DNA of 59,925 nt from Candidatus Aquivivens invisus (GTDB lineage: Bacteria > Omnitrophota > Gorgyraeia > Aquiviventales > Aquiviventaceae). The position numbers and the translations under genes were made by a program. The notes beneath the pieces were generated by a model. It did not search any database. It was given only the letters and a program-made list of their open reading frames with translations, and had not been told where the DNA came from. Location of the stretch: NCBI GenBank assembly GCA_001804415.1, contig MHGA01000041.1, positions 1 to 59,925 of the forward strand. The letters run 5' to 3'. Shown here piece by piece: positions 1 to 59,925 of this stretch. Within the stretch, counting starts at the first letter, position 1, and every line of letters begins with the position of its first letter.

Positions 1-132
1 AGCCCACGGCAAGGAGCGCAAGCCACACGACCGCAATCACCTTGTTACCGGAATTCCCATTGTATCTGTTGTGTATCATGGCTGTTCTATGCCCTTGGGG
101 GTTCTGGGGACACATTGAGCTAGCCCCCGCGA

Positions 133-211
133 GACGGAACAGGCGGCCCGCGAGGGACGCCTTCTATTGTAGGCCTACCTGAATTGTCAGTCTGCTTCTT
201 TCAGCCGGCGG
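133..211. repeat. Interspersed repeat family R, copy 1
   Basis: GACGGAACAGGCGGCCCGCGAGGGACGCCTTCTATTGTAGGCCTACC-TGAATTGTCAGTCTGC aligns with copies at 578 and 1441; shared core GACGCC-N2-CTATTGTAGGCC. Confidence 0.8.
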
Positions 212-241
212 CTGGGGGCGCGCCTTACCGGCATCTGAGCA

Positions 242-577
242 TCAGGGACGCAGCAGCGCCGGCAGCTGCTGGACGAACGCCGAGCGGAGCAGCACCACCG
301 TGCAGCCGGCCTCGCGCGCGTGCTGCTGCAGATCGTGCTGGACGTGCGAGCAGTAGCCGATGACCGGCAGGGCGGGATGGGCCGCCCGGAGGTCGCGGAT
401 CATCGCGAGCGGATCGCCGTGCGAGAGATTCAAATCGATGATCGCGCGGCTCCACCCCGATCCAGAGCGCAACGCCGGACTGGCATCCTCGGCGAGAGTC
501 AGCGGGGTCCCAAGCTGCGCCGCCACCGCCTCAAGTTTCGAACGGAACAGCATATCATCCACGATGGCGAGAATCAT
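242..577 (-). CDS. Stand-alone response-regulator receiver-like protein (divergent)
   Basis: ORF MILAIVDDMLFRSKLEAVAAQLG...AIIDLNLSHGDPLAMIRDLRAAHPALPVIGYCSHV resembles a CheY fold. Confidence 0.6.
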   Translation of the reverse strand: MILAIVDDMLFRSKLEAVAAQLGTPLTLAEDASPALRSGSGWSRAIIDLNLSHGDPLAMIRDLRAAHPALPVIGYCSHVQHDLQQHAREAGCTVVLLRSAFVQQLPALLRP

Positions 578-660
578 GACGGAAAAAGGCGTCCCGCCCT
601 GGGACGCCGTCTATTGTAGGCCTACCGAATTGCCAGTCTGCCTATTTTGGCCGGCGACCC
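578..660. repeat. Interspersed repeat family R, copy 2
   Basis: GACGGAAAAAGGCGTCCCGCCCTGGGACGCCGTCTATTGTAGGCCTACCGAATTGCCAGTCTGCC; contains hairpin GGCGTCCC-GCCCT-GGGACGCC. Confidence 0.8.
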
Positions 661-824
661 CGATGTTCACGGCCGGACAAGTGCACAACTTTCCCATCTC
701 GCCAAATCGCAGCCGGCACTCCGGCTAATTCGTGTTGGGCTATCGCTTTCGTGACAGCTCGCTTCAATGCTTTCACTGCGCCCGAATGAAGCGCTTGAAC
801 GCTTTGTGTTCGTTCTCTTTTCAT
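642..824 (-). CDS. Small protein operonic with the zeta-like toxin, possible antitoxin
   Basis: 60 aa ORF; start overlaps the upstream gene stop by ATGA (821-824); KALKRAVTKAIAQHELAGVPAAIWRDGKVVHL. Confidence 0.55.
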   Translation of the reverse strand: MKRERTQSVQALHSGAVKALKRAVTKAIAQHELAGVPAAIWRDGKVVHLSGREHRGRRPK

Positions 825-1405
825 GATTTCTCCTCTAGTTTCAGGATTTCCTCATATAGTTCCTGATCAGAAATTATCGTCTTTCCTGTTTTTTCCTCAG
901 CAATCAGGTGAGGAACGCTCCCTGAGTTATCAAACAACATCCACGAATCAACAATTGTCCGATAATATTTGAGAAAGTTCTGAATGCCTTTATGGAAACG
1001 CCGTCGCACGACTTTTTCGGCGATATCATGGCCGCCCATTTTGACGCGACTAGCCACGCGCGCCATAGAGAGCTGAACATCCGGAATCCATAAGAAGAAG
1101 AGATGAATTGCGTAGCCTTGCTTTTTTAACTCTCGAAAACGAGCAAGGTAATTGGTGCCCGATAAGGTCGTTTCAAAAGCAAAGTCTATCCTTTTCGACG
1201 CATACGCCTCAATCTGCTCAAGCAAAATTCTGCCGGCTTTCAATGCCACAGCATCAGGAGAAAAACCCGACAAGCCTCGCGCAATCGTGTCCGCGTTGAT
1301 AAACGCCGGGCATTCGGCATAATGCTGTAGAAACTCCGAAGCGAACGTCGTCTTTCCCGAACCATTCGGTCCGGCAATCACATACACGTGTGGCTGCTTA
1401 TTCAT
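821..1405 (-). CDS. Zeta-toxin family P-loop kinase-like protein
   Basis: N-terminal Walker A VIAGPNGSGKTTFASEFL; INADTIARGLSGFSPDAVALKAGR; FAFETTLSG, all typical of zeta-like proteins. Confidence 0.85.
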   Translation of the reverse strand: MNKQPHVYVIAGPNGSGKTTFASEFLQHYAECPAFINADTIARGLSGFSPDAVALKAGRILLEQIEAYASKRIDFAFETTLSGTNYLARFRELKKQGYAIHLFFLWIPDVQLSMARVASRVKMGGHDIAEKVVRRRFHKGIQNFLKYYRTIVDSWMLFDNSGSVPHLIAEEKTGKTIISDQELYEEILKLEEKS

Positions 1406-1440
1406 TCAAGGCATCCCATAGGTCTGCGCCGTCAGTAGCT

Positions 1441-1516
1441 CGGCCGTTCCACAAGAGGACGCCTACTATTGTAGGCCGAGCCGGACGGTCAGTGGGCGTA
1501 TTTCAGCCGGTTCGCC
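1441..1516. repeat. Interspersed repeat family R, copy 3 (diverged)
   Basis: GAGGACGCCTACTATTGTAGGCCGAGCCGGACGGTCAGTGGGCGTATTTCAGCCGG. Confidence 0.7.
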
Positions 1517-1522
1517 TGACTC

Positions 1523-1942
1523 TTAGGCCTCATCAGGGGCGAGGCGCTGGCGGTTGGCTTTGATCCGGGCGTGGTGGTGTTTGGAGGCGAGCATCTTGTC
1601 CTTGGCGCGGCGGGAGCGACGGCGTTTCTGCCGGCGGATCTTCGCGATGCGCTGCGCCGCTTCGCTCAGGCGCCCGAGCCGCTGGGCCTCCAACCGATCC
1701 AGCAGCAGGCGGCGGGCCAGGAAGCGGTTCAACACCTGGAGCCGCTCGCGCTGGCAGCGCACCTCCAACCCGCTGGGCCGGTGGCGCAGCACCACGCAGG
1801 TGGACACCTTGTTGGTCCGCTGGCCGCCGGGGCCGGAGGAGCGGAGAAACCGCTCCTCCAGATCGGCTTCGCTGACCCCCAGCCGCCGCATGCGCTCGGC
1901 CAGCGCCAGCTGCTTCGCGACCGATACCCCAACGCTTCCCAT
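1523..1942 (-). CDS. RF-1 domain peptide chain release factor-like protein
   Basis: GGQ motif in RSSGPGGQRTNKVSTCVVLRHRPSGLEVRCQRERLQVLNR and a basic C-terminal tail; lacks the RF1/RF2 codon-recognition domains. Confidence 0.85.
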   Translation of the reverse strand: MGSVGVSVAKQLALAERMRRLGVSEADLEERFLRSSGPGGQRTNKVSTCVVLRHRPSGLEVRCQRERLQVLNRFLARRLLLDRLEAQRLGRLSEAAQRIAKIRRQKRRRSRRAKDKMLASKHHHARIKANRQRLAPDEA

Positions 1943-1963
1943 GCAGATTCCAGAAGGGGGGTG

Positions 1964-2419
1964 CTATGTTTGAGGGCGCTGGACGGTGCCCCCGACCACG
2001 ATGCCGCCAGCGATGAGCACGAGGTTCTTGATGATGAACTCCCCTTCCGTCGTCAACAGGAAGGGGTTGCCGCCCTGAAAAGCGATCTCGGGATGCAGGA
2101 CGAGCACCAGGAACGTGCCGGCCATCTGCAACCAGAACAACAAGAGCGTCAGGCGCAGCGCGACGGCACAGAGCAGTCCGAGGCCCACCAGCATCTCCCA
2201 CACACCCAGCAAGGGGACGAAGAACTCCGGCGAAACCCAGTAGACGGTCCGCGCGACCAGGTCCACCACCGGGCTGCGGCCGATGACCTTCAGCAGGCCG
2301 AACCAGATGAAAACGACGGCGAGAGTCACCCGCAAGAGCGGGACGCCACGCGACGCCATGAAACGGATGAACGCGGCGTCCACCCGGTCCCAAGCGGAAT
2401 GCCGGTGCCCCCTGATCAT
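1964..2419 (-). CDS. DoxX/DUF417-like membrane protein
   Basis: Four hydrophobic segments; VVFIWFGLLKVIGRSPVVDLVARTVYWVSPEFFVPLLGVWEMLVGLGLL. Confidence 0.7.
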   Translation of the reverse strand: MIRGHRHSAWDRVDAAFIRFMASRGVPLLRVTLAVVFIWFGLLKVIGRSPVVDLVARTVYWVSPEFFVPLLGVWEMLVGLGLLCAVALRLTLLLFWLQMAGTFLVLVLHPEIAFQGGNPFLLTTEGEFIIKNLVLIAGGIVVGGTVQRPQT

Positions 2420-2504
2420 TGTCTGCTCGAGCCGAAGCCGTTCTTTCTACCCACTCCACTGCTCCAGCAACTCCAGCGCCATCCCGAGTCACTTACACGC
2501 TCGG

Positions 2505-2680
2505 TCAGCCGTAGGTGTGGAGGAAAACTGCCTTGGTCATGGTAAGGAGGCTTCTGGCTGAGCCAACGCTGACTCTAACAGGCCGAAATCTCGCACACCA
2601 TCTTGACCGCCATAGCGTTTGAGTTGATCGGCGTGCGCCTCGATGACTTCGGTCAGCATCAAAAAGAACGGGTCTTGCAC
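2505..2680 (-). pseudogene. Truncated and frameshifted Doc (Fic-fold, death-on-curing) toxin
   Basis: GTG start at 2680 gives VQDPFFLMLTEVIEAHADQLKRYGGQDGVRDFGLLESALAQPEASLP*, the N-terminal Doc signature; Doc-like remnants (QF, FLH, PTADRA) continue in shifted frames, then similarity ends with no HPFxxGNKR motif. Confidence 0.7.
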
Positions 2681-2686
2681 GGAAGA

Positions 2687-2914
2687 CTACTCCGCAAGAG
2701 CTTTAAAGGTCTTGGCGTGCCGGCGATTGAGCGCTTCGAGGGCAGCCCGAAACCGCACGGAGCGCTTCGCATCGCCCGCCGGGGAGACGATGAGATTCCT
2801 CCCATCAGTCGCCAACTCCAACGGCGTCTTCATGGTGATGTGGAGCAGCTCCAAGATCGGCTTGTCGATCACCAGGGCTGCGCTGTTGCCATGCTGTGTT
2901 AAGTGCTTGACCAT
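2687..2914 (-). CDS. AbrB/MazE-type antitoxin
   Basis: MVKHLTQHGNSAALVIDKPILELLHITMKTPLELATDGRNLIVSP; immediately upstream of the Doc remnant; start chosen at internal Met of the 92 aa ORF. Confidence 0.75.
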   Translation of the reverse strand: MVKHLTQHGNSAALVIDKPILELLHITMKTPLELATDGRNLIVSPAGDAKRSVRFRAALEALNRRHAKTFKALAE

Positions 2915-3005
2915 CTTGCTTCCTCCTATGAGGTTACTATATTGTACTAACAATGTATCACACACTGTTCCTTCGCGTCAACCACCACCCTGATTCCTAG
3001 AACCT

Positions 3006-3137
3006 GTTTCAAAACCTCCGATCACGCCACGGAGTGCACAGAATGGCTACAGAAGCACAGAGGACTTCTCGACGGGACGGCTCTGTGCCTCTGTAGAGGT
3101 TCTGTGGCATCTGTGGTATTGAGGGACGTTTTGAAAT
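3006..3137. repeat. MITE-like hairpin element
   Basis: Terminal inverted repeats GTTTCAAAAC (3006-3015) and GTTTTGAAAT (3128-3137); inner near-perfect inverted repeat CTACAGAAGCACAGAG (3047-3062) / CTCTGTGCCTCTGTAG (3081-3096). Confidence 0.65.
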
Positions 3138-3157
3138 GACTTCTGGACATTTTCAGG

Positions 3158-3601
3158 CTATTCGACAACTGGTGTTCCTGGTCCAAGCGCCTTCAGGTCT
3201 TCTCCTGAGTCATGTTCCGGCCTCGTTCGTGAACAGAGTCCGGTGGACAGGCGCTCGTCTTTCGTTCGAGACGCGTAAATCAGGTAGTCATCGCCAACGA
3301 TGAAATCGTATCCGCAGATCCCTCCGTAGAGGGCGGTGACGACTTGGACAACTGGTCGCTGGACTCCTCTCCAGACACGTCTGACGCGGATCGTGGCGAT
3401 TCGGTGTCCTTCCCCTGGCGATGTCGCAACGGGCGGCTCGATTTCAAACTTTTCAATCGTGCCAAGGAACACGGCGTCGGCTTCTTCGAGCGCCGCTTCA
3501 GGTGGTTGTGGCGATGCGCATGAACAGGCATCCGCGGTCAAGGACGAGCCGACCGACAGTGCCATTCCAACCGCGATGGTCACCAAGCAGCTTCTTTTCA
3601 T
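3158..3601 (-). CDS. Secreted protein with TIMP/netrin-like N-terminus
   Basis: Signal peptide followed by mature N-terminus CSCASPQPPEAALEEADAVFLGTI...VRRVWRG. Confidence 0.55.
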   Translation of the reverse strand: MKRSCLVTIAVGMALSVGSSLTADACSCASPQPPEAALEEADAVFLGTIEKFEIEPPVATSPGEGHRIATIRVRRVWRGVQRPVVQVVTALYGGICGYDFIVGDDYLIYASRTKDERLSTGLCSRTRPEHDSGEDLKALGPGTPVVE

Positions 3602-3791
3602 TATGATGACTCCCCTTCAGGCAGACACCCACCCGGCGCGGAACGTCCTATGGTCTCGGAACAACGACCATCCGCAGTCTGCACGAAAACTCTTTTCCTC
3701 ATCGCGGTTCCCCGCTGAGCCCGAACGGTAAACGCCCGGTATGGCTCAGCACGCCATGCGCAGGACGCTTCTTTTGAAGTCTTCCGGTCTG

Positions 3792-4367
3792 CTAAAACTC
3801 GTACAAGAGGCCATGGACCTTGTGGAGAGGTTCTGGCGAGAGGTCACCGAGCCTGTGAGATACAGACATGTTTGAGATCTTGCCGTTGAGCGGTCTCTTT
3901 GGAATTGGCGTTTGAAAGCCACGGACCCCGACTGCAATTCTCCCATGCTTCGCTTGGTCGTTGCCTTTATACGCTTCCTTCATCGGCATCAGATCAAACC
4001 GTAACGTCTCAGTAATCGTGTCTCGACAGGCATCTCCTCCAGCATCATGTACCAAGCCTACGTCAGCCTGGACCGGATCCGATTCCCTGAAACCAATCCA
4101 CCAGCTTGAAGCAAACTGGTGCGCTGCACAGCCGCCTACGTAGCTCACCTGGCAAACGAGCACATCGCCGTCGATTCGCACCGACATCAGTTCGAATGGG
4201 TCGCCCTGCACTTCCCCAAGCAAGATAAGTCTTGGGGAAGGCACCAGCTGAAGGAGCTGTTCCTCACCCAACGCAGCAGCTATCGGCCACATCACCAGGC
4301 AGACAGCTACGAGGCTGGCTAGCAGGTTCCACCGCTTCGGACTCATTGACGAATTCCGGTGCCACAT
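3792..4367 (-). CDS. Conserved secreted protein of unknown function
   Basis: N-terminal hydrophobic signal; CQVSYVGGCAAHQF...DACRDTITETLRFDLMPMKEAYK. Confidence 0.55.
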   Translation of the reverse strand: MWHRNSSMSPKRWNLLASLVAVCLVMWPIAAALGEEQLLQLVPSPRLILLGEVQGDPFELMSVRIDGDVLVCQVSYVGGCAAHQFASSWWIGFRESDPVQADVGLVHDAGGDACRDTITETLRFDLMPMKEAYKGNDQAKHGRIAVGVRGFQTPIPKRPLNGKISNMSVSHRLGDLSPEPLHKVHGLLYEF

Positions 4368-4381
4368 GACGACGTTCTGCT

Positions 4382-5428
4382 TCAGGGATGGACCAGGCAG
4401 CCGGGGCAGACGGCTGCGTCATCCTGGGAGCGATACACGTCGTAGCGGGGCTCGCCGTCGACCTGCAGATACCCCACGGCGCCCTTTTCGATTCTGAAGA
4501 TCGCGTGATCCACCAAGGTAAAGGTGCCAGGCACCTCGAGGCCGAACTCCACCACCGTCGCCCCGCCCGCCGGCACCAACGTCGTCTGGATGCTGCGGGC
4601 CGGCTCGCTGACCAGGTCCGCCTCACGGTAGACGGCGTCGAAAATCTCCCCGATCACATGGAACGACGAGACGAGGTTCGGCCCCGCGTTGCCGAAAAAG
4701 ATCCGCACGCGTTCTCCGGTCCTGGCCTTGAGCGCGCCCTCGCCGATCAACGATCCCACCTTGCCGTTGAACACGACGTACCTGGGATGTTCCACCACGC
4801 CATCCGCGTGCGAGAACGCAAGAGCCGCCCCTGCGTGTTGCGCGGAGTCCGTCGCGTAGAACTCGCTCTGGAGGACATAGAACTCGCGATCCGCCATCGG
4901 CAACCCCTTGGCAGGCTCCACCAGGATCAGGCCGTACATACCGTTGGCGATGTGGTCCATGACCGGCGGGGCGGCGCAGTGATAGATGAACAGCCCCGGG
5001 TGCAGCAGCTTGAACCACGCCACTCGTTCCTCGCCTTGGACCATGGTCGTCACCGGCGCGCCGCCTCCGGGGCCTGTCACCGCATGGAAATCGACGTTGT
5101 GCGGCATGCCGCTTTCGTCGCGGCTGGTCACATGGACTTCCAGGGTGTCGCCGACCCGGGCGCGGATCAACGGTCCCGGCACCCGGTCGTTGAACGTCCA
5201 AAAGGCGTACGTCTTGTCCCCATCGAGCGGCATCTCACGAATGCTCGCATCCAACCGCACGCGAACGAGGGCGGGCTTCTTCCGGGTGATGGGCGGGGGC
5301 ACGTCAGGTGCAAACGTCAACGGCGCGTCCTCGATGGGAAGCGGCTTCGCCTGCTTCGCCGAGGCTTCCGTAGCCCCGCCAAGCATCAGCGCCCACGTCA
5401 GCATCACGGTCAAACTCTGTCGACGCAT
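4382..5428 (-). CDS. nirK: Copper-containing nitrite reductase (multicopper oxidase family)
   Basis: Signal peptide; GMPHNVDFHA, LFIYHCAAPPVMDHIANGMYGLILVEP and VSSFHVIGEIFDAVY copper/active-site motifs. Confidence 0.88.
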   Translation of the reverse strand: MRRQSLTVMLTWALMLGGATEASAKQAKPLPIEDAPLTFAPDVPPPITRKKPALVRVRLDASIREMPLDGDKTYAFWTFNDRVPGPLIRARVGDTLEVHVTSRDESGMPHNVDFHAVTGPGGGAPVTTMVQGEERVAWFKLLHPGLFIYHCAAPPVMDHIANGMYGLILVEPAKGLPMADREFYVLQSEFYATDSAQHAGAALAFSHADGVVEHPRYVVFNGKVGSLIGEGALKARTGERVRIFFGNAGPNLVSSFHVIGEIFDAVYREADLVSEPARSIQTTLVPAGGATVVEFGLEVPGTFTLVDHAIFRIEKGAVGYLQVDGEPRYDVYRSQDDAAVCPGCLVHP

Positions 5429-5449
5429 GATCTCACGACTCCTTGAGTA

Positions 5450-6310
5450 TTACGGGCGGGCGAGGATGTCTCGGACGAGCGAGCCGAGCAGAAACGCGAC
5501 CCCCGCCACCCCCACGCTGAAGAGGAGCATCTCACCCGCTTGCCTCGTGAAACGCCGTTCAAACAGGACGGACGAATAGAAGGAGAAGCCCACGATCATG
5601 AGGAGAATCGCCCCGCACATCACCGCAAGGGCGGCGAAGAGGTTCGGGATCAGCGCAAAGGGCAGCACCAGCGCCGCCACGACCACCGCGTACGCCACGC
5701 CGGTGTACACGGCCGCCTTCGTGGGATCGCGCCCTTCCTCGTGCCGCGCCTGCATGTAGGCGGAGGCGGCCATCGAGAGGCTCGCGGCGATGCCGGTGAC
5801 CGCGCCGAGCAGGGCGACCATCGTGTGGTTGCGCAAGGCGAAGGCGAAGCCCACCAGCGCGCCGGTCAATTCAATGAGGCCGTCGTTGATCCCAAGGACC
5901 ATGCTGCCGAGGAACTTCACCCGCTCTTCCTTGATCTGGCTGATGAGCTCTTTCTCGTGATGCGTCTCATGGTCGATGATCTCTTGCACTTGGGGCTTGA
6001 GCGCGGCGTCAGCGGTGTTGAGGAACGCGGTGTACTTCCGGACGGCGTCCCGCTCATGCCCTTCAAGAAATTTCGCCGTGAACGTCAGGCCGAGAACCCG
6101 CCGCATCGCTTTCAGGCACCACACCTCGAACCCATGCATGCGGTGCGTCTTGATGGAGGAGAACCGAAGCCAGAAGCGGTAATCGTCCAGCTCGTGCTCG
6201 ACGAGCGCCTCGAGGATGCGTTTGAATTCCGGGACCGTCTCCGTCTTCGCCAGCTCGCGATACGTGACGTAATCCCGGTATTCATCCCTCGCGAAGTGAT
6301 CGGGCGTCAT
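5450..6310 (-). CDS. Ferritin-like domain fused to VIT1/CCC1 transporter
   Basis: N-terminal EYRDYVTYRELAKTE...ALVEHELDDYRFW then C-terminal MVLGINDGLIELTGALVGFAFAL...AASLSMAASAYMQ. Confidence 0.8.
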   Translation of the reverse strand: MTPDHFARDEYRDYVTYRELAKTETVPEFKRILEALVEHELDDYRFWLRFSSIKTHRMHGFEVWCLKAMRRVLGLTFTAKFLEGHERDAVRKYTAFLNTADAALKPQVQEIIDHETHHEKELISQIKEERVKFLGSMVLGINDGLIELTGALVGFAFALRNHTMVALLGAVTGIAASLSMAASAYMQARHEEGRDPTKAAVYTGVAYAVVVAALVLPFALIPNLFAALAVMCGAILLMIVGFSFYSSVLFERRFTRQAGEMLLFSVGVAGVAFLLGSLVRDILARP

Positions 6311-6345
6311 CGCGCCTCCCGTCCGCGTGTCACGGCACGAACATC

Positions 6346-6897
6346 CTATGGCGTGGATGCGGCGCTCTCCGAACCGACCGGGATGCGGTTGTCGCGCTCG
6401 TCATAGGTATAGCGCGGTTGATCGTTGACCTTGTGGATGCGCACGTCCACGACCTCAAGCCCGCCTTCCTCATCGGCTTCCACGTCGAAGTCCAAGTCCA
6501 GCAGCTCATCGCTGACCGTGTCATGCATGTCCGTGCAGGCGTAGTAGAAGTCGCCCGTCTTGCCGACCCGCTCATGGACGCGGACCAACTCAAGCGATCG
6601 CGTGACGTCGGCGACCTCGTCCTCAATCTCGAAGACGCCGTCTTCCTCCGCTTCCACCTCGTGCACGTAGGTCTCAATCGTTTGGCGGATCTGCTCAGCC
6701 GAGGGTTCCACCTGGACCGTCGCTCCGCCGTGCTCTTGCGTGGCCGGCGCGGTGGCTCCTCCGCCGTGCTCCTGGCCTCCATGCTCCTGGCCGGCGGGCT
6801 CTTCGCCTCCATGTTCCGCCGCGAACGCGGGCCTACTCCCGCTCAGCAACCCCACGACCCCGACTGCCACGAACCCCACCCACACCCGACGCGTCAT
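6346..6897 (-). CDS. Secreted His/Glu-rich protein of unknown function
   Basis: Start chosen at MTRRVWVGFVAVGVVGLLSGSRPAFAAEHGGEE; ATGA overlap with upstream gene (6894-6897). Confidence 0.6.
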   Translation of the reverse strand: MTRRVWVGFVAVGVVGLLSGSRPAFAAEHGGEEPAGQEHGGQEHGGGATAPATQEHGGATVQVEPSAEQIRQTIETYVHEVEAEEDGVFEIEDEVADVTRSLELVRVHERVGKTGDFYYACTDMHDTVSDELLDLDFDVEADEEGGLEVVDVRIHKVNDQPRYTYDERDNRIPVGSESAASTP

Positions 6898-7913
6898 GCC
6901 GCCCTCCCCTGTTTCAGGTCCTCGAACCGAACCTCGACGCCCACATCCAGAAACGGCTGCCCATCCACTTCGACGTACGGCGCAAAGAAGATGTTCACCG
7001 GCTCGCCCTGCTGTCTGGGGACCAGCCGGAGATCGCGGCCCACGCTGATGAGGAACCGGTTGGGATCGCGGGCCCCGAAATAGTAGTCCGCCAGCTCCGG
7101 GTGCTTCCAGGCCTCTGAGGCATCCACCGGCATCCAGCCGCGGCCGTTGACATAGAACTCCGCCCAGCAGTGATAGCCTGCGATAACTCCTGAGGGCCGC
7201 TCCTGGGGGATGACCACTCCGATCTTGAACCGCGCAGGAAGAGATTGCGCCCGGGCCATGGAGATGAACAACGAATGGAAGTCGGTGCAATTGCCTGTGC
7301 CCAGCCGGCACGCCCGGCGGGTGTCGCCCCGGCCCCAGCCCGGGACGGTTTTGTCGTAGGCCATCGAGCCTCTGACGTGATCGTACAGCCCCCTGGCTTG
7401 CGCCAGTGGCGTGAGCTGTCCGGCGGTTGCCCGCCGCGCTCTGGCGCGCACCTCCTCGTCAATGATGACCAGACCGCTGGCTTCCAGGTGGCGGTGGAGC
7501 TCTTCCGGGGTGGGTGGGGCCTCTGCACGCGCGGCATCAGCGCCGATCAGCTGCGCACGGTACTCGATGGTGATCTCCAGATGCTCAGGGATCGGAGGTT
7601 CGAGTGTGGCGTGGAGGATCTCATTGCCGTAGTCGGGCTCCTGCGCCACGGTATAGGGGATGGGAGCGCGCACGTCGCGCTGAAGGATGCGTTGTTCCGC
7701 TGCGCTCTTCGCCAGCGGAATCCAGATGTCAAGGGCTCGCGCCTCAGGCGGCAGATGATTCACCCGCGCGAGGTACACGCACGTGACCTCTCGTTCGGAG
7801 GTCACCGGCAGGCGGGGGGATGACGCCGAGGCGCTGCCATGGTGTTCCCACGCCACCCATCCGCCGCCTGCCAACACCACGAGCCACAGCCAGTGAGCGT
7901 GCCATCTGACCAT
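6894..7913 (-). CDS. Transglutaminase-like superfamily protein
   Basis: RRACRLGTGNCTDFHSLFISMARAQSLPARFKIGVVIP...GYHCWAEFYVNGRGWMPVDASEAWKHPE. Confidence 0.85.
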   Translation of the reverse strand: MVRWHAHWLWLVVLAGGGWVAWEHHGSASASSPRLPVTSEREVTCVYLARVNHLPPEARALDIWIPLAKSAAEQRILQRDVRAPIPYTVAQEPDYGNEILHATLEPPIPEHLEITIEYRAQLIGADAARAEAPPTPEELHRHLEASGLVIIDEEVRARARRATAGQLTPLAQARGLYDHVRGSMAYDKTVPGWGRGDTRRACRLGTGNCTDFHSLFISMARAQSLPARFKIGVVIPQERPSGVIAGYHCWAEFYVNGRGWMPVDASEAWKHPELADYYFGARDPNRFLISVGRDLRLVPRQQGEPVNIFFAPYVEVDGQPFLDVGVEVRFEDLKQGRAA

Positions 7914-7935
7914 TCGAATCGACCCTTTCGGCAGG

Positions 7936-8667
7936 CTAAAACGTATAGGCGAGGGACACGGTGACTTCAGGGCCGTCCTGGAAGGCGCTTTCGAGATTCA
8001 GGATCACGTCCTCGGACTCGCCGAGGGCGCAGTCGGTTCCGAGGAAGAATCCCAGGCGGGTCTTTTCCTTATACCGGCCTTGCTTGAGGAGCTGGCCCTC
8101 CTGGCGCACGCGGTAGAAGGCGTTGACCATGGCGTACTTGACGCCGACATACGGCTTCACGCGGCCAAACTCCTTCGCCACGCTCGTACTCATCTGCCAC
8201 TCGTGCCACCGCAGCTCGTTCTTGTCCTTGTGACGCTGGCGGAGATCCAGAAACTGGAGGCTGCCGTCCCATTCCCAGCGGTGCGTGGTACTCTCAAAGA
8301 GTTTGGTCTTCAGCGCCAGGCCGGTCATGAAATTGGTGCCGAAGCTGTTCGTCGTGTCGAGATCGTTGGTCTTCTTGATGGCGGGGTCATCGATTTCGAG
8401 GGACGCCGCCCCAAGCTTGAGGTAGACGCTCACCCGATCTGACAGACCATAGCCGCGGTAGTGCGCGCCGTGAGAGATTTGTGTCTCCGCATCCCCGCTC
8501 ATCTCCCGCCCCGGAGTCCCCCCGCCGGCAAGTCCCATGACCCACTTACCTTTTTTGAGGATGCTCGACGGGCTGCCAACCGTTTCAGCGAAGGCGAGGG
8601 GCACGCACGCGAGGAGCAGTGCTGCGAGGGGGACGAGGAAGCCAACCGGGCGTGTCGAGCGTCTCAT
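7936..8667 (-). CDS. Outer-membrane beta-barrel-like protein
   Basis: Signal peptide, alternating strand pattern, C-terminal VTVSLAYTF. Confidence 0.6.
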   Translation of the reverse strand: MRRSTRPVGFLVPLAALLLACVPLAFAETVGSPSSILKKGKWVMGLAGGGTPGREMSGDAETQISHGAHYRGYGLSDRVSVYLKLGAASLEIDDPAIKKTNDLDTTNSFGTNFMTGLALKTKLFESTTHRWEWDGSLQFLDLRQRHKDKNELRWHEWQMSTSVAKEFGRVKPYVGVKYAMVNAFYRVRQEGQLLKQGRYKEKTRLGFFLGTDCALGESEDVILNLESAFQDGPEVTVSLAYTF

Positions 8668-8883
8668 CCCCCCACCGGCTGGTTGGTCCCCGTCCGGCCG
8701 CTGTCACGACTGTTGCCCAATGGTGACAGCGACCGCTTCGCCTGTGGCAGGCGATGCGATGTGTGATGGCGAAGCCCAGCCGGTGGGGGGATCATGCACG
8801 AGTCTCTTGGCGGCTATTATACCGCCTCACGAGGCTCGCGTCATCCCGAGAAATGCCAGGCGGGTTTGCGCGTTTTCGCGTTA

Positions 8884-8925
8884 GTCGCTTGTCACTTGTC
8901 GCTTGTCACTTGTCACTGGTTGCTC
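8884..8925. repeat. Heptamer array (CTTGTCR)n
   Basis: cgcttgtcacttgtcgcttgtcacttgtcactggttg. Confidence 0.8.
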
Positions 8926-9316
8926 AGGCCAGTTCGAGCTGCCCGAGCAGCATGGCGACGGTCTTCAACAACTCGGTGGAGTTACAGGGCTTTGGGAGGT
9001 AGGCGTCGGCTCCGCACGCGAATCCTTTCAGTTGAGCCAGCGGCTGATCCACGGCGGTCAACATCAGGATCGGCACTTCCCACGGGTGAAAGAGCCGGCG
9101 CAGGTCTTTGCAGACGTCAAAACCGCTCCGGTCAGGCAATTGAAGATCGAGGATCACAAGATCCGGATGGCGGAGACTTGCGGCTTGGAGCGCTGAGAGC
9201 CCATTGAGCTGGATTTCCACCTCGAATCCGGACGATCGTAAGCGAGTCGCCAGGAGGGTCGCAAGCGTTTCGTCGTCGTCCACGATGAGGATCCGATCCC
9301 GTCTGCTCTGGTCCAT
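8924..9316 (-). CDS. Response regulator (receiver domain only)
   Basis: MDQSRRDRILIVDDDETLATLLATRLRSSGFEV...DLVILDLQLPDRSGFDVCKDLR...PILMLTAVD...GADAYLPKPC. Confidence 0.85.
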   Translation of the reverse strand: MDQSRRDRILIVDDDETLATLLATRLRSSGFEVEIQLNGLSALQAASLRHPDLVILDLQLPDRSGFDVCKDLRRLFHPWEVPILMLTAVDQPLAQLKGFACGADAYLPKPCNSTELLKTVAMLLGQLELA

Positions 9317-9450
9317 GCCACCCTCCGTGGTTGCCTCCCGACAACACAGAACCCCCAGGTCCACCTGAGGGGCTTTCCTGAGGGCTTGTACCTCAACTAT
9401 GCCTGATCGCAACCGTCGCTGTCAAGACGGTGTTATAATAGGCTCTCATC

Positions 9451-12213
9451 ATGTGGTGGCAGTTTACGGATCAGGACCCTGAGGCTCCCCCGACGGGGAC
9501 GTTCCGAGCCGTCGGCGCGGAACGGATCGGCCGGCTCTATTTTCCGCTGGTTAATGACGCGGGGTTGCTCTCGTGGACCACCCCACGGCTGCACGGCAGT
9601 CCGGCCGCAAGCCACGCCCGCTACCTCGCCCCTCCCCTGACGGCTGAAGACCTTCCTCATACCCTCCTCCATCGCGATGTCTGGCTGGTGGTTCCTCATC
9701 GGGCACCCTTTTCGCTCTCCGGGCTGTCTCCCGATGGGCTCGCTCCGCCTCGGGATCATTCGCGCCACTCCCTCTCGACCATCGAGGCCGGGCCAGGCTG
9801 GTTCGCGCTGACCCGAGCAGCCTCTGACGGACGATTCGTGGTGCGCGCGACACTCTGGTGTCCGGCCGATCTGAACGCCAAGGTCGAGGTGATGTGGATC
9901 GAGGTGACGAACACGTCCTCGAAGCCCCTCAGGGCGCTCGTGTACGCCGCGGTGCCGATGTTTGCGCGATCGGCTGACAACGTCCGCGATCACCGGCATG
10001 TCACCGCCCTGCTGCATCGGGTCACAATCGGGCGGCACAGCGTGACCGTGGTGCCCACGATGTCGTTTGACGAGCGGGGGCATCGGGTCAATCGCACGCG
10101 CTATCATGTCCTCGCGGTGGGTCCTGGAACCCGCGCGCCGACAGACGTCTGGGGCATCGAAGAGCAGTTTCTCGGCGAAGGCGGGACGTTCGCATCACCG
10201 GAGGCGGTGTGGCAGCAGCGCCGCGCACCCCCGGCCGCTCGCCTGCCTCAAGGGCGGGAGGCTATCGGCGGCTTCCGCTTTGCCCAGCACACGCTGCCGC
10301 CCAACCGCAGCGTCTCCTCCCTGCTCCTGGCCGGCATCGCCGACGACCCTGGTGAGATGCGGCGGTGGCTGCGCTGGGCGAAGCGGCCCGGCTTCGCCGC
10401 CCGGTCCCTCGCCGCCACCAAGACCCGGTGGCTGACTCGCATTCATCGCGTGACCTTTCAGACGGCCGAGCGCCACCTCGATCAGTGGCTGACGTGGGTT
10501 GGGTTTCAGCCGATGCTGCGCCGGGCCTATGGCAACTCGTACCTGCCTCAGTTCGATTACGGCCGAGGGGGACGCGGGTGGCGCGACGTGTGGCAGGACG
10601 GTCTGGCGTTGCTGCTCTCCGATCCGTCATCGGTGCGTCCGATGTTGCTGCGCCATGTGGGGGGCGTGCGGATCGACGGTTCGAATGCGACCATCATCGG
10701 CAAGGACGGTGCGTTCATTGCAGACCGCAACAACATTCCGCGGACGTGGATGGACCATGGGGTCTGGCCCATTCACACGATCCTGCTCTATCTCGATCAG
10801 ACCGGAGACGTGGGGTTCGTGCTGCGGGAACGGGAATACTTCCGGGACGCGCAGATCTTCCGATGCCATCGGCAAGATCCGCGATGGACCGAGGCCTCAG
10901 GCGCGTGGCTGCGGACCCGTCGAGGCCGTCGCTACCGGGGCTCGGTCTTGGAGCATCTGCTGCTGCAAACCGTCAGCGCGTTCTTCAACGTGGGCGGCCA
11001 CAATCTCTGCCGACTTGAGGGCGCGGACTGGAACGACGGGCTGGACATGGCATGCCGCCGAGGCGAATCGGTGGCCTTCAGCGCGTTCTACGCCTGGAAT
11101 CTCAAACGGCTGGCTTCTCTCGCCCAGGCCTTGCGCGCCCACGGCCACAAGACGGTGCCGCTTGCCGAAGAGCTCTTGCTGCTGCTGGATCGCCTGCCGG
11201 GGCAGCGTCGCGTGGCCTACCAGCAAACCTCCGCCAAACAGGCTCGTCTTGAGCGCTATCTGCAGGAGGTGTCCCGGGCTGTGTCAGGCCGGAAAATCCC
11301 TGTCTTGCTTGAGGCGCTCAGCGAGGATCTATCGGCGAAATACGACGACCTCGCCACCCGCATCCGCGCGCAGGAGTGGATTCCTCTCACGGGCGGCGGG
11401 TTCTTCAACGGCTATTACGACGACCTCGGCCGGCGGGTTGAGGGGCCGCATCGCCTGGGGCTGCGGATGACGTTGACGGGACAGGTCTTCCCGGTCATGG
11501 CCGGCATCGCGACCGATGAGCAGGTGGCTCATGTGATCGCGTCGGTGAATCGGTTTTTGCGCGACCCGCGCCTCGGCGGCGTCCGGCTGAACACGGATTT
11601 CAAGGAACGGCAACCGGCGCTGGGGCGGGCGTTTTCGTTTGCCTACGGCGAGAAAGAAAACGGCGCGATCTTCAGCCACATGGCGGTGATGTACGCCTCT
11701 GCCCTGTACCTGCGCCGGCAAGCCCTTGAGGGGCGCGCCGTGTGGCAGGCGCTGTACCGCCTGGCGACCGACCAGCCGGTCGCGAAGATCTTCCCGGGCC
11801 TGCCGGAGTACTTCAATGCCGAGGGCCGAGGGATGTACAGCTATCTCACGGGGTCGGCGTCCTGGCTGATCTGTCTGCTGTTGACGCAGGTCTACGGCAT
11901 CCGCGGGGCGCTGGGTGATCTGGTGATCGATCCGCAGCTGACGCGTGACGATTTCGGCTCCCGTCGCGCGCTGCGGGTTCACACCGCATTCGCCGGCCGG
12001 CCGCTCGTCATCACCATCGCCAACCCTAAGCGCCTCGAGGCCGGCCGGTATGCCGTCGAACGCATCCGCCACGATCGCGACGGCGCCGCGATCCCCTTCA
12101 CCCGACTGCCGGCGGGAGGCGCGCGCCTCGCCCGCTCCCACGTGCATCGCTTTCCCGCCCGCCGCCCAACCCCCCTCACCATCACGCTATCCCGCTTCTC
12201 CTACGCCAGCTGA
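9451..12213 (+). CDS. GH94 (former GT36)-type glycoside phosphorylase-like protein
   Basis: 920 aa; YLPQFDYGRGGRGWRDVWQDGLALL, RIDGSNATIIGK, CRLEGADWNDGLDMACRRGES, TGSASWLICLLLTQVYGIRGALGDLVIDP. Confidence 0.85.
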   Translation: MWWQFTDQDPEAPPTGTFRAVGAERIGRLYFPLVNDAGLLSWTTPRLHGSPAASHARYLAPPLTAEDLPHTLLHRDVWLVVPHRAPFSLSGLSPDGLAPPRDHSRHSLSTIEAGPGWFALTRAASDGRFVVRATLWCPADLNAKVEVMWIEVTNTSSKPLRALVYAAVPMFARSADNVRDHRHVTALLHRVTIGRHSVTVVPTMSFDERGHRVNRTRYHVLAVGPGTRAPTDVWGIEEQFLGEGGTFASPEAVWQQRRAPPAARLPQGREAIGGFRFAQHTLPPNRSVSSLLLAGIADDPGEMRRWLRWAKRPGFAARSLAATKTRWLTRIHRVTFQTAERHLDQWLTWVGFQPMLRRAYGNSYLPQFDYGRGGRGWRDVWQDGLALLLSDPSSVRPMLLRHVGGVRIDGSNATIIGKDGAFIADRNNIPRTWMDHGVWPIHTILLYLDQTGDVGFVLREREYFRDAQIFRCHRQDPRWTEASGAWLRTRRGRRYRGSVLEHLLLQTVSAFFNVGGHNLCRLEGADWNDGLDMACRRGESVAFSAFYAWNLKRLASLAQALRAHGHKTVPLAEELLLLLDRLPGQRRVAYQQTSAKQARLERYLQEVSRAVSGRKIPVLLEALSEDLSAKYDDLATRIRAQEWIPLTGGGFFNGYYDDLGRRVEGPHRLGLRMTLTGQVFPVMAGIATDEQVAHVIASVNRFLRDPRLGGVRLNTDFKERQPALGRAFSFAYGEKENGAIFSHMAVMYASALYLRRQALEGRAVWQALYRLATDQPVAKIFPGLPEYFNAEGRGMYSYLTGSASWLICLLLTQVYGIRGALGDLVIDPQLTRDDFGSRRALRVHTAFAGRPLVITIANPKRLEAGRYAVERIRHDRDGAAIPFTRLPAGGARLARSHVHRFPARRPTPLTITLSRFSYAS

Positions 12214-12226
12214 ACTCAGGAGCGCT

Positions 12227-12344
12227 GGCCACGGGTCCTGCCGCTGCGCCTTCCCCACCGTTTTGCTTCGTTTTGCTTCGCAAAAACGAAGCAAAACGAA
12301 GCAGTGGGGACGGCGGGAGCCCTGGCTCCGCGTCACCCGTGGCC
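12227..12344. repeat. TTTTGCTTCG hairpin element, copy 1
   Basis: Outer arms GGCCACGGGT / ACCCGTGGCC; core shared with 15663-15784; inner palindrome TGCTTCGTTTTGCTTCG...CGAAGCAAAACGAAGCA. Confidence 0.85.
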
Positions 12345-12371
12345 TGAGGGAATCGCCCGCCCGCTGAGGTC

Positions 12372-12473
12372 GCCCCGCATGTTTTGCTTCGCCCCCTGAA
12401 ATGCGAAGCATTTCGGGGACTGAGTCCTGGAAATCGCTCCGCGATTTCTCAGGGCAAAACGAAGCAAGCGGGG
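12372..12473. repeat. Related multi-hairpin element with TTTTGCTTCG / CGAAGCAA arms
   Basis: ccccgcatgttttgcttcgcccc...ggggcaaaacgaagcaagcgggg enclosing hairpins CCTGAAATGCGAAGCATTTCGGGG and GAAATCGCTCCGCGATTTC. Confidence 0.7.
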
Positions 12474-12551
12474 CTCCCCGCTGGCGGGCCCAGTGAGGGA
12501 CTGGCACGGCCTGCGACGAGCCGGACGTTAGGCCACCCGAGCGGCCACGGT

Positions 12552-12576
12552 GTCCTTGACGCGCAGCGTCAAGGAC
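12552..12576. repeat. Perfect 11-bp inverted repeat hairpin
   Basis: GTCCTTGACGC-GCA-GCGTCAAGGAC. Confidence 0.75.
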
Positions 12577-12729
12577 GAGCGAGGGTGGACGCCCGAGCGA
12601 AGGGCTGGCACGGTGGGCCAGCCCGAGCGTTCCGGCGAGCGCAGGACGTGACAGGCCCGTGCCGCCCCGAATCGGAAGAACAAACGGGCTGGAAATCCGG
12701 TGTGTGATCGAGTAGAGTGATAGTTTCCC

Positions 12730-13470
12730 ATGACGGTCGTCGCCTCGGTCCTGACGTGCAGCCGCACCCTCGTCGATCTCCTCTATCCCGCGGCGTGCCT
12801 GCTGTGTCGCGCCCCAACCGATGGGTCCGCTTCGCCGGTCTGCGAGTCGTGCCAGCTCGCCATGCCAAGGTCCCTGGCTCCGGTCTGTGCGCGATGCGGG
12901 CTGGGGCTTGCTGGAGCCTACGATGCGCACCTTGTGTGTCCCGCCTGCCAGCGGCATCCACCGGTCTTTGGACAGGCTCGCGCCCCGTTTGTCTACGCCA
13001 GGGCGGTGCCCGACGCCATCAAGACGTTCAAATACCGCGGACGGCACCGGCTTGGGGCCTGGCTGGCCGCGCAGATGGCTGAGGAAGTGCGGCATCATGC
13101 GCCCTTCGCCGACGTGCAAGCGGTCGTCCCTGTCCCCTTGCACTGGTTCACACGACGGCTCAGGGGCTTCGATCCGCCGATCGCCCTCGCCCGCACCATT
13201 GCGAGATTGTTGGGAGTCCCTTACGTCCCGCTCTTGCAGCGGACTCGCTGGACCGCGACGCAAACCCGGTTGAGCCCTTCGGCGCGCGCGCGGAACGTGG
13301 AGGGAGCCTTCCGAGTCAGCGCCCGTCCACGGCCAAGCGGAGGAGTCCTCCTCATCGATGATGTGCTGACGAGTGGGGCCACCGCCAACGCCTGCGCGCA
13401 CGTCCTCCGACGCGCGGGGATCCAGCCCGTCCACGTGCTCACCGCCGCGAGAACCCCGCTCCACCCATGA
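12730..13470 (+). CDS. comF: ComF family phosphoribosyltransferase-like protein
   Basis: Two Cys-rich zinc-binding motifs; FKYRGRHRLGAWLA; VPVPLHWFTRRLRGFDPPIALAR; VLLIDDVLTSGATANACAHVL. Confidence 0.9.
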   Translation: MTVVASVLTCSRTLVDLLYPAACLLCRAPTDGSASPVCESCQLAMPRSLAPVCARCGLGLAGAYDAHLVCPACQRHPPVFGQARAPFVYARAVPDAIKTFKYRGRHRLGAWLAAQMAEEVRHHAPFADVQAVVPVPLHWFTRRLRGFDPPIALARTIARLLGVPYVPLLQRTRWTATQTRLSPSARARNVEGAFRVSARPRPSGGVLLIDDVLTSGATANACAHVLRRAGIQPVHVLTAARTPLHP

Positions 13471-14558
13471 AGATTCTCCGGGCCTACGTCCTCAAAGAAC
13501 ACGCCGCACCGCTGGCGGTGGCGGTCAGCGGGCTGACCGTGGTGGCGCTGGTGGGCAACCTCGTGAAACTCGCGGAGCTGGTCATCGCCAAAGGGGTGAG
13601 CCTCTTCGATGTGCTGCGGCTCTTGATCTACTCGGTCCCCTACCTCCTTACCTTCACCCTGCCCATCGCGTGCTTGATCGCGATGGTGATGGCCTTTGGA
13701 CGGCTGAGCAGCGACTATGAGCTGATCGCCATCCGGGCCTCGGGTGTGGCGCCGGCGCGGCTGGTGTGGCCGATCCTCACGGTGGGGCTGGTGATGAGCG
13801 GGATGATGCTCGCGCTCAATGACCGGGTCATTCCGGCCACGCACCTTGCGTCCCGCCGGCAGCTCAAAGCCATCGGCATCAAGCATCCCACCGCCTACAT
13901 CGAAGCGGGGGCCTTCATCAAAGAATTCGAACCCTACGTCCTGTTCGTGTACCACGTCGACCGGCAGATCCTGCACAATGTCCGGATCTACGAGCCGCAA
14001 CCCAACGGCCCGACGCGCACCATCCTCGCGAGTCGAGGGGAGTTCGAGCCGCTGCCGGACAAACGGGGGGTGCGGCTCAAACTCTATGAGGGCACGGTCG
14101 ATGAATGGAACCCCGAACATCCCGGCTCGCTCTACAAAGTCTCCTTCGGCACCTACACCATGAACATGATCTCGGACGCCGAAGCCGGGAAGCGGATCGG
14201 CAAGAAACTCAAAGAGATGTCGTTCAAGGAACTCGGCATCGAACGGCAGCGGCTGCAGGCCGAAGGCATCGATGCCCTGCCGGTCTCGTTGGAGCTTCAC
14301 CGCAAACTGGCGTTCTCCTTTGCCACGCTGATGTTCGTCGCCTTCGGGCTCAGCCTGGGCCTCTCCCTGCACCACCACGAACGGCTGGTCATCTTCGTGT
14401 GGGTGCTCGGCTGGAGCATGGCCTACTATCTGGCGACGATCGGGCTGAACGCCATCGCCCTCAAAGGGTGGGCTCCGCCGTGGCTGGCGATGTGGACGCC
14501 GAACTTCGCGGGCGGGGCCTTCGCGGGACTGCGGCTTTGGCACACCCTCCGCCGCTGA
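13467..14558 (+). CDS. lptF: LptF/LptG (YjgP/YjgQ) family LPS export permease
   Basis: MKILRAYVLKEHAAPLAVAVSGLTVVALVGNLVKLAELVIAKGV; C-terminal TM block; tandem with a paralogue. Confidence 0.8.
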   Translation: MKILRAYVLKEHAAPLAVAVSGLTVVALVGNLVKLAELVIAKGVSLFDVLRLLIYSVPYLLTFTLPIACLIAMVMAFGRLSSDYELIAIRASGVAPARLVWPILTVGLVMSGMMLALNDRVIPATHLASRRQLKAIGIKHPTAYIEAGAFIKEFEPYVLFVYHVDRQILHNVRIYEPQPNGPTRTILASRGEFEPLPDKRGVRLKLYEGTVDEWNPEHPGSLYKVSFGTYTMNMISDAEAGKRIGKKLKEMSFKELGIERQRLQAEGIDALPVSLELHRKLAFSFATLMFVAFGLSLGLSLHHHERLVIFVWVLGWSMAYYLATIGLNAIALKGWAPPWLAMWTPNFAGGAFAGLRLWHTLRR

Positions 14559-15637
14559 TGCGGATCCTTGATCGGTACACGACCAAGCAGCTCTTCCCCG
14601 TGTGGGTGTGGTGTATGCTGGTGTTCGTTTTCATCAGCCTGCTCATCGATCTCTTCGGGCACCTCGAAGAGATCCTGCAGTATCGGATCCCGTTGGCGAC
14701 TGTCGCGCAGTACTATCTCACCTTCACCCCGCTCGTCATCGTCCGCGCCTCGCCGTTGGCGTTGCTCCTCAGCTGCGCGTTCGTCGCCATGCGCCTGGTC
14801 CGCTATCAAGAGCTGTTGGCGATGCACGCGGGAGGAGTCAGCCTCGTGCGCGCCGGCGTCCCATTTGTCCTGGTGGGATGGTTCGTCAGCCTCTTCGTCT
14901 TCGCCCTCAACGACCGTGTGGTGCCGCAGACCGCCGCGGCGTATGAGCAGATGCGGTATGAATTGTTTCGCGGGCGGCAGCAGCCGCACCTCCTGGAGAG
15001 TGTGGCCACCCTGGATCGGGACAACCGGTTGTATCACGCGCGCCAGTTTCATCTGGACCGCAATGAGCTCACCGATCTGTCCATTCTCGAGCACGATGTG
15101 CGCAACCAGCCCACGAGAAGCTACTACGCCCGCCAGGCCTTCTTCACCCCCCATGGGCTGCTGCTCATCTCAGGCACGATCTACCGGATCAGCCCCAAGG
15201 GCCTGCTGACCGGCGAGCCGGTTCCGTTTGTGGAACGGCTGCTGAACTTCCCGGTCACGCCGACGTCATTCCGGCAATCCGACAGCCAGCCCGAGACGAT
15301 GCGGGTGGGCCAGTTGCGCCGCCTGATCGCGCACCTGAAGGCGAACCACATCACCAATATCCGGCGCTACGCGACGGAGCTCACCGCTAAGCTGACCTTG
15401 CCCTTCATGAACGTCGTGATGTGCGTGATCGCCTTTATCGGCGCCACGCGGCGCCAACGCCGCGGGCATCTGCGGGGGCTCGGGACCAGCCTGGGGTGGG
15501 GGGTGCTGTACTACCTGGGGGTGGCGGCGGGTCAGGGTGTGGCGAAGGAAGGCTTCCTGCCGGTGGTGGTGGCCATGTGGGCCCCGCACCTCATCGCCCT
15601 GGGCCTGTGCTGGCGCGCCCTGCGTCAGCATGCTTGA
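14558..15637 (+). CDS. lptG: LptG/LptF (YjgP/YjgQ) family LPS export permease
   Basis: MRILDRYTTKQLFPVWVWCMLVFVFISLLIDLFGHLEEIL; stop/start overlap with previous gene; the longer 14105 ORF is upstream read-through. Confidence 0.82.
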   Translation: MRILDRYTTKQLFPVWVWCMLVFVFISLLIDLFGHLEEILQYRIPLATVAQYYLTFTPLVIVRASPLALLLSCAFVAMRLVRYQELLAMHAGGVSLVRAGVPFVLVGWFVSLFVFALNDRVVPQTAAAYEQMRYELFRGRQQPHLLESVATLDRDNRLYHARQFHLDRNELTDLSILEHDVRNQPTRSYYARQAFFTPHGLLLISGTIYRISPKGLLTGEPVPFVERLLNFPVTPTSFRQSDSQPETMRVGQLRRLIAHLKANHITNIRRYATELTAKLTLPFMNVVMCVIAFIGATRRQRRGHLRGLGTSLGWGVLYYLGVAAGQGVAKEGFLPVVVAMWAPHLIALGLCWRALRQHA

Positions 15638-15662
15638 TCACCCAATCACTTAATCAGGTACT

Positions 15663-15784
15663 GGTCAAGTTTGACAGGGCCTGTCGCTGCGCCTTCCCCA
15701 CCGTTTTGCTTCGTTTTTGCGAAGCAAAACGAAGCAGTGGGGACGGCGGGAGCCCTGGCTCCGCGCCACCCGTCAAACTTGACC
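15663..15784. repeat. TTTTGCTTCG hairpin element, copy 2
   Basis: Outer arms GGTCAAGTTTGACaGGG (15663-15679) / CCCGTCAAACTTGACC (15769-15784); core nearly identical to copy 1. Confidence 0.85.
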
Positions 15785-15803
15785 ACCACCCTTAATCACG
15801 CGC

Positions 15804-17066
15804 TCACGTCCCAAGCTCCCAGCTCGAGAGATAACGGGACTGCTCCTGGGTGAGGCGGTCGATGCGCACGCCCAGCGCCTTGAGCTTCAGGACGGCGATG
15901 CGCCGGTCGATGGCAGCCGGGACGGGATAGACTTTGCGCCCAAGGCGAGCGCCGTGACGCACGAGATGCTCTGAGGCCAGCGCCTGATTGGCGAACGACA
16001 GATCCATCACGTTCGAGGGATGGCCTTCCGCGCAGGCCAAATTGACCAGTCGCCCTTCACCCAGCACGTTGATCCGCCGCCCATTGGCGAGGGTGTACTG
16101 GTCGATGCCGTTGCGCACGACGTGATGGCGCCGGCTGACGCGGCGCAGGGCCTCCAGATCGATCTCCACGTCGAAATGGCCGGAGTTAGCCACGAGGGCC
16201 CCGTCCTTCATGCGCCGGAAATGGCGCGCGGCGATGACCTTCGAACAGCCGGTCACGGTGACAAAAATGTCGCCGACGCCGGCGGCCCGCTCAAGTGGCA
16301 TCACTTGAAAGCCGTCCATCACCGCTTCCAGGGCTTTCAGCGCATCCACCTCGGTCACGATCACATGCGCCCCCATGCCCCGAGCCCGCTGGGCGAGTCC
16401 TTTTCCGCACCAGCCATAGCCCGCCACCACGAACACCGAGCCCGCCAGGAGGCGGTTCGTCATGCGCAAGATCCCGTCAATCGTCGATTGGCCGGTTCCA
16501 TAGCGGTTGTCGAACAGATGCTTGGTGTTGGCGTCGTTCACCGCGATCACGGGGTAGCGCAGCTTGCCTTGGGCTTCGAGGCTGCGCAAGCGGATCACGC
16601 CGGTCGTCGTCTCCTCGGTGCCCCCGATGATGTCGCGCCCGAACCGCCCGGGCTCCTTGTGGATCGTCGACACCAGATCGGCCCCGTCATCCATGGTGAT
16701 GTGCGGCGACATCGAGAGGACCTCGTGGATGTGCGCATAGTAGGTGCGCCGATCTTCTCCCCGAACGGCATACACCGCGATCCCGAAGTCCTTGACCAGG
16801 CTGGCGGCGATGTCGTCCTGCGTCGAGAGCGGGTTGGAGGCGCACAGCGCCAGCCGGGCGCCGCCGGCTTTCAAGGTCAGCATCAAGTGAGCCGTTTCGG
16901 TCGTCACATGCAGACAGGCCGCCAGGCGCACGCCCTTGAAGGGTTTGGTGCGAAACATCTGGGCGCGAATCTGTCCCAGAACCGGCATCTGGCCCTCGGC
17001 CCAGTCGATCTTCGCCCGTCCCGATTTCGCGAGATTCGCATGCTTGATATGAAATGTCCTTCTCAC
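15804..17066 (-). CDS. ahcY: S-adenosylhomocysteine hydrolase
   Basis: [97 protein letters not shown]. Confidence 0.97.
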
Positions 17067-17092
17067 GTTCCCTCCCGTCGTTTGTTTCTTTT

Positions 17093-17132
17093 TTTCACTT
17101 ATTGCTTACTGCTTACTGCTTATTGCTTTTTT
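17093..17132. repeat. Heptamer array (CTGCTTA-type)
   Basis: ttttcacttattgcttactgcttactgcttattgctttttt. Confidence 0.7.
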
Positions 17133-18276
17133 AGTGGTGCTTCGCGGCCCGCTTGATGTCGTTCACGCGGTCGAGCTCTTCCCAGGTAAACCCGTCGTCC
17201 GTGCGCCCGAAGTGGCCGTAGGCGGCGGTCTTGAGATAGATCGGCCGGCGCAGCTTGAGCGTCCGGATGATCCCGTGGGGCGTGAGGTCGAACAGCTCGC
17301 GGATCATCTTGATGATCTGATGCTCCGGCAGCTTGCCGCTCCCGTGGGTGCTGACCATGATCGACACCGGTTCAGCGACCCCGATGGCGTAGGCCAACTG
17401 GATTTCGCACTTGTCCGCCACGCCGGCGGCAACGAGATTCTTCGCGACATACCGGGCCATGTAGGCGGCGGAGCGATCCACCTTGGTCGGATCCTTGCCG
17501 GAGAACGCCCCACCCCCGTGGCCGATGACCCCGCCATAGGTGTCCATGATGATCTTGCGTCCGGTCAGGCCGGTGTCACCCATGGGCCCGCCCACCTCGA
17601 ACCGTCCGGTGGGGTTGACGAAGATCTTCGTCTGCTTATCGAGCCACTGCTTGGGGACCACGTGCTCGATCACGTGGTGTTTCATATCCGAGCGGATTTT
17701 CGACAGCGGGACTCCCACTCTATGGTGGGCGCTCACAATCACGGCTTCGATCCGCCCCACGTGCCCGTCATGGTACTCCACCGTGACCTGGGTTTTGCCG
17801 TCCGGACGAAGATAGTCGATCAGCCGCTGCTTGCGGACCTCAGCCAGCCGCTGCGCCAACCGGTGCGCGAGGATAATCGGCATCGGCATGTACTCCGGCG
17901 TCTCATTGGTCGCATAGCCGAACATCATCCCCTGATCGCCTGCCCCGCCTTTGTCCACGCCCAACGCGATGTCCGGCGACTGGGCTTGGACGGACGTCGA
18001 CACGCCACAGGTTTTTGCGGCGAAGCCGTGCTCCGGCTCGTCGTAGCCGATCTCATGGATCGTCCGGCGGACGATCTGGGGGATCTCGATATAGCACGAC
18101 GTCGTGATCTCTCCCGCGACGACGACCAACCCGGTGGTCACCAGGGTCTCGCAGGCCACCCGCCCGCTGGGATCCTTCTCGTAGATCGCGTCGAGCACGG
18201 CATCCGAGATCTGATCCGCGATCTTGTCTGGATGGCCTTCGGTCACCGATTCAGAGGTGAAGAGGGTCTTGCGCAT
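17131..18276 (-). CDS. metK: S-adenosylmethionine synthetase
   Basis: [85 protein letters not shown]. Confidence 0.98.
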
Positions 18277-19043
18277 GAGCGACTCCTTTCTTTCTTGTCT
18301 TGCTTCTTCCAGTACCGGACGGCTTGACGGTACGCCTCTTGCGATCCGATATCAAACCAGACCCCCTGCGTCATGACGGCATAGACCGGTTGCCGGGCCA
18401 CGAGCCATTCGAGGAACTGGCCCGGGGCATCGCCGAGGCCGCCTTGCGCCAGGTAGGCCTGAATCTGCTGACGGATCGGATTCGGAAAATAGTAGAGGCA
18501 TAACCCGATGGTCCGGCAGGGCGGGCGGCGGGGCTTTTCCCACCACCGGATGATCCGTCCGTCCGGGTCGGTCTCGGCCACGCCAAACTGCCTCGCCTCC
18601 TTGAGTGTCGCGACCTCCCGTACCGCGACCGTCGCCGCCGGACGCCTTAACCGGGCGGCGCGGAGGACCTCCGTCAGCGAACCGGTCAGGAGATTGTCTG
18701 TCCCCAGAACCAAGACGTCATCGGCCGCCGCCCCCCGCTCCCAGGCACGCTGCAAATCCCGGATCGCGCCCAGCCGGGACTCAGGGGTTTCGGTGCCGTC
18801 ATCAAGAATCTCCACCGACGAGGATCGGCGGGCTTGCCAATGACGGAAGTGGCCCGCGAACTGGTGATTGGTGACCAGGATCGTCCGCGACACGTTGGGC
18901 ACCGCCTCAACCGCCTGCATGATGGTATCCAGGATGGTGTCGTCTCCCAACGGCAACAGGGCCTTGGGACGATCCTTCGTGAGCGGATAGAGCCGCGTCC
19001 CGTACCCGGCGGCTAAGAGGACGACGCTGAGAGACGGTCCCAT
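18243..19043 (-). CDS. Sugar-phosphate nucleotidyltransferase family protein
   Basis: [54 protein letters not shown]. Confidence 0.85.
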
Positions 19044-19044
19044 C

Positions 19045-20787
19045 TTACTCGGCCAGATCCGGAACCAATTGACGCAGGTGCGAGAGCAAGAACGCCTCGA
19101 CTTCTTTGCCGGTTCGAAACTGCATCGCCTGTTGAGCGATAGCCTGGGCGGTGTGGTACTCCACGGCGCGAATGACCTTCTTGATCAGCGGGACCTGGAT
19201 CGGGGACACCGAAAACTCATCCAGCCCCAATCCCAACAGGAGTAGGGCGAGTGCTGGCTCGCCGGCCATCTCGCCGCACATGCCCACCCAGATGCCGGCT
19301 TGATGGCCGGCATCAAGAATCTGTTTGAGGAGGCGGAGGACGGCCGGATGCGCGGGTTCATACAGGTAGGCGATCTTCTCATTCACGCGATCCACCGCCA
19401 GGGCGTACTGGATGAGATCGTTCGTCCCGATGGAAAAGAACTTCGCGTCCCCGGCCAACAAGTCGCAGGTCAGCGCCGCGGAGGGCACCTCGATCATCGC
19501 GCCGACGTCCATGGCCGGCGAGAAGGCGAGGCCCTCACGCGTCAGCTCGCCCTTGACCCCCTCGAGGATCTCGTGCGCCCGGCGCAGCTCCTCCAATCCG
19601 GAGATCATGGGAAACATGAGCTTCAGGTTCCCGTAGGCGCTGGCCCGCAGGATCGCCCGCAGCTGCACGCGAAAGACATCGGGACGGGCGAGGCAGAACC
19701 GGATCGCCCGCCATCCCATAAAGGGATTCATCTCGGTGGGTAGATCCAGGGGGGAAAGAAACTTATCGCCCCCCAGATCCACCGTCCGGATGATCACAGA
19801 CTGGGGGGCCAAGCGCTCCGCCACGGATTTGTAGGACTGGAATTGCTCCTCTTCCGAGGGGAAATCGGTGCGGTTGAGGTAAAAGAACTCGGTGCGGTAG
19901 AGCCCGATGCCCTCGGCGCCGTGGGCGATCACGGAGGGGATCTCGTCGGGGACTTCGATGTTGGCGGACAGCGTCACGCGGTGGCCGTCCAGCGTTTCCG
20001 CCGGCAGGTCCTTCAATTGCAGCAGTTGCCGGTTGACTTCCTGGATTCGCCGCTGCTCCACCTCGTAGCGGCGGATCGTCGCAGGGTCGGGATCGACGAT
20101 GACCTCCCCCCGCGTCCCGTCCACAATGATGAGGCCTTCTTTTTCGATGCGGGCGGTGGCCACCTCCACCCCGACGACCGCCGGGATGCCCAGCGACTTG
20201 GCCATAATCGCCGTATGGCCGGTCCGCCCGCCCACATCCGTGACGAAGGCCAGCACATGCCGCTTGTGCATGAGGGCGGTCTCTGAGGGCGAGAGGGCGT
20301 GGGCGATGACGACGACCGGCTCATCGAGTTGTCCCATGGCATCGAGGTGCCGGCCGGTCAGATTGCGCAGGATCCGTTTTCTGACGTCCTCGATGTCGGC
20401 GGTGCGATCCCGCAGGTACTCGTCATTGGTCCTCGCGAAGGCCCGCAGGTACCGCCGGACGACCTCATTAAAGATGTATTCCACATTGAGGCGCTGGGCC
20501 TTCAAGCCGCCAAGGACCTCTTCGCGAAGGCTCTGATCCTCCAGGACGAGGAGGTGCGCGTTGAAAATCTCCGCGTGCTCCTGACCCATCTCGTCCGCCA
20601 GGCGATGCTGAATCCCCAGGATCTGGTGGCGGGTTTGGATCAGCGCTTCTTCGAAGCGCATGACTTCGGCAGGAATCTCCGCCTCGGCAATCGGGCGGCG
20701 GGGGATCAGGAGCTCCTCGCTGCTGAACAGGAAGGCCTTCCCGATGGCCACGCCTGACGACGCCGGAATCCCTTTGAGGACTAGCAT
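19045..20787 (-). CDS. ptsI: Phosphoenolpyruvate-protein phosphotransferase (PTS enzyme I)
   Basis: GGRTGHTAIMAKSLGIPAVVG (phospho-His loop), GIGLYRTEFFYLNR, VIIRTVDLGGDK, FSIGTNDLIQYALAVDR. Confidence 0.96.
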   Translation of the reverse strand: MLVLKGIPASSGVAIGKAFLFSSEELLIPRRPIAEAEIPAEVMRFEEALIQTRHQILGIQHRLADEMGQEHAEIFNAHLLVLEDQSLREEVLGGLKAQRLNVEYIFNEVVRRYLRAFARTNDEYLRDRTADIEDVRKRILRNLTGRHLDAMGQLDEPVVVIAHALSPSETALMHKRHVLAFVTDVGGRTGHTAIMAKSLGIPAVVGVEVATARIEKEGLIIVDGTRGEVIVDPDPATIRRYEVEQRRIQEVNRQLLQLKDLPAETLDGHRVTLSANIEVPDEIPSVIAHGAEGIGLYRTEFFYLNRTDFPSEEEQFQSYKSVAERLAPQSVIIRTVDLGGDKFLSPLDLPTEMNPFMGWRAIRFCLARPDVFRVQLRAILRASAYGNLKLMFPMISGLEELRRAHEILEGVKGELTREGLAFSPAMDVGAMIEVPSAALTCDLLAGDAKFFSIGTNDLIQYALAVDRVNEKIAYLYEPAHPAVLRLLKQILDAGHQAGIWVGMCGEMAGEPALALLLLGLGLDEFSVSPIQVPLIKKVIRAVEYHTAQAIAQQAMQFRTGKEVEAFLLSHLRQLVPDLAE

Positions 20788-20791
20788 GGGA

Positions 20792-21088
20792 TCAGATCGT
20801 GCATCGGATGGATCGTGGAGACTCCTGGAGGGGCTCGGTGAGCAAGTGGCTGAGGTGATCCAACGCCTCGGCGGCGTCCGGGCCTTCGACGACGAGAGAG
20901 ACGCGCGCGCCCTTGCCGGCCGCCAGGGTCAGAATCCCCATAATGGATTTTCCATCCACAATCTTGCGGCCTTTCTTCACCGTCACGCGCGACTTGAATC
21001 GTTTGGCGAGCTGCACGAACATCGCCGCGGGGCGAGCATGGAGCCCTTGGGCGTGCACGATGGTCACCGTCCGCTGAATCGCCGACAT
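20792..21088 (-). CDS. ptsH: HPr family phosphocarrier protein
   Basis: MSAIQRTVTIVHAQGLHARPAAMFVQLAKRFKS...KSIMGILTLAAGKGA; start moved to internal Met. Confidence 0.92.
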   Translation of the reverse strand: MSAIQRTVTIVHAQGLHARPAAMFVQLAKRFKSRVTVKKGRKIVDGKSIMGILTLAAGKGARVSLVVEGPDAAEALDHLSHLLTEPLQESPRSIRCTI

Positions 21089-21090
21089 GG

Positions 21091-23118
21091 TCAGCCCCCC
21101 AGCCTCCACTCGAGCTCGCAGGCCCAGGTCCGTCGGCCCGCAAGCGCCCAGAGGCAGACGACGGCCAATCCTTGGGAGGTGCGCTCCAGTCCTTCTTCCG
21201 ACTCGGAGACCGTGTAAATGGGAACACGCGCGACCGATGCCGGCGGGTCGATCCTCACCGTCAGGGTCAGGGGCAGCGAGGCGTCCTGGAGATCCAACTG
21301 CTCGAGCCGCTCAGACAAAAGCGGCTCGGCCCACTGCGGATTCCAGAGGCCCAGGTTCATCTCCATAGCCACGACGGGGATCGTAAGCCCGTCCACCTCA
21401 TACCGGCATCTCAGCACCGGTTGCTTCTGCATGAGGGTGAAGGTCTTCCGCACGCTCCCCGCGCCGACGCGGCGAACCAGCTGCACCGCCACCTGATTCG
21501 CCGAGGAACGCCGCAAGGCCCCAACCTGATAGGACCCGCCCATCCAGAGGCGATATTCTCCCCAGGTGTTCTGCCGAATCTGCTGCAGCGAGGGCATCGC
21601 GGAGAGGGCGTAATCGAGGAAGTTGCAACGCCTGTGATCATCATAGACCAGGTGCGCTTCCAGGCCGGTTTCTTTGGGCTGCAAGAGATCGTGGATGCTG
21701 GCGGGGGCCTTCGCCAACGCCATCGAGGGGGACGCCGTCGCCTGCAGTTTCTGATGATACGATTCTCGCTGCCGTGTGAGGGTGTCCGTGACGTTGACGG
21801 CATGGGCGTAGTCGTCGACTTCCATCACCGCGCCGCCTTCGCGCGGATCGATCACCACCCCGAGGCGCGCGCTTCGCAAGGCCACCTCCGGCTCCCCGTC
21901 CCCGTCGAGGTCGCGCTGGACGATGGCGGGCGGCGTTCCGTTGACTTGATCCGCGAGCTGCTCAGCCGTCAACAGATGGCGATAGACCGCTCGACGAAGG
22001 TGCGAGAGGTACAAACCTCCAAACACCCCATGCCAGTACGCGCAGTTGCACTGCCCCTTGTACAGCTCCCGCTCAGCCCGCCTGATGAGTGACGAATGAC
22101 GGCTCTTGGCTGTGGGCTTGGCCTTGGGTCGTGAGTCTTGGGTCTTGAGTCCACTCAGGCGCTCGCTCACCCGGAGCATCCGTTGGTACATCGCCTGCGC
22201 CTCAGGGTATTTCACGAAGAAGTTGCGAAAGGACCCGCCCGACCACTCGAGCATCTCTTCGTAACTCCCGCCCGGCAGATACACCCGGCCGCTGGGACCC
22301 ATGCGGGTGAGGTAGTCCGAGAAGGTCGCCGTCTTCAGCCACGACGATTCCCGTTCCAGCGCGCTGAACCACCGCTCCAACCATCCCTGCTCGTAGACCC
22401 ACTCGTAGGTCTTGGGCCAGAGCCCGAACTTCTCGCCGTCATCGGCAAAGGTGATGGCGATCGGCTCATCCCGAATCAACTGTTTCAGGAATGCGATCGT
22501 CTGAGCCACCTCTTGAAATGGCATCCCGTATCGCAGGCGCTTGGAAGAGGGAAACAGCGTCACCATCTCCCCGGCGTAGTCGGTCACATAACAGCCCAAG
22601 AGGTCCTCCCCGTCTTGATCGCGATACCACAATCTGGCGGGCAGGACATCCTTCGCAACCTGAAACTGATTGGTATCCACCATGGTGAACCGGATGCCGG
22701 CCCTCGCCAGGGTCCCGGGCAGCTCAGGCTCCCACACCCGCTCGGTCAGCCACAAGCCTGACGCGGTTGCCCCGAACTGTCGGCGCAGGATCGCTTGCAT
22801 CAACGCGAGTTGTCCCTGCCGATCGGCTTCAGGGATGAGTGGGAGAATCGGCTCGTAGTAGCCTGAAGCCAGCAGCTCCACTTGGCCGCTGCGCACCAGC
22901 CGCCGCAGCCGCTGCAGAAACTGGGGTTGGCGGTCCCCTAACCAATCCAGCAGACTCCCGCTGTAATGCAGGGCCAGCCGGATGCTTGGGTGCCGCTCGA
23001 GCGTCTCCAGGAACGGGTGGTAGGATTGACGGAACGCTTGGTCAAAGACGAAGTCGAAATTGCCCACCGGCTGATGGCAGTGGATCGCCATCAACAGGTA
23101 GACGGGGGCGGAAGCCAT
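21091..23118 (-). CDS. GH57 family alpha-amylase / 4-alpha-glucanotransferase-like protein
   Basis: LLMAIHCHQPVGNFDFVFDQAF, LTERVWEPELPGTLARAGIRFTMVDTNQF, ITFADDGEKFGLWPKTYEWVYEQGWLE, ELYKGQCNCAYWHGVFGGLYLSHLR. Confidence 0.93.
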   Translation of the reverse strand: MASAPVYLLMAIHCHQPVGNFDFVFDQAFRQSYHPFLETLERHPSIRLALHYSGSLLDWLGDRQPQFLQRLRRLVRSGQVELLASGYYEPILPLIPEADRQGQLALMQAILRRQFGATASGLWLTERVWEPELPGTLARAGIRFTMVDTNQFQVAKDVLPARLWYRDQDGEDLLGCYVTDYAGEMVTLFPSSKRLRYGMPFQEVAQTIAFLKQLIRDEPIAITFADDGEKFGLWPKTYEWVYEQGWLERWFSALERESSWLKTATFSDYLTRMGPSGRVYLPGGSYEEMLEWSGGSFRNFFVKYPEAQAMYQRMLRVSERLSGLKTQDSRPKAKPTAKSRHSSLIRRAERELYKGQCNCAYWHGVFGGLYLSHLRRAVYRHLLTAEQLADQVNGTPPAIVQRDLDGDGEPEVALRSARLGVVIDPREGGAVMEVDDYAHAVNVTDTLTRQRESYHQKLQATASPSMALAKAPASIHDLLQPKETGLEAHLVYDDHRRCNFLDYALSAMPSLQQIRQNTWGEYRLWMGGSYQVGALRRSSANQVAVQLVRRVGAGSVRKTFTLMQKQPVLRCRYEVDGLTIPVVAMEMNLGLWNPQWAEPLLSERLEQLDLQDASLPLTLTVRIDPPASVARVPIYTVSESEEGLERTSQGLAVVCLWALAGRRTWACELEWRLGG
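22085..22155. repeat. Heptamer-like array (GACYCAA on minus strand) inside GH57 CDS
   Basis: Minus strand: GACTCAA GACCCAA GACTCAC GACCCAA GGCCAAG..., encoding LKTQDSRPKAKPTAKSRHSSLI. Confidence 0.65.
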
Positions 23119-24434
23119 CAGACCTCTGACGCATGGTCGTTGCTGACGGAGGCCTGAGGGGGAAGGGCCGCAGCGCCCGGCCGGTTCGCCTTCTGCGCCG
23201 GCGGCGCCCGGCGCATCCCCGTCGAGAGCCCCACGATCAGCCGAGCCAGCTTATCCGAATTGTGGCGCACGTAATCCTCAAGACCGACGACATCGTCCGC
23301 CACCACCTGATAGCCGAGCTTGCGAACCGCGTCCACATCCGGCTCGACGGGTTCGGCGTGCTCCTGGCGATAGCGTTCGAGCAAGGCCTCAGGCACCGGC
23401 TTGGTGTTGACGACGCATACCTGAAAGATGCTGGGGTGCGTATGGGCGATGAGGGCGCGGACGTGCTCGCTGGCCTTAAACCCGGCGGTCTCGCGGAATT
23501 GGGTCATGACGTTGCACACGTAGATCTTCAGCGCCTTGGATTCCACAATCGCCTCCACAATGCCGTCGACCAGCAGGTTGGGAATGATGCTGGTGAAGAG
23601 CGAGCCGGGCCCCAAGACGATGAGATCGGCCTCTCGAATCGCGCTCAACGCTTCCTGGGTGGGGGCGACGCTGGCTGGTTCCAGATACACGCGGCGGATC
23701 GAGACGGGATAGTCGGAGATCTTGGATTCACCGACCGTCAGGGTCCCGTCGTCGTGCTCCGCCACCAAGCGGACCTTCTCGCACGTCGAAGGGATGACCC
23801 GTCCTTGAATCGCCAGCACGCGGCTGGAGGCTTGGATCGCCCGCTCAAAATCCCCGGTAATCTGGGTCATGGCGGTGATGAACAGGTTCCCGAAATTGTG
23901 CCCCCGCAACGCCGACTCGCCTGGAAAGCGGTACTGGAACAGCCGCTGCATGAGCGGCCCGGCCTCCGCCAGAGCCACCAGACAATTGCGGATATCCCCG
24001 GGAGGCAGGACGCCGAATTCCTCCCGCAACCGGCCGGAGCTGCCGCCGTCATCCGCCACGGTCACGACGGCGGTGAGCTTGCTGGTGTAGGCTTTCAACC
24101 CCTGTAGCAGCGTCGACAACCCCGTCCCTCCGCCCACGACCACCACCTTGGGCCCACGCTCCAGGTGCCGGCGCTCAAAGACGACATCCACCAATTCTTT
24201 TTGCGCATCCGGCCTGACCACGTCCAGCAGCGAGCGCACCGCCACCACCGCGCCGGTCACCATCGCCCCCAGGCCTCCTGCGAGAAGCAAGAGACTGACC
24301 AAACGCGTCAACAACGAGGGCTGGGGTGTGGTGAACAAGGCCGAGCCCATGCCAAACAACAACACCCCCACGAGGGAGAGGAGGAGCCATCGTTTGATCT
24401 GCATCCCGGGATAGAACCACTTCAAAAATCGCAT
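23118..24434 (-). CDS. yvcK: YvcK/CofD-family protein with N-terminal membrane anchor
   Basis: Two TM segments, then KVVVVGGGTGLSTLLQGLKAYTSKLTAVVTVADDGGSSGRLREEFGVLPPGDIRNCLVALA; start chosen at MRFLKWFYPGMQ because the GTG at 24470 lies in a repeat. Confidence 0.9.
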   Translation of the reverse strand: MRFLKWFYPGMQIKRWLLLSLVGVLLFGMGSALFTTPQPSLLTRLVSLLLLAGGLGAMVTGAVVAVRSLLDVVRPDAQKELVDVVFERRHLERGPKVVVVGGGTGLSTLLQGLKAYTSKLTAVVTVADDGGSSGRLREEFGVLPPGDIRNCLVALAEAGPLMQRLFQYRFPGESALRGHNFGNLFITAMTQITGDFERAIQASSRVLAIQGRVIPSTCEKVRLVAEHDDGTLTVGESKISDYPVSIRRVYLEPASVAPTQEALSAIREADLIVLGPGSLFTSIIPNLLVDGIVEAIVESKALKIYVCNVMTQFRETAGFKASEHVRALIAHTHPSIFQVCVVNTKPVPEALLERYRQEHAEPVEPDVDAVRKLGYQVVADDVVGLEDYVRHNSDKLARLIVGLSTGMRRAPPAQKANRPGAAALPPQASVSNDHASEV

Positions 24435-24457
24435 CTGAATCCTGTCTTTCTCGACCC

Positions 24458-24494
24458 GTTCACTAGTCACCAGTCACTAGTCACTGGTCACTCG
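24458..24494. repeat. Heptamer array (ACTAGTC/ACCAGTC/ACTGGTC)
   Basis: cgttcactagtcaccagtcactagtcactggtcactcg. Confidence 0.75.
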
Positions 24495-24496
24495 TT

Positions 24497-24967
24497 TTAC
24501 TGGCGGCGCTGCTCTTCGTCACGGATGATCTTCAAGAGGGTTTTCTCGTCTTTGGCCGCGATCAAGCTGTCCCGGAAATGTTTTTCTTTCAGCAGGCGGG
24601 AGATGCGCGCCAAGGCCTTCAGGTGGGGACCCGCGGAATCTTCCGGGGCGACCAGGAGGAAAAAGATCTGGGCGGGCTCTCCGTCCAAGGAATCAAAACC
24701 TAGCCCGGCTTTGGAAATCCCCACGGCTCCCACAAGCTCCCCCACGCACGAGGATTTCCCGTGAGGGATCGCCACTCCCTGCCCGATCCCCGTCGAGCCG
24801 AGCGCTTCGCGGTCGAGCAGGATCTGGACAAACTTCGAGACGTCGCGCTCCTTGAGCGCGCCGGCCTTGACGAGCAACTGGACCAGCTCGCGGATCACCT
24901 CTTCTTTGGTCTGCCCCTTGAGCGAACACGCCACCGCGTCTTCCCGGAGAAAGTCTAACACCTGCAT
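24497..24967 (-). CDS. ptsN: PTS EIIA (Ntr-type) domain protein
   Basis: VIRELVQLLVKAGAL...ILLDREALGSTGIGQGVAIPHGKSSCV...FFLLVAPEDSAGPHLKALARISRLLKEKHFRDSL. Confidence 0.92.
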   Translation of the reverse strand: MQVLDFLREDAVACSLKGQTKEEVIRELVQLLVKAGALKERDVSKFVQILLDREALGSTGIGQGVAIPHGKSSCVGELVGAVGISKAGLGFDSLDGEPAQIFFLLVAPEDSAGPHLKALARISRLLKEKHFRDSLIAAKDEKTLLKIIRDEEQRRQ

Positions 24968-24990
24968 GCCGACTCCTTGTTAGGCGAGCG

Positions 24991-25062
24991 AGCGGGTGAT
25001 GGGATTTGAACCCACGACATTCACGTTGGCAACGTGACGCTCTACCACTGAGCTACACCCGC
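24991..25062 (-). tRNA. tRNA-Gly (GCC)
   Basis: GCGGGTG...CACCCGC acceptor; anticodon loop TTGCCAA; T-loop TTCAAAT. Confidence 0.95.
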
Positions 25063-25084
25063 GTTTCCTCGTACAACGGCTCCA

Positions 25085-25165
25085 TGGGCACGGAGGGATT
25101 CGAACCCCCACGGGTTTCCCCAACAGCTCCTAAGGCTGTCGCGTCTGCCGTTCCGCCACATGCCC
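25085..25165 (-). tRNA. tRNA-Leu (TAG)
   Basis: Class II tRNA; anticodon stem-loop ACAGC-CTTAGGA-GCTGT; T-arm GGTTCGAATCC. Confidence 0.93.
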
Positions 25166-25213
25166 GTCCAGATGGTGTCATGTGATACACACGCAAGCTT
25201 TCTCGGGTCAGAG

Positions 25214-25286
25214 TGGGCCGTGCAGGAATCGAACCTGCAACACCCTGATTAAGAGTCAGGTGCTCTGCCGATTGAGCTAACGGCCC
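25214..25286 (-). tRNA. tRNA-Lys (CTT)
   Basis: GGGCCGTTAGCTCAATCGGCAGAGCACCTGACTCTTAATCAGG; loop CTCTTAA. Confidence 0.95.
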
Positions 25287-25317
25287 GAAACTGTGGAGCC
25301 AAAACGGAGGTTTGTGT

Positions 25318-25393
25318 CATGTGAAATGTGGAATGTGGAATGGAAATCAAAAAAATCTTTTCCATTACACATCGCACATTACACCTTACACAA
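25318..25393. repeat. Inverted heptamer arrays forming a large hairpin between two tRNA genes
   Basis: GTGAAAT GTGGAAT GTGGAAT GGAAATC AAAAAAA TCTTTTC CATTACA CATCGCA CATTACA CCTTACA. Confidence 0.8.
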
Positions 25394-25415
25394 GCCTGAG
25401 CCTTGCCTGAGAAAG

Positions 25416-25489
25416 CGCGCCCGGCAGGATTTGAACCCGCTGCCTCCTGGTTCGAAGCCAGGCGCTCTATCCAAGTGAGCTACGGGCGC
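25416..25489 (-). tRNA. tRNA-Arg (TCG)
   Basis: GCGCCCGTAGCTCACTTGGATAGAGCGCCTGGCTTCGAACCAGG; loop CTTCGAA. Confidence 0.95.
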
Positions 25490-25546
25490 AGATCACGTCG
25501 CCGTGCAAAAAAGATATTGTAACAGAGAATACGCGCGGAGCGGCAT

Positions 25547-26926
25547 CTATCGGCTGAGGCGATAGGGGTCTAAGAGGCGCCGGGCGGAAGCCGGACTGAG
25601 CCATCCACGGGCGACGACGAGATCCTGAATCGACCGACCGGAAGCCAGAGACTCTTTGGCCACCTTGGCGGCGTTGAGGTAGCCGAGATGGGGATTGAGC
25701 GCCGTGACCAACGCCAGGCTGCGCTTCGCGTAGGCTCCGCACCGCTGGGCATTCGCCCGGATGCCGCTGACACAGCGGGTCGCAAAGACGTGGGTGGCGG
25801 TGGTGAGCAGCGCCATCGCTTGGAGGAGGTTATAGGCGATGACGGGCATCATCACGTTGAGCTCCAACTGCCCCGCTTGAACGGCGTAGGCGACGGTGGC
25901 ATCATGCCCCAAGACTTGGAATCCCACCATATCGACCATCTCGGCGACGACCGGATTGACCTTGCCCGGCATGATGGAAGACCCCGGCTGCACCGTGGGC
26001 AGCTCGATTTCTCCCAACCCCGTATTCGGGCCGGAACTGAGCAGCCGCAGATCATTGGCGATGCGAATCAGCTCAAGGGCGTAGGCCCGCAGCGCGCCGG
26101 AGAAGCGCGCGAAATCCGCCGCGCTCTGCATGCGCTCCATCAGATCCTCAGCCGAATGCACGGGCAGCTGCGTCCAGCGGCGCAGCGCCTGAAGGGCCAG
26201 CCGACGATATCGCGGGTGCGCGTTCATGCCGGTGCCCACGGCCGTCCCGCCCAGGTTGAGTTCCTGCAACGCCTCAGCCGAGCAGGCGACGGCTTCCCGC
26301 GCCTTCCTCACGGCTACCGCATACGCGCCGAATTCCCGGCCCAGGCGGACCGGCACGGCGTCCTGGAGATGGGTGCGTCCCGATTTGACGATGCCGCCAA
26401 ACTGCCGGGCCTTCCGGCTCAACACCGCCTCCAACCGCGCCATCGAGTCGACGAGTGCTGGCTGCGCCATCAAACAGGCCAGCCGAATCGCGGTCGGGAT
26501 CGTGTCGTTGGTCGACTGCGCCATGTTGACGTGGTCGTTCGGATGCAGGAAGCGGTACGTCCCCCGGCGGGCGCCGAGCAGCTCGTTGGCGCGATTGGCG
26601 ATGACCTCGTTGACGTTCATGTTGAACGACGTCCCCGCGCCGGCTTGATAGACGTCGACAACGAACTGGTCGTCGAACCGCCCCCTCAACACCTCATCGC
26701 ACGCGCGCGCGATGGCGGAGCCGAATCGGCGCGGCAGGCACCCCACGGCCACGTTGGCGTGCGCCGCCGCCTTCTTGATCAGCGCCATGGCCCGCACCAT
26801 CCCCTGATGGAGACGCAACCCGCTGATGGGGAAATTCTCAACCGCGCGGTGTGTCTGGATGCCGTAATACGCCCGTGAGGGGATGCGCCTCGTGCCGAGG
26901 GAGTCGCGCTCAAGGCGGGTTGCCAT
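25547..26926 (-). CDS. Fumarase/aspartase superfamily lyase (aspartate ammonia-lyase or class II fumarase)
   Basis: MATRLERDSLGTRRIPSRAYYGIQTHRAVENFPISG, SGRTHLQDAVPVRLGREF, signature PGSSIMPGKVNPV; start moved to internal Met. Confidence 0.92.
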   Translation of the reverse strand: MATRLERDSLGTRRIPSRAYYGIQTHRAVENFPISGLRLHQGMVRAMALIKKAAAHANVAVGCLPRRFGSAIARACDEVLRGRFDDQFVVDVYQAGAGTSFNMNVNEVIANRANELLGARRGTYRFLHPNDHVNMAQSTNDTIPTAIRLACLMAQPALVDSMARLEAVLSRKARQFGGIVKSGRTHLQDAVPVRLGREFGAYAVAVRKAREAVACSAEALQELNLGGTAVGTGMNAHPRYRRLALQALRRWTQLPVHSAEDLMERMQSAADFARFSGALRAYALELIRIANDLRLLSSGPNTGLGEIELPTVQPGSSIMPGKVNPVVAEMVDMVGFQVLGHDATVAYAVQAGQLELNVMMPVIAYNLLQAMALLTTATHVFATRCVSGIRANAQRCGAYAKRSLALVTALNPHLGYLNAAKVAKESLASGRSIQDLVVARGWLSPASARRLLDPYRLSR

Positions 26927-26933
26927 GCCGGAT

Positions 26934-27788
26934 TTAATCGAACTCCGCGAAGATTTCTTCGAGCCGTGGGGGGCTTGAGGCTTGCGCCGATTTGATGATG
27001 TTAGCGACCCCTTCCTCAAACGTCGGCTGCCGGACCTGATAGAACACGCCGAGGTAGGTCTTGTCCGTCTGCAGCGCCAACTCAAACGCCTTCACGCGAT
27101 TCGTCACGTCGTGGTCTTTGGGCAGCTCCCCCAGCCTCGCCGGCATCATCTTGTAGGTGTTGTAGAACGTGATGCAGGGGCTGATCACGTTGACGAACGC
27201 AAACCCCTTGTGCTCCATCGCCTTCGTGATGAGGTCCGAGAGCTCGCGGGGCTTACCGGAATAGCCTTGGCCGACGAAGGTGGCGCCATAGGCGATGAGC
27301 ATTGCCAGCGGATTGATCGGCTGCTCGATGTTTCCATAGGGGGTGGAGCCGGCTTGAAATCCGACGGGCGAGGTGGGTGAGTACTGGCCTTTCGTCAGCC
27401 CGTAGGTCGAGTTGTCCATGACGAGGTAGGTGAAGCCGGGGTTGCGGCGGGCCGCGTGGGGAATGTGGCCGCCGCCGATGGCAAAGCCATCCCCGTCTCC
27501 GCCGACGCCGATCACATGCAGCGACGGATTCGCGAGCTTCACCCCCAGCGCGACGGGCAGCACGCGCCCGTGGACGCTGTGGAACCCGTACGACTTGATG
27601 AAGCCCGGCGTGCGGCCTGAGCAACCGATACCGGAGACCACCACGAGATCCTTCGGGTTGATCTTCAGGCCCGCGAGGGAGTTGTAGAGCGACGACAGGA
27701 CCCCGAAGTCGCCACACCCGGGGCACCAAATGGGGTGTTCGTCGGTCTTATAACTTTGGGGCAAGATCTCGACGTCGGCTGTGGACAT
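26934..27788 (-). CDS. 2-oxoacid:ferredoxin oxidoreductase beta subunit (cluster 1)
   Basis: IWCPGCGDFGVLSSLYNSLAGLKI, SGIGCSGRTPGFIKSYGFHSVHGR, GGDGDGFAIGGGHIPHAARRNPGFTYLVMDNSTYGLTKGQYSPT. Confidence 0.93.
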   Translation of the reverse strand: MSTADVEILPQSYKTDEHPIWCPGCGDFGVLSSLYNSLAGLKINPKDLVVVSGIGCSGRTPGFIKSYGFHSVHGRVLPVALGVKLANPSLHVIGVGGDGDGFAIGGGHIPHAARRNPGFTYLVMDNSTYGLTKGQYSPTSPVGFQAGSTPYGNIEQPINPLAMLIAYGATFVGQGYSGKPRELSDLITKAMEHKGFAFVNVISPCITFYNTYKMMPARLGELPKDHDVTNRVKAFELALQTDKTYLGVFYQVRQPTFEEGVANIIKSAQASSPPRLEEIFAEFD

Positions 27789-29505
27789 GGTTGGCCGCCT
27801 CCTCAATCTTGTCGAAAATCTCTTTGGGCGTGAAGGGCAACCCCACGCACTTGTTCAATTGGATGAAGTCATACGCAAACCGCTTGCGCAGCAGGGTGGC
27901 GAACTGCCCGGTGAAATTGACTTCTGGAATGATGACCGCCTTCGTGCCGTTGATGAACTCCGTGAGTTTCGCCAGCGGCTGCGGGTAGAGGATTTTCGTG
28001 TGCAGCGCGCCGACGGAATACCCTTGGTCCTGCGCCATCTGTACCGCTTCGCGGATCACCCCTTCGGTGGATCCCCAGCCGATGACGCCGATCTCCGGAT
28101 GGGCCTCCCCGTAGAAGCGCACCAGCTCGTTGGCGATCGACTCCACAGCATGGAACTTGCCGTAGCGCTTCTGCGTCAGGCGCAGATGATTCTCGTGGTC
28201 CGACGCGGCGGGGTAGCCGATCTCGGTATGTTCCAGCCCTTCGGCGACGTACCCGCCGCCTTCCATCCCAGGGGCTGACATCGGAGAGATGTGATCGGGG
28301 GTAAAGCGGTAGCGCTGGTAGCCTCTGAGTTCCTCCGTGGTGGGCTTGCGACGCTCCACGAGGGGAACCGTGGAGGGGTCGGGAACCGGCACGGTCGCTT
28401 TCCGATGGCCCAGGTATTGGTCGGAGAGCACGATGACCGGCATCTGGAACTGTTCCGCCAGATTGAACGCCCGCATGATCCCGTAGAAACAATCCTCGAC
28501 GCTAGTGAGCGCCATCACGATCCTCGGGCAGTTGCCGTGCCCTCCGTAGACGGCGAGATAGAGGTCGCCCTGCTCGGTCTTCGTTGGCATCCCGGTGGAG
28601 GGGCCGACGCGCTGGACATCGACGATGACGGCGGGAAGTTCAGCGACCACGGCCAATCCGATCATCTCGGTCATCAGGGAGTAGCCGGGACCCGAGGTGG
28701 CCGTCATGGCTTTCTTGCCTGCGTAGGAAGCCCCGAGCACCACCCCGACCGCCGAAATCTCGTCTTCGGTTTGCACGACATAGCCTCCGATCTTCGGCAG
28801 CTCCTTGGCGAGAAACTCCATGATGTCGGTGGCCGGCGTGATCGGATAGCCGGCGTAGATACGGCAGCCGGCCGCAATCGCCCCCAACCCCAGCGACTCG
28901 TTCCCGGAGAGCACCAGCTCCTTCGTCTTGCGAGATCCTCGGCCCAGCCGGATGTCGTCGCGCTTGGGCTGCTGCACGGCGTAGTCGGCTCCGACGCGCA
29001 GCGCCAACAGGTTTTTCTGCACGATCGCCTCGCCCTTGCGGGCGAAACGCTCCTTGAGGAGGTCCTCAAAGACCTCAAACGAAATGTCAAACAACCGGCT
29101 CAACACCCCCAGCGCCACGATGTTCTTCGTCAGCTTGACGCCCACCTTCTCCGTCGCCAGGGAGGTCATCGGAATGCCGTAGTGAATGACGGCGCCATTC
29201 GCCGGTGGGGTGAAACTATCGGCATCGTAGACCAGCGCCCCGCCGGAACGAACGTCCTGCGCATGCTTCTGGTACGCCTCTTCGTTAAAGGCGACCAGCA
29301 CATCCACCGCCGCCCCCTGCGAAAGGAGCAGTGCATTGGAGGCCCGCACCTGATAGTTTGCGTGTCCTCCTTTGATCTCTGCCGGGTACGTCCGGAAGGT
29401 GTAGATCTCAAAGCCGGCTCGAGCCAACGTCAAGGTCAACAGCTCCCCGGTGCTGATGACCCCTTCCCCACCTTCCCCACCGACGCGAAAGACGTAATCC
29501 GTCAT
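27748..29505 (-). CDS. 2-oxoacid:ferredoxin oxidoreductase alpha subunit with fused gamma domain (cluster 1)
   Basis: N-terminal VGGEGGEGVISTGELLTLTLARAGFEIYTFRTYPAEIKGGHANYQVR; ALGAIAAGCRIYAGYPITPATDIMEFLA; TSGPGYSLMTEMIGLAV. Confidence 0.93.
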   Translation of the reverse strand: MTDYVFRVGGEGGEGVISTGELLTLTLARAGFEIYTFRTYPAEIKGGHANYQVRASNALLLSQGAAVDVLVAFNEEAYQKHAQDVRSGGALVYDADSFTPPANGAVIHYGIPMTSLATEKVGVKLTKNIVALGVLSRLFDISFEVFEDLLKERFARKGEAIVQKNLLALRVGADYAVQQPKRDDIRLGRGSRKTKELVLSGNESLGLGAIAAGCRIYAGYPITPATDIMEFLAKELPKIGGYVVQTEDEISAVGVVLGASYAGKKAMTATSGPGYSLMTEMIGLAVVAELPAVIVDVQRVGPSTGMPTKTEQGDLYLAVYGGHGNCPRIVMALTSVEDCFYGIMRAFNLAEQFQMPVIVLSDQYLGHRKATVPVPDPSTVPLVERRKPTTEELRGYQRYRFTPDHISPMSAPGMEGGGYVAEGLEHTEIGYPAASDHENHLRLTQKRYGKFHAVESIANELVRFYGEAHPEIGVIGWGSTEGVIREAVQMAQDQGYSVGALHTKILYPQPLAKLTEFINGTKAVIIPEVNFTGQFATLLRKRFAYDFIQLNKCVGLPFTPKEIFDKIEEAANHVHSRRRDLAPKL

Positions 29506-29506
29506 C

Positions 29507-30493
29507 TTAAAGTTTCACCGCATCCTGAGGCCTCGACGAGACCGTGTCCCGTGGCATCGACCACGCCCGCCCATTGACAAAAAACTCCAGCGCGCCCTCG
29601 GGCAACTTTTCCTCCTTGGTGTGTTGCACGATCAAGGAGACCGCCGGATCCCGCACCTCTTCGCTCCACGGTCCCACCACGAGGGCGGACGGCCCCGCGA
29701 ACCTCGGCCGGAGGCACGCATACCCTTCCTGCGCATGGCCCTCCAGCAGCAGGTTTTCCAGCTCATTACGCCCGATGATGATTTTGGTCGTCGGGCCGAT
29801 GCGGAAATGCCGTCCGAGGGCCAGGAGCTCCATGTCTTTGGTCGTCGGGCGCTCGTCATGCGCAAAGAGATCCTTCGCCTTCTTGGCGAAATGCTCATCG
29901 GTGAGCTGGCAGCCTCCCGCCGCTTGGGAGTACTCGGTCATCCCCCGCTCGCTGGCCAGGGCCAGCTGTTCGTGACGGGACCGGCCGGAGACGCGCAGCA
30001 GGCGGCTGCGATCCACCACCCCCAGGAGCTCCGGCAACGTCGGGTCCAAGAGGTGGGCGGAGAGCGGCCGCAGCAGCAACCCTTCCAGCCCGCTCTCGGC
30101 TTCGATCAGATCCAGCGGCCGGCGCCGTTGGGACATCGGCCGCTGCCCGAGCACCTCGCCCGTGACGACGAATCCGGCGCCGATTTCCTCCAGATAGCAC
30201 TTCGCCAAGCGGAACATGTAGATGCGGCAATCGACGCACGGATTCATCCCCGCGCCATAGCCGTACTTCGGGTGACGAATGACCTCGAGGTAGGCCTCTC
30301 CAACGTTTAAGACCATCAGCGGGACGCCCAGCTGATGAGCCGCCGCCACCGCTTTCTGTTTGTCGCAGCAGCCCCAGCTGAGCGAGAGGTAGAGACCGCT
30401 CACCTCGATGCCTTGCTCGAGCATCAAGCGGGCTGCCAGGGCGCTGTCCAGCCCGCCCGAGATGAGCGCCACGCACTTGCGTTCCATGAACAT
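29507..30493 (-). CDS. PP-loop ATPase (MnmA/ThiI-like tRNA thiolation-type protein)
   Basis: CVALISGGLDSALAARLMLEQGIEVSGLYLSL; GAGMNPCVDCRIYMFRLAKCYLEEIGAGFVVTGEVLGQRPMSQ. Confidence 0.8.
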   Translation of the reverse strand: MFMERKCVALISGGLDSALAARLMLEQGIEVSGLYLSLSWGCCDKQKAVAAAHQLGVPLMVLNVGEAYLEVIRHPKYGYGAGMNPCVDCRIYMFRLAKCYLEEIGAGFVVTGEVLGQRPMSQRRRPLDLIEAESGLEGLLLRPLSAHLLDPTLPELLGVVDRSRLLRVSGRSRHEQLALASERGMTEYSQAAGGCQLTDEHFAKKAKDLFAHDERPTTKDMELLALGRHFRIGPTTKIIIGRNELENLLLEGHAQEGYACLRPRFAGPSALVVGPWSEEVRDPAVSLIVQHTKEEKLPEGALEFFVNGRAWSMPRDTVSSRPQDAVKL

Positions 30494-30499
30494 CAAAAC

Positions 30500-30580
30500 G
30501 TTTGCGCGTTTGCGCGTTGTCGCGTTCGCGCGTTGACTCTTCAACGCGCCAACCCGCTAACCCGCAAACGCGGCAACCCC
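30500..30580. repeat. Inverted octamer arrays
   Basis: TTTGCGCG TTTGCGCG TTGTCGCG TTCGCGCG TTGA ctct TCAA CGCGCCAA CCCGCTAA CCCGCAAA CGCGGCAA. Confidence 0.8.
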
Positions 30581-30581
30581 G

Positions 30582-30887
30582 TTACACGGACACGAGGATC
30601 TCGTCGCCTTCGACGGTGATCGGAAACGCCTGAACTGACACCGAGGGGTCAAACGCGCACGTCCCGTTCGCCACGTCGTATTCCCACCCGTGCCAGGGAC
30701 AGGTGACGGTCGTGCCGGAGAGGCTGCCTTCCCCGAGCGGCCCGCCGCGGTGCTTACACGTATTGTCAATCGCGTAGAACGTGCCGTCGACGTTGAAGAC
30801 CGCCAGGGTCCTGCCCCCCGCCTCGATCACCTTACCCGTGCCGGCAGGGATTTCGCTCACCTTCGCCACTCGTGTTCCCTGTGCCAT
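30582..30887 (-). CDS. Rieske [2Fe-2S] ferredoxin-like protein
   Basis: CKHRGGPLGEG...CPWHGWEYDVANGTCAFDP (CxH...CxxH). Confidence 0.9.
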   Translation of the reverse strand: MAQGTRVAKVSEIPAGTGKVIEAGGRTLAVFNVDGTFYAIDNTCKHRGGPLGEGSLSGTTVTCPWHGWEYDVANGTCAFDPSVSVQAFPITVEGDEILVSV

Positions 30888-30932
30888 TGCCTCCCCCTGC
30901 TTGTCGCGTGTCGCCTGTCACTTGTCACGCTC

Positions 30933-31793
30933 TTAAATGAAATCCTCCATAATCGCGGCCAGGTCGTTGCGATGCAACGGCTGCTTCACCAGAGGCGTGC
31001 CGCTGCGCAGGGCGGGCTCTTCATCTTCATAGGTCGGACGCTCGACTTTGTAGAACACGCCGATCGGGATGCGCGCCCCCCACTCAAAGGCCTTTTCAAG
31101 GCCCAAGCGGAAATCCGAGGTATCGTGGCGCTCGTCTTCCAACTTGTAGACCCGTTCGCGGAACCACGGGTAGGTGTTGTGCTTGTTGTACGTCACGCAC
31201 GGCGAGAAGACATCGACCAGCGCGAACCCCTTGTGCTCAATCGCGCCTTTCATGAGCTGGGCCAAATGCAGATTCTCCCCGGAGAAGCCGCGCGCGACGT
31301 AGGTCGCCCCGCATGTCAGCGCCAGCGCGACGGGATTCAGCGCCAGCTCAATCGTCCCTTCCGGGGTGGATTTGGTGCGGATATCTTTTTCCGTCGTGGG
31401 GGACGCCTGCCCGGTCGTGAGCCCGTAAATCTGGTTGTCCATGACGATGTACGTCATGTCGACGTTGCGGCGGCAGGTGTGCACGAAGTGCCCCACGCCG
31501 ATGCCGTAGCCATCGCCGTCTCCGCCCGTCGCGATCACCGTCAGGGCGTGGTTGCCCAACTTCGCCCCCGTCGCCACGGGCAGGGAGCGGCCATGCAGCC
31601 CGTGAAAGCCATAGGCGTTGAGAAAGCCGGGGAGGTTCGATGAGCACCCGATGCCCGACACCACCTGAACCTGATGGGGCGGGATCTCCAACTCAGCCAG
31701 GGCCCGTTGGAGCGAGTTGAGCACGCCGAAATCCCCGCATCCCGGGCACCAATCCGGCTTGATCTTCCCGATGTATTCTTTCACCTGCGCCAT
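30933..31793 (-). CDS. 2-oxoacid:ferredoxin oxidoreductase beta subunit (cluster 2)
   Basis: DWCPGCGDFGVLNSLQRALAELEIPPHQVQVVSGIGCSSNLPGFLNAYGFHGLHGRSLPVATG, GGDGDGYGIGVGHFVHTCRRNVDMTYIVMDNQIYGLTTGQASPT. Confidence 0.93.
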   Translation of the reverse strand: MAQVKEYIGKIKPDWCPGCGDFGVLNSLQRALAELEIPPHQVQVVSGIGCSSNLPGFLNAYGFHGLHGRSLPVATGAKLGNHALTVIATGGDGDGYGIGVGHFVHTCRRNVDMTYIVMDNQIYGLTTGQASPTTEKDIRTKSTPEGTIELALNPVALALTCGATYVARGFSGENLHLAQLMKGAIEHKGFALVDVFSPCVTYNKHNTYPWFRERVYKLEDERHDTSDFRLGLEKAFEWGARIPIGVFYKVERPTYEDEEPALRSGTPLVKQPLHRNDLAAIMEDFI

Positions 31794-31814
31794 GCCCTAC
31801 CTCCGGAACTCCCC

Positions 31815-31890
31815 CGTGGTGACAAGGGACAAGGGACAAGCGACAAGTTGAAGAACGCGCTTGTCGCATGCCGCTTGTCGCATGTCGCTG
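31815..31890. repeat. Inverted heptamer arrays (GACAAGG/GACAAGC ... CTTGTCG)
   Basis: gacaagggacaagggacaagcgacaagttgaagaacgcgcttgtcgcatgccgcttgtcgcatgtcgc. Confidence 0.8.
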
Positions 31891-31893
31891 CTC

Positions 31894-33735
31894 TCAGTGC
31901 TGCCTCGCGGCTTCCGCTCCGATCGCCGGATTCTCAACGGGCGAGAAGTCCGGCGGGAGGCCTTCATCGCTGACCACGCTGACCGTCACCGACTCGGCCG
32001 GTTTGGTCTTCAGGATGGTCCGCGCCTGATCCACAACCTGCTTGAGCTCAAACGGTTCCCCATCGTATTTGCGAAGGTGGTGCTGGATGCTGATGCCGGT
32101 TTCCATCCGGATGAGCTTCACGAGCTGGCCCGTGTAGTTCGCCTCGACCGACATCGTCATGGTGCAGCGCTCAAGCAGCCCACGCACCTCCTGCGTCTGG
32201 AACGGCCAGAGATATCGCAGGCATAGCACGTTGACGTTCAACCCCTCCTTGTGCAACGCCTCCATCGCCTCCAGCATGACCTGGTAGGTCGAGCCCCAGC
32301 CCACCAGCGTCAAGTCCGCGTGGGCCGGGCCGTCGAGCTGCGGCTTCGGAAACTCCTTGAGGAGGAAGCCGATCTTGCGCATGCGCTTGTCCATCATCTT
32401 CACGCGGATGGCGGGGTTCGTGTAGACGTCGCTGATGACGATCCCGTCCTCGTCATGTTCATCCGTCGCCGCCGTGAAGATGGTCCCCTGGGTCCCTGGC
32501 AGCGCCCGCGGCGAGACGCCTGTCGGCGTGTCCGCAAACCGTCGATACGCGCCGTTGGCCTGTGTCACGATGGGCCCGCGCTCGATGGGGATGCGATTCA
32601 GGTCGACCCCCTCAAACGTCTCCAGCCGTTCAGCCAGATACAGGTCCGTGGCGATCATCACGGGGCATTGGTATTGCTCGGCGAGATTGAAGGCCTGGAT
32701 GGCCATGTCGTAGCACTCTTGGAGGGTGCGGGGGGCCAGGATCACCTTGGGGAATTCCCCTTGCGAGGCGCCGAGGAGCTGGAACAAATCGCCCTGCTCG
32801 CTTTTGGTCGGCAGCCCGGTCGAGGGTCCTCCCCGTTGGGCTTCGACAATGACCACTGGCGTCTCGGTCATGGCCGCCTCCCCGACCGCCTCGGTCATCA
32901 GGGCAAAGCCTCCGCCCGAGGTCCCGGTCATGGCGCGCACCCCGACATGTCCCGCGCCGATGGCCATGTTGAGCGAGGCGATCTCATCCTCGCACTGCTT
33001 AACCAACAGCCCGGTCTTCGCGGCGTATGTGACGAGCCAGTGCAGCAGGGAGGAGGCCGGGGTCATGGGATACGCGGAATAGAAGCGGCAGCCGGCCGCG
33101 AGCGCCCCGAAGCCGATCATCGGGTTGCCGCCCGCCAAGGGCCGCCGTTTGCCGTCGCCTGAGCCGATGCGAATGCCACCCGGCGTGAAGTGCGACCGGG
33201 CATGCCCCATCCCTTTGTCAAAGGCCTCGAGGTTGGTGGTGATGACCGCCTCGCCTTTCTTGAGGAAGCGTTCCTTGATGAGCTCTCGTATCGCCTGGGG
33301 ATCCAACCCGAGGACTTGCATCAACGCCCCCATCAGCGCGGTGTTTTGCATCTGCTGGTTGCCGATGAGCTCCATCACCGGCAGGCCGATGAGCTGCACG
33401 TCCTTCTTCAGTCCCTCGCCGGTCGCCTTGAATTTATCGGTGTTATAGAAAACTGCGCCGCCTTCCATCACCCGTTTCGCGTAGCGAGCGAAGGTGTCCT
33501 GATTCAAGGCGACGAGATAGTCGAGCTCATCCCCCTGGGTGAGGACTTTGTGCGTGCCGATGCGGATGTGCATGCACACATGCCCGCCTCGGATCACCGA
33601 CTGGTAGCTGTTGTGCGCGAAGACGTGATAGCCGGATCGCGAGCAGGCCTTCGCGAACGATTCGCCAGCTGAGGCGATCCCGTCTCCCGCCGCCCCGCCG
33701 ATCCACACGGTCAGTTCAGTCTGGGTGTGTGGCAT
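31894..33735 (-). CDS. 2-oxoacid:ferredoxin oxidoreductase alpha subunit with fused gamma domain (cluster 2)
   Basis: VWIGGAAGDGIASAGESFAKACSRSGYHVFAHNSYQSVIRGGHVCMHIRIG; FGALAAGCRFYSAYPMTPASSLLHWLV; TGTSGGGFALMTEAVG. Confidence 0.93.
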   Translation of the reverse strand: MPHTQTELTVWIGGAAGDGIASAGESFAKACSRSGYHVFAHNSYQSVIRGGHVCMHIRIGTHKVLTQGDELDYLVALNQDTFARYAKRVMEGGAVFYNTDKFKATGEGLKKDVQLIGLPVMELIGNQQMQNTALMGALMQVLGLDPQAIRELIKERFLKKGEAVITTNLEAFDKGMGHARSHFTPGGIRIGSGDGKRRPLAGGNPMIGFGALAAGCRFYSAYPMTPASSLLHWLVTYAAKTGLLVKQCEDEIASLNMAIGAGHVGVRAMTGTSGGGFALMTEAVGEAAMTETPVVIVEAQRGGPSTGLPTKSEQGDLFQLLGASQGEFPKVILAPRTLQECYDMAIQAFNLAEQYQCPVMIATDLYLAERLETFEGVDLNRIPIERGPIVTQANGAYRRFADTPTGVSPRALPGTQGTIFTAATDEHDEDGIVISDVYTNPAIRVKMMDKRMRKIGFLLKEFPKPQLDGPAHADLTLVGWGSTYQVMLEAMEALHKEGLNVNVLCLRYLWPFQTQEVRGLLERCTMTMSVEANYTGQLVKLIRMETGISIQHHLRKYDGEPFELKQVVDQARTILKTKPAESVTVSVVSDEGLPPDFSPVENPAIGAEAARQH

Positions 33736-33759
33736 GTCACGTGTCGCTTGTCACGTCGT

Positions 33760-34692
33760 TCACACGGTTGCGGCAGCCCTGGCAGCCGAGACCCGGCCGC
33801 CGGCCTGCGTCAGCTTCGTGATCTTGCCCGCCATCTCCAGGGCTTCCCCGAATCGTCGCTGCCACATGTTCCGGCCGAAAATGAATCCGGTGACCCCGGC
33901 GTCCAACGCGACCCGCACGTCCTCCAGCAATTGCTCGTCGCTGCGCTTCGAGCCGCCGGACATGATGACCAGCGTCCGGCCCGCGGAGGCGACCACGTGC
34001 TCCAGCATCTCCTTGGGGGAGAGCTTCAGGTCGCGGTACTCTTTGGGGTAGAGCGGGCGTTTCTCCTCATCAACGTGGGGATAGTTCACTTTCACCACAT
34101 CCGCGCCCAGCTCCTGCGCGACCCGCGCCGCGTAGGCTACGGCATAGACACTATCGCGCCCGCCTTTTTGCTCCATGTACTTGCCGCGCGGGTAGGCCCA
34201 CATGATCAGCGGCATCCCGGCCTGTTCCGCTTCGCGGCGCACGCGGCCGAACTGGACGAAATCGTCGTCCTGACGGGGCGAGCCGATATAGCAGGTGTAG
34301 CCGACCGCCTCGGCGCCCAGGCGCACCGCCTCGTCCACCGTCGCGTGGCAGGGGGAAAACGCCTCATCATCCGGCGGGATCTCGGTTTTGCCGTTGAGCT
34401 TGAGGATCAAGGAGACTTTGCCCGCAAACGCCTTCAGGTACTTCTCCGCCAGGCCGATCTGGAAGGCGATGGCTGAAAAGCCGCCTTCCAGCGCCAGGCG
34501 CAACTCGAATTCCGGGTTGATGCTGTCCGGATTGACGAAGAAATCGCGCGGCCCGTGCTCCAACCCCTGGTCGATGGGCAACACGAGCATCCGGCCGCTG
34601 CCCGGCCCGCACTGATAGAGGAGGCGGTACAACCGGGTCTTCTTCCCCGTCGGCAGATCCAGATCATCGAACGTCACGCTTCGCTTAGGCAT
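33760..34692 (-). CDS. Class I (DhnA/archaeal-type) fructose-bisphosphate aldolase family protein
   Basis: MLVLPIDQGLEHGPRDFFVNP, LILKLNGKTEIP, GADVVKVNYPH, TLVIMSGGSKRSDEQLLEDVRVALDAGVTGFIFGRNMWQR. Confidence 0.88.
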   Translation of the reverse strand: MPKRSVTFDDLDLPTGKKTRLYRLLYQCGPGSGRMLVLPIDQGLEHGPRDFFVNPDSINPEFELRLALEGGFSAIAFQIGLAEKYLKAFAGKVSLILKLNGKTEIPPDDEAFSPCHATVDEAVRLGAEAVGYTCYIGSPRQDDDFVQFGRVRREAEQAGMPLIMWAYPRGKYMEQKGGRDSVYAVAYAARVAQELGADVVKVNYPHVDEEKRPLYPKEYRDLKLSPKEMLEHVVASAGRTLVIMSGGSKRSDEQLLEDVRVALDAGVTGFIFGRNMWQRRFGEALEMAGKITKLTQAGGRVSAARAAATV

Positions 34693-34744
34693 TGCTTCCC
34701 TCACTGGTGATGTGACCTGTTGACGCCGGGAGGAGGAACGCGCG

Positions 34745-34981
34745 CTAGAAACTGATGCCGGCTTCCTTCAGGAACTTCCGATCCTCGTCGGTAAGTTCGA
34801 AGTGAAGTTCCTGGCCGGCGGGCTTGCCGCCGATGATCGGCACCACGTAAATGGCCAATTGGACCTGCTCCTTCCGGAGGAGGTCGCGCAGCTCCTGAAA
34901 CTCCGGCGCCTTCGCCACGACCTTGCGAATCGTCCTGTTCAATCGTTTCAGGTGCTTGACCAAGCGCCTCTGCAAGTCCAT
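34745..34981 (-). CDS. Conserved hypothetical protein
   Basis: 78 aa ORF between aldolase and thiC on the same strand; charged, coding-like composition. Confidence 0.5.
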   Translation of the reverse strand: MDLQRRLVKHLKRLNRTIRKVVAKAPEFQELRDLLRKEQVQLAIYVVPIIGGKPAGQELHFELTDEDRKFLKEAGISF

Positions 34982-35047
34982 CGTCCCTCTCCTCTAAATC
35001 AGTGACTCGTGATTAGTGACCAGTGAAAAGTTCGACGAGAACGCGTG

Positions 35048-36466
<1,419 letters not shown>

Positions 36467-37327
36467 CTACTCCAGGGCGGACAGCTGCTCAACCTGACGG
36501 GCGATCCACCGCGAGAGCTTAGGATTCGGCAGCAGGGCTTCCCCGTCATAGGCATAGGGCAAGCCGGAGAGGAGCTTCGGAATCTTCTGCTCGATCCCGC
36601 CCGAGGCGATCAACAGCGGCACCACCAGCGCGCGGCGCTGCTCGCCGGCCTGGCGGACCGCCTCGCGAAACCGCCGGCTCGCTTCCTCTTTAATAGGGGC
36701 CGGCGCATCATCGCGCAGCAACGCGCTCAGGACCTCGGCAAACGCGCCCCGGCTCTTGACCTCCTCGCCGAGGCGCCCCATCACCTCCAGCCAGCGCGAC
36801 GCTTCCTCATCGGACACCGGTCCATGCCCCACGAGGATGACCGTTTCCTCCGAAGGGGTGCGGCTTAAGCGCGCGGCGCGCTCCAGGAGCATCTCGGCGA
36901 CGAGGGCATCGTCATCCAACGCCTTGCCCATGACGACCGGCACCTTCACCTGCAGCGGTGCCACCTCGTTCCATTCCCCCACCGCCTGCACCCCGAAGAG
37001 ATAGGCATACTGACGGAAGACCTCGGAATGGGAGGACACAAGCAGCGGGATCACCACGAGCCGTTCAATGCCCCGGCGTTGCAACCGATTGACGGCGTCT
37101 TGAAAGGCCCGCCCTTCTGCTTGATGCATCCCCATCCCGAAGGCCACCTGCACCGGCACGTCCAAGCGGGCTTGGGCCACGGCCTTCCGCACGAGCCCGT
37201 CCCACCGGTTGTTGCCGCCGTGCGCCACGACAAGCACGCCGACGCGAGGCGGGCGAGAGGCCGGCTGTGCGAAGGTCGGAGGAGCGATGACCACCCAGGC
37301 GATCACGATGGCGAACAGGGGTCGCAT
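36467..37327 (-). CDS. CbiX-like (sirohydrochlorin chelatase family) exported protein
   Basis: Signal peptide; PRVGVLVVAHGGNNRWDGLVRKAV...MGMHQAEGRAFQDAVNRL...RLVVIPLLVSSHSEVFRQ; second VILVGHGPVSDEE repeat. Confidence 0.75.
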   Translation of the reverse strand: MRPLFAIVIAWVVIAPPTFAQPASRPPRVGVLVVAHGGNNRWDGLVRKAVAQARLDVPVQVAFGMGMHQAEGRAFQDAVNRLQRRGIERLVVIPLLVSSHSEVFRQYAYLFGVQAVGEWNEVAPLQVKVPVVMGKALDDDALVAEMLLERAARLSRTPSEETVILVGHGPVSDEEASRWLEVMGRLGEEVKSRGAFAEVLSALLRDDAPAPIKEEASRRFREAVRQAGEQRRALVVPLLIASGGIEQKIPKLLSGLPYAYDGEALLPNPKLSRWIARQVEQLSALE

Positions 37328-37337
37328 GCCGGCGGGG

Positions 37338-37952
37338 TTAGAACGACCTTGAGCGGATCAAGGTGAGGAACTCGGCGCGGGTTTTGTCGCTCGTGCGGAA
37401 GACCCCGAGCATGGCGCTGGTGACGGCGGTGGTGTTTTGCTTCTGGACGCCCCGCATCATCATGCACAGGTGGTAGGCTTCCATCACGCAGGCCACCCCG
37501 CGGGGTTTGAGATGCTCATTGATCGCCTCGGCGATTTGGGTCGTCAACCGCTCCTGCACTTGCAGCCGGCGGGCAAAGACCTCGACGAGCCGAGGGAGCT
37601 TGCTTAAGCCCACGATGTCGCGATCCGGCATGTACGCGATGTGACACTTCCCAAAAAACGGCAAGCAGTGATGCTCGCACAAGCTGTAGAAATCGATATC
37701 CTTCACGATGATCATCTCGTCGTGCTTCACCGTGAATCGTCGCTGCAGGACCTTTGCGGGGTCCATCCGATAGCCCGAGGTCAGGAATTGCAGCGACTGC
37801 TTCACGCGCAGCGGCGTGCGCCGCAACCCCTGCCGGTTGGGATCCTCGCCGATGAGCCGCAGCAACAGCCGCACCGTCGCCTCCCATTCCCGTCCGGTGG
37901 GAATCTCCAGCACCTGCTTCAGTTGCTTTAACTCATCCTCTGCGTTCGCCAT
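37338..37952 (-). CDS. folE: GTP cyclohydrolase I
   Basis: MIIVKDIDFYSLCEHHCLPFFGKCHIAYMPDRDIVGLSKLPRLVEVFARRLQVQERLTTQIAEAI, GVACVMEAYHLCMMMRGVQKQNT. Confidence 0.98.
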   Translation of the reverse strand: MANAEDELKQLKQVLEIPTGREWEATVRLLLRLIGEDPNRQGLRRTPLRVKQSLQFLTSGYRMDPAKVLQRRFTVKHDEMIIVKDIDFYSLCEHHCLPFFGKCHIAYMPDRDIVGLSKLPRLVEVFARRLQVQERLTTQIAEAINEHLKPRGVACVMEAYHLCMMMRGVQKQNTTAVTSAMLGVFRTSDKTRAEFLTLIRSRSF

Positions 37953-37967
37953 TTGATGCCCCTTAGA

Positions 37968-39455
37968 TTACTTCCAATTTTCCATCAGCCTCACGAGCAA
38001 GCGCACACCAATCCCCACCGCCCCTTTCGGAACGTAGGGCTTGTCCTTCTCGGTCCAGGCGGTGCCGGCGATGTCAAGATGAGCCCATGACTTCAAGCCC
38101 TCCGTGAACTCCTCAAGGAATTTCGCGGCGGTGATCGTCCCGGCCTCGCCGGTGTTCGTCACGTTGCGCAAATCCGCGATATCGGATTTCATGGCGGGCC
38201 CATACTCATCCCACAGCGGCAGCCGCCACACCCGTTCATGCGTCGCGTGTCCCGCCTGATTCAACCGTGCGGCCAACCGTTCGTCCTTGGTCATCAGCCC
38301 GATCGCCTCACTGCCCAGCGCGACGACGCACGCGCCGGTCAGCGTGGCGAGATCCACCGTGCAATTCGGCTGATACCGCTTGGCATAATGGAGACAGTCG
38401 GATAAGACCAGCCGCCCCTCGGCATCGGTATTGAGCACCTCCACGGTCTTGCCGGAAAGCGTCGTGATGACATCGCCGGGTTTTTGGGCCGTCCCGGAAG
38501 GCATATTCTCGGCCGCGGCCACAATCCCCACCACCCGATACGGCAGCTTCAAGCGCGCGGCCGCTTGCAGGGTCCCGAACACCGCGGCCGCCCCCGACAT
38601 GTCGTACTTCATCTGCTCCATCTTGGCCGCGGGCTTCAGGCTCAGGCCGCCGGAATCAAAGGTAACCCCCTTCCCACAGAAGGCGAAGGTGGCCCTCGCC
38701 CTCGGCGGCGCGTAGTCCAGGACGATAAATTGCGCGGGATGTGGACTGCCCTGCGCCACCCCGACGATCCCGCCAAAACCCATCCGCTTGAGCCGGGCAA
38801 ACGGGACCACGACACATTTCAGCCGGTGCCGTTTGGCCATGGCGCGGGCTTGATTCGCCAGGTGCGTGGGCGTCACAAGATTAGATGGGCCGTTGATGAG
38901 ATCGCGCGCAAGCAAAACGGCCTCGACCACCGCCTCGGCCCGCTCCACCCCTCGCCTGGACTCGGCCGCCTCACGGCTCCTCTCAGCGACGAGCGTGATC
39001 GTGTCAATCCGCTTGGTCTTCTCGTGCTTGGGAACCTGCTTCAACTGATCGTACCGATAGAGCCCAAGCAGCGCCCCCTCGATGAGCGCCTGCGAGACCG
39101 CACCGGCCTGACCAATCGCCCGTTCCCGAAGGACTGGCAGCACCAGGTGCTTGAATCCTCGCGCCCGCACGGCTTTCGCGGCGGTACCCGCCAACTGGCG
39201 TACCCGGTCTAAGGAGAGGTCGTCGGCCTTGCCAAGCCCCACGACCACCACCCAGCTGCGCCCTTTCGGCAGCATCAGGGTTTCATTGGCGGCCCCGCGG
39301 AATCCGCAACGGCCCACCAGCTGAATGAAAGCGCGATCGCGCGCCGCGTAAGACGGCAGCACACGATCCGGACGCTGCTCGCCTTCCCATGCGGCATACA
39401 CCGCGACCCCACCACGGACCTGTCCCACCTGACCGACCTTGACTTGGAGACGCAT
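37968..39455 (-). CDS. pepA: Leucyl aminopeptidase (M17)
   Basis: FCGKGVTFDSGGLSLKPAAKMEQMKYDMSGAAAVFG, VLNTDAEGRLVLSDCLHYA, LTGACVVALG; start chosen at MRLQVKVGQVG. Confidence 0.97.
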   Translation of the reverse strand: MRLQVKVGQVGQVRGGVAVYAAWEGEQRPDRVLPSYAARDRAFIQLVGRCGFRGAANETLMLPKGRSWVVVVGLGKADDLSLDRVRQLAGTAAKAVRARGFKHLVLPVLRERAIGQAGAVSQALIEGALLGLYRYDQLKQVPKHEKTKRIDTITLVAERSREAAESRRGVERAEAVVEAVLLARDLINGPSNLVTPTHLANQARAMAKRHRLKCVVVPFARLKRMGFGGIVGVAQGSPHPAQFIVLDYAPPRARATFAFCGKGVTFDSGGLSLKPAAKMEQMKYDMSGAAAVFGTLQAAARLKLPYRVVGIVAAAENMPSGTAQKPGDVITTLSGKTVEVLNTDAEGRLVLSDCLHYAKRYQPNCTVDLATLTGACVVALGSEAIGLMTKDERLAARLNQAGHATHERVWRLPLWDEYGPAMKSDIADLRNVTNTGEAGTITAAKFLEEFTEGLKSWAHLDIAGTAWTEKDKPYVPKGAVGIGVRLLVRLMENWK

Positions 39456-39469
39456 GGAACCTCCTTGAA

Positions 39470-39510
39470 ATGGACTCAAGACCCAAGACTCAAGAAAAAA
39501 GACATCAGCT
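39470..39510. repeat. Heptamer array (GACYCAA) at the apgM 3' end / pepA 5' leader
   Basis: gactcaagacccaagactcaagaaaaaagacatca. Confidence 0.75.
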
Positions 39511-40672
39511 CAAAGCCGTGCTCCAATCGCTGAGTCGATTGTTTCACCGCCGTTTCATTATACGCACAAATGGCATCTTTGCGACCCTTTGTGGCGTAGA
39601 TCGCGAAGGGCACAGCGTCCGCGACGTGCGTCCGCAGCGGCGTGCTCGTCGGATGATCGCAGACGACCATGATGCCAAACGCCCCGCGCGATTTCAACCC
39701 GTCCAGCAACGTCCCGACCACCAGTCGATCCACATCCTCGATGGCTTGGACCTTCTTCTTCGCATCGCCCATATGCCCGGCTTCATCGGTCGACTCGATG
39801 TGGACGAGCACGAGATCGCAGCCGCCGTCCAACGCCTTGAGGGCATGCTCGGCTTTGCCGCGATAGTTGGTATCGAAATAACCGGTGATGCCGGGAACCT
39901 TGACCATCTCAAACCCGGCCAGCCGTCCGATCCCCCGCACGATGTCCACTGCACTGATACATGCCGCGCGTTTTCCGTACGCCGATTGGAACGAGGGCAG
40001 CGCCGTCGCGGTGCCCTGTCCCCAAAACCACAGCATTGTCGCGGGTCGCTTGCCTTCGAGGACCCGACGCTGGTTGACCGGATGATCCTTCAGCAGCCCA
40101 ACCGAGTCACGCATCGCTTGATTCAACATGTCGGCGCCAGGGCCGGTTGGCAGATAGGCTTCAATCGGCTTGCCGAGGATGTCGTGCGGTGGCGTGCATT
40201 GGACGTCGGCGAAGTCCGGACCGTTCACCACCGCGATATGGCGGTAACTGACCCCCGCGTAAAACTGCACCCCGTTGCAGCTCAACCGTTGGCTGACGGC
40301 GTCGATGAGCTGCGCAGATTCATCAGTGGTGATGTGATCGGCGGAGTGGTCGACCATGACCCCGTCTTGCACGGTGAGGGTGTTGCACCGAAACGCCACC
40401 TGATCGGCCTTCAGCGTCACCCCCATCGCCGCGGCCTCCAGCGGCGCGCGGCCGGTGTGGTACTTCCGTGGATCGTAGCCGAAGACGCTCATGCACCCGA
40501 CGTCTGAGCCCGGCGCAAACCCCTTGGGGATCGTGTGCGCCCAGCCGGTGAGGCCTTCGCGTGCGATCCAATCCATGTTCGGATGCTTCGCCACTTCAAG
40601 TGGCGTCTTGCCGCCCAGCTCAGGGATCGGCACATCGGAGACCCCGTCCGGCAGCACGATGATATATCTCAT
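39476..40672 (-). CDS. apgM: Cofactor-independent phosphoglycerate mutase (archaeal-type ApgM)
   Basis: MRYIIVLPDGVSDVPIPELGGKTPLEVAKHPNMDWIAREGLTG, GSDVGCMSVFGYDPRKYHTGRAPLEA, HIESTDEAGHMGD, VVCDHPTSTPLRTH. Confidence 0.93.
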   Translation of the reverse strand: MRYIIVLPDGVSDVPIPELGGKTPLEVAKHPNMDWIAREGLTGWAHTIPKGFAPGSDVGCMSVFGYDPRKYHTGRAPLEAAAMGVTLKADQVAFRCNTLTVQDGVMVDHSADHITTDESAQLIDAVSQRLSCNGVQFYAGVSYRHIAVVNGPDFADVQCTPPHDILGKPIEAYLPTGPGADMLNQAMRDSVGLLKDHPVNQRRVLEGKRPATMLWFWGQGTATALPSFQSAYGKRAACISAVDIVRGIGRLAGFEMVKVPGITGYFDTNYRGKAEHALKALDGGCDLVLVHIESTDEAGHMGDAKKKVQAIEDVDRLVVGTLLDGLKSRGAFGIMVVCDHPTSTPLRTHVADAVPFAIYATKGRKDAICAYNETAVKQSTQRLEHGFELMSFFLSLGS

Positions 40673-40795
40673 CTCTCGTGGTTCGTTAATCGGACTCGTG
40701 GCCCGTTTCGTCATTCGGACTCGTAGTTCGTCACCAAGTTTTCCACGACTAACGATCAACGAACTACGACACGGGCGACGGGTCCGTTGGACGAC
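40673..40795. repeat. Imperfect inverted arrays of TCGT.../ACGA... units
   Basis: ctcgtggttcgttaatcggactcgtggcccgtttcgtcattcggactcgtagttcgtcacc ... acgactaacgatcaacgaactacgacacgggcgacgggtccg. Confidence 0.65.
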
Positions 40796-40801
40796 GGACG
40801 A

Positions 40802-41965
40802 TCATGTCGCGCGCACAGTCATTCGCGTGACGCGGCGCAGCTTCTCGACCACGTGCGGAATCACGTCCAGCGCCCGCCCGATCTCTTCCTCGGTGGTCAT
40901 CTCCCCCATGGTGAACACCAGCGCCCCTTGCGCTTGGCTCTCTGTCAGCCCCATCGCCTTGAGCACGTGCGACGGCCGCATCGCCTTCGCGTTGCAGGCA
41001 GAGCCGAGGCCCGCCGCAATACCCTCATGATCGAGCCCAAGCACGAGCGACTCGCTCGCCGCCCCTTCGACGCACACATGCAGGTTGTGCGGCAATCGGT
41101 TCGACCGCGACCCGTTGAGCCGAAGATTCGGGATGCGCTCGACCAATCCGTCGCGCAGCCGATCGCGCAACAGTAACGTTTGCTCAACGCGCTCAGGTAA
41201 TCGCTGTCGCGCAACGTCCGCCGCCGCACCCATCCCGACAATCGCCGCGACGTTCTCGGTGCCTGATCGACCTCCCTGTTCCTGTCCACCGCCTTCTAAG
41301 AGAGGAAGGATGCGCACGCCCTCCCGGACGTAGAGCGCCGCCGCACCCTGCGGGCCGTAGAACTGGTTTGCCGACAGGCTCAGGGCATCAACGCCAAGCT
41401 CGCGCACATCCACCGGCCAGTGGCCGACCGCCGCGATCGCATCGGCGTGGAAGAGGGCGCTGTGCTCATGCGCGATCGCCGTCAACTCCTTGATCGGCTC
41501 GATCGTCCCCACCTCGCCATTCGCGAGCATGATCGAGACCAGTACGGTGCCGGGCTTCAACGCGGATTTCAGATCGCCCGGCAAAACGCATCCTTCGCGA
41601 TCGACGGGCAGGATCGTCACCTCCGCCCCATCCATCTGCAGCCGCTTGGCGGCCAGCGTCACCGACGGATGTTCGATCGCCGAGACGATCACATGAGGTC
41701 CCTTTCGCTTGTTCGCAGCGAAAAGCCCTTTGATCGCCCAATTGTTCGCCTCCGTCCCGCAGGACGTGAAATAGACCGCTTCCGGATTCGCGCCGATCAA
41801 CGCCGCCACCTGCCTGCGCGCCCGCTCCACCCGCTCCCTCGCCTCTCTTCCTTCCTGATGGATCGAGGAAGGATTTCCGACATCGGCGAGTACAACCGCC
41901 ATCGCCTCCCGAACTTCAGGCAACATCGGTGTTGAAGCAGCGTAGTCAAGATTGATGGGCTTCAT
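40802..41965 (-). CDS. Cysteine desulfurase (NifS/IscS family)
   Basis: MKPINLDYAASTPMLPEVREAM, FTSCGTEANNWAIKGL, HADAIAAVGHWPVDVRELGVDALSLSANQFYGPQGAAALYVREG, GRSGTENVAAIVGMG. Confidence 0.95.
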   Translation of the reverse strand: MKPINLDYAASTPMLPEVREAMAVVLADVGNPSSIHQEGREARERVERARRQVAALIGANPEAVYFTSCGTEANNWAIKGLFAANKRKGPHVIVSAIEHPSVTLAAKRLQMDGAEVTILPVDREGCVLPGDLKSALKPGTVLVSIMLANGEVGTIEPIKELTAIAHEHSALFHADAIAAVGHWPVDVRELGVDALSLSANQFYGPQGAAALYVREGVRILPLLEGGGQEQGGRSGTENVAAIVGMGAAADVARQRLPERVEQTLLLRDRLRDGLVERIPNLRLNGSRSNRLPHNLHVCVEGAASESLVLGLDHEGIAAGLGSACNAKAMRPSHVLKAMGLTESQAQGALVFTMGEMTTEEEIGRALDVIPHVVEKLRRVTRMTVRAT

Positions 41966-41972
41966 CGAGCGC

Positions 41973-42236
41973 TCACCAGAGATCCTTGTAGGTGCGTTCG
42001 GAGCGACGGGTGACACGGAGAATCACGACGCGTTGATCATCATCCAGGATCGCATAGATGACGCGCCAATTACCAATGCGGACGCGATGGGTCTGCCCCT
42101 CGAGTTTTTTCACCCCCATCGGCCTCGGCTGATCCCGCAGCGACCAGATGACCGGATCAACATGTTGAAAGACGTCGTGGGGCAGGCGGCCTAATTCGCG
42201 CTTCGCCTTCGGGTGAAGGACAACGGTGTAGCTCAC
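41973..42236 (-). CDS. RelE/ParE family toxin
   Basis: YTVVLHPKAKRELGRLPHDVFQHVDPVIWSLRDQPRPMGVKKLEGQTHRVRIGNWRVIYAILDDDQRVVILRVTRRSERTYKD. Confidence 0.92.
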   Translation of the reverse strand: MSYTVVLHPKAKRELGRLPHDVFQHVDPVIWSLRDQPRPMGVKKLEGQTHRVRIGNWRVIYAILDDDQRVVILRVTRRSERTYKDLW

Positions 42237-42239
42237 TGC

Positions 42240-42470
42240 TTACCGTTTGGCTCGCTGCGTTCGATACTCAGCATAGGACGTCACACGTTCAGGATGCCGC
42301 AGATACTCACTCAACCGCTGGCGTCCAATCCGTAGGTCGGCCATGTCTTCTCGATAGAGCGCCTCAACCGCTTCCCGAATCAGAGCGGCCAACGAGGTGT
42401 GCTGCTCAACAGCCAGGTGTTTCAGGCGGCGGTGCACCTCGTCCTGGAGATAGACCATCGTGCGTGTCAT
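42240..42470 (-). CDS. Ribbon-helix-helix (CopG-type) antitoxin
   Basis: MTRTMVYLQDEVHRRLKHLAVEQHTSLAALIREAVEALYRE, directly upstream of the toxin. Confidence 0.88.
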   Translation of the reverse strand: MTRTMVYLQDEVHRRLKHLAVEQHTSLAALIREAVEALYREDMADLRIGRQRLSEYLRHPERVTSYAEYRTQRAKR

Positions 42471-42529
42471 TGTCCCCTCCTAGACCAACTATAGCATAAT
42501 AGCATAATGATGTCAAAACATCCTTCTCG

Positions 42530-42802
42530 TTATTTCAGATATTCCTCCAACGGAATGGCGGGGAGGGTTTCGGCGCTGAGCCCGAGCTCATCGAACAGCT
42601 CGGAGCTGAGCTGAGCGATGGCTTTGTCGTTCGGGGCCTCGATGATGGACACCAAGTCGTAGCGCCCAAGGGTGATGTAGGCCTGGTGAAGCTTGGCGCC
42701 GCGCTTCGCGATGATCGCCTTCGCCTTCTCCAAGCGTTGCTTCGCGTCTTCACCGAGCGAATGCTTCTCCGTAAACTTCACCAATCTGACGTACAGCGCC
42801 AT
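42530..42802 (-). CDS. GYD domain protein
   Basis: VKFTEKHSLGEDAKQRLEKAKAIIAKRGAKLHQAYITLGRYDLVSIIEAPNDKAIAQL. Confidence 0.85.
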   Translation of the reverse strand: MALYVRLVKFTEKHSLGEDAKQRLEKAKAIIAKRGAKLHQAYITLGRYDLVSIIEAPNDKAIAQLSSELFDELGLSAETLPAIPLEEYLK

Positions 42803-42824
42803 CGTTCACCTCCCGTGCTCCCGG

Positions 42825-42910
42825 TCCTTTAACGCGCGAACCCGCCAACTCGCAAGCCCGCCAACTCAAGCATTCACTTGTCGCTTGTCGCTTGTCGCTT
42901 GTCGCTGCAA
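42825..42910. repeat. Adjacent octamer (AACYCGCC) and heptamer (CTTGTCG) arrays
   Basis: aacgcgcgaacccgccaactcgcaagcccgccaactcaagcattcacttgtcgcttgtcgcttgtcgcttgtcgctg. Confidence 0.8.
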
Positions 42911-43212
42911 CAAGGGCACACCTTGCGCAGATAATCGAACGCGTAGATGCCGGTGTGGTGGCCGTCGCTCCAACGGATGGTGACCGCGTAGCGACCCACT
43001 TGCTCAATCTTCAGGGGGTGGACGTCTTGCGGGACGCTGGAGGCGATCAGTCGCAGTGCGCCAGTCACTTCGTCGAGGCACCCAGCGCATGGGCATTTCA
43101 GCCGCAGCTCCCTCGCGGGATACACGCTCTCATGCCCATCCTGCCATCGAATCTTGACGTCGCGCTCACCGGCTCGTGTGATTTCAACTGGGATCGCTTG
43201 AGTATTAGACAT
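42874..43212 (-). CDS. DUF971 family protein
   Basis: DVKIRWQDGHESVYPARELRLKCPCAGCLDEVTG...VTIRWSDGHHTGIYAFDYLRKVCPC. Confidence 0.85.
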   Translation of the reverse strand: MSNTQAIPVEITRAGERDVKIRWQDGHESVYPARELRLKCPCAGCLDEVTGALRLIASSVPQDVHPLKIEQVGRYAVTIRWSDGHHTGIYAFDYLRKVCPCCSDKRQATSDK

Positions 43213-43227
43213 CTCGTGTCTCAGGTC

Positions 43228-44019
43228 TCAAAAGGTCACCTTCACCTGCGCGCCTTGCTGCGCGCGCAGGCCGGCTTGGGCGGCGAGGTGCGAGGCGACG
43301 GCGGTGAAGGCCTTGGCCCCTGGCGACTCCGGTTGGGAGAGGACGATCGGCTTACCTTCGTCGGAGGCGACGCGGATCGGGGTGCTGAGCGGAATCTCAC
43401 CGAGAAACGGGATCGCCATCCGCTCGGCGGTCTTGCGCGCCCCCCCGACCCCGAAGATCTCCTCGCGCTGCCCGCAGCGCGGGCAGACGTAGTGGCTCAT
43501 GTTCTCGATGATGCCCAGGATCGGGGCATTGAGCTTCTTGAACATGGCGATGGCCCGCTGGGCCACGTTGAGTGCGATGTCCTGCGGGGTGGAGACGATC
43601 ACCACGCCGGTGAGGGGAATCGATTGGCACAGTGACAGCGTCACGTCTCCCGTGCCGGGCGGGGTATCGATGATGAGATAGTCGAGGTCGCCCCAGGCCA
43701 CACCGGTCAGAAATTGCTGCACGGTTTTGTGGAGCATCGGACCGCGCCAAATGGCCGCCTCGCCCGGTTTCATGAAAAATCCCATCGAGACGACCTTGAG
43801 GCCATGCTGCTCAACCGGTTTGATGCGATTGGAGGCATCCACCTCAGGTGGCTTTGTGATGCCGAGCATCGTCGGGATGCTGGGGCCGTAGACGTCCGCG
43901 TCCATCAGCCCGACCGCCGCACCGGTCTTGGCTAACGCCAGGGCGAGATTCGCGCTGACGGTCGATTTCCCGACGCCGCCTTTGCCGCTGGCGATCGGGA
44001 TGATGTATTGCGTGGCCAT
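43228..44019 (-). CDS. mrp: Mrp/NBP35 family Fe-S cluster carrier ATPase
   Basis: IPIASGKGGVGKSTVSANLALALAKTGAAVGLMDADVYGPSIPTMLG, DYLIIDTPPGTGDVTLSLCQ. Confidence 0.96.
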   Translation of the reverse strand: MATQYIIPIASGKGGVGKSTVSANLALALAKTGAAVGLMDADVYGPSIPTMLGITKPPEVDASNRIKPVEQHGLKVVSMGFFMKPGEAAIWRGPMLHKTVQQFLTGVAWGDLDYLIIDTPPGTGDVTLSLCQSIPLTGVVIVSTPQDIALNVAQRAIAMFKKLNAPILGIIENMSHYVCPRCGQREEIFGVGGARKTAERMAIPFLGEIPLSTPIRVASDEGKPIVLSQPESPGAKAFTAVASHLAAQAGLRAQQGAQVKVTF

Positions 44020-44061
44020 GGGAACCTTTGGCGAAAGGTTTTCAATCTGTGTAATCCGTGT

Positions 44062-48567
<4,506 letters not shown>

Positions 48568-48614
48568 TCCAACCGTTTATTGTACTTCGTCCGGTGGGCC
48601 GATGCACACAAAAA

Positions 48615-49013
48615 TCAGGCGGGTCCAGGGGCGCGCGGCCGTTCTCGCGTGCTGCCCAAGAGTTCTTGGATTTTCTTCAGGAGGTGATCAAAGATCACCG
48701 GCTTGGCCAGGAAGTAGTCGCCTTGCTCGAAGCTCCGCGGCGGCCCCTCGACATCCACCAGGGCGCTGAGGATAATCACGGGGATGCCCTTCAGGCGCTC
48801 GTCGCCCTTGAGCCGCTGGATGAACCGCCAGCCGTCCATGTCCGGCATCATCAAATCCACGACCGCCAGATCAGGCGGCTGCCGCTGCGCGTGCTGCCAG
48901 CCGTTCACCCCGTCGGCGGCGAGCGTCACCTCATAGCCGGCGGCTTGAAGCCGCTGCTGAAGCGACTGGGCGGCTTTCGCCTCGTCCTCCACGATCAGGA
49001 TGCGTTTCGCCAT
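48615..49013 (-). CDS. Response regulator (receiver domain only)
   Basis: MAKRILIVEDEAKAAQSLQQRLQAAGYEV...DLAVVDLMMPDMDGWRFIQRL...IPVIILSALVDVE...GDYFLAKPV. Confidence 0.92.
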   Translation of the reverse strand: MAKRILIVEDEAKAAQSLQQRLQAAGYEVTLAADGVNGWQHAQRQPPDLAVVDLMMPDMDGWRFIQRLKGDERLKGIPVIILSALVDVEGPPRSFEQGDYFLAKPVIFDHLLKKIQELLGSTRERPRAPGPA

Positions 49014-49029
49014 CGACCCGCCGAACGGC

Positions 49030-49662
49030 TCAGCCCTTGAGCCCGGAGTCGGTCTGCTCCACCAACGCCAGCGAGCTGTGGCCGTTGGGCCGGTCGTAGC
49101 GGATCGCCCCGCGTGAGCGGTTGACGCTCGCCCGCGCGGTCTCGGCTTTCCGGTATTCCATGCCTTCCGGCAGCACCACCTGGATGCGGTGGTTGCCGCC
49201 GGTGGCGATGTTCCGGATCGGCTCGCTCACCGTCTCCAAGATCCCCGGAATCTCCACCCGCCCGGTCCGCTTGTCCACGTCGATCTCAAACCGGATCGGC
49301 ACAAACTGCGGCTCATGCACGGTGGTCACGAGGCTGGCCACGACCTCAAACCAGGGATTGCCCGCTTTCCCGCTGAGGATCGTCAGCAGGGCCTCGCGTT
49401 GCGGCGGGGTGGCGCGCTCGTCGATGAACGGCTGCAAGGTCCCGTGGCCCTCGTGCAGCGGACCCGGCCAGTGGTAGGTCACCACGAATCGCAGGCCCGA
49501 GAGCGGGGTTGGGCCGTAGGCTCCCTCCTGGATGTGCATCCCCAGCATGCCCTCGCAAAAGGTCTGGGTGGGCTTGGCCCAGAAGTCGCACGGACAACCG
49601 GGGTCGCAACTGCAGTTTTTCAGCCACGTACCTTTCAATTTCCACGTCACGCGTTCAGCCAT
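49030..49662 (-). CDS. DUF1326 domain protein
   Basis: WKLKGTWLKNCSCDPGCPCDFWAKPTQTFCEGMLGMHIQEG. Confidence 0.85.
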   Translation of the reverse strand: MAERVTWKLKGTWLKNCSCDPGCPCDFWAKPTQTFCEGMLGMHIQEGAYGPTPLSGLRFVVTYHWPGPLHEGHGTLQPFIDERATPPQREALLTILSGKAGNPWFEVVASLVTTVHEPQFVPIRFEIDVDKRTGRVEIPGILETVSEPIRNIATGGNHRIQVVLPEGMEYRKAETARASVNRSRGAIRYDRPNGHSSLALVEQTDSGLKG

Positions 49663-50419
49663 GTCGGCCTCCTCCACTCATCACCATCCCCGCCCCCACA
49701 AGCAGCAAGACCACGCCCACCACCCGATGCACCCAACGGCCGGGCGGCAACAGTTTCTCCACCAACACCACGCCCGCCAACGCCGCGACCCACACCAGGT
49801 TCATGACGCCGGCGGCGAAGAGCAGCGCCATCAACAGCGCGCAACACCCGATGCAATAGCCGCCATACCGGATCCCCATCACCAGCGCCCCGACGAAACC
49901 GTCCCGCCATTCCCCAAGCAGGAAGTCCAGCGGCGAGGCGCAGCGCCGCAGGCAGGCGGTCTTGACGGGCGTCCACTGGTACGCGCCGGCCAGCAGTAAC
50001 AGCGCGCCGCCGGCCAGCGGCCCGACGCTCAGCGACACCGGCGACATCAGGGCGCTTGCATGCAGCGCCCACTGCAACCCGGTGGCCGCCAGCGAGAAGG
50101 CCGCCCAGGCCAGCAGGTAGCCGCCGAAGAACAGGCCCGTCGGAATCACCGGCGTGCCGGTCTGCGCGCGGTTGCGGTTGACCTGCGCGAAGATCAGCGC
50201 CATCGGTGTCGCCGAGGGGATCATCATCGCCGCCATCATGACCACCCACATCGCGAACGTCATCCAGGCGTAGCCCACCGACCAGGAGACAGTCGCCATC
50301 TCCATCCCGGCCATCCGGAACAGATAGACCCACGACAGCAGGCACAGGGCGCCCACGGCGCCGAGGATCAGCAGCCGGTCGCGCCGCGCCAGGGTCATGG
50401 TGAGGGTCTGGGTGCTCAT
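49655..50419 (-). CDS. DUF2182 integral membrane protein
   Basis: WTFAMWVVMMAAMMIPSATPMALIFAQVNRN...GFVGALVMGIRYGGYCIGCCALLMALLFAAGVMNLVWVAALAGVVLVEKL. Confidence 0.88.
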   Translation of the reverse strand: MSTQTLTMTLARRDRLLILGAVGALCLLSWVYLFRMAGMEMATVSWSVGYAWMTFAMWVVMMAAMMIPSATPMALIFAQVNRNRAQTGTPVIPTGLFFGGYLLAWAAFSLAATGLQWALHASALMSPVSLSVGPLAGGALLLLAGAYQWTPVKTACLRRCASPLDFLLGEWRDGFVGALVMGIRYGGYCIGCCALLMALLFAAGVMNLVWVAALAGVVLVEKLLPPGRWVHRVVGVVLLLVGAGMVMSGGGRHG

Positions 50420-50472
50420 CGCGCGCTGTGAGTCTACTCCCAAAGCCTGCCGCCGGTCAAGCGGGCGGGGGA

Positions 50473-50991
50473 CTAGTCAGGACGCCTCCGGCTTTCCAGA
50501 TGCTTCCGGTAGGCCTCGGTGATCTGCTGTGCGTCGCGGGTCGACAGGATCGCCTTGCCGGAGCTGGCGCGGGGGTGAGGGCGGCGCATGCTCGCCGGCC
50601 GGGCCTGCGCGTAGAAGGCCTGCACGGACACGACGCGGGCGCCGAAGGCGCGGGCGTTATTGAAGACTTCGTTGTCGTTCGACACCACGACGCATCGGCT
50701 GCCGGCGCTCTGGGATTCGATCAAGCGCAAAATCCGTTCGTCCGCTTCTTGCGGCCTCTGCGTGAAGCACACCGTCACCCTCTCGTCCTGCGGCGCCGGT
50801 GAGCCGAACGCGTGGACGTCCCTCCCGTCAAACACCACATAGAGACGCCCGATGTCCCCGCGCCGCGCCCGATACTCCCGGCAGAGGCGCACCAGCGCCT
50901 CGCGCGCCGATTGCAAGCTGCGATCCAGGTGCCGTGCCAGCTCCGGCACCGCATGGATCACGTTATAGCCGTCAAGGATGAGGGTGGTCAT
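50473..50991 (-). CDS. NYN domain (YacP-like) predicted RNA-binding/nuclease protein
   Basis: TLILDGYNVIHAVPELARHLDRSLQSAREALVRLCREYRARRGDIGRLYVVFDGRD...DERILRLIESQSAGSRCVVVSNDNEVFNNARAFGARVVS. Confidence 0.87.
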   Translation of the reverse strand: MTTLILDGYNVIHAVPELARHLDRSLQSAREALVRLCREYRARRGDIGRLYVVFDGRDVHAFGSPAPQDERVTVCFTQRPQEADERILRLIESQSAGSRCVVVSNDNEVFNNARAFGARVVSVQAFYAQARPASMRRPHPRASSGKAILSTRDAQQITEAYRKHLESRRRPD

Positions 50992-51036
50992 GTGCGCGGC
51001 CGCCGCCTCTCATCCGTGGAAGGCCCCGAACGGCTC

Positions 51037-51177
51037 TCAGATGACCGGAGGCTGCGCGGGCGGTTCGACGCTCTGCTGTTTCTTTCTCTCCAGCTTGCGC
51101 AGCCGTTTCGCTTCTTGCTTTTGTTTCCTTTCCAAATCCCTCTTCCGCTTTTCAAACTGGTAGTTCACATAGGCCAT
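51037..51177 (-). CDS. Short highly basic protein (46 aa)
   Basis: MAYVNYQFEKRKRDLERKQKQEAKRLRKLERKKQQSVEPPAQPPVI*, read manually. Confidence 0.5.
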   Translation of the reverse strand: MAYVNYQFEKRKRDLERKQKQEAKRLRKLERKKQQSVEPPAQPPVI

Positions 51178-51294
51178 GGGGCCTCCTTTCTATGACGATC
51201 GCCTCTCGTGCCACTGGCTGTAGCCTGTCCCCGCAATGCCCATGATTGTACTCTGCCCGTCCCTCGCGGTCTACCGCAGGCAGCGCCGAACGTC

Positions 51295-52314
51295 TCAGCG
51301 TTTCGATACCAGGCGATAGACGACGGGCCGCGTCGTCGACTTCTCGACGACCCGTTTGCCCACGAGCGGGCGCAGGACTCGATACACCTGCACCCGTTCG
51401 ACCCCCAGCAAGCGCTGCAGCTCTTCGACCGTCATGCCCTGCCGTCCGCGTAGCTCAAGCAGGAGCCGCTCCTGCTGCCGGGTCAGCGAGAGGCCCTTGG
51501 CTGAAGGCGGGAGTGCGAGCCGTTCAATCCGTTGGGATGTGCGGCCCAGCGTGTCCAGGACTGCCAGCGCGACGTACTCCAGCCACGAAGTCAGATTCTC
51601 ATTTTCTTTGCGAACCCGTTGAAGGGCGTGATAGTAGCCCTCATGATCTTCTTGAAAATACTGGTCCACGGCAAAGAGGTGTTGCGTATCAAAACCTCGG
51701 TGGTAGAGCACCCAGGTTGCCAGCGCCCGAGCCACTCGGCCATTGCCATCTCGGAATGGGTGCAGCCTCGCAATCTCGTAGTGGGCACAGGCGGAGGCAA
51801 TAATCGGGTGTGTAGAGCTGGCGGTCATATCAAGCCATTGCGCTAACGCCTCAGTACCTGGAGCGGCCGCTCCGGGTCCTGGCGGCTCGTAGACCACCCG
51901 ACCGGCTGACATGATGACATTGCGCGATCGCTTGAACGCACCCACCTGGGCGGGCGGCAGCAGACCGGTTGTGACGAGCCGGTGGAGCCGCAAGATCCCC
52001 TCCACCGTAATCCGCTTCCCTTGGGGCTGGCGCGCAATCCAACGCAGCACCGCGAAATAATTGAGGACCTCCTGCTTGGCTCGATCGGTCGCGGATACCT
52101 GCTTGGCTCCTGCCAACGCTTCAACCTCAGGGAGGGTCAGCGGGTTGCCTTCGATGGCGGTGGAAAAGTGGGCCCGCCGTACCAGCGCGTCTAACCGAAT
52201 GCTCTCCAGCCAGGCCACCTGGACCGGGGCGGCCTGAATCTTTGTCCGGAGCGCTTCGGCCTCGCTGATTCGCGCGAGTAGTACCTCTGTGATGGTGTAC
52301 GGCGGCTGATACAT
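51295..52314 (-). CDS. Fic family protein (class II) with C-terminal winged HTH
   Basis: Inhibitory motif STAIEGN, Fic motif HPFRDGNGRVAR, C-terminal GMTVEELQRLLGVERVQVYRVLRPLVGKRVV. Confidence 0.92.
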   Translation of the reverse strand: MYQPPYTITEVLLARISEAEALRTKIQAAPVQVAWLESIRLDALVRRAHFSTAIEGNPLTLPEVEALAGAKQVSATDRAKQEVLNYFAVLRWIARQPQGKRITVEGILRLHRLVTTGLLPPAQVGAFKRSRNVIMSAGRVVYEPPGPGAAAPGTEALAQWLDMTASSTHPIIASACAHYEIARLHPFRDGNGRVARALATWVLYHRGFDTQHLFAVDQYFQEDHEGYYHALQRVRKENENLTSWLEYVALAVLDTLGRTSQRIERLALPPSAKGLSLTRQQERLLLELRGRQGMTVEELQRLLGVERVQVYRVLRPLVGKRVVEKSTTRPVVYRLVSKR

Positions 52315-52389
52315 CTTGTGTATCCTTTGTGTATCACCAGTGTAGCCGAACTAACCGAGGGACGCAACAAGAAACGGGTGAGCGGGCCG

Positions 52390-52510
52390 GGGAGCAAGGC
52401 CGAAGGCCCCGGATCAGTCCGCCTGATGCGCCTGCCGGGCACATCAGCGTGGGGCGCCAGTTGGACAAGCACCGATTCCTCAGAAATTGGTCCTGTGCCG
52501 TACGCGGCGG
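52390..52510. repeat. Structured intergenic repeat S, copy 1
   Basis: ccccggatcagtccgcctgatgcgcctgccgggcacatcagcgtggggcgccagttggacaagcaccgattcctcagaaattggtcctgtg; matches 56221-56340. Confidence 0.8.
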
Positions 52511-52523
52511 AGGCCCCTCAGCG

Positions 52524-53360
52524 CTAGGAATCAACCTTGAGGCGATGGTATCTTGAGTCGACGATCTCAGTAAACTTGCCTCGAAAAGCGGCCGGCAGAC
52601 GGTTGGCCTCGATCAGCTGCTTCATGCGACTGAGCTTGCCGACGAATTTCTGATAGCGGACTTTCTCCGGGATTTCCAAGGTGTCCGCGAATGCGTCGAC
52701 ATCATTCCGTGTGAGGTGGTTCCGTTTCCCATGCAGCGTCAGCGCAGAGTCTTCCTCGCCCGGGATGACCAGCTTGGTGCACACCAGATCGTACGCCGGA
52801 GCGAGACGAACCCCATCACCTTGGTACGTGATCGAATAGTTTTGAAAATGCGCATCGCCATTGCCGATCAAAAAGTTCAGGACGACACGCTCAAAGAACA
52901 GCTGTACGTCCAGCCCTGGCACGGCAGAAATGTCTTTCAGCTTCTTGCCGATCTCTTCCAGAGACCCTGCGTACTTATCCTTCTTCTCGAGGATTTGGTA
53001 GAAATTCTCTTGGTGGATCTTTTCCTTCCCAACCCGATCAAAGCGCTTGACCACATAGGCCAGGGTCTTGTCTGTTAAGGGTAAGAGGCAATGCGGTGGC
53101 ACCTCGATCTCCAGCTCCATCGCGATATCCATGCAACAGTTCTCGTTTTCCGGGACATGGGGATACTGTTGGATCTGCGGCTTCAGAATGTACTCCCCGC
53201 CTTCCACGACCGGAACCAGTTCAGCTTGAGATTTATTGAGTTGGAGCGATAATTTCGGTTGGACGCCGGAAATGGACATCTTCCCCACCATGGCTTGTGC
53301 GCGCAGCGGGATGTCCATGAGGGACAACGGAATGGTAGGCTCTACATCGAGATTGAACAT
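52524..53360 (-). CDS. hipT: HipT-like Ser/Thr kinase (short HipA, kinase core only)
   Basis: Gly-rich loop region MSISGVQPKLSLQL; YILKPQ; FLIGNGDAHFQNYSITYQGDGVRLAPAYDLVCT catalytic and metal-binding motifs; lacks the HipA N-domain, which is encoded by the next ORF upstream. Confidence 0.88.
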   Translation of the reverse strand: MFNLDVEPTIPLSLMDIPLRAQAMVGKMSISGVQPKLSLQLNKSQAELVPVVEGGEYILKPQIQQYPHVPENENCCMDIAMELEIEVPPHCLLPLTDKTLAYVVKRFDRVGKEKIHQENFYQILEKKDKYAGSLEEIGKKLKDISAVPGLDVQLFFERVVLNFLIGNGDAHFQNYSITYQGDGVRLAPAYDLVCTKLVIPGEEDSALTLHGKRNHLTRNDVDAFADTLEIPEKVRYQKFVGKLSRMKQLIEANRLPAAFRGKFTEIVDSRYHRLKVDS

Positions 53361-53400
53361 GGCCTTGACCGATGTTACGTCAACCATCGTGCACCCGCCC

Positions 53401-53742
53401 TTACTCTTCAGCTTTATGCACGGTCACCGCACCAATCGTATCTGCCGTGGTCGCCAGGAGAATGCCGAACGCATCCTGCGCATCGATCTTGGCGGTAGCG
53501 CTCACAATCGCCAGGTACCATCCCTCAGGCAAGAGACCCCGAAAGAAGCTGAACAGCTCTCGCGATTCGTAGGGCTCCTCGCGCAATGGCAGCGACATCG
53601 AGATGGGCGCTCCCGTGCGCAGGTACGCGGGATCGTACTGGAACTGGTACCCCGTCGCCGTCTCTGATAAGTAGCCGGCAACCTGATCCTTGTACTTAAC
53701 CTTGGCTCTTCGAAACGACTCTGGGCTCATGGTTCGACACAA
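53401..53742 (-). CDS. hipS: HipS-like protein (detached HipA N-terminal domain)
   Basis: VAGYLSETATGYQFQYDPAYLRTGAPISMSLPLREEPYESRELFSFFRGLLPEGWYLAIVSATAKIDAQDAFGILLATTADTIGAV. Confidence 0.88.
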   Translation of the reverse strand: MCRTMSPESFRRAKVKYKDQVAGYLSETATGYQFQYDPAYLRTGAPISMSLPLREEPYESRELFSFFRGLLPEGWYLAIVSATAKIDAQDAFGILLATTADTIGAVTVHKAEE

Positions 53743-53923
53743 TCTCCAGATGATGCCCGAGGAATTTCAAGACCTGGTTCACCTTATCGAGGCGGACACT
53801 GGGCTTGCCCTGTTCGAGGTCGCGAATAAACCGCAAGCCGACCCCCACTCGTTTTGAAAATTCCACTTGAGTGAGTCCGGATCGCTTGCGCAGTTCCTTG
53901 ATCTTCTTGCTGAGTGGAGTCAT
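53696..53923 (-). CDS. hipB: HipB-like XRE antitoxin
   Basis: MTPLSKKIKELRKRSGLTQVEFSKRVGVGLRFIRDLEQGKPSVRLDKVNQVLKFLGHHLEIV; overlaps hipS. Confidence 0.9.
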   Translation of the reverse strand: MTPLSKKIKELRKRSGLTQVEFSKRVGVGLRFIRDLEQGKPSVRLDKVNQVLKFLGHHLEIVSNHEPRVVSKSQG

Positions 53924-53945
53924 GCTATCAATTCTATATCATATC

Positions 53946-54066
53946 AGGTATAATTTCAAGCCTATAATACATTAACTATACCCTTAATGATATAACAATA
54001 TTAGTACTATACCCTATAAGGTATACATTTTGTGCATTGAAATGTAAATAGGCTCTAAAGGGTATA
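53946..54066. promoter_or_regulatory. AT-rich hipBST leader with putative HipB operator boxes
   Basis: AGGTATA (53946), TATACCC (53977), TATACC-N6-GGTATA (54008-54025), AGGGTATA (54059). Confidence 0.55.
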
Positions 54067-54235
54067 ATTATACGCTTGGTGAGCTGGTGTCTGTGACGTC
54101 CAACGCCAGACTGGAGCGCCACCAGAGCCCTCTCGTGTGGAGCCCGGACATGGCGGAGGCTGCCGAGCAGCCGCCCCACATGATCTTCCTCTCCCCATCC
54201 CTCGTGGTCTACCGCAGGCGCCGTCGGTTCAACCT

Positions 54236-55102
54236 TCAAGCAAACAGCGTGGCGACCTGCGGACGAAGCTCCTCGATCACCGTCGTGTAGGGTGGGAGCT
54301 TCGGTACCAGCGGCCCGAGCCACTGCGTCCACGTCTGCTCCACGCCTGCCAGCATGGTCTCGGGAAAGAAGCTCTCTGGCCCTGTAAATGTCACGTCACG
54401 GATCGCGCACTTTTTGCGCAAGAACATGGAAAATTCCGACAGGTCGAGGCGATCTCGATAGGTGCCGAGGATCCTCCAGAGGTCGTAGTAGTCCCGCGCG
54501 CGGGAGCGCGCCCAGCCCCGACGTTCAAGGGCGCGCTGATGCTGCAGGATGGCCCGCAGCTTCTCCGCCACGATCTCCTCCAGCGGGTAGACCGGCACCT
54601 GGGCATTCAGCGGTTCGCCGTAGTCATGGAGCACAGCGCGCCGCAGCGGCGGTTTCAGCAACGGTTCATCCACTGCGATCTCGACCATCACGTGCGCCTG
54701 AGGCTGTCGGTGCCACGGGAACCGCGCCCGGATGTCGAAAGCCTCCTGGCCGCCCGGATGCGGCTCGCGCTCGACGTGCCGCTCGCAGACAATGTCGACA
54801 GGTACGTAGGGATCGAGGAGCTTGACCGCTTGGGTACAGGCCCCCCGCATCGCAGACTCCATCGCAGCACCCGTCGGGACGGATTCCACGGCGGTAAAGT
54901 CCAGATCCTCGGAAAAGCGGTAGTCGCCGAAGTAGCATTTCTTGAGGGCGGTGCCACCCTTGAACACCAGCGTGTCGCGCAGGGCCTCCACCTGGGTGAC
55001 ACCGGCCAGCACCCACGAGAGGAGATAATCGCGTTCGAGCACCTCCCACGGCAGGCCCAGCCGCGTACGGGCTTCCTGCAGGCGAGTGCGCAGCGGCTTC
55101 AT
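54236..55102 (-). CDS. abiEii: AbiEii family nucleotidyltransferase toxin
   Basis: LVFKGGTALKKCYFGDYRFSEDLDFTAV; YPLEEIVAEKLRAILQHQ; RARDYYDLWRI. Confidence 0.92.
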   Translation of the reverse strand: MKPLRTRLQEARTRLGLPWEVLERDYLLSWVLAGVTQVEALRDTLVFKGGTALKKCYFGDYRFSEDLDFTAVESVPTGAAMESAMRGACTQAVKLLDPYVPVDIVCERHVEREPHPGGQEAFDIRARFPWHRQPQAHVMVEIAVDEPLLKPPLRRAVLHDYGEPLNAQVPVYPLEEIVAEKLRAILQHQRALERRGWARSRARDYYDLWRILGTYRDRLDLSEFSMFLRKKCAIRDVTFTGPESFFPETMLAGVEQTWTQWLGPLVPKLPPYTTVIEELRPQVATLFA

Positions 55103-55962
55103 CCCACCGTCCCCGGGAGATTCACCTGGATCATCCAGCGGGCGTCATATGATCCGTGGCGTGGGCTGCTTGGATCGAGCACGCGGTAACCCTTCATGGG
55201 GACCGCCCCCAACGGCTCCAACCGGTCGGATGCGATCCCCTGCCGCTCCAAGATCCAGCCCAGGCGCTTGGCTGTGGCGGCGTCCAGCATGAGGGCATAG
55301 CGAATGATCCGCTCCACGTCGAGCTTGGGAGCCCGGACTTCAAAGCCATGGAGCACCTCGGCGAAGTCACCGCAGTATCGCGGCGCCATCAGCCCATCCA
55401 GGAGGGTCCGCTCCGGATCGGTGATCGCGATCCTGGACTCCTGCACCCAGACCTCCTCGATTCCGAAGAACCGCTCCGGCTTGACCTGCACGAATTGATA
55501 GGTCGCAGCACCCACTGGATAGCTTGCCCCTCCCTGCTTGCCTCCGGCAACCGCAGGCAGGTCGGTGCGGACCGCCTTCGCGCCACGTAGGCGGGGCACC
55601 GAGCGCGCGGAGGTCAGCACGAACACCCGCCGCGGCACCTGGTCCGTCAGCCCATGATGGCTCATCGCCGACCAGTGGCTGATCGCCGCCGGCTCAACCA
55701 GCGCCATCGCAATCTCGAACTCGTGCAGTGGGATCGTCCCTGGCACCGCGCCCGAGAGCACGTAGAGCCCCTTCTTCAACCGGACAATCCATCCAGATCG
55801 GGCGAGGTGATGCAGCGCCTCGCGAAAGTAGCCAGACGACAGGCCCACCGATGGAGCGACCCTGCGCGCTGCCTCAGCGGTGAAGACGCGTAGCCCTTCC
55901 GCCGACAGCTTCCTGACAAGTTCAACCCCTGATGTTGTATGGGTGAGCTGTTCTATTGTCAT
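55099..55962 (-). CDS. abiEi: AbiEi family antitoxin / transcriptional regulator
   Basis: wHTH GLRVFTAEAARRVAPSVGLSSGYFREALHHLARSGWIVRLKKGLYVLSGAVPG; ATGA overlap with abiEii (55099-55102). Confidence 0.88.
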   Translation of the reverse strand: MTIEQLTHTTSGVELVRKLSAEGLRVFTAEAARRVAPSVGLSSGYFREALHHLARSGWIVRLKKGLYVLSGAVPGTIPLHEFEIAMALVEPAAISHWSAMSHHGLTDQVPRRVFVLTSARSVPRLRGAKAVRTDLPAVAGGKQGGASYPVGAATYQFVQVKPERFFGIEEVWVQESRIAITDPERTLLDGLMAPRYCGDFAEVLHGFEVRAPKLDVERIIRYALMLDAATAKRLGWILERQGIASDRLEPLGAVPMKGYRVLDPSSPRHGSYDARWMIQVNLPGTVG

Positions 55963-56053
55963 GGCTTGTCCTTGATATAAAGTATACGTCAATAATTTGT
56001 TACTGTCAAACAATAGCCTGTAATAATATAGCTATGTAAGATTGGCCACGCAT

Positions 56054-56080
56054 AAAAAAACCCGGATCCACAGGGACCCG
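56054..56080 (-). terminator. Putative rho-independent terminator (minus strand)
   Basis: Minus strand CGGGTCC-CTGT-GGATCCG-GGTTTTTTT. Confidence 0.5.
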
Positions 56081-56220
56081 AGGGCTGCGAAACGCGAGGT
56101 TCCGCAGGGATGCAACCGTATGTATTGTGATCTAAAACTGGGGGTGCGTCAACCTCTGTTTCGGCCTCACCCCAAGTATGCCTGAATTCTAGCCTGAACT
56201 TTAATGTTCTGAAAGGGTTC

Positions 56221-56340
56221 GCAAATATGCCAGCCCGGATCAGTCCCACCTGATGCGCGGCGCGCATCAACGCTGGTGGGACTTCGCGAGGCGGCGCCAG
56301 TTGGGCAAGCGCCGATTCCTCAGAAATTGGTCCGGTGTCC
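56221..56340. repeat. Structured intergenic repeat S, copy 2
   Basis: caaatatgccagcccggatcagtcccacctgatgcgcggcgcgcatcaacgctggtggg...ggcgccagttgggcaagcgccgattcctcagaaattggtccggtg. Confidence 0.8.
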
Positions 56341-56371
56341 CCGGACTCTTGTGATTTTCCTTTCCATTCGA

Positions 56372-56956
56372 TCAGAACTCAGCGCAACCCACAGTGGGGA
56401 TCGGCTCCCTCGAGGGCTGGCAGTGGGCATCCGACGCTTCCAACAAGGAGGATCCGTCTTGGCCCGTCACCGACCGGTCCTCCAGCAGGCAATCGTCCGT
56501 CGGGGCGTGGGCAAAGGTGATGCCGTTCCAGGGGTAGAGTTGCTGCGTGCGTTTCCCCGCCACGTAGTCCGGCTCGTAGTCGGACCGCTCGAGCACGATG
56601 GTGGGGACTCCCCGTACCCGTACAAAATCCGTATTGGGCGTGCTGGACCCGCCGGCGAACAGGACCACCGACTTCCCCCTTTTCCACTGGATGGCTCGTG
56701 CCTGGCTGCCGTGTGATCCGGCTGCGAAGGTGAACACCGCTTCCTGAGACCCGTCCCCATCCAGATCGAGCAGTGAGGCCGCGCACATACTGTTGAAACC
56801 GCCCTCTTCTGCGATTGTTCGCTCGATGACACCCCGGACCTGCGACCTGTTCGGTGCGGATGCGGCCTGAACCCCTGTGGGGTGCAGTAGGAAGCCTAGC
56901 ATTCCCAGCGTGGCGACTATTCCCCCAATTTTCATTGACGATAGGTTTCCTGCCAT
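56372..56956 (-). CDS. Secreted protein with FG-GAP/EF-like calcium motif
   Basis: Signal peptide IGGIVATLGMLGFLLHPTGVQA; ASLLDLDGDGSQEAVFTF. Confidence 0.55.
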   Translation of the reverse strand: MAGNLSSMKIGGIVATLGMLGFLLHPTGVQAASAPNRSQVRGVIERTIAEEGGFNSMCAASLLDLDGDGSQEAVFTFAAGSHGSQARAIQWKRGKSVVLFAGGSSTPNTDFVRVRGVPTIVLERSDYEPDYVAGKRTQQLYPWNGITFAHAPTDDCLLEDRSVTGQDGSSLLEASDAHCQPSREPIPTVGCAEF

Positions 56957-56999
56957 TTGGCTGTGGATTGATGGATCAGGTCCTTGCGCTCAACAGCGT

Positions 57000-57296
57000 T
57001 CATTCTCCCACGTGATGCCAATCTTCTTCTTTCACACCCCGCAGGAAGGCGGCGATCTCCCTTATTGCGCCGTGTTGGTCTGCCCACTTGATATGTTCTT
57101 CAAGTCGACCCATCTTGAGCATCGCTGGCGTCTCATACCATGCAGCTGGAATCAACGGCGCTGGCAGCTCCCAGCCAAGACCGATTCGTTTACGATCCGG
57201 CAAGGATTCCCACAGCTGATTCCAGAGTGTCGGCTTAGGGCATGCACGCTCGTTTGCACGGCAGTAAGCAATGAGGCTATCAACCGTCTCGCTCAT
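57000..57296 (-). CDS. Conserved hypothetical protein
   Basis: 98 aa; MSETVDSLIAYCRANERACPKPTLWNQLWESLPDRKR...PLIPAAWYETPAMLKMGRLEEHIKWADQHGAIREIAAFLR, coding-like. Confidence 0.55.
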   Translation of the reverse strand: MSETVDSLIAYCRANERACPKPTLWNQLWESLPDRKRIGLGWELPAPLIPAAWYETPAMLKMGRLEEHIKWADQHGAIREIAAFLRGVKEEDWHHVGE

Positions 57297-57315
57297 GCGC
57301 AGATAGAAGGCGTTC

Positions 57316-57337
57316 CAAATATACCAGCCCAGATCAG
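57316..57337. repeat. 22-bp repeat caaatRtRccagcccRgaYcag (second of three copies: 56222, 57316, 59863)
   Basis: caaatataccagcccagatcag versus caaatatgccagcccggatcag and caaatgtgccagcccagaccag. Confidence 0.75.
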
Positions 57338-57397
57338 CTAGGCGGGCCGACGTAGGAGGTCTCCGATTTTCCCCTGCGCTTCCCTCAACGTGTCCCT

Positions 57398-57419
57398 TCG
57401 GAACCCGGTACGGGTTTTC
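57398..57419. repeat. Hairpin repeat CGGAACCCGGTACGGGTTTTCC (also at 59627)
   Basis: Identical in both copies; AACCCG-GTA-CGGGTT stem followed by T-tract. Confidence 0.75.
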
Positions 57420-57434
57420 CCCGGCTCCGGGTTG

Positions 57435-58778
57435 TCAACCAGAATGGCTGAGCTGGCGCTTCAGGAACTGCTCAATGATCGGCTGGACGACCCGCTCTTT
57501 GTGAAGCTCGAAATAATCGAACAACACCGTCAACTCAGAAACCGCTGCGTGAACCAAATCAACGAGCTTGGACTCGATATCCCCAAGGCGCTCTCGAACG
57601 CTGGTTTCCATTTCGTTCTCGACGCACACGCGGCGCTCGAGGCTGTCAAACCCCGCTGCTCGCTCCGGATGCGCGGCGGTCAGGACGCGCCCGCGCAGCC
57701 CGGTGTATCGGATCCGTACGACGACGTGCTCGTTCTCCTGGATTCCCAACGCCCCATACAGCCGGCGAATCCTCAAGAGCGTCTCAGCCGTCCGGACGAT
57801 GCGCGTATCCAGGAAAATCTTGCCTTCCGATCTGGTATCCTCAAACAGCGTTTTCAGCAGGAAAAACGCCAGGTCGCTTCTGAGCGCCCAGTAATCATAC
57901 TGCGACTTGTCATCCACGAGGACGCTGGCGCGGATGCCATCCTGATAGGCCTTCGGCTCAAACTCCGGTCGACTCATGACCACCCCAATCGGCCAGCCAA
58001 ACGCACGGATCTGCGTCTTCTCCATCGCTTGCCGCAGTTCCTGCTGTCTGACCCGGAGAGTCTCTCCGGTAGCGCGTCGCCAATAATCTTGCTGTGCATT
58101 GACCACTTTGTCTGGACAATACGCCGTGACCTCCATGAGGCATTTGTCCAGTTGGTTCGTCTTGGCCACCTGCACGGCTGCGCGGCGCTCCTGCTCGACC
58201 CAGGTATTCAGCTCCGCGTAGTCTTCGGCGACCTTCTGTTCCCCCGTCCTGGCCTTGCGGGACGGCCGCAGGATGATATCGAAGTCGCAATTGGCCGCCT
58301 TGGCGAACTTCCGAAGATAGTCCAGGGTGGGTTTTTCACGCCCGCTCTCGATGCCGGAGACAAACTGCTGGCTGCAGCCCAAGGCGCCGGCCAGCGCCTC
58401 CTGGGACAAGTTTGCTTCCTCCCGGCAGGACCGAAGCCTGGCCAATACATCGTTGGTGAACGGGTCCGGCTCGCGCGGTGCTTCCTGTCGCACGCGCACG
58501 CCGGCTTCGCGCAATTCTCGGAGATGGCGCTCATACGTCGCTCGCCAAAACGCCGCCTGATCCTTCGTCCATTCATCCTTGCTGATTTCACGTTGGATCG
58601 CACGGAATCGCCGGCAGAAAGCCAGCGGCGTGATGAGCGCGAAGACCTCATCAGGATCCTTGGTCCTGGCGAGCAGCTTGCCAGCCACCCGCGCAAACCT
58701 CGGGTTGCGGTCATCGACCAGGATGGCCTTGATGGTCTCGAACGGGAGCCGCAGATCCCAATACCAGTTGGTAGTCAT
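57435..58778 (-). CDS. Multi-domain XRE-type HTH protein paired with an AbiEii-like nucleotidyltransferase
   Basis: 447 aa from MTTNWYWDLRLPFETIKAILVDDRNPRF; central HTH RLRSCREEANLSQEALAGALGCSQQFVSGIESGREKPTLDYLRKFAKA; about 230 aa C-terminal domain with IRAFGWPIGVVMSRPEFEP and FFLLKTLFEDTRSEGKIFLDTRIVRTAETL; ATGA overlap with upstream gene. Confidence 0.8.
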   Translation of the reverse strand: MTTNWYWDLRLPFETIKAILVDDRNPRFARVAGKLLARTKDPDEVFALITPLAFCRRFRAIQREISKDEWTKDQAAFWRATYERHLRELREAGVRVRQEAPREPDPFTNDVLARLRSCREEANLSQEALAGALGCSQQFVSGIESGREKPTLDYLRKFAKAANCDFDIILRPSRKARTGEQKVAEDYAELNTWVEQERRAAVQVAKTNQLDKCLMEVTAYCPDKVVNAQQDYWRRATGETLRVRQQELRQAMEKTQIRAFGWPIGVVMSRPEFEPKAYQDGIRASVLVDDKSQYDYWALRSDLAFFLLKTLFEDTRSEGKIFLDTRIVRTAETLLRIRRLYGALGIQENEHVVVRIRYTGLRGRVLTAAHPERAAGFDSLERRVCVENEMETSVRERLGDIESKLVDLVHAAVSELTVLFDYFELHKERVVQPIIEQFLKRQLSHSG

Positions 58779-59470
58779 CGCGATACGTAGACTCGGTTGA
58801 GGCGATCGTAGATCTGATCCTCGAGGTGGCGAAGAATCCGTTTGGTGTCGCAGCCCGGTGCGACATCCAGCAGCGCAAACGCCGTATCCTGGCGCGTCAT
58901 CGCCTGCAGCCAGCGCGCCAGCCTGGCATAGTCCTCTCGGCCGAAATGCGCCGAGAACCACTCATGCAACGGGGCATGATGGACCGACAGATACCAGAGA
59001 TCAAACATGTCCTTGGCTTCCTGCCGACCCCCGGATAGCTCCTGCCCCGTAGATAGCGACTTGCTGCGCCACCCGATCACCGCGCGCAGCTTGCGCAGAT
59101 AAATGTCGTCAAGCGAGGCGATCCCATCCGGCCCGACCGGATGCAGCAAGCGGTCAACATCTTCGATCACGTCGACCTTGAGCAGATCCTTCGCGGTCAC
59201 CTGGAAATTATAGAAGGCCACTCCGGCCTGGCCCGACTTGCGCTGCTCCGAGATCAGCTTGGCGGAGAATCCTGTGGTTGCCGTGATTCGCTTGGCCAGC
59301 GTTCGATGAAGCGCCTTGGTCCACCGCTGGGTAAAGAAGTCCAGATCCTCCGAATCACGATGCCGGTAGCGCAGAGCTAACGCCGTTCCTCCAACCAGAT
59401 AGACCTTGCTGACGGAGGATACGACAGCTCGCAGGATCTGTTCCTGAGCCTTACGGAGTGCGTTCTTCAT
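58775..59470 (-). CDS. AbiEii-like nucleotidyltransferase
   Basis: VYLVGGTALALRYRHRDSEDLDFFTQRW; ASLDDIYLRKLRAVIGWRSK; EAKDMFDLWYLS. Confidence 0.85.
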   Translation of the reverse strand: MKNALRKAQEQILRAVVSSVSKVYLVGGTALALRYRHRDSEDLDFFTQRWTKALHRTLAKRITATTGFSAKLISEQRKSGQAGVAFYNFQVTAKDLLKVDVIEDVDRLLHPVGPDGIASLDDIYLRKLRAVIGWRSKSLSTGQELSGGRQEAKDMFDLWYLSVHHAPLHEWFSAHFGREDYARLARWLQAMTRQDTAFALLDVAPGCDTKRILRHLEDQIYDRLNRVYVSR

Positions 59471-59476
59471 ATGAGA

Positions 59477-59532
59477 CTAGCTATAGCTAGTAAACAAGAA
59501 ATAATATATCATAATACACAAGCTATAGCTAG
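59477..59532. promoter_or_regulatory. Pair of palindromic operator-like sites upstream of the NTase-XRE operon
   Basis: CTAGCTATAGCTAG (59477-59490) and AGCTATAGCTAG (59521-59532); identical 12-mers start 42 bp apart. Confidence 0.65.
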
Positions 59533-59600
59533 TTGTTTTAGAACAGCGTATTTCAGAAATTCCGGTGACGATACTTATTCAATTCAGAGCAACCGTTTTT

Positions 59601-59834
59601 TCATGAACGCGAAACCCGACCCGTCGGAACCCGGTACGGGTTTTCCGATTGCAATTGGGCATCGAGATTGGGGGGCCACGCCGCGCCGAGGGGAACACTT
59701 GTCGCCTCGGAGGAACGGCGTGGTCCGTCGACTCGTTCGACCGCCAGGACTGGCTGGCTGCTGAGCGCGAGGACCACCAGGGTGAGGAGCAGAATAACAC
59801 GCACGTTCACGTTCTTCTTCCTTCCAAGGAGCAT
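59601..59834 (-). CDS. Short putative secreted protein, C-terminus encoded by the hairpin repeat
   Basis: RKKNVNVRVILLLTLVVLALSSQPVLA signal-like; C-terminus NPYRVPTGRVSRS lies over the 59627 repeat. Confidence 0.35.
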   Translation of the reverse strand: MLLGRKKNVNVRVILLLTLVVLALSSQPVLAVERVDGPRRSSEATSVPLGAAWPPNLDAQLQSENPYRVPTGRVSRS

Positions 59835-59925
59835 TCACCACCTGGAAAAACAGGAAACATCCCAAATGTGCCAGCCCAGACCAGCTAGGCGGCGCCAGCC
59901 CCCGCGGCTTGTTTTGCCAAGCAAA

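Follow-up and report, generated by a model that had tools for sequence, protein, structure and literature searches.

What binds the two identical copies of the palindromic 12-mer AGCTATAGCTAG that stand in front of a nucleotidyltransferase (NTase) gene, and whether the distance between them matters, are the questions raised by this locus. In the window (the whole stretch of 59,925 nucleotides analysed) the copies lie on the forward strand at 59479-59490 and 59521-59532. A sequence-only reading had reported both and set them 42 bp apart; the positions were verified, with 42 bp being the spacing of their centres. It had also placed them in longer near-palindromes, which holds for both and can be refined: the distal site (Table 1) is self-complementary at 14 of 16 positions and agrees with the proximal one at 15 of 16, while the proximal site is one of two perfect 16-bp palindromes in the window. 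An additional match to the 12-mer at 59477-59488 on the reverse strand arises because the first site is this longer palindrome. Both sites sit inside a 25-nt direct repeat of 84% identity. The 12-mer is upstream of the NTase ATG (59470), at 8 bp where about 9 bp had been estimated, and the 16-bp palindrome ends 5 bp from the same codon. The 12-mer occurs in none of 100 dinucleotide shuffles of the window and nowhere in the 1,420,395-base genome beyond these two sites; a genome search for TACTAGCTATAGCTAGTA allowing up to three mismatches likewise returned only the same pair.

The operon and its surroundings

The NTase gene comes first in the operon and overlaps the following XRE gene by 4 bp, an order that is the same in homologues. 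The predicted NTase contains the motif hGGx13DhD (VGGTALALRYRHRDSEDLDFF). In the second protein the helix-turn-helix (HTH) domain scores 51 bits against a curated HTH_3 cut-off of 23, and the protein matches XRE HTH families only, with no AbiEi model matched in Pfam or PADLOC. The structure model of residues 1-172 (mean pLDDT 88) has a confident all-helical domain over residues 1 to ~100, for which neither a Pfam family nor a PDB fold match was found; fold matches fall in the HTH only, the best being C-proteins, HipB and ClgR. The model of the full-length 447-residue protein is poor (mean pLDDT 62). By analogy with known systems the NTase is the probable toxin and the XRE protein the probable antitoxin. 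Residues ~240-442 (57453-58061) form an extra C-terminal domain without a Pfam family, which the own family has fused to this regulator; its relatives turn up elsewhere among Omnitrophota proteins, and also in proteins of haloarchaeal plasmids that carry the annotation ATP-binding protein.

Table 1. Predicted features of the NTase-XRE operon, its upstream region and the neighbouring AbiE pair
Feature	Position in window	Strand	Basis
DUF1814/AbiEii-type nucleotidyltransferase, 231 aa, probable toxin	58775..59470	-	Pfam PF08843, E 1.3e-14; PADLOC AbiEii models
XRE regulator/probable antitoxin, 447 aa	57435..58778	-	N-terminal domain, XRE HTH, extra C-terminal domain
XRE HTH domain, residues 113-168	58275..58442	-	HTH_3 PF01381, E 1.5e-13 at 115-168; confident helices in model
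Recognition helix SQQFVSGIE, residues 136-144	58347..58373	-	alignment with TQQSIEQLE of the 434 repressor
Proximal operator (predicted)	59476..59491	no strand	perfect 16-bp palindrome ACTAGCTATAGCTAGT; homologous sites in relatives
Distal operator (predicted), ACAAGCTATAGCTAGT	59518..59533	no strand	centre 42 bp from proximal centre
Weak candidate promoter, AAAACA-N17-TATTAT	59511..59539	-	8/12 consensus matches; one of four equals; proposed from relatives
Classical AbiEi/AbiEii pair	54236-56013	-	PADLOC AbiEi 5.8e-62, AbiEii 4e-66

The operon lies between direct repeats that form two nested pairs (57315-57345 with 59862-59892, 90% identical; 57387-57420 with 59613-59646, 88%), and no other copies of them were found in the genome. 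The outer repeat resembles a piece of coding sequence (RLADLGWYIWN / RLAGLGWHIWD), and the repeats possibly mark an insertion or duplication boundary. The AbiEi/AbiEii pair, with its regulator first, lies 1.4 kb from the operon. At 52524-53923 a HipB-like XRE gene, a HipA N-terminal part (Couple_hipA) and a HipA C-terminal part are three separate genes, a split HipBA system that brings the count to three toxin-antitoxin (TA)-like modules within 7 kb.

Among 286 sampled genomes of the phylum, about 50 carry the NTase and XRE genes as a pair. Most of the named records with it are from Candidatus Omnitrophota; isolated ones bear the labels Nitrospirae, Hydrogenedentes, Hydromicrobium and Actinomycetota. 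Within its own order the regulator is present in only 4 of 28 genomes, so that the module is patchy, and one of these copies is broken: in a genome of the same family (L154 / G282:C52) a fused regulator has an internal stop codon and no NTase was detected beside it, indicating that the module also decays. A larger sample in the own order and around genome G250 added no lineages, and viral contigs yielded neither relatives of the operon nor an exact operator pair.

Conserved palindromes and their helical phase

Upstream regions of 87 homologues were gathered, with the partner gene adjacent in 81; the search for relatives used a narrower antitoxin alignment, and a contig scan with the single protein as query gave no matches. 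The sequence-only reading had staked its proposal on the palindrome recurring before homologous operons, which it does, at the promoter. Perfect palindromes sought without any model (TACTAGTTATAACTAGTA, ATACTACTTATAAGTAGTAT and similar) stand 20-60 bp before homologous NTases, and by a symmetric weight matrix, iterated from a seed taken by eye from these palindromes, 50 of about 60 close homologues have TACWA(C/G)NTATAN(G/C)TWGTA at the promoter. In models built leaving out one lineage at a time, no control window from the same locus scored as high as the upstream region in 8/8 (own lineage), 10/10 and 31/32 operons; this comparison was limited to operons in which the matrix had already found a site, and it therefore speaks for a shared motif at this place rather than for how frequent the motif is. 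Because bases it has not seen are penalised, an earlier held-out model with a small pseudocount supported single members weakly (p 0.007-0.26), and the windowed comparison was used instead.

The motif is not uniform across the family. Subfamily D, which is divergent, uses a palindrome of the TATAG..CTATA type, TATAGRTTATAAYCTATA, and another subfamily, marked by F/Y at the helix position, has the motif in degenerate form or not at all. In three subfamily-D operons (L088, L100 and L148) the region further upstream, beyond the operon's own operators, contains one more site or a 31-bp pair of the type found in the other subfamily (in L100, TACAACTTAAAAGTAGTA and AACAACTTTTATGTTGTA), which would fit two modules that were formerly adjacent.

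Pairing is common, with the palindrome doubled in 39 of the 50 motif-bearing operons; about ten related operons have a single strong site only, and pairing is thus not obligatory. The spacing of the pairs falls into steps. One large, deep clade keeps its sites 30-32 bp apart and 19 of the 21 subfamily-D operons have them at 22-23 bp; elsewhere we find 42 bp (the window's own pair), 43 (L015), 50 (L007), 52 (L027, and both L005 and L128), 61 (L138), 62 (L009) and 66 (L033). For L009 the matrix first picked a site at 43 bp, and the one at 62 bp has better half-sites (ACTAGC/GCTAGT); the outcome of the phase test is the same with either. Measured against 3, 4, 5 or 6 helical turns, all but one of the 39 pairs deviate by no more than 2.5 bp, the exception being the out-of-phase pair at 66 bp. 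With each lineage counted once and a turn taken as 10.4-10.5 bp, the mean phase falls at whole turns (V test, p 0.002-0.003; phase-0 Monte Carlo, p 0.001, or 0.004 without the own locus; Rayleigh test with no preset phase, 0.013). These tests draw on 9-10 lineages, and with so few independent ones the evidence for phase is good, not overwhelming. The sequence-only reading had equated 42 bp with four turns and hence with two dimers on the same face. The literal value is not conserved, whereas the helical phase is, and judged from sequence this conserved phase is a stronger form of the same-face argument than a fixed 42 bp: the window's centres, 4.0 turns apart, would place both dimers on one face of the DNA.

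Of 50 operons, 40 have TTGAC or TTGAA no more than 8 bp 5' of the proximal site; in a control window only 1 of the 50 does. In most relatives the 17 bp between the two boxes of TTGACA-N17-TATAMT are taken up by the palindrome; among own-lineage relatives the proximal site shares its left edge with the -10 box, and the distal site comes immediately before the -35 box. In L005 and L128 the NTase ATG is within the proximal operator. These two operons, from the window genome's own family, have the ATG about 9 nt after a TATACT -10 box, a position suggesting a leaderless or nearly leaderless transcript. At the window's own locus a scan for consensus promoters found none, and no recognisable -35 box is present; the case for promoter occlusion there is therefore drawn from the relatives. 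The distal operator would fill the spacer of the weak candidate promoter in Table 1.

Recognition helix, half-site and proposed mechanism

The helix has the consensus (S/I/V)QQxxS(G/K/R/A)IE. Glutamines 28 and 29 of the 434 repressor read the first two bases of ACAA. In the present family a helix with QQ goes with ACWA half-sites and one with QP goes with ATAG; Q138 corresponds to C and, in subfamily D, P138 to T. Residue 142, at the position of Gln33 in the 434 repressor, is glycine with ACTAG (n = 6), lysine or arginine with ACWAC (n = 34, with two exceptions among the K/R proteins), and alanine with ACTAT (n = 2, in two lineages). The association between helix and operator is chemically sensible and statistically suggestive, the latter because the tree shows few changes (4 and 5); a sign test on two to three independent pairs was not significant. 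Such covariation is as would be expected if the XRE protein read DNA like the 434 repressor.

The prediction that the palindromes are operators of the operon's own XRE protein is well supported, since relatives keep the palindrome, altered in step with the helix, and keep pairs near whole turns. We propose that each palindrome would take one XRE dimer, with the helix SQQFVSG reading the half-site ACTAG as the 434 repressor reads ACAA. Two dimers on one face would cover the promoter and start region and exclude RNA polymerase, giving negative autoregulation, and they would probably aid each other's binding, directly or via the NTase. Binding, repression and co-operativity at the window's own pair are what we infer from these patterns. 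We hold it highly likely that the account as a whole is right, namely an autoregulated NTase-XRE module whose operator pair receives two XRE dimers on one face and whose promoter is thereby occluded. As a tentative extension, for which we would not claim even odds, selection may keep operator pairs at whole turns while the number of turns varies (2, 3, 4, 5 or 6), the reason being that the dimers make contact over promoter-containing DNA of variable length, perhaps with the NTase or the helical domain as a bridge.

Other explanations and known systems

The phase might instead have come from shared ancestry and promoter geometry, the two sites being occupied independently and the dimers making no co-operative contact. 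Several operons do have a single strong site, one pair stands at 66 bp, and negative co-operativity is on record for a related antitoxin, Rv2827c of M. tuberculosis, in binding its repeats (PMC7319586). The spacing, however, steps through 42, 50, 52 and 62 bp around the own locus with phase kept, and promoter geometry would set one site and not the phase of the other. We regard independent occupancy as unlikely, while giving it real weight.

Explanations that take the sites away from the XRE protein fare worse. Operators for a different regulator, either a host factor or one of the neighbouring antitoxins, AbiEi (55099-56013) or HipB (53696-53923), are worth considering, as both are HTH proteins encoded less than 6 kb away and the assignment to the operon's own protein is made from sequence. 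Yet the motif tracks the NTase-XRE operon across distant genomes and occurs in its own genome here only, and the half-site changes with the operon's own recognition helix, including the QQ to QP subfamily; we think another regulator improbable. It is less probable still that the palindromes act in RNA, as leader hairpins (ACUAGC-UAUA-GCUAGU) controlling translation or termination of the NTase mRNA. The closeness of the proximal site to the start codon would suit such a role, as would the want of a clear ribosome-binding site before the own NTase, but no terminator-like T-run follows the own sites, and in most relatives the two promoter boxes enclose the proximal site and the distal one precedes the -35 box, an arrangement in which neither would be transcribed. 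That the repeat arose by chance, or is the remnant of a mobile-element end, is barely credible: nested direct repeats do flank the operon, but they are different sequences from the palindromes, the shuffles lead us to expect no copies by chance, and the promoter site is conserved in homologues.

With operators for the XRE protein thus the preferred reading, the module can be set beside known systems. It has an HTH fold in common with 434 repressor/Cro, C.Esp1396I, HipB and HigA, and judged by conservation it has a dimer-type palindromic operator at its own promoter, a feature of XRE repressors. Like the 434 repressor it joins a recognition helix opening with QQ to ACWA half-sites (here ACTAG/ACAAG). 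The 434 operator has the form ACAA-N6-TTGT, whereas the form here, ACWA-N8-TWGT, has two more bases between the half-sites; the fused domains also differ from those of 434-type repressors, and the operators here are 22-62 bp apart. HigBA-like type II TA systems have a toxin gene first, an overlapping XRE gene and palindromes over the promoter. The NTase-XRE operon has the same gene order, overlap and promoter palindromes, but its toxin would be a nucleotidyltransferase and not a RelE-fold ribonuclease.

The DUF1814 nucleotidyltransferase, here the probable toxin, is shared with the AbiE type IV TA system (AbiEi/AbiEii) and with Rv2827c/Rv2826c. In those systems AbiEi autoregulates through two 23-bp inverted repeats 3 bp apart and Rv2827c through four (PMC7319586, PMC3985639). 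Co-operativity is positive for AbiEi and negative for Rv2827c (PMC7319586, PMC3985639), and MenAT1 shows no autoregulation (PMC11375011); given this mixed behaviour the sign of co-operativity should not be assumed. Where the antitoxins of the known systems bind inverted repeats, the NTase-XRE operon has conserved paired palindromes at its promoter, and each site here would be a full dimer palindrome, two to six turns from its partner. The regulator is an XRE protein with an undescribed N-terminal domain and not, like AbiEi (COG5340), a winged-HTH protein with an AbiEi C-terminal domain, and the NTase gene comes first where AbiE has the regulator first. Regulator family and gene order therefore set the module apart from AbiE proper. 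The family of the regulator appears to be new to the literature; the principle is known already.

For a nucleotidyltransferase-XRE module that appears to be undescribed, from an uncultured phylum, these results predict the operator, the regulator and a specificity code. The QQ/QP and G/KR/A changes in the helix, together with their half-sites, form a natural test set for XRE-DNA recognition. The stepwise spacing (~22, 31, 42, 52 and 62 bp) supplies natural variants with which to ask whether phase or distance matters for two repressor dimers at one promoter and, if the tentative extension on selection for whole turns is true, the range of turn numbers would amount to a naturally occurring set of spacings for repression that depends on phase.
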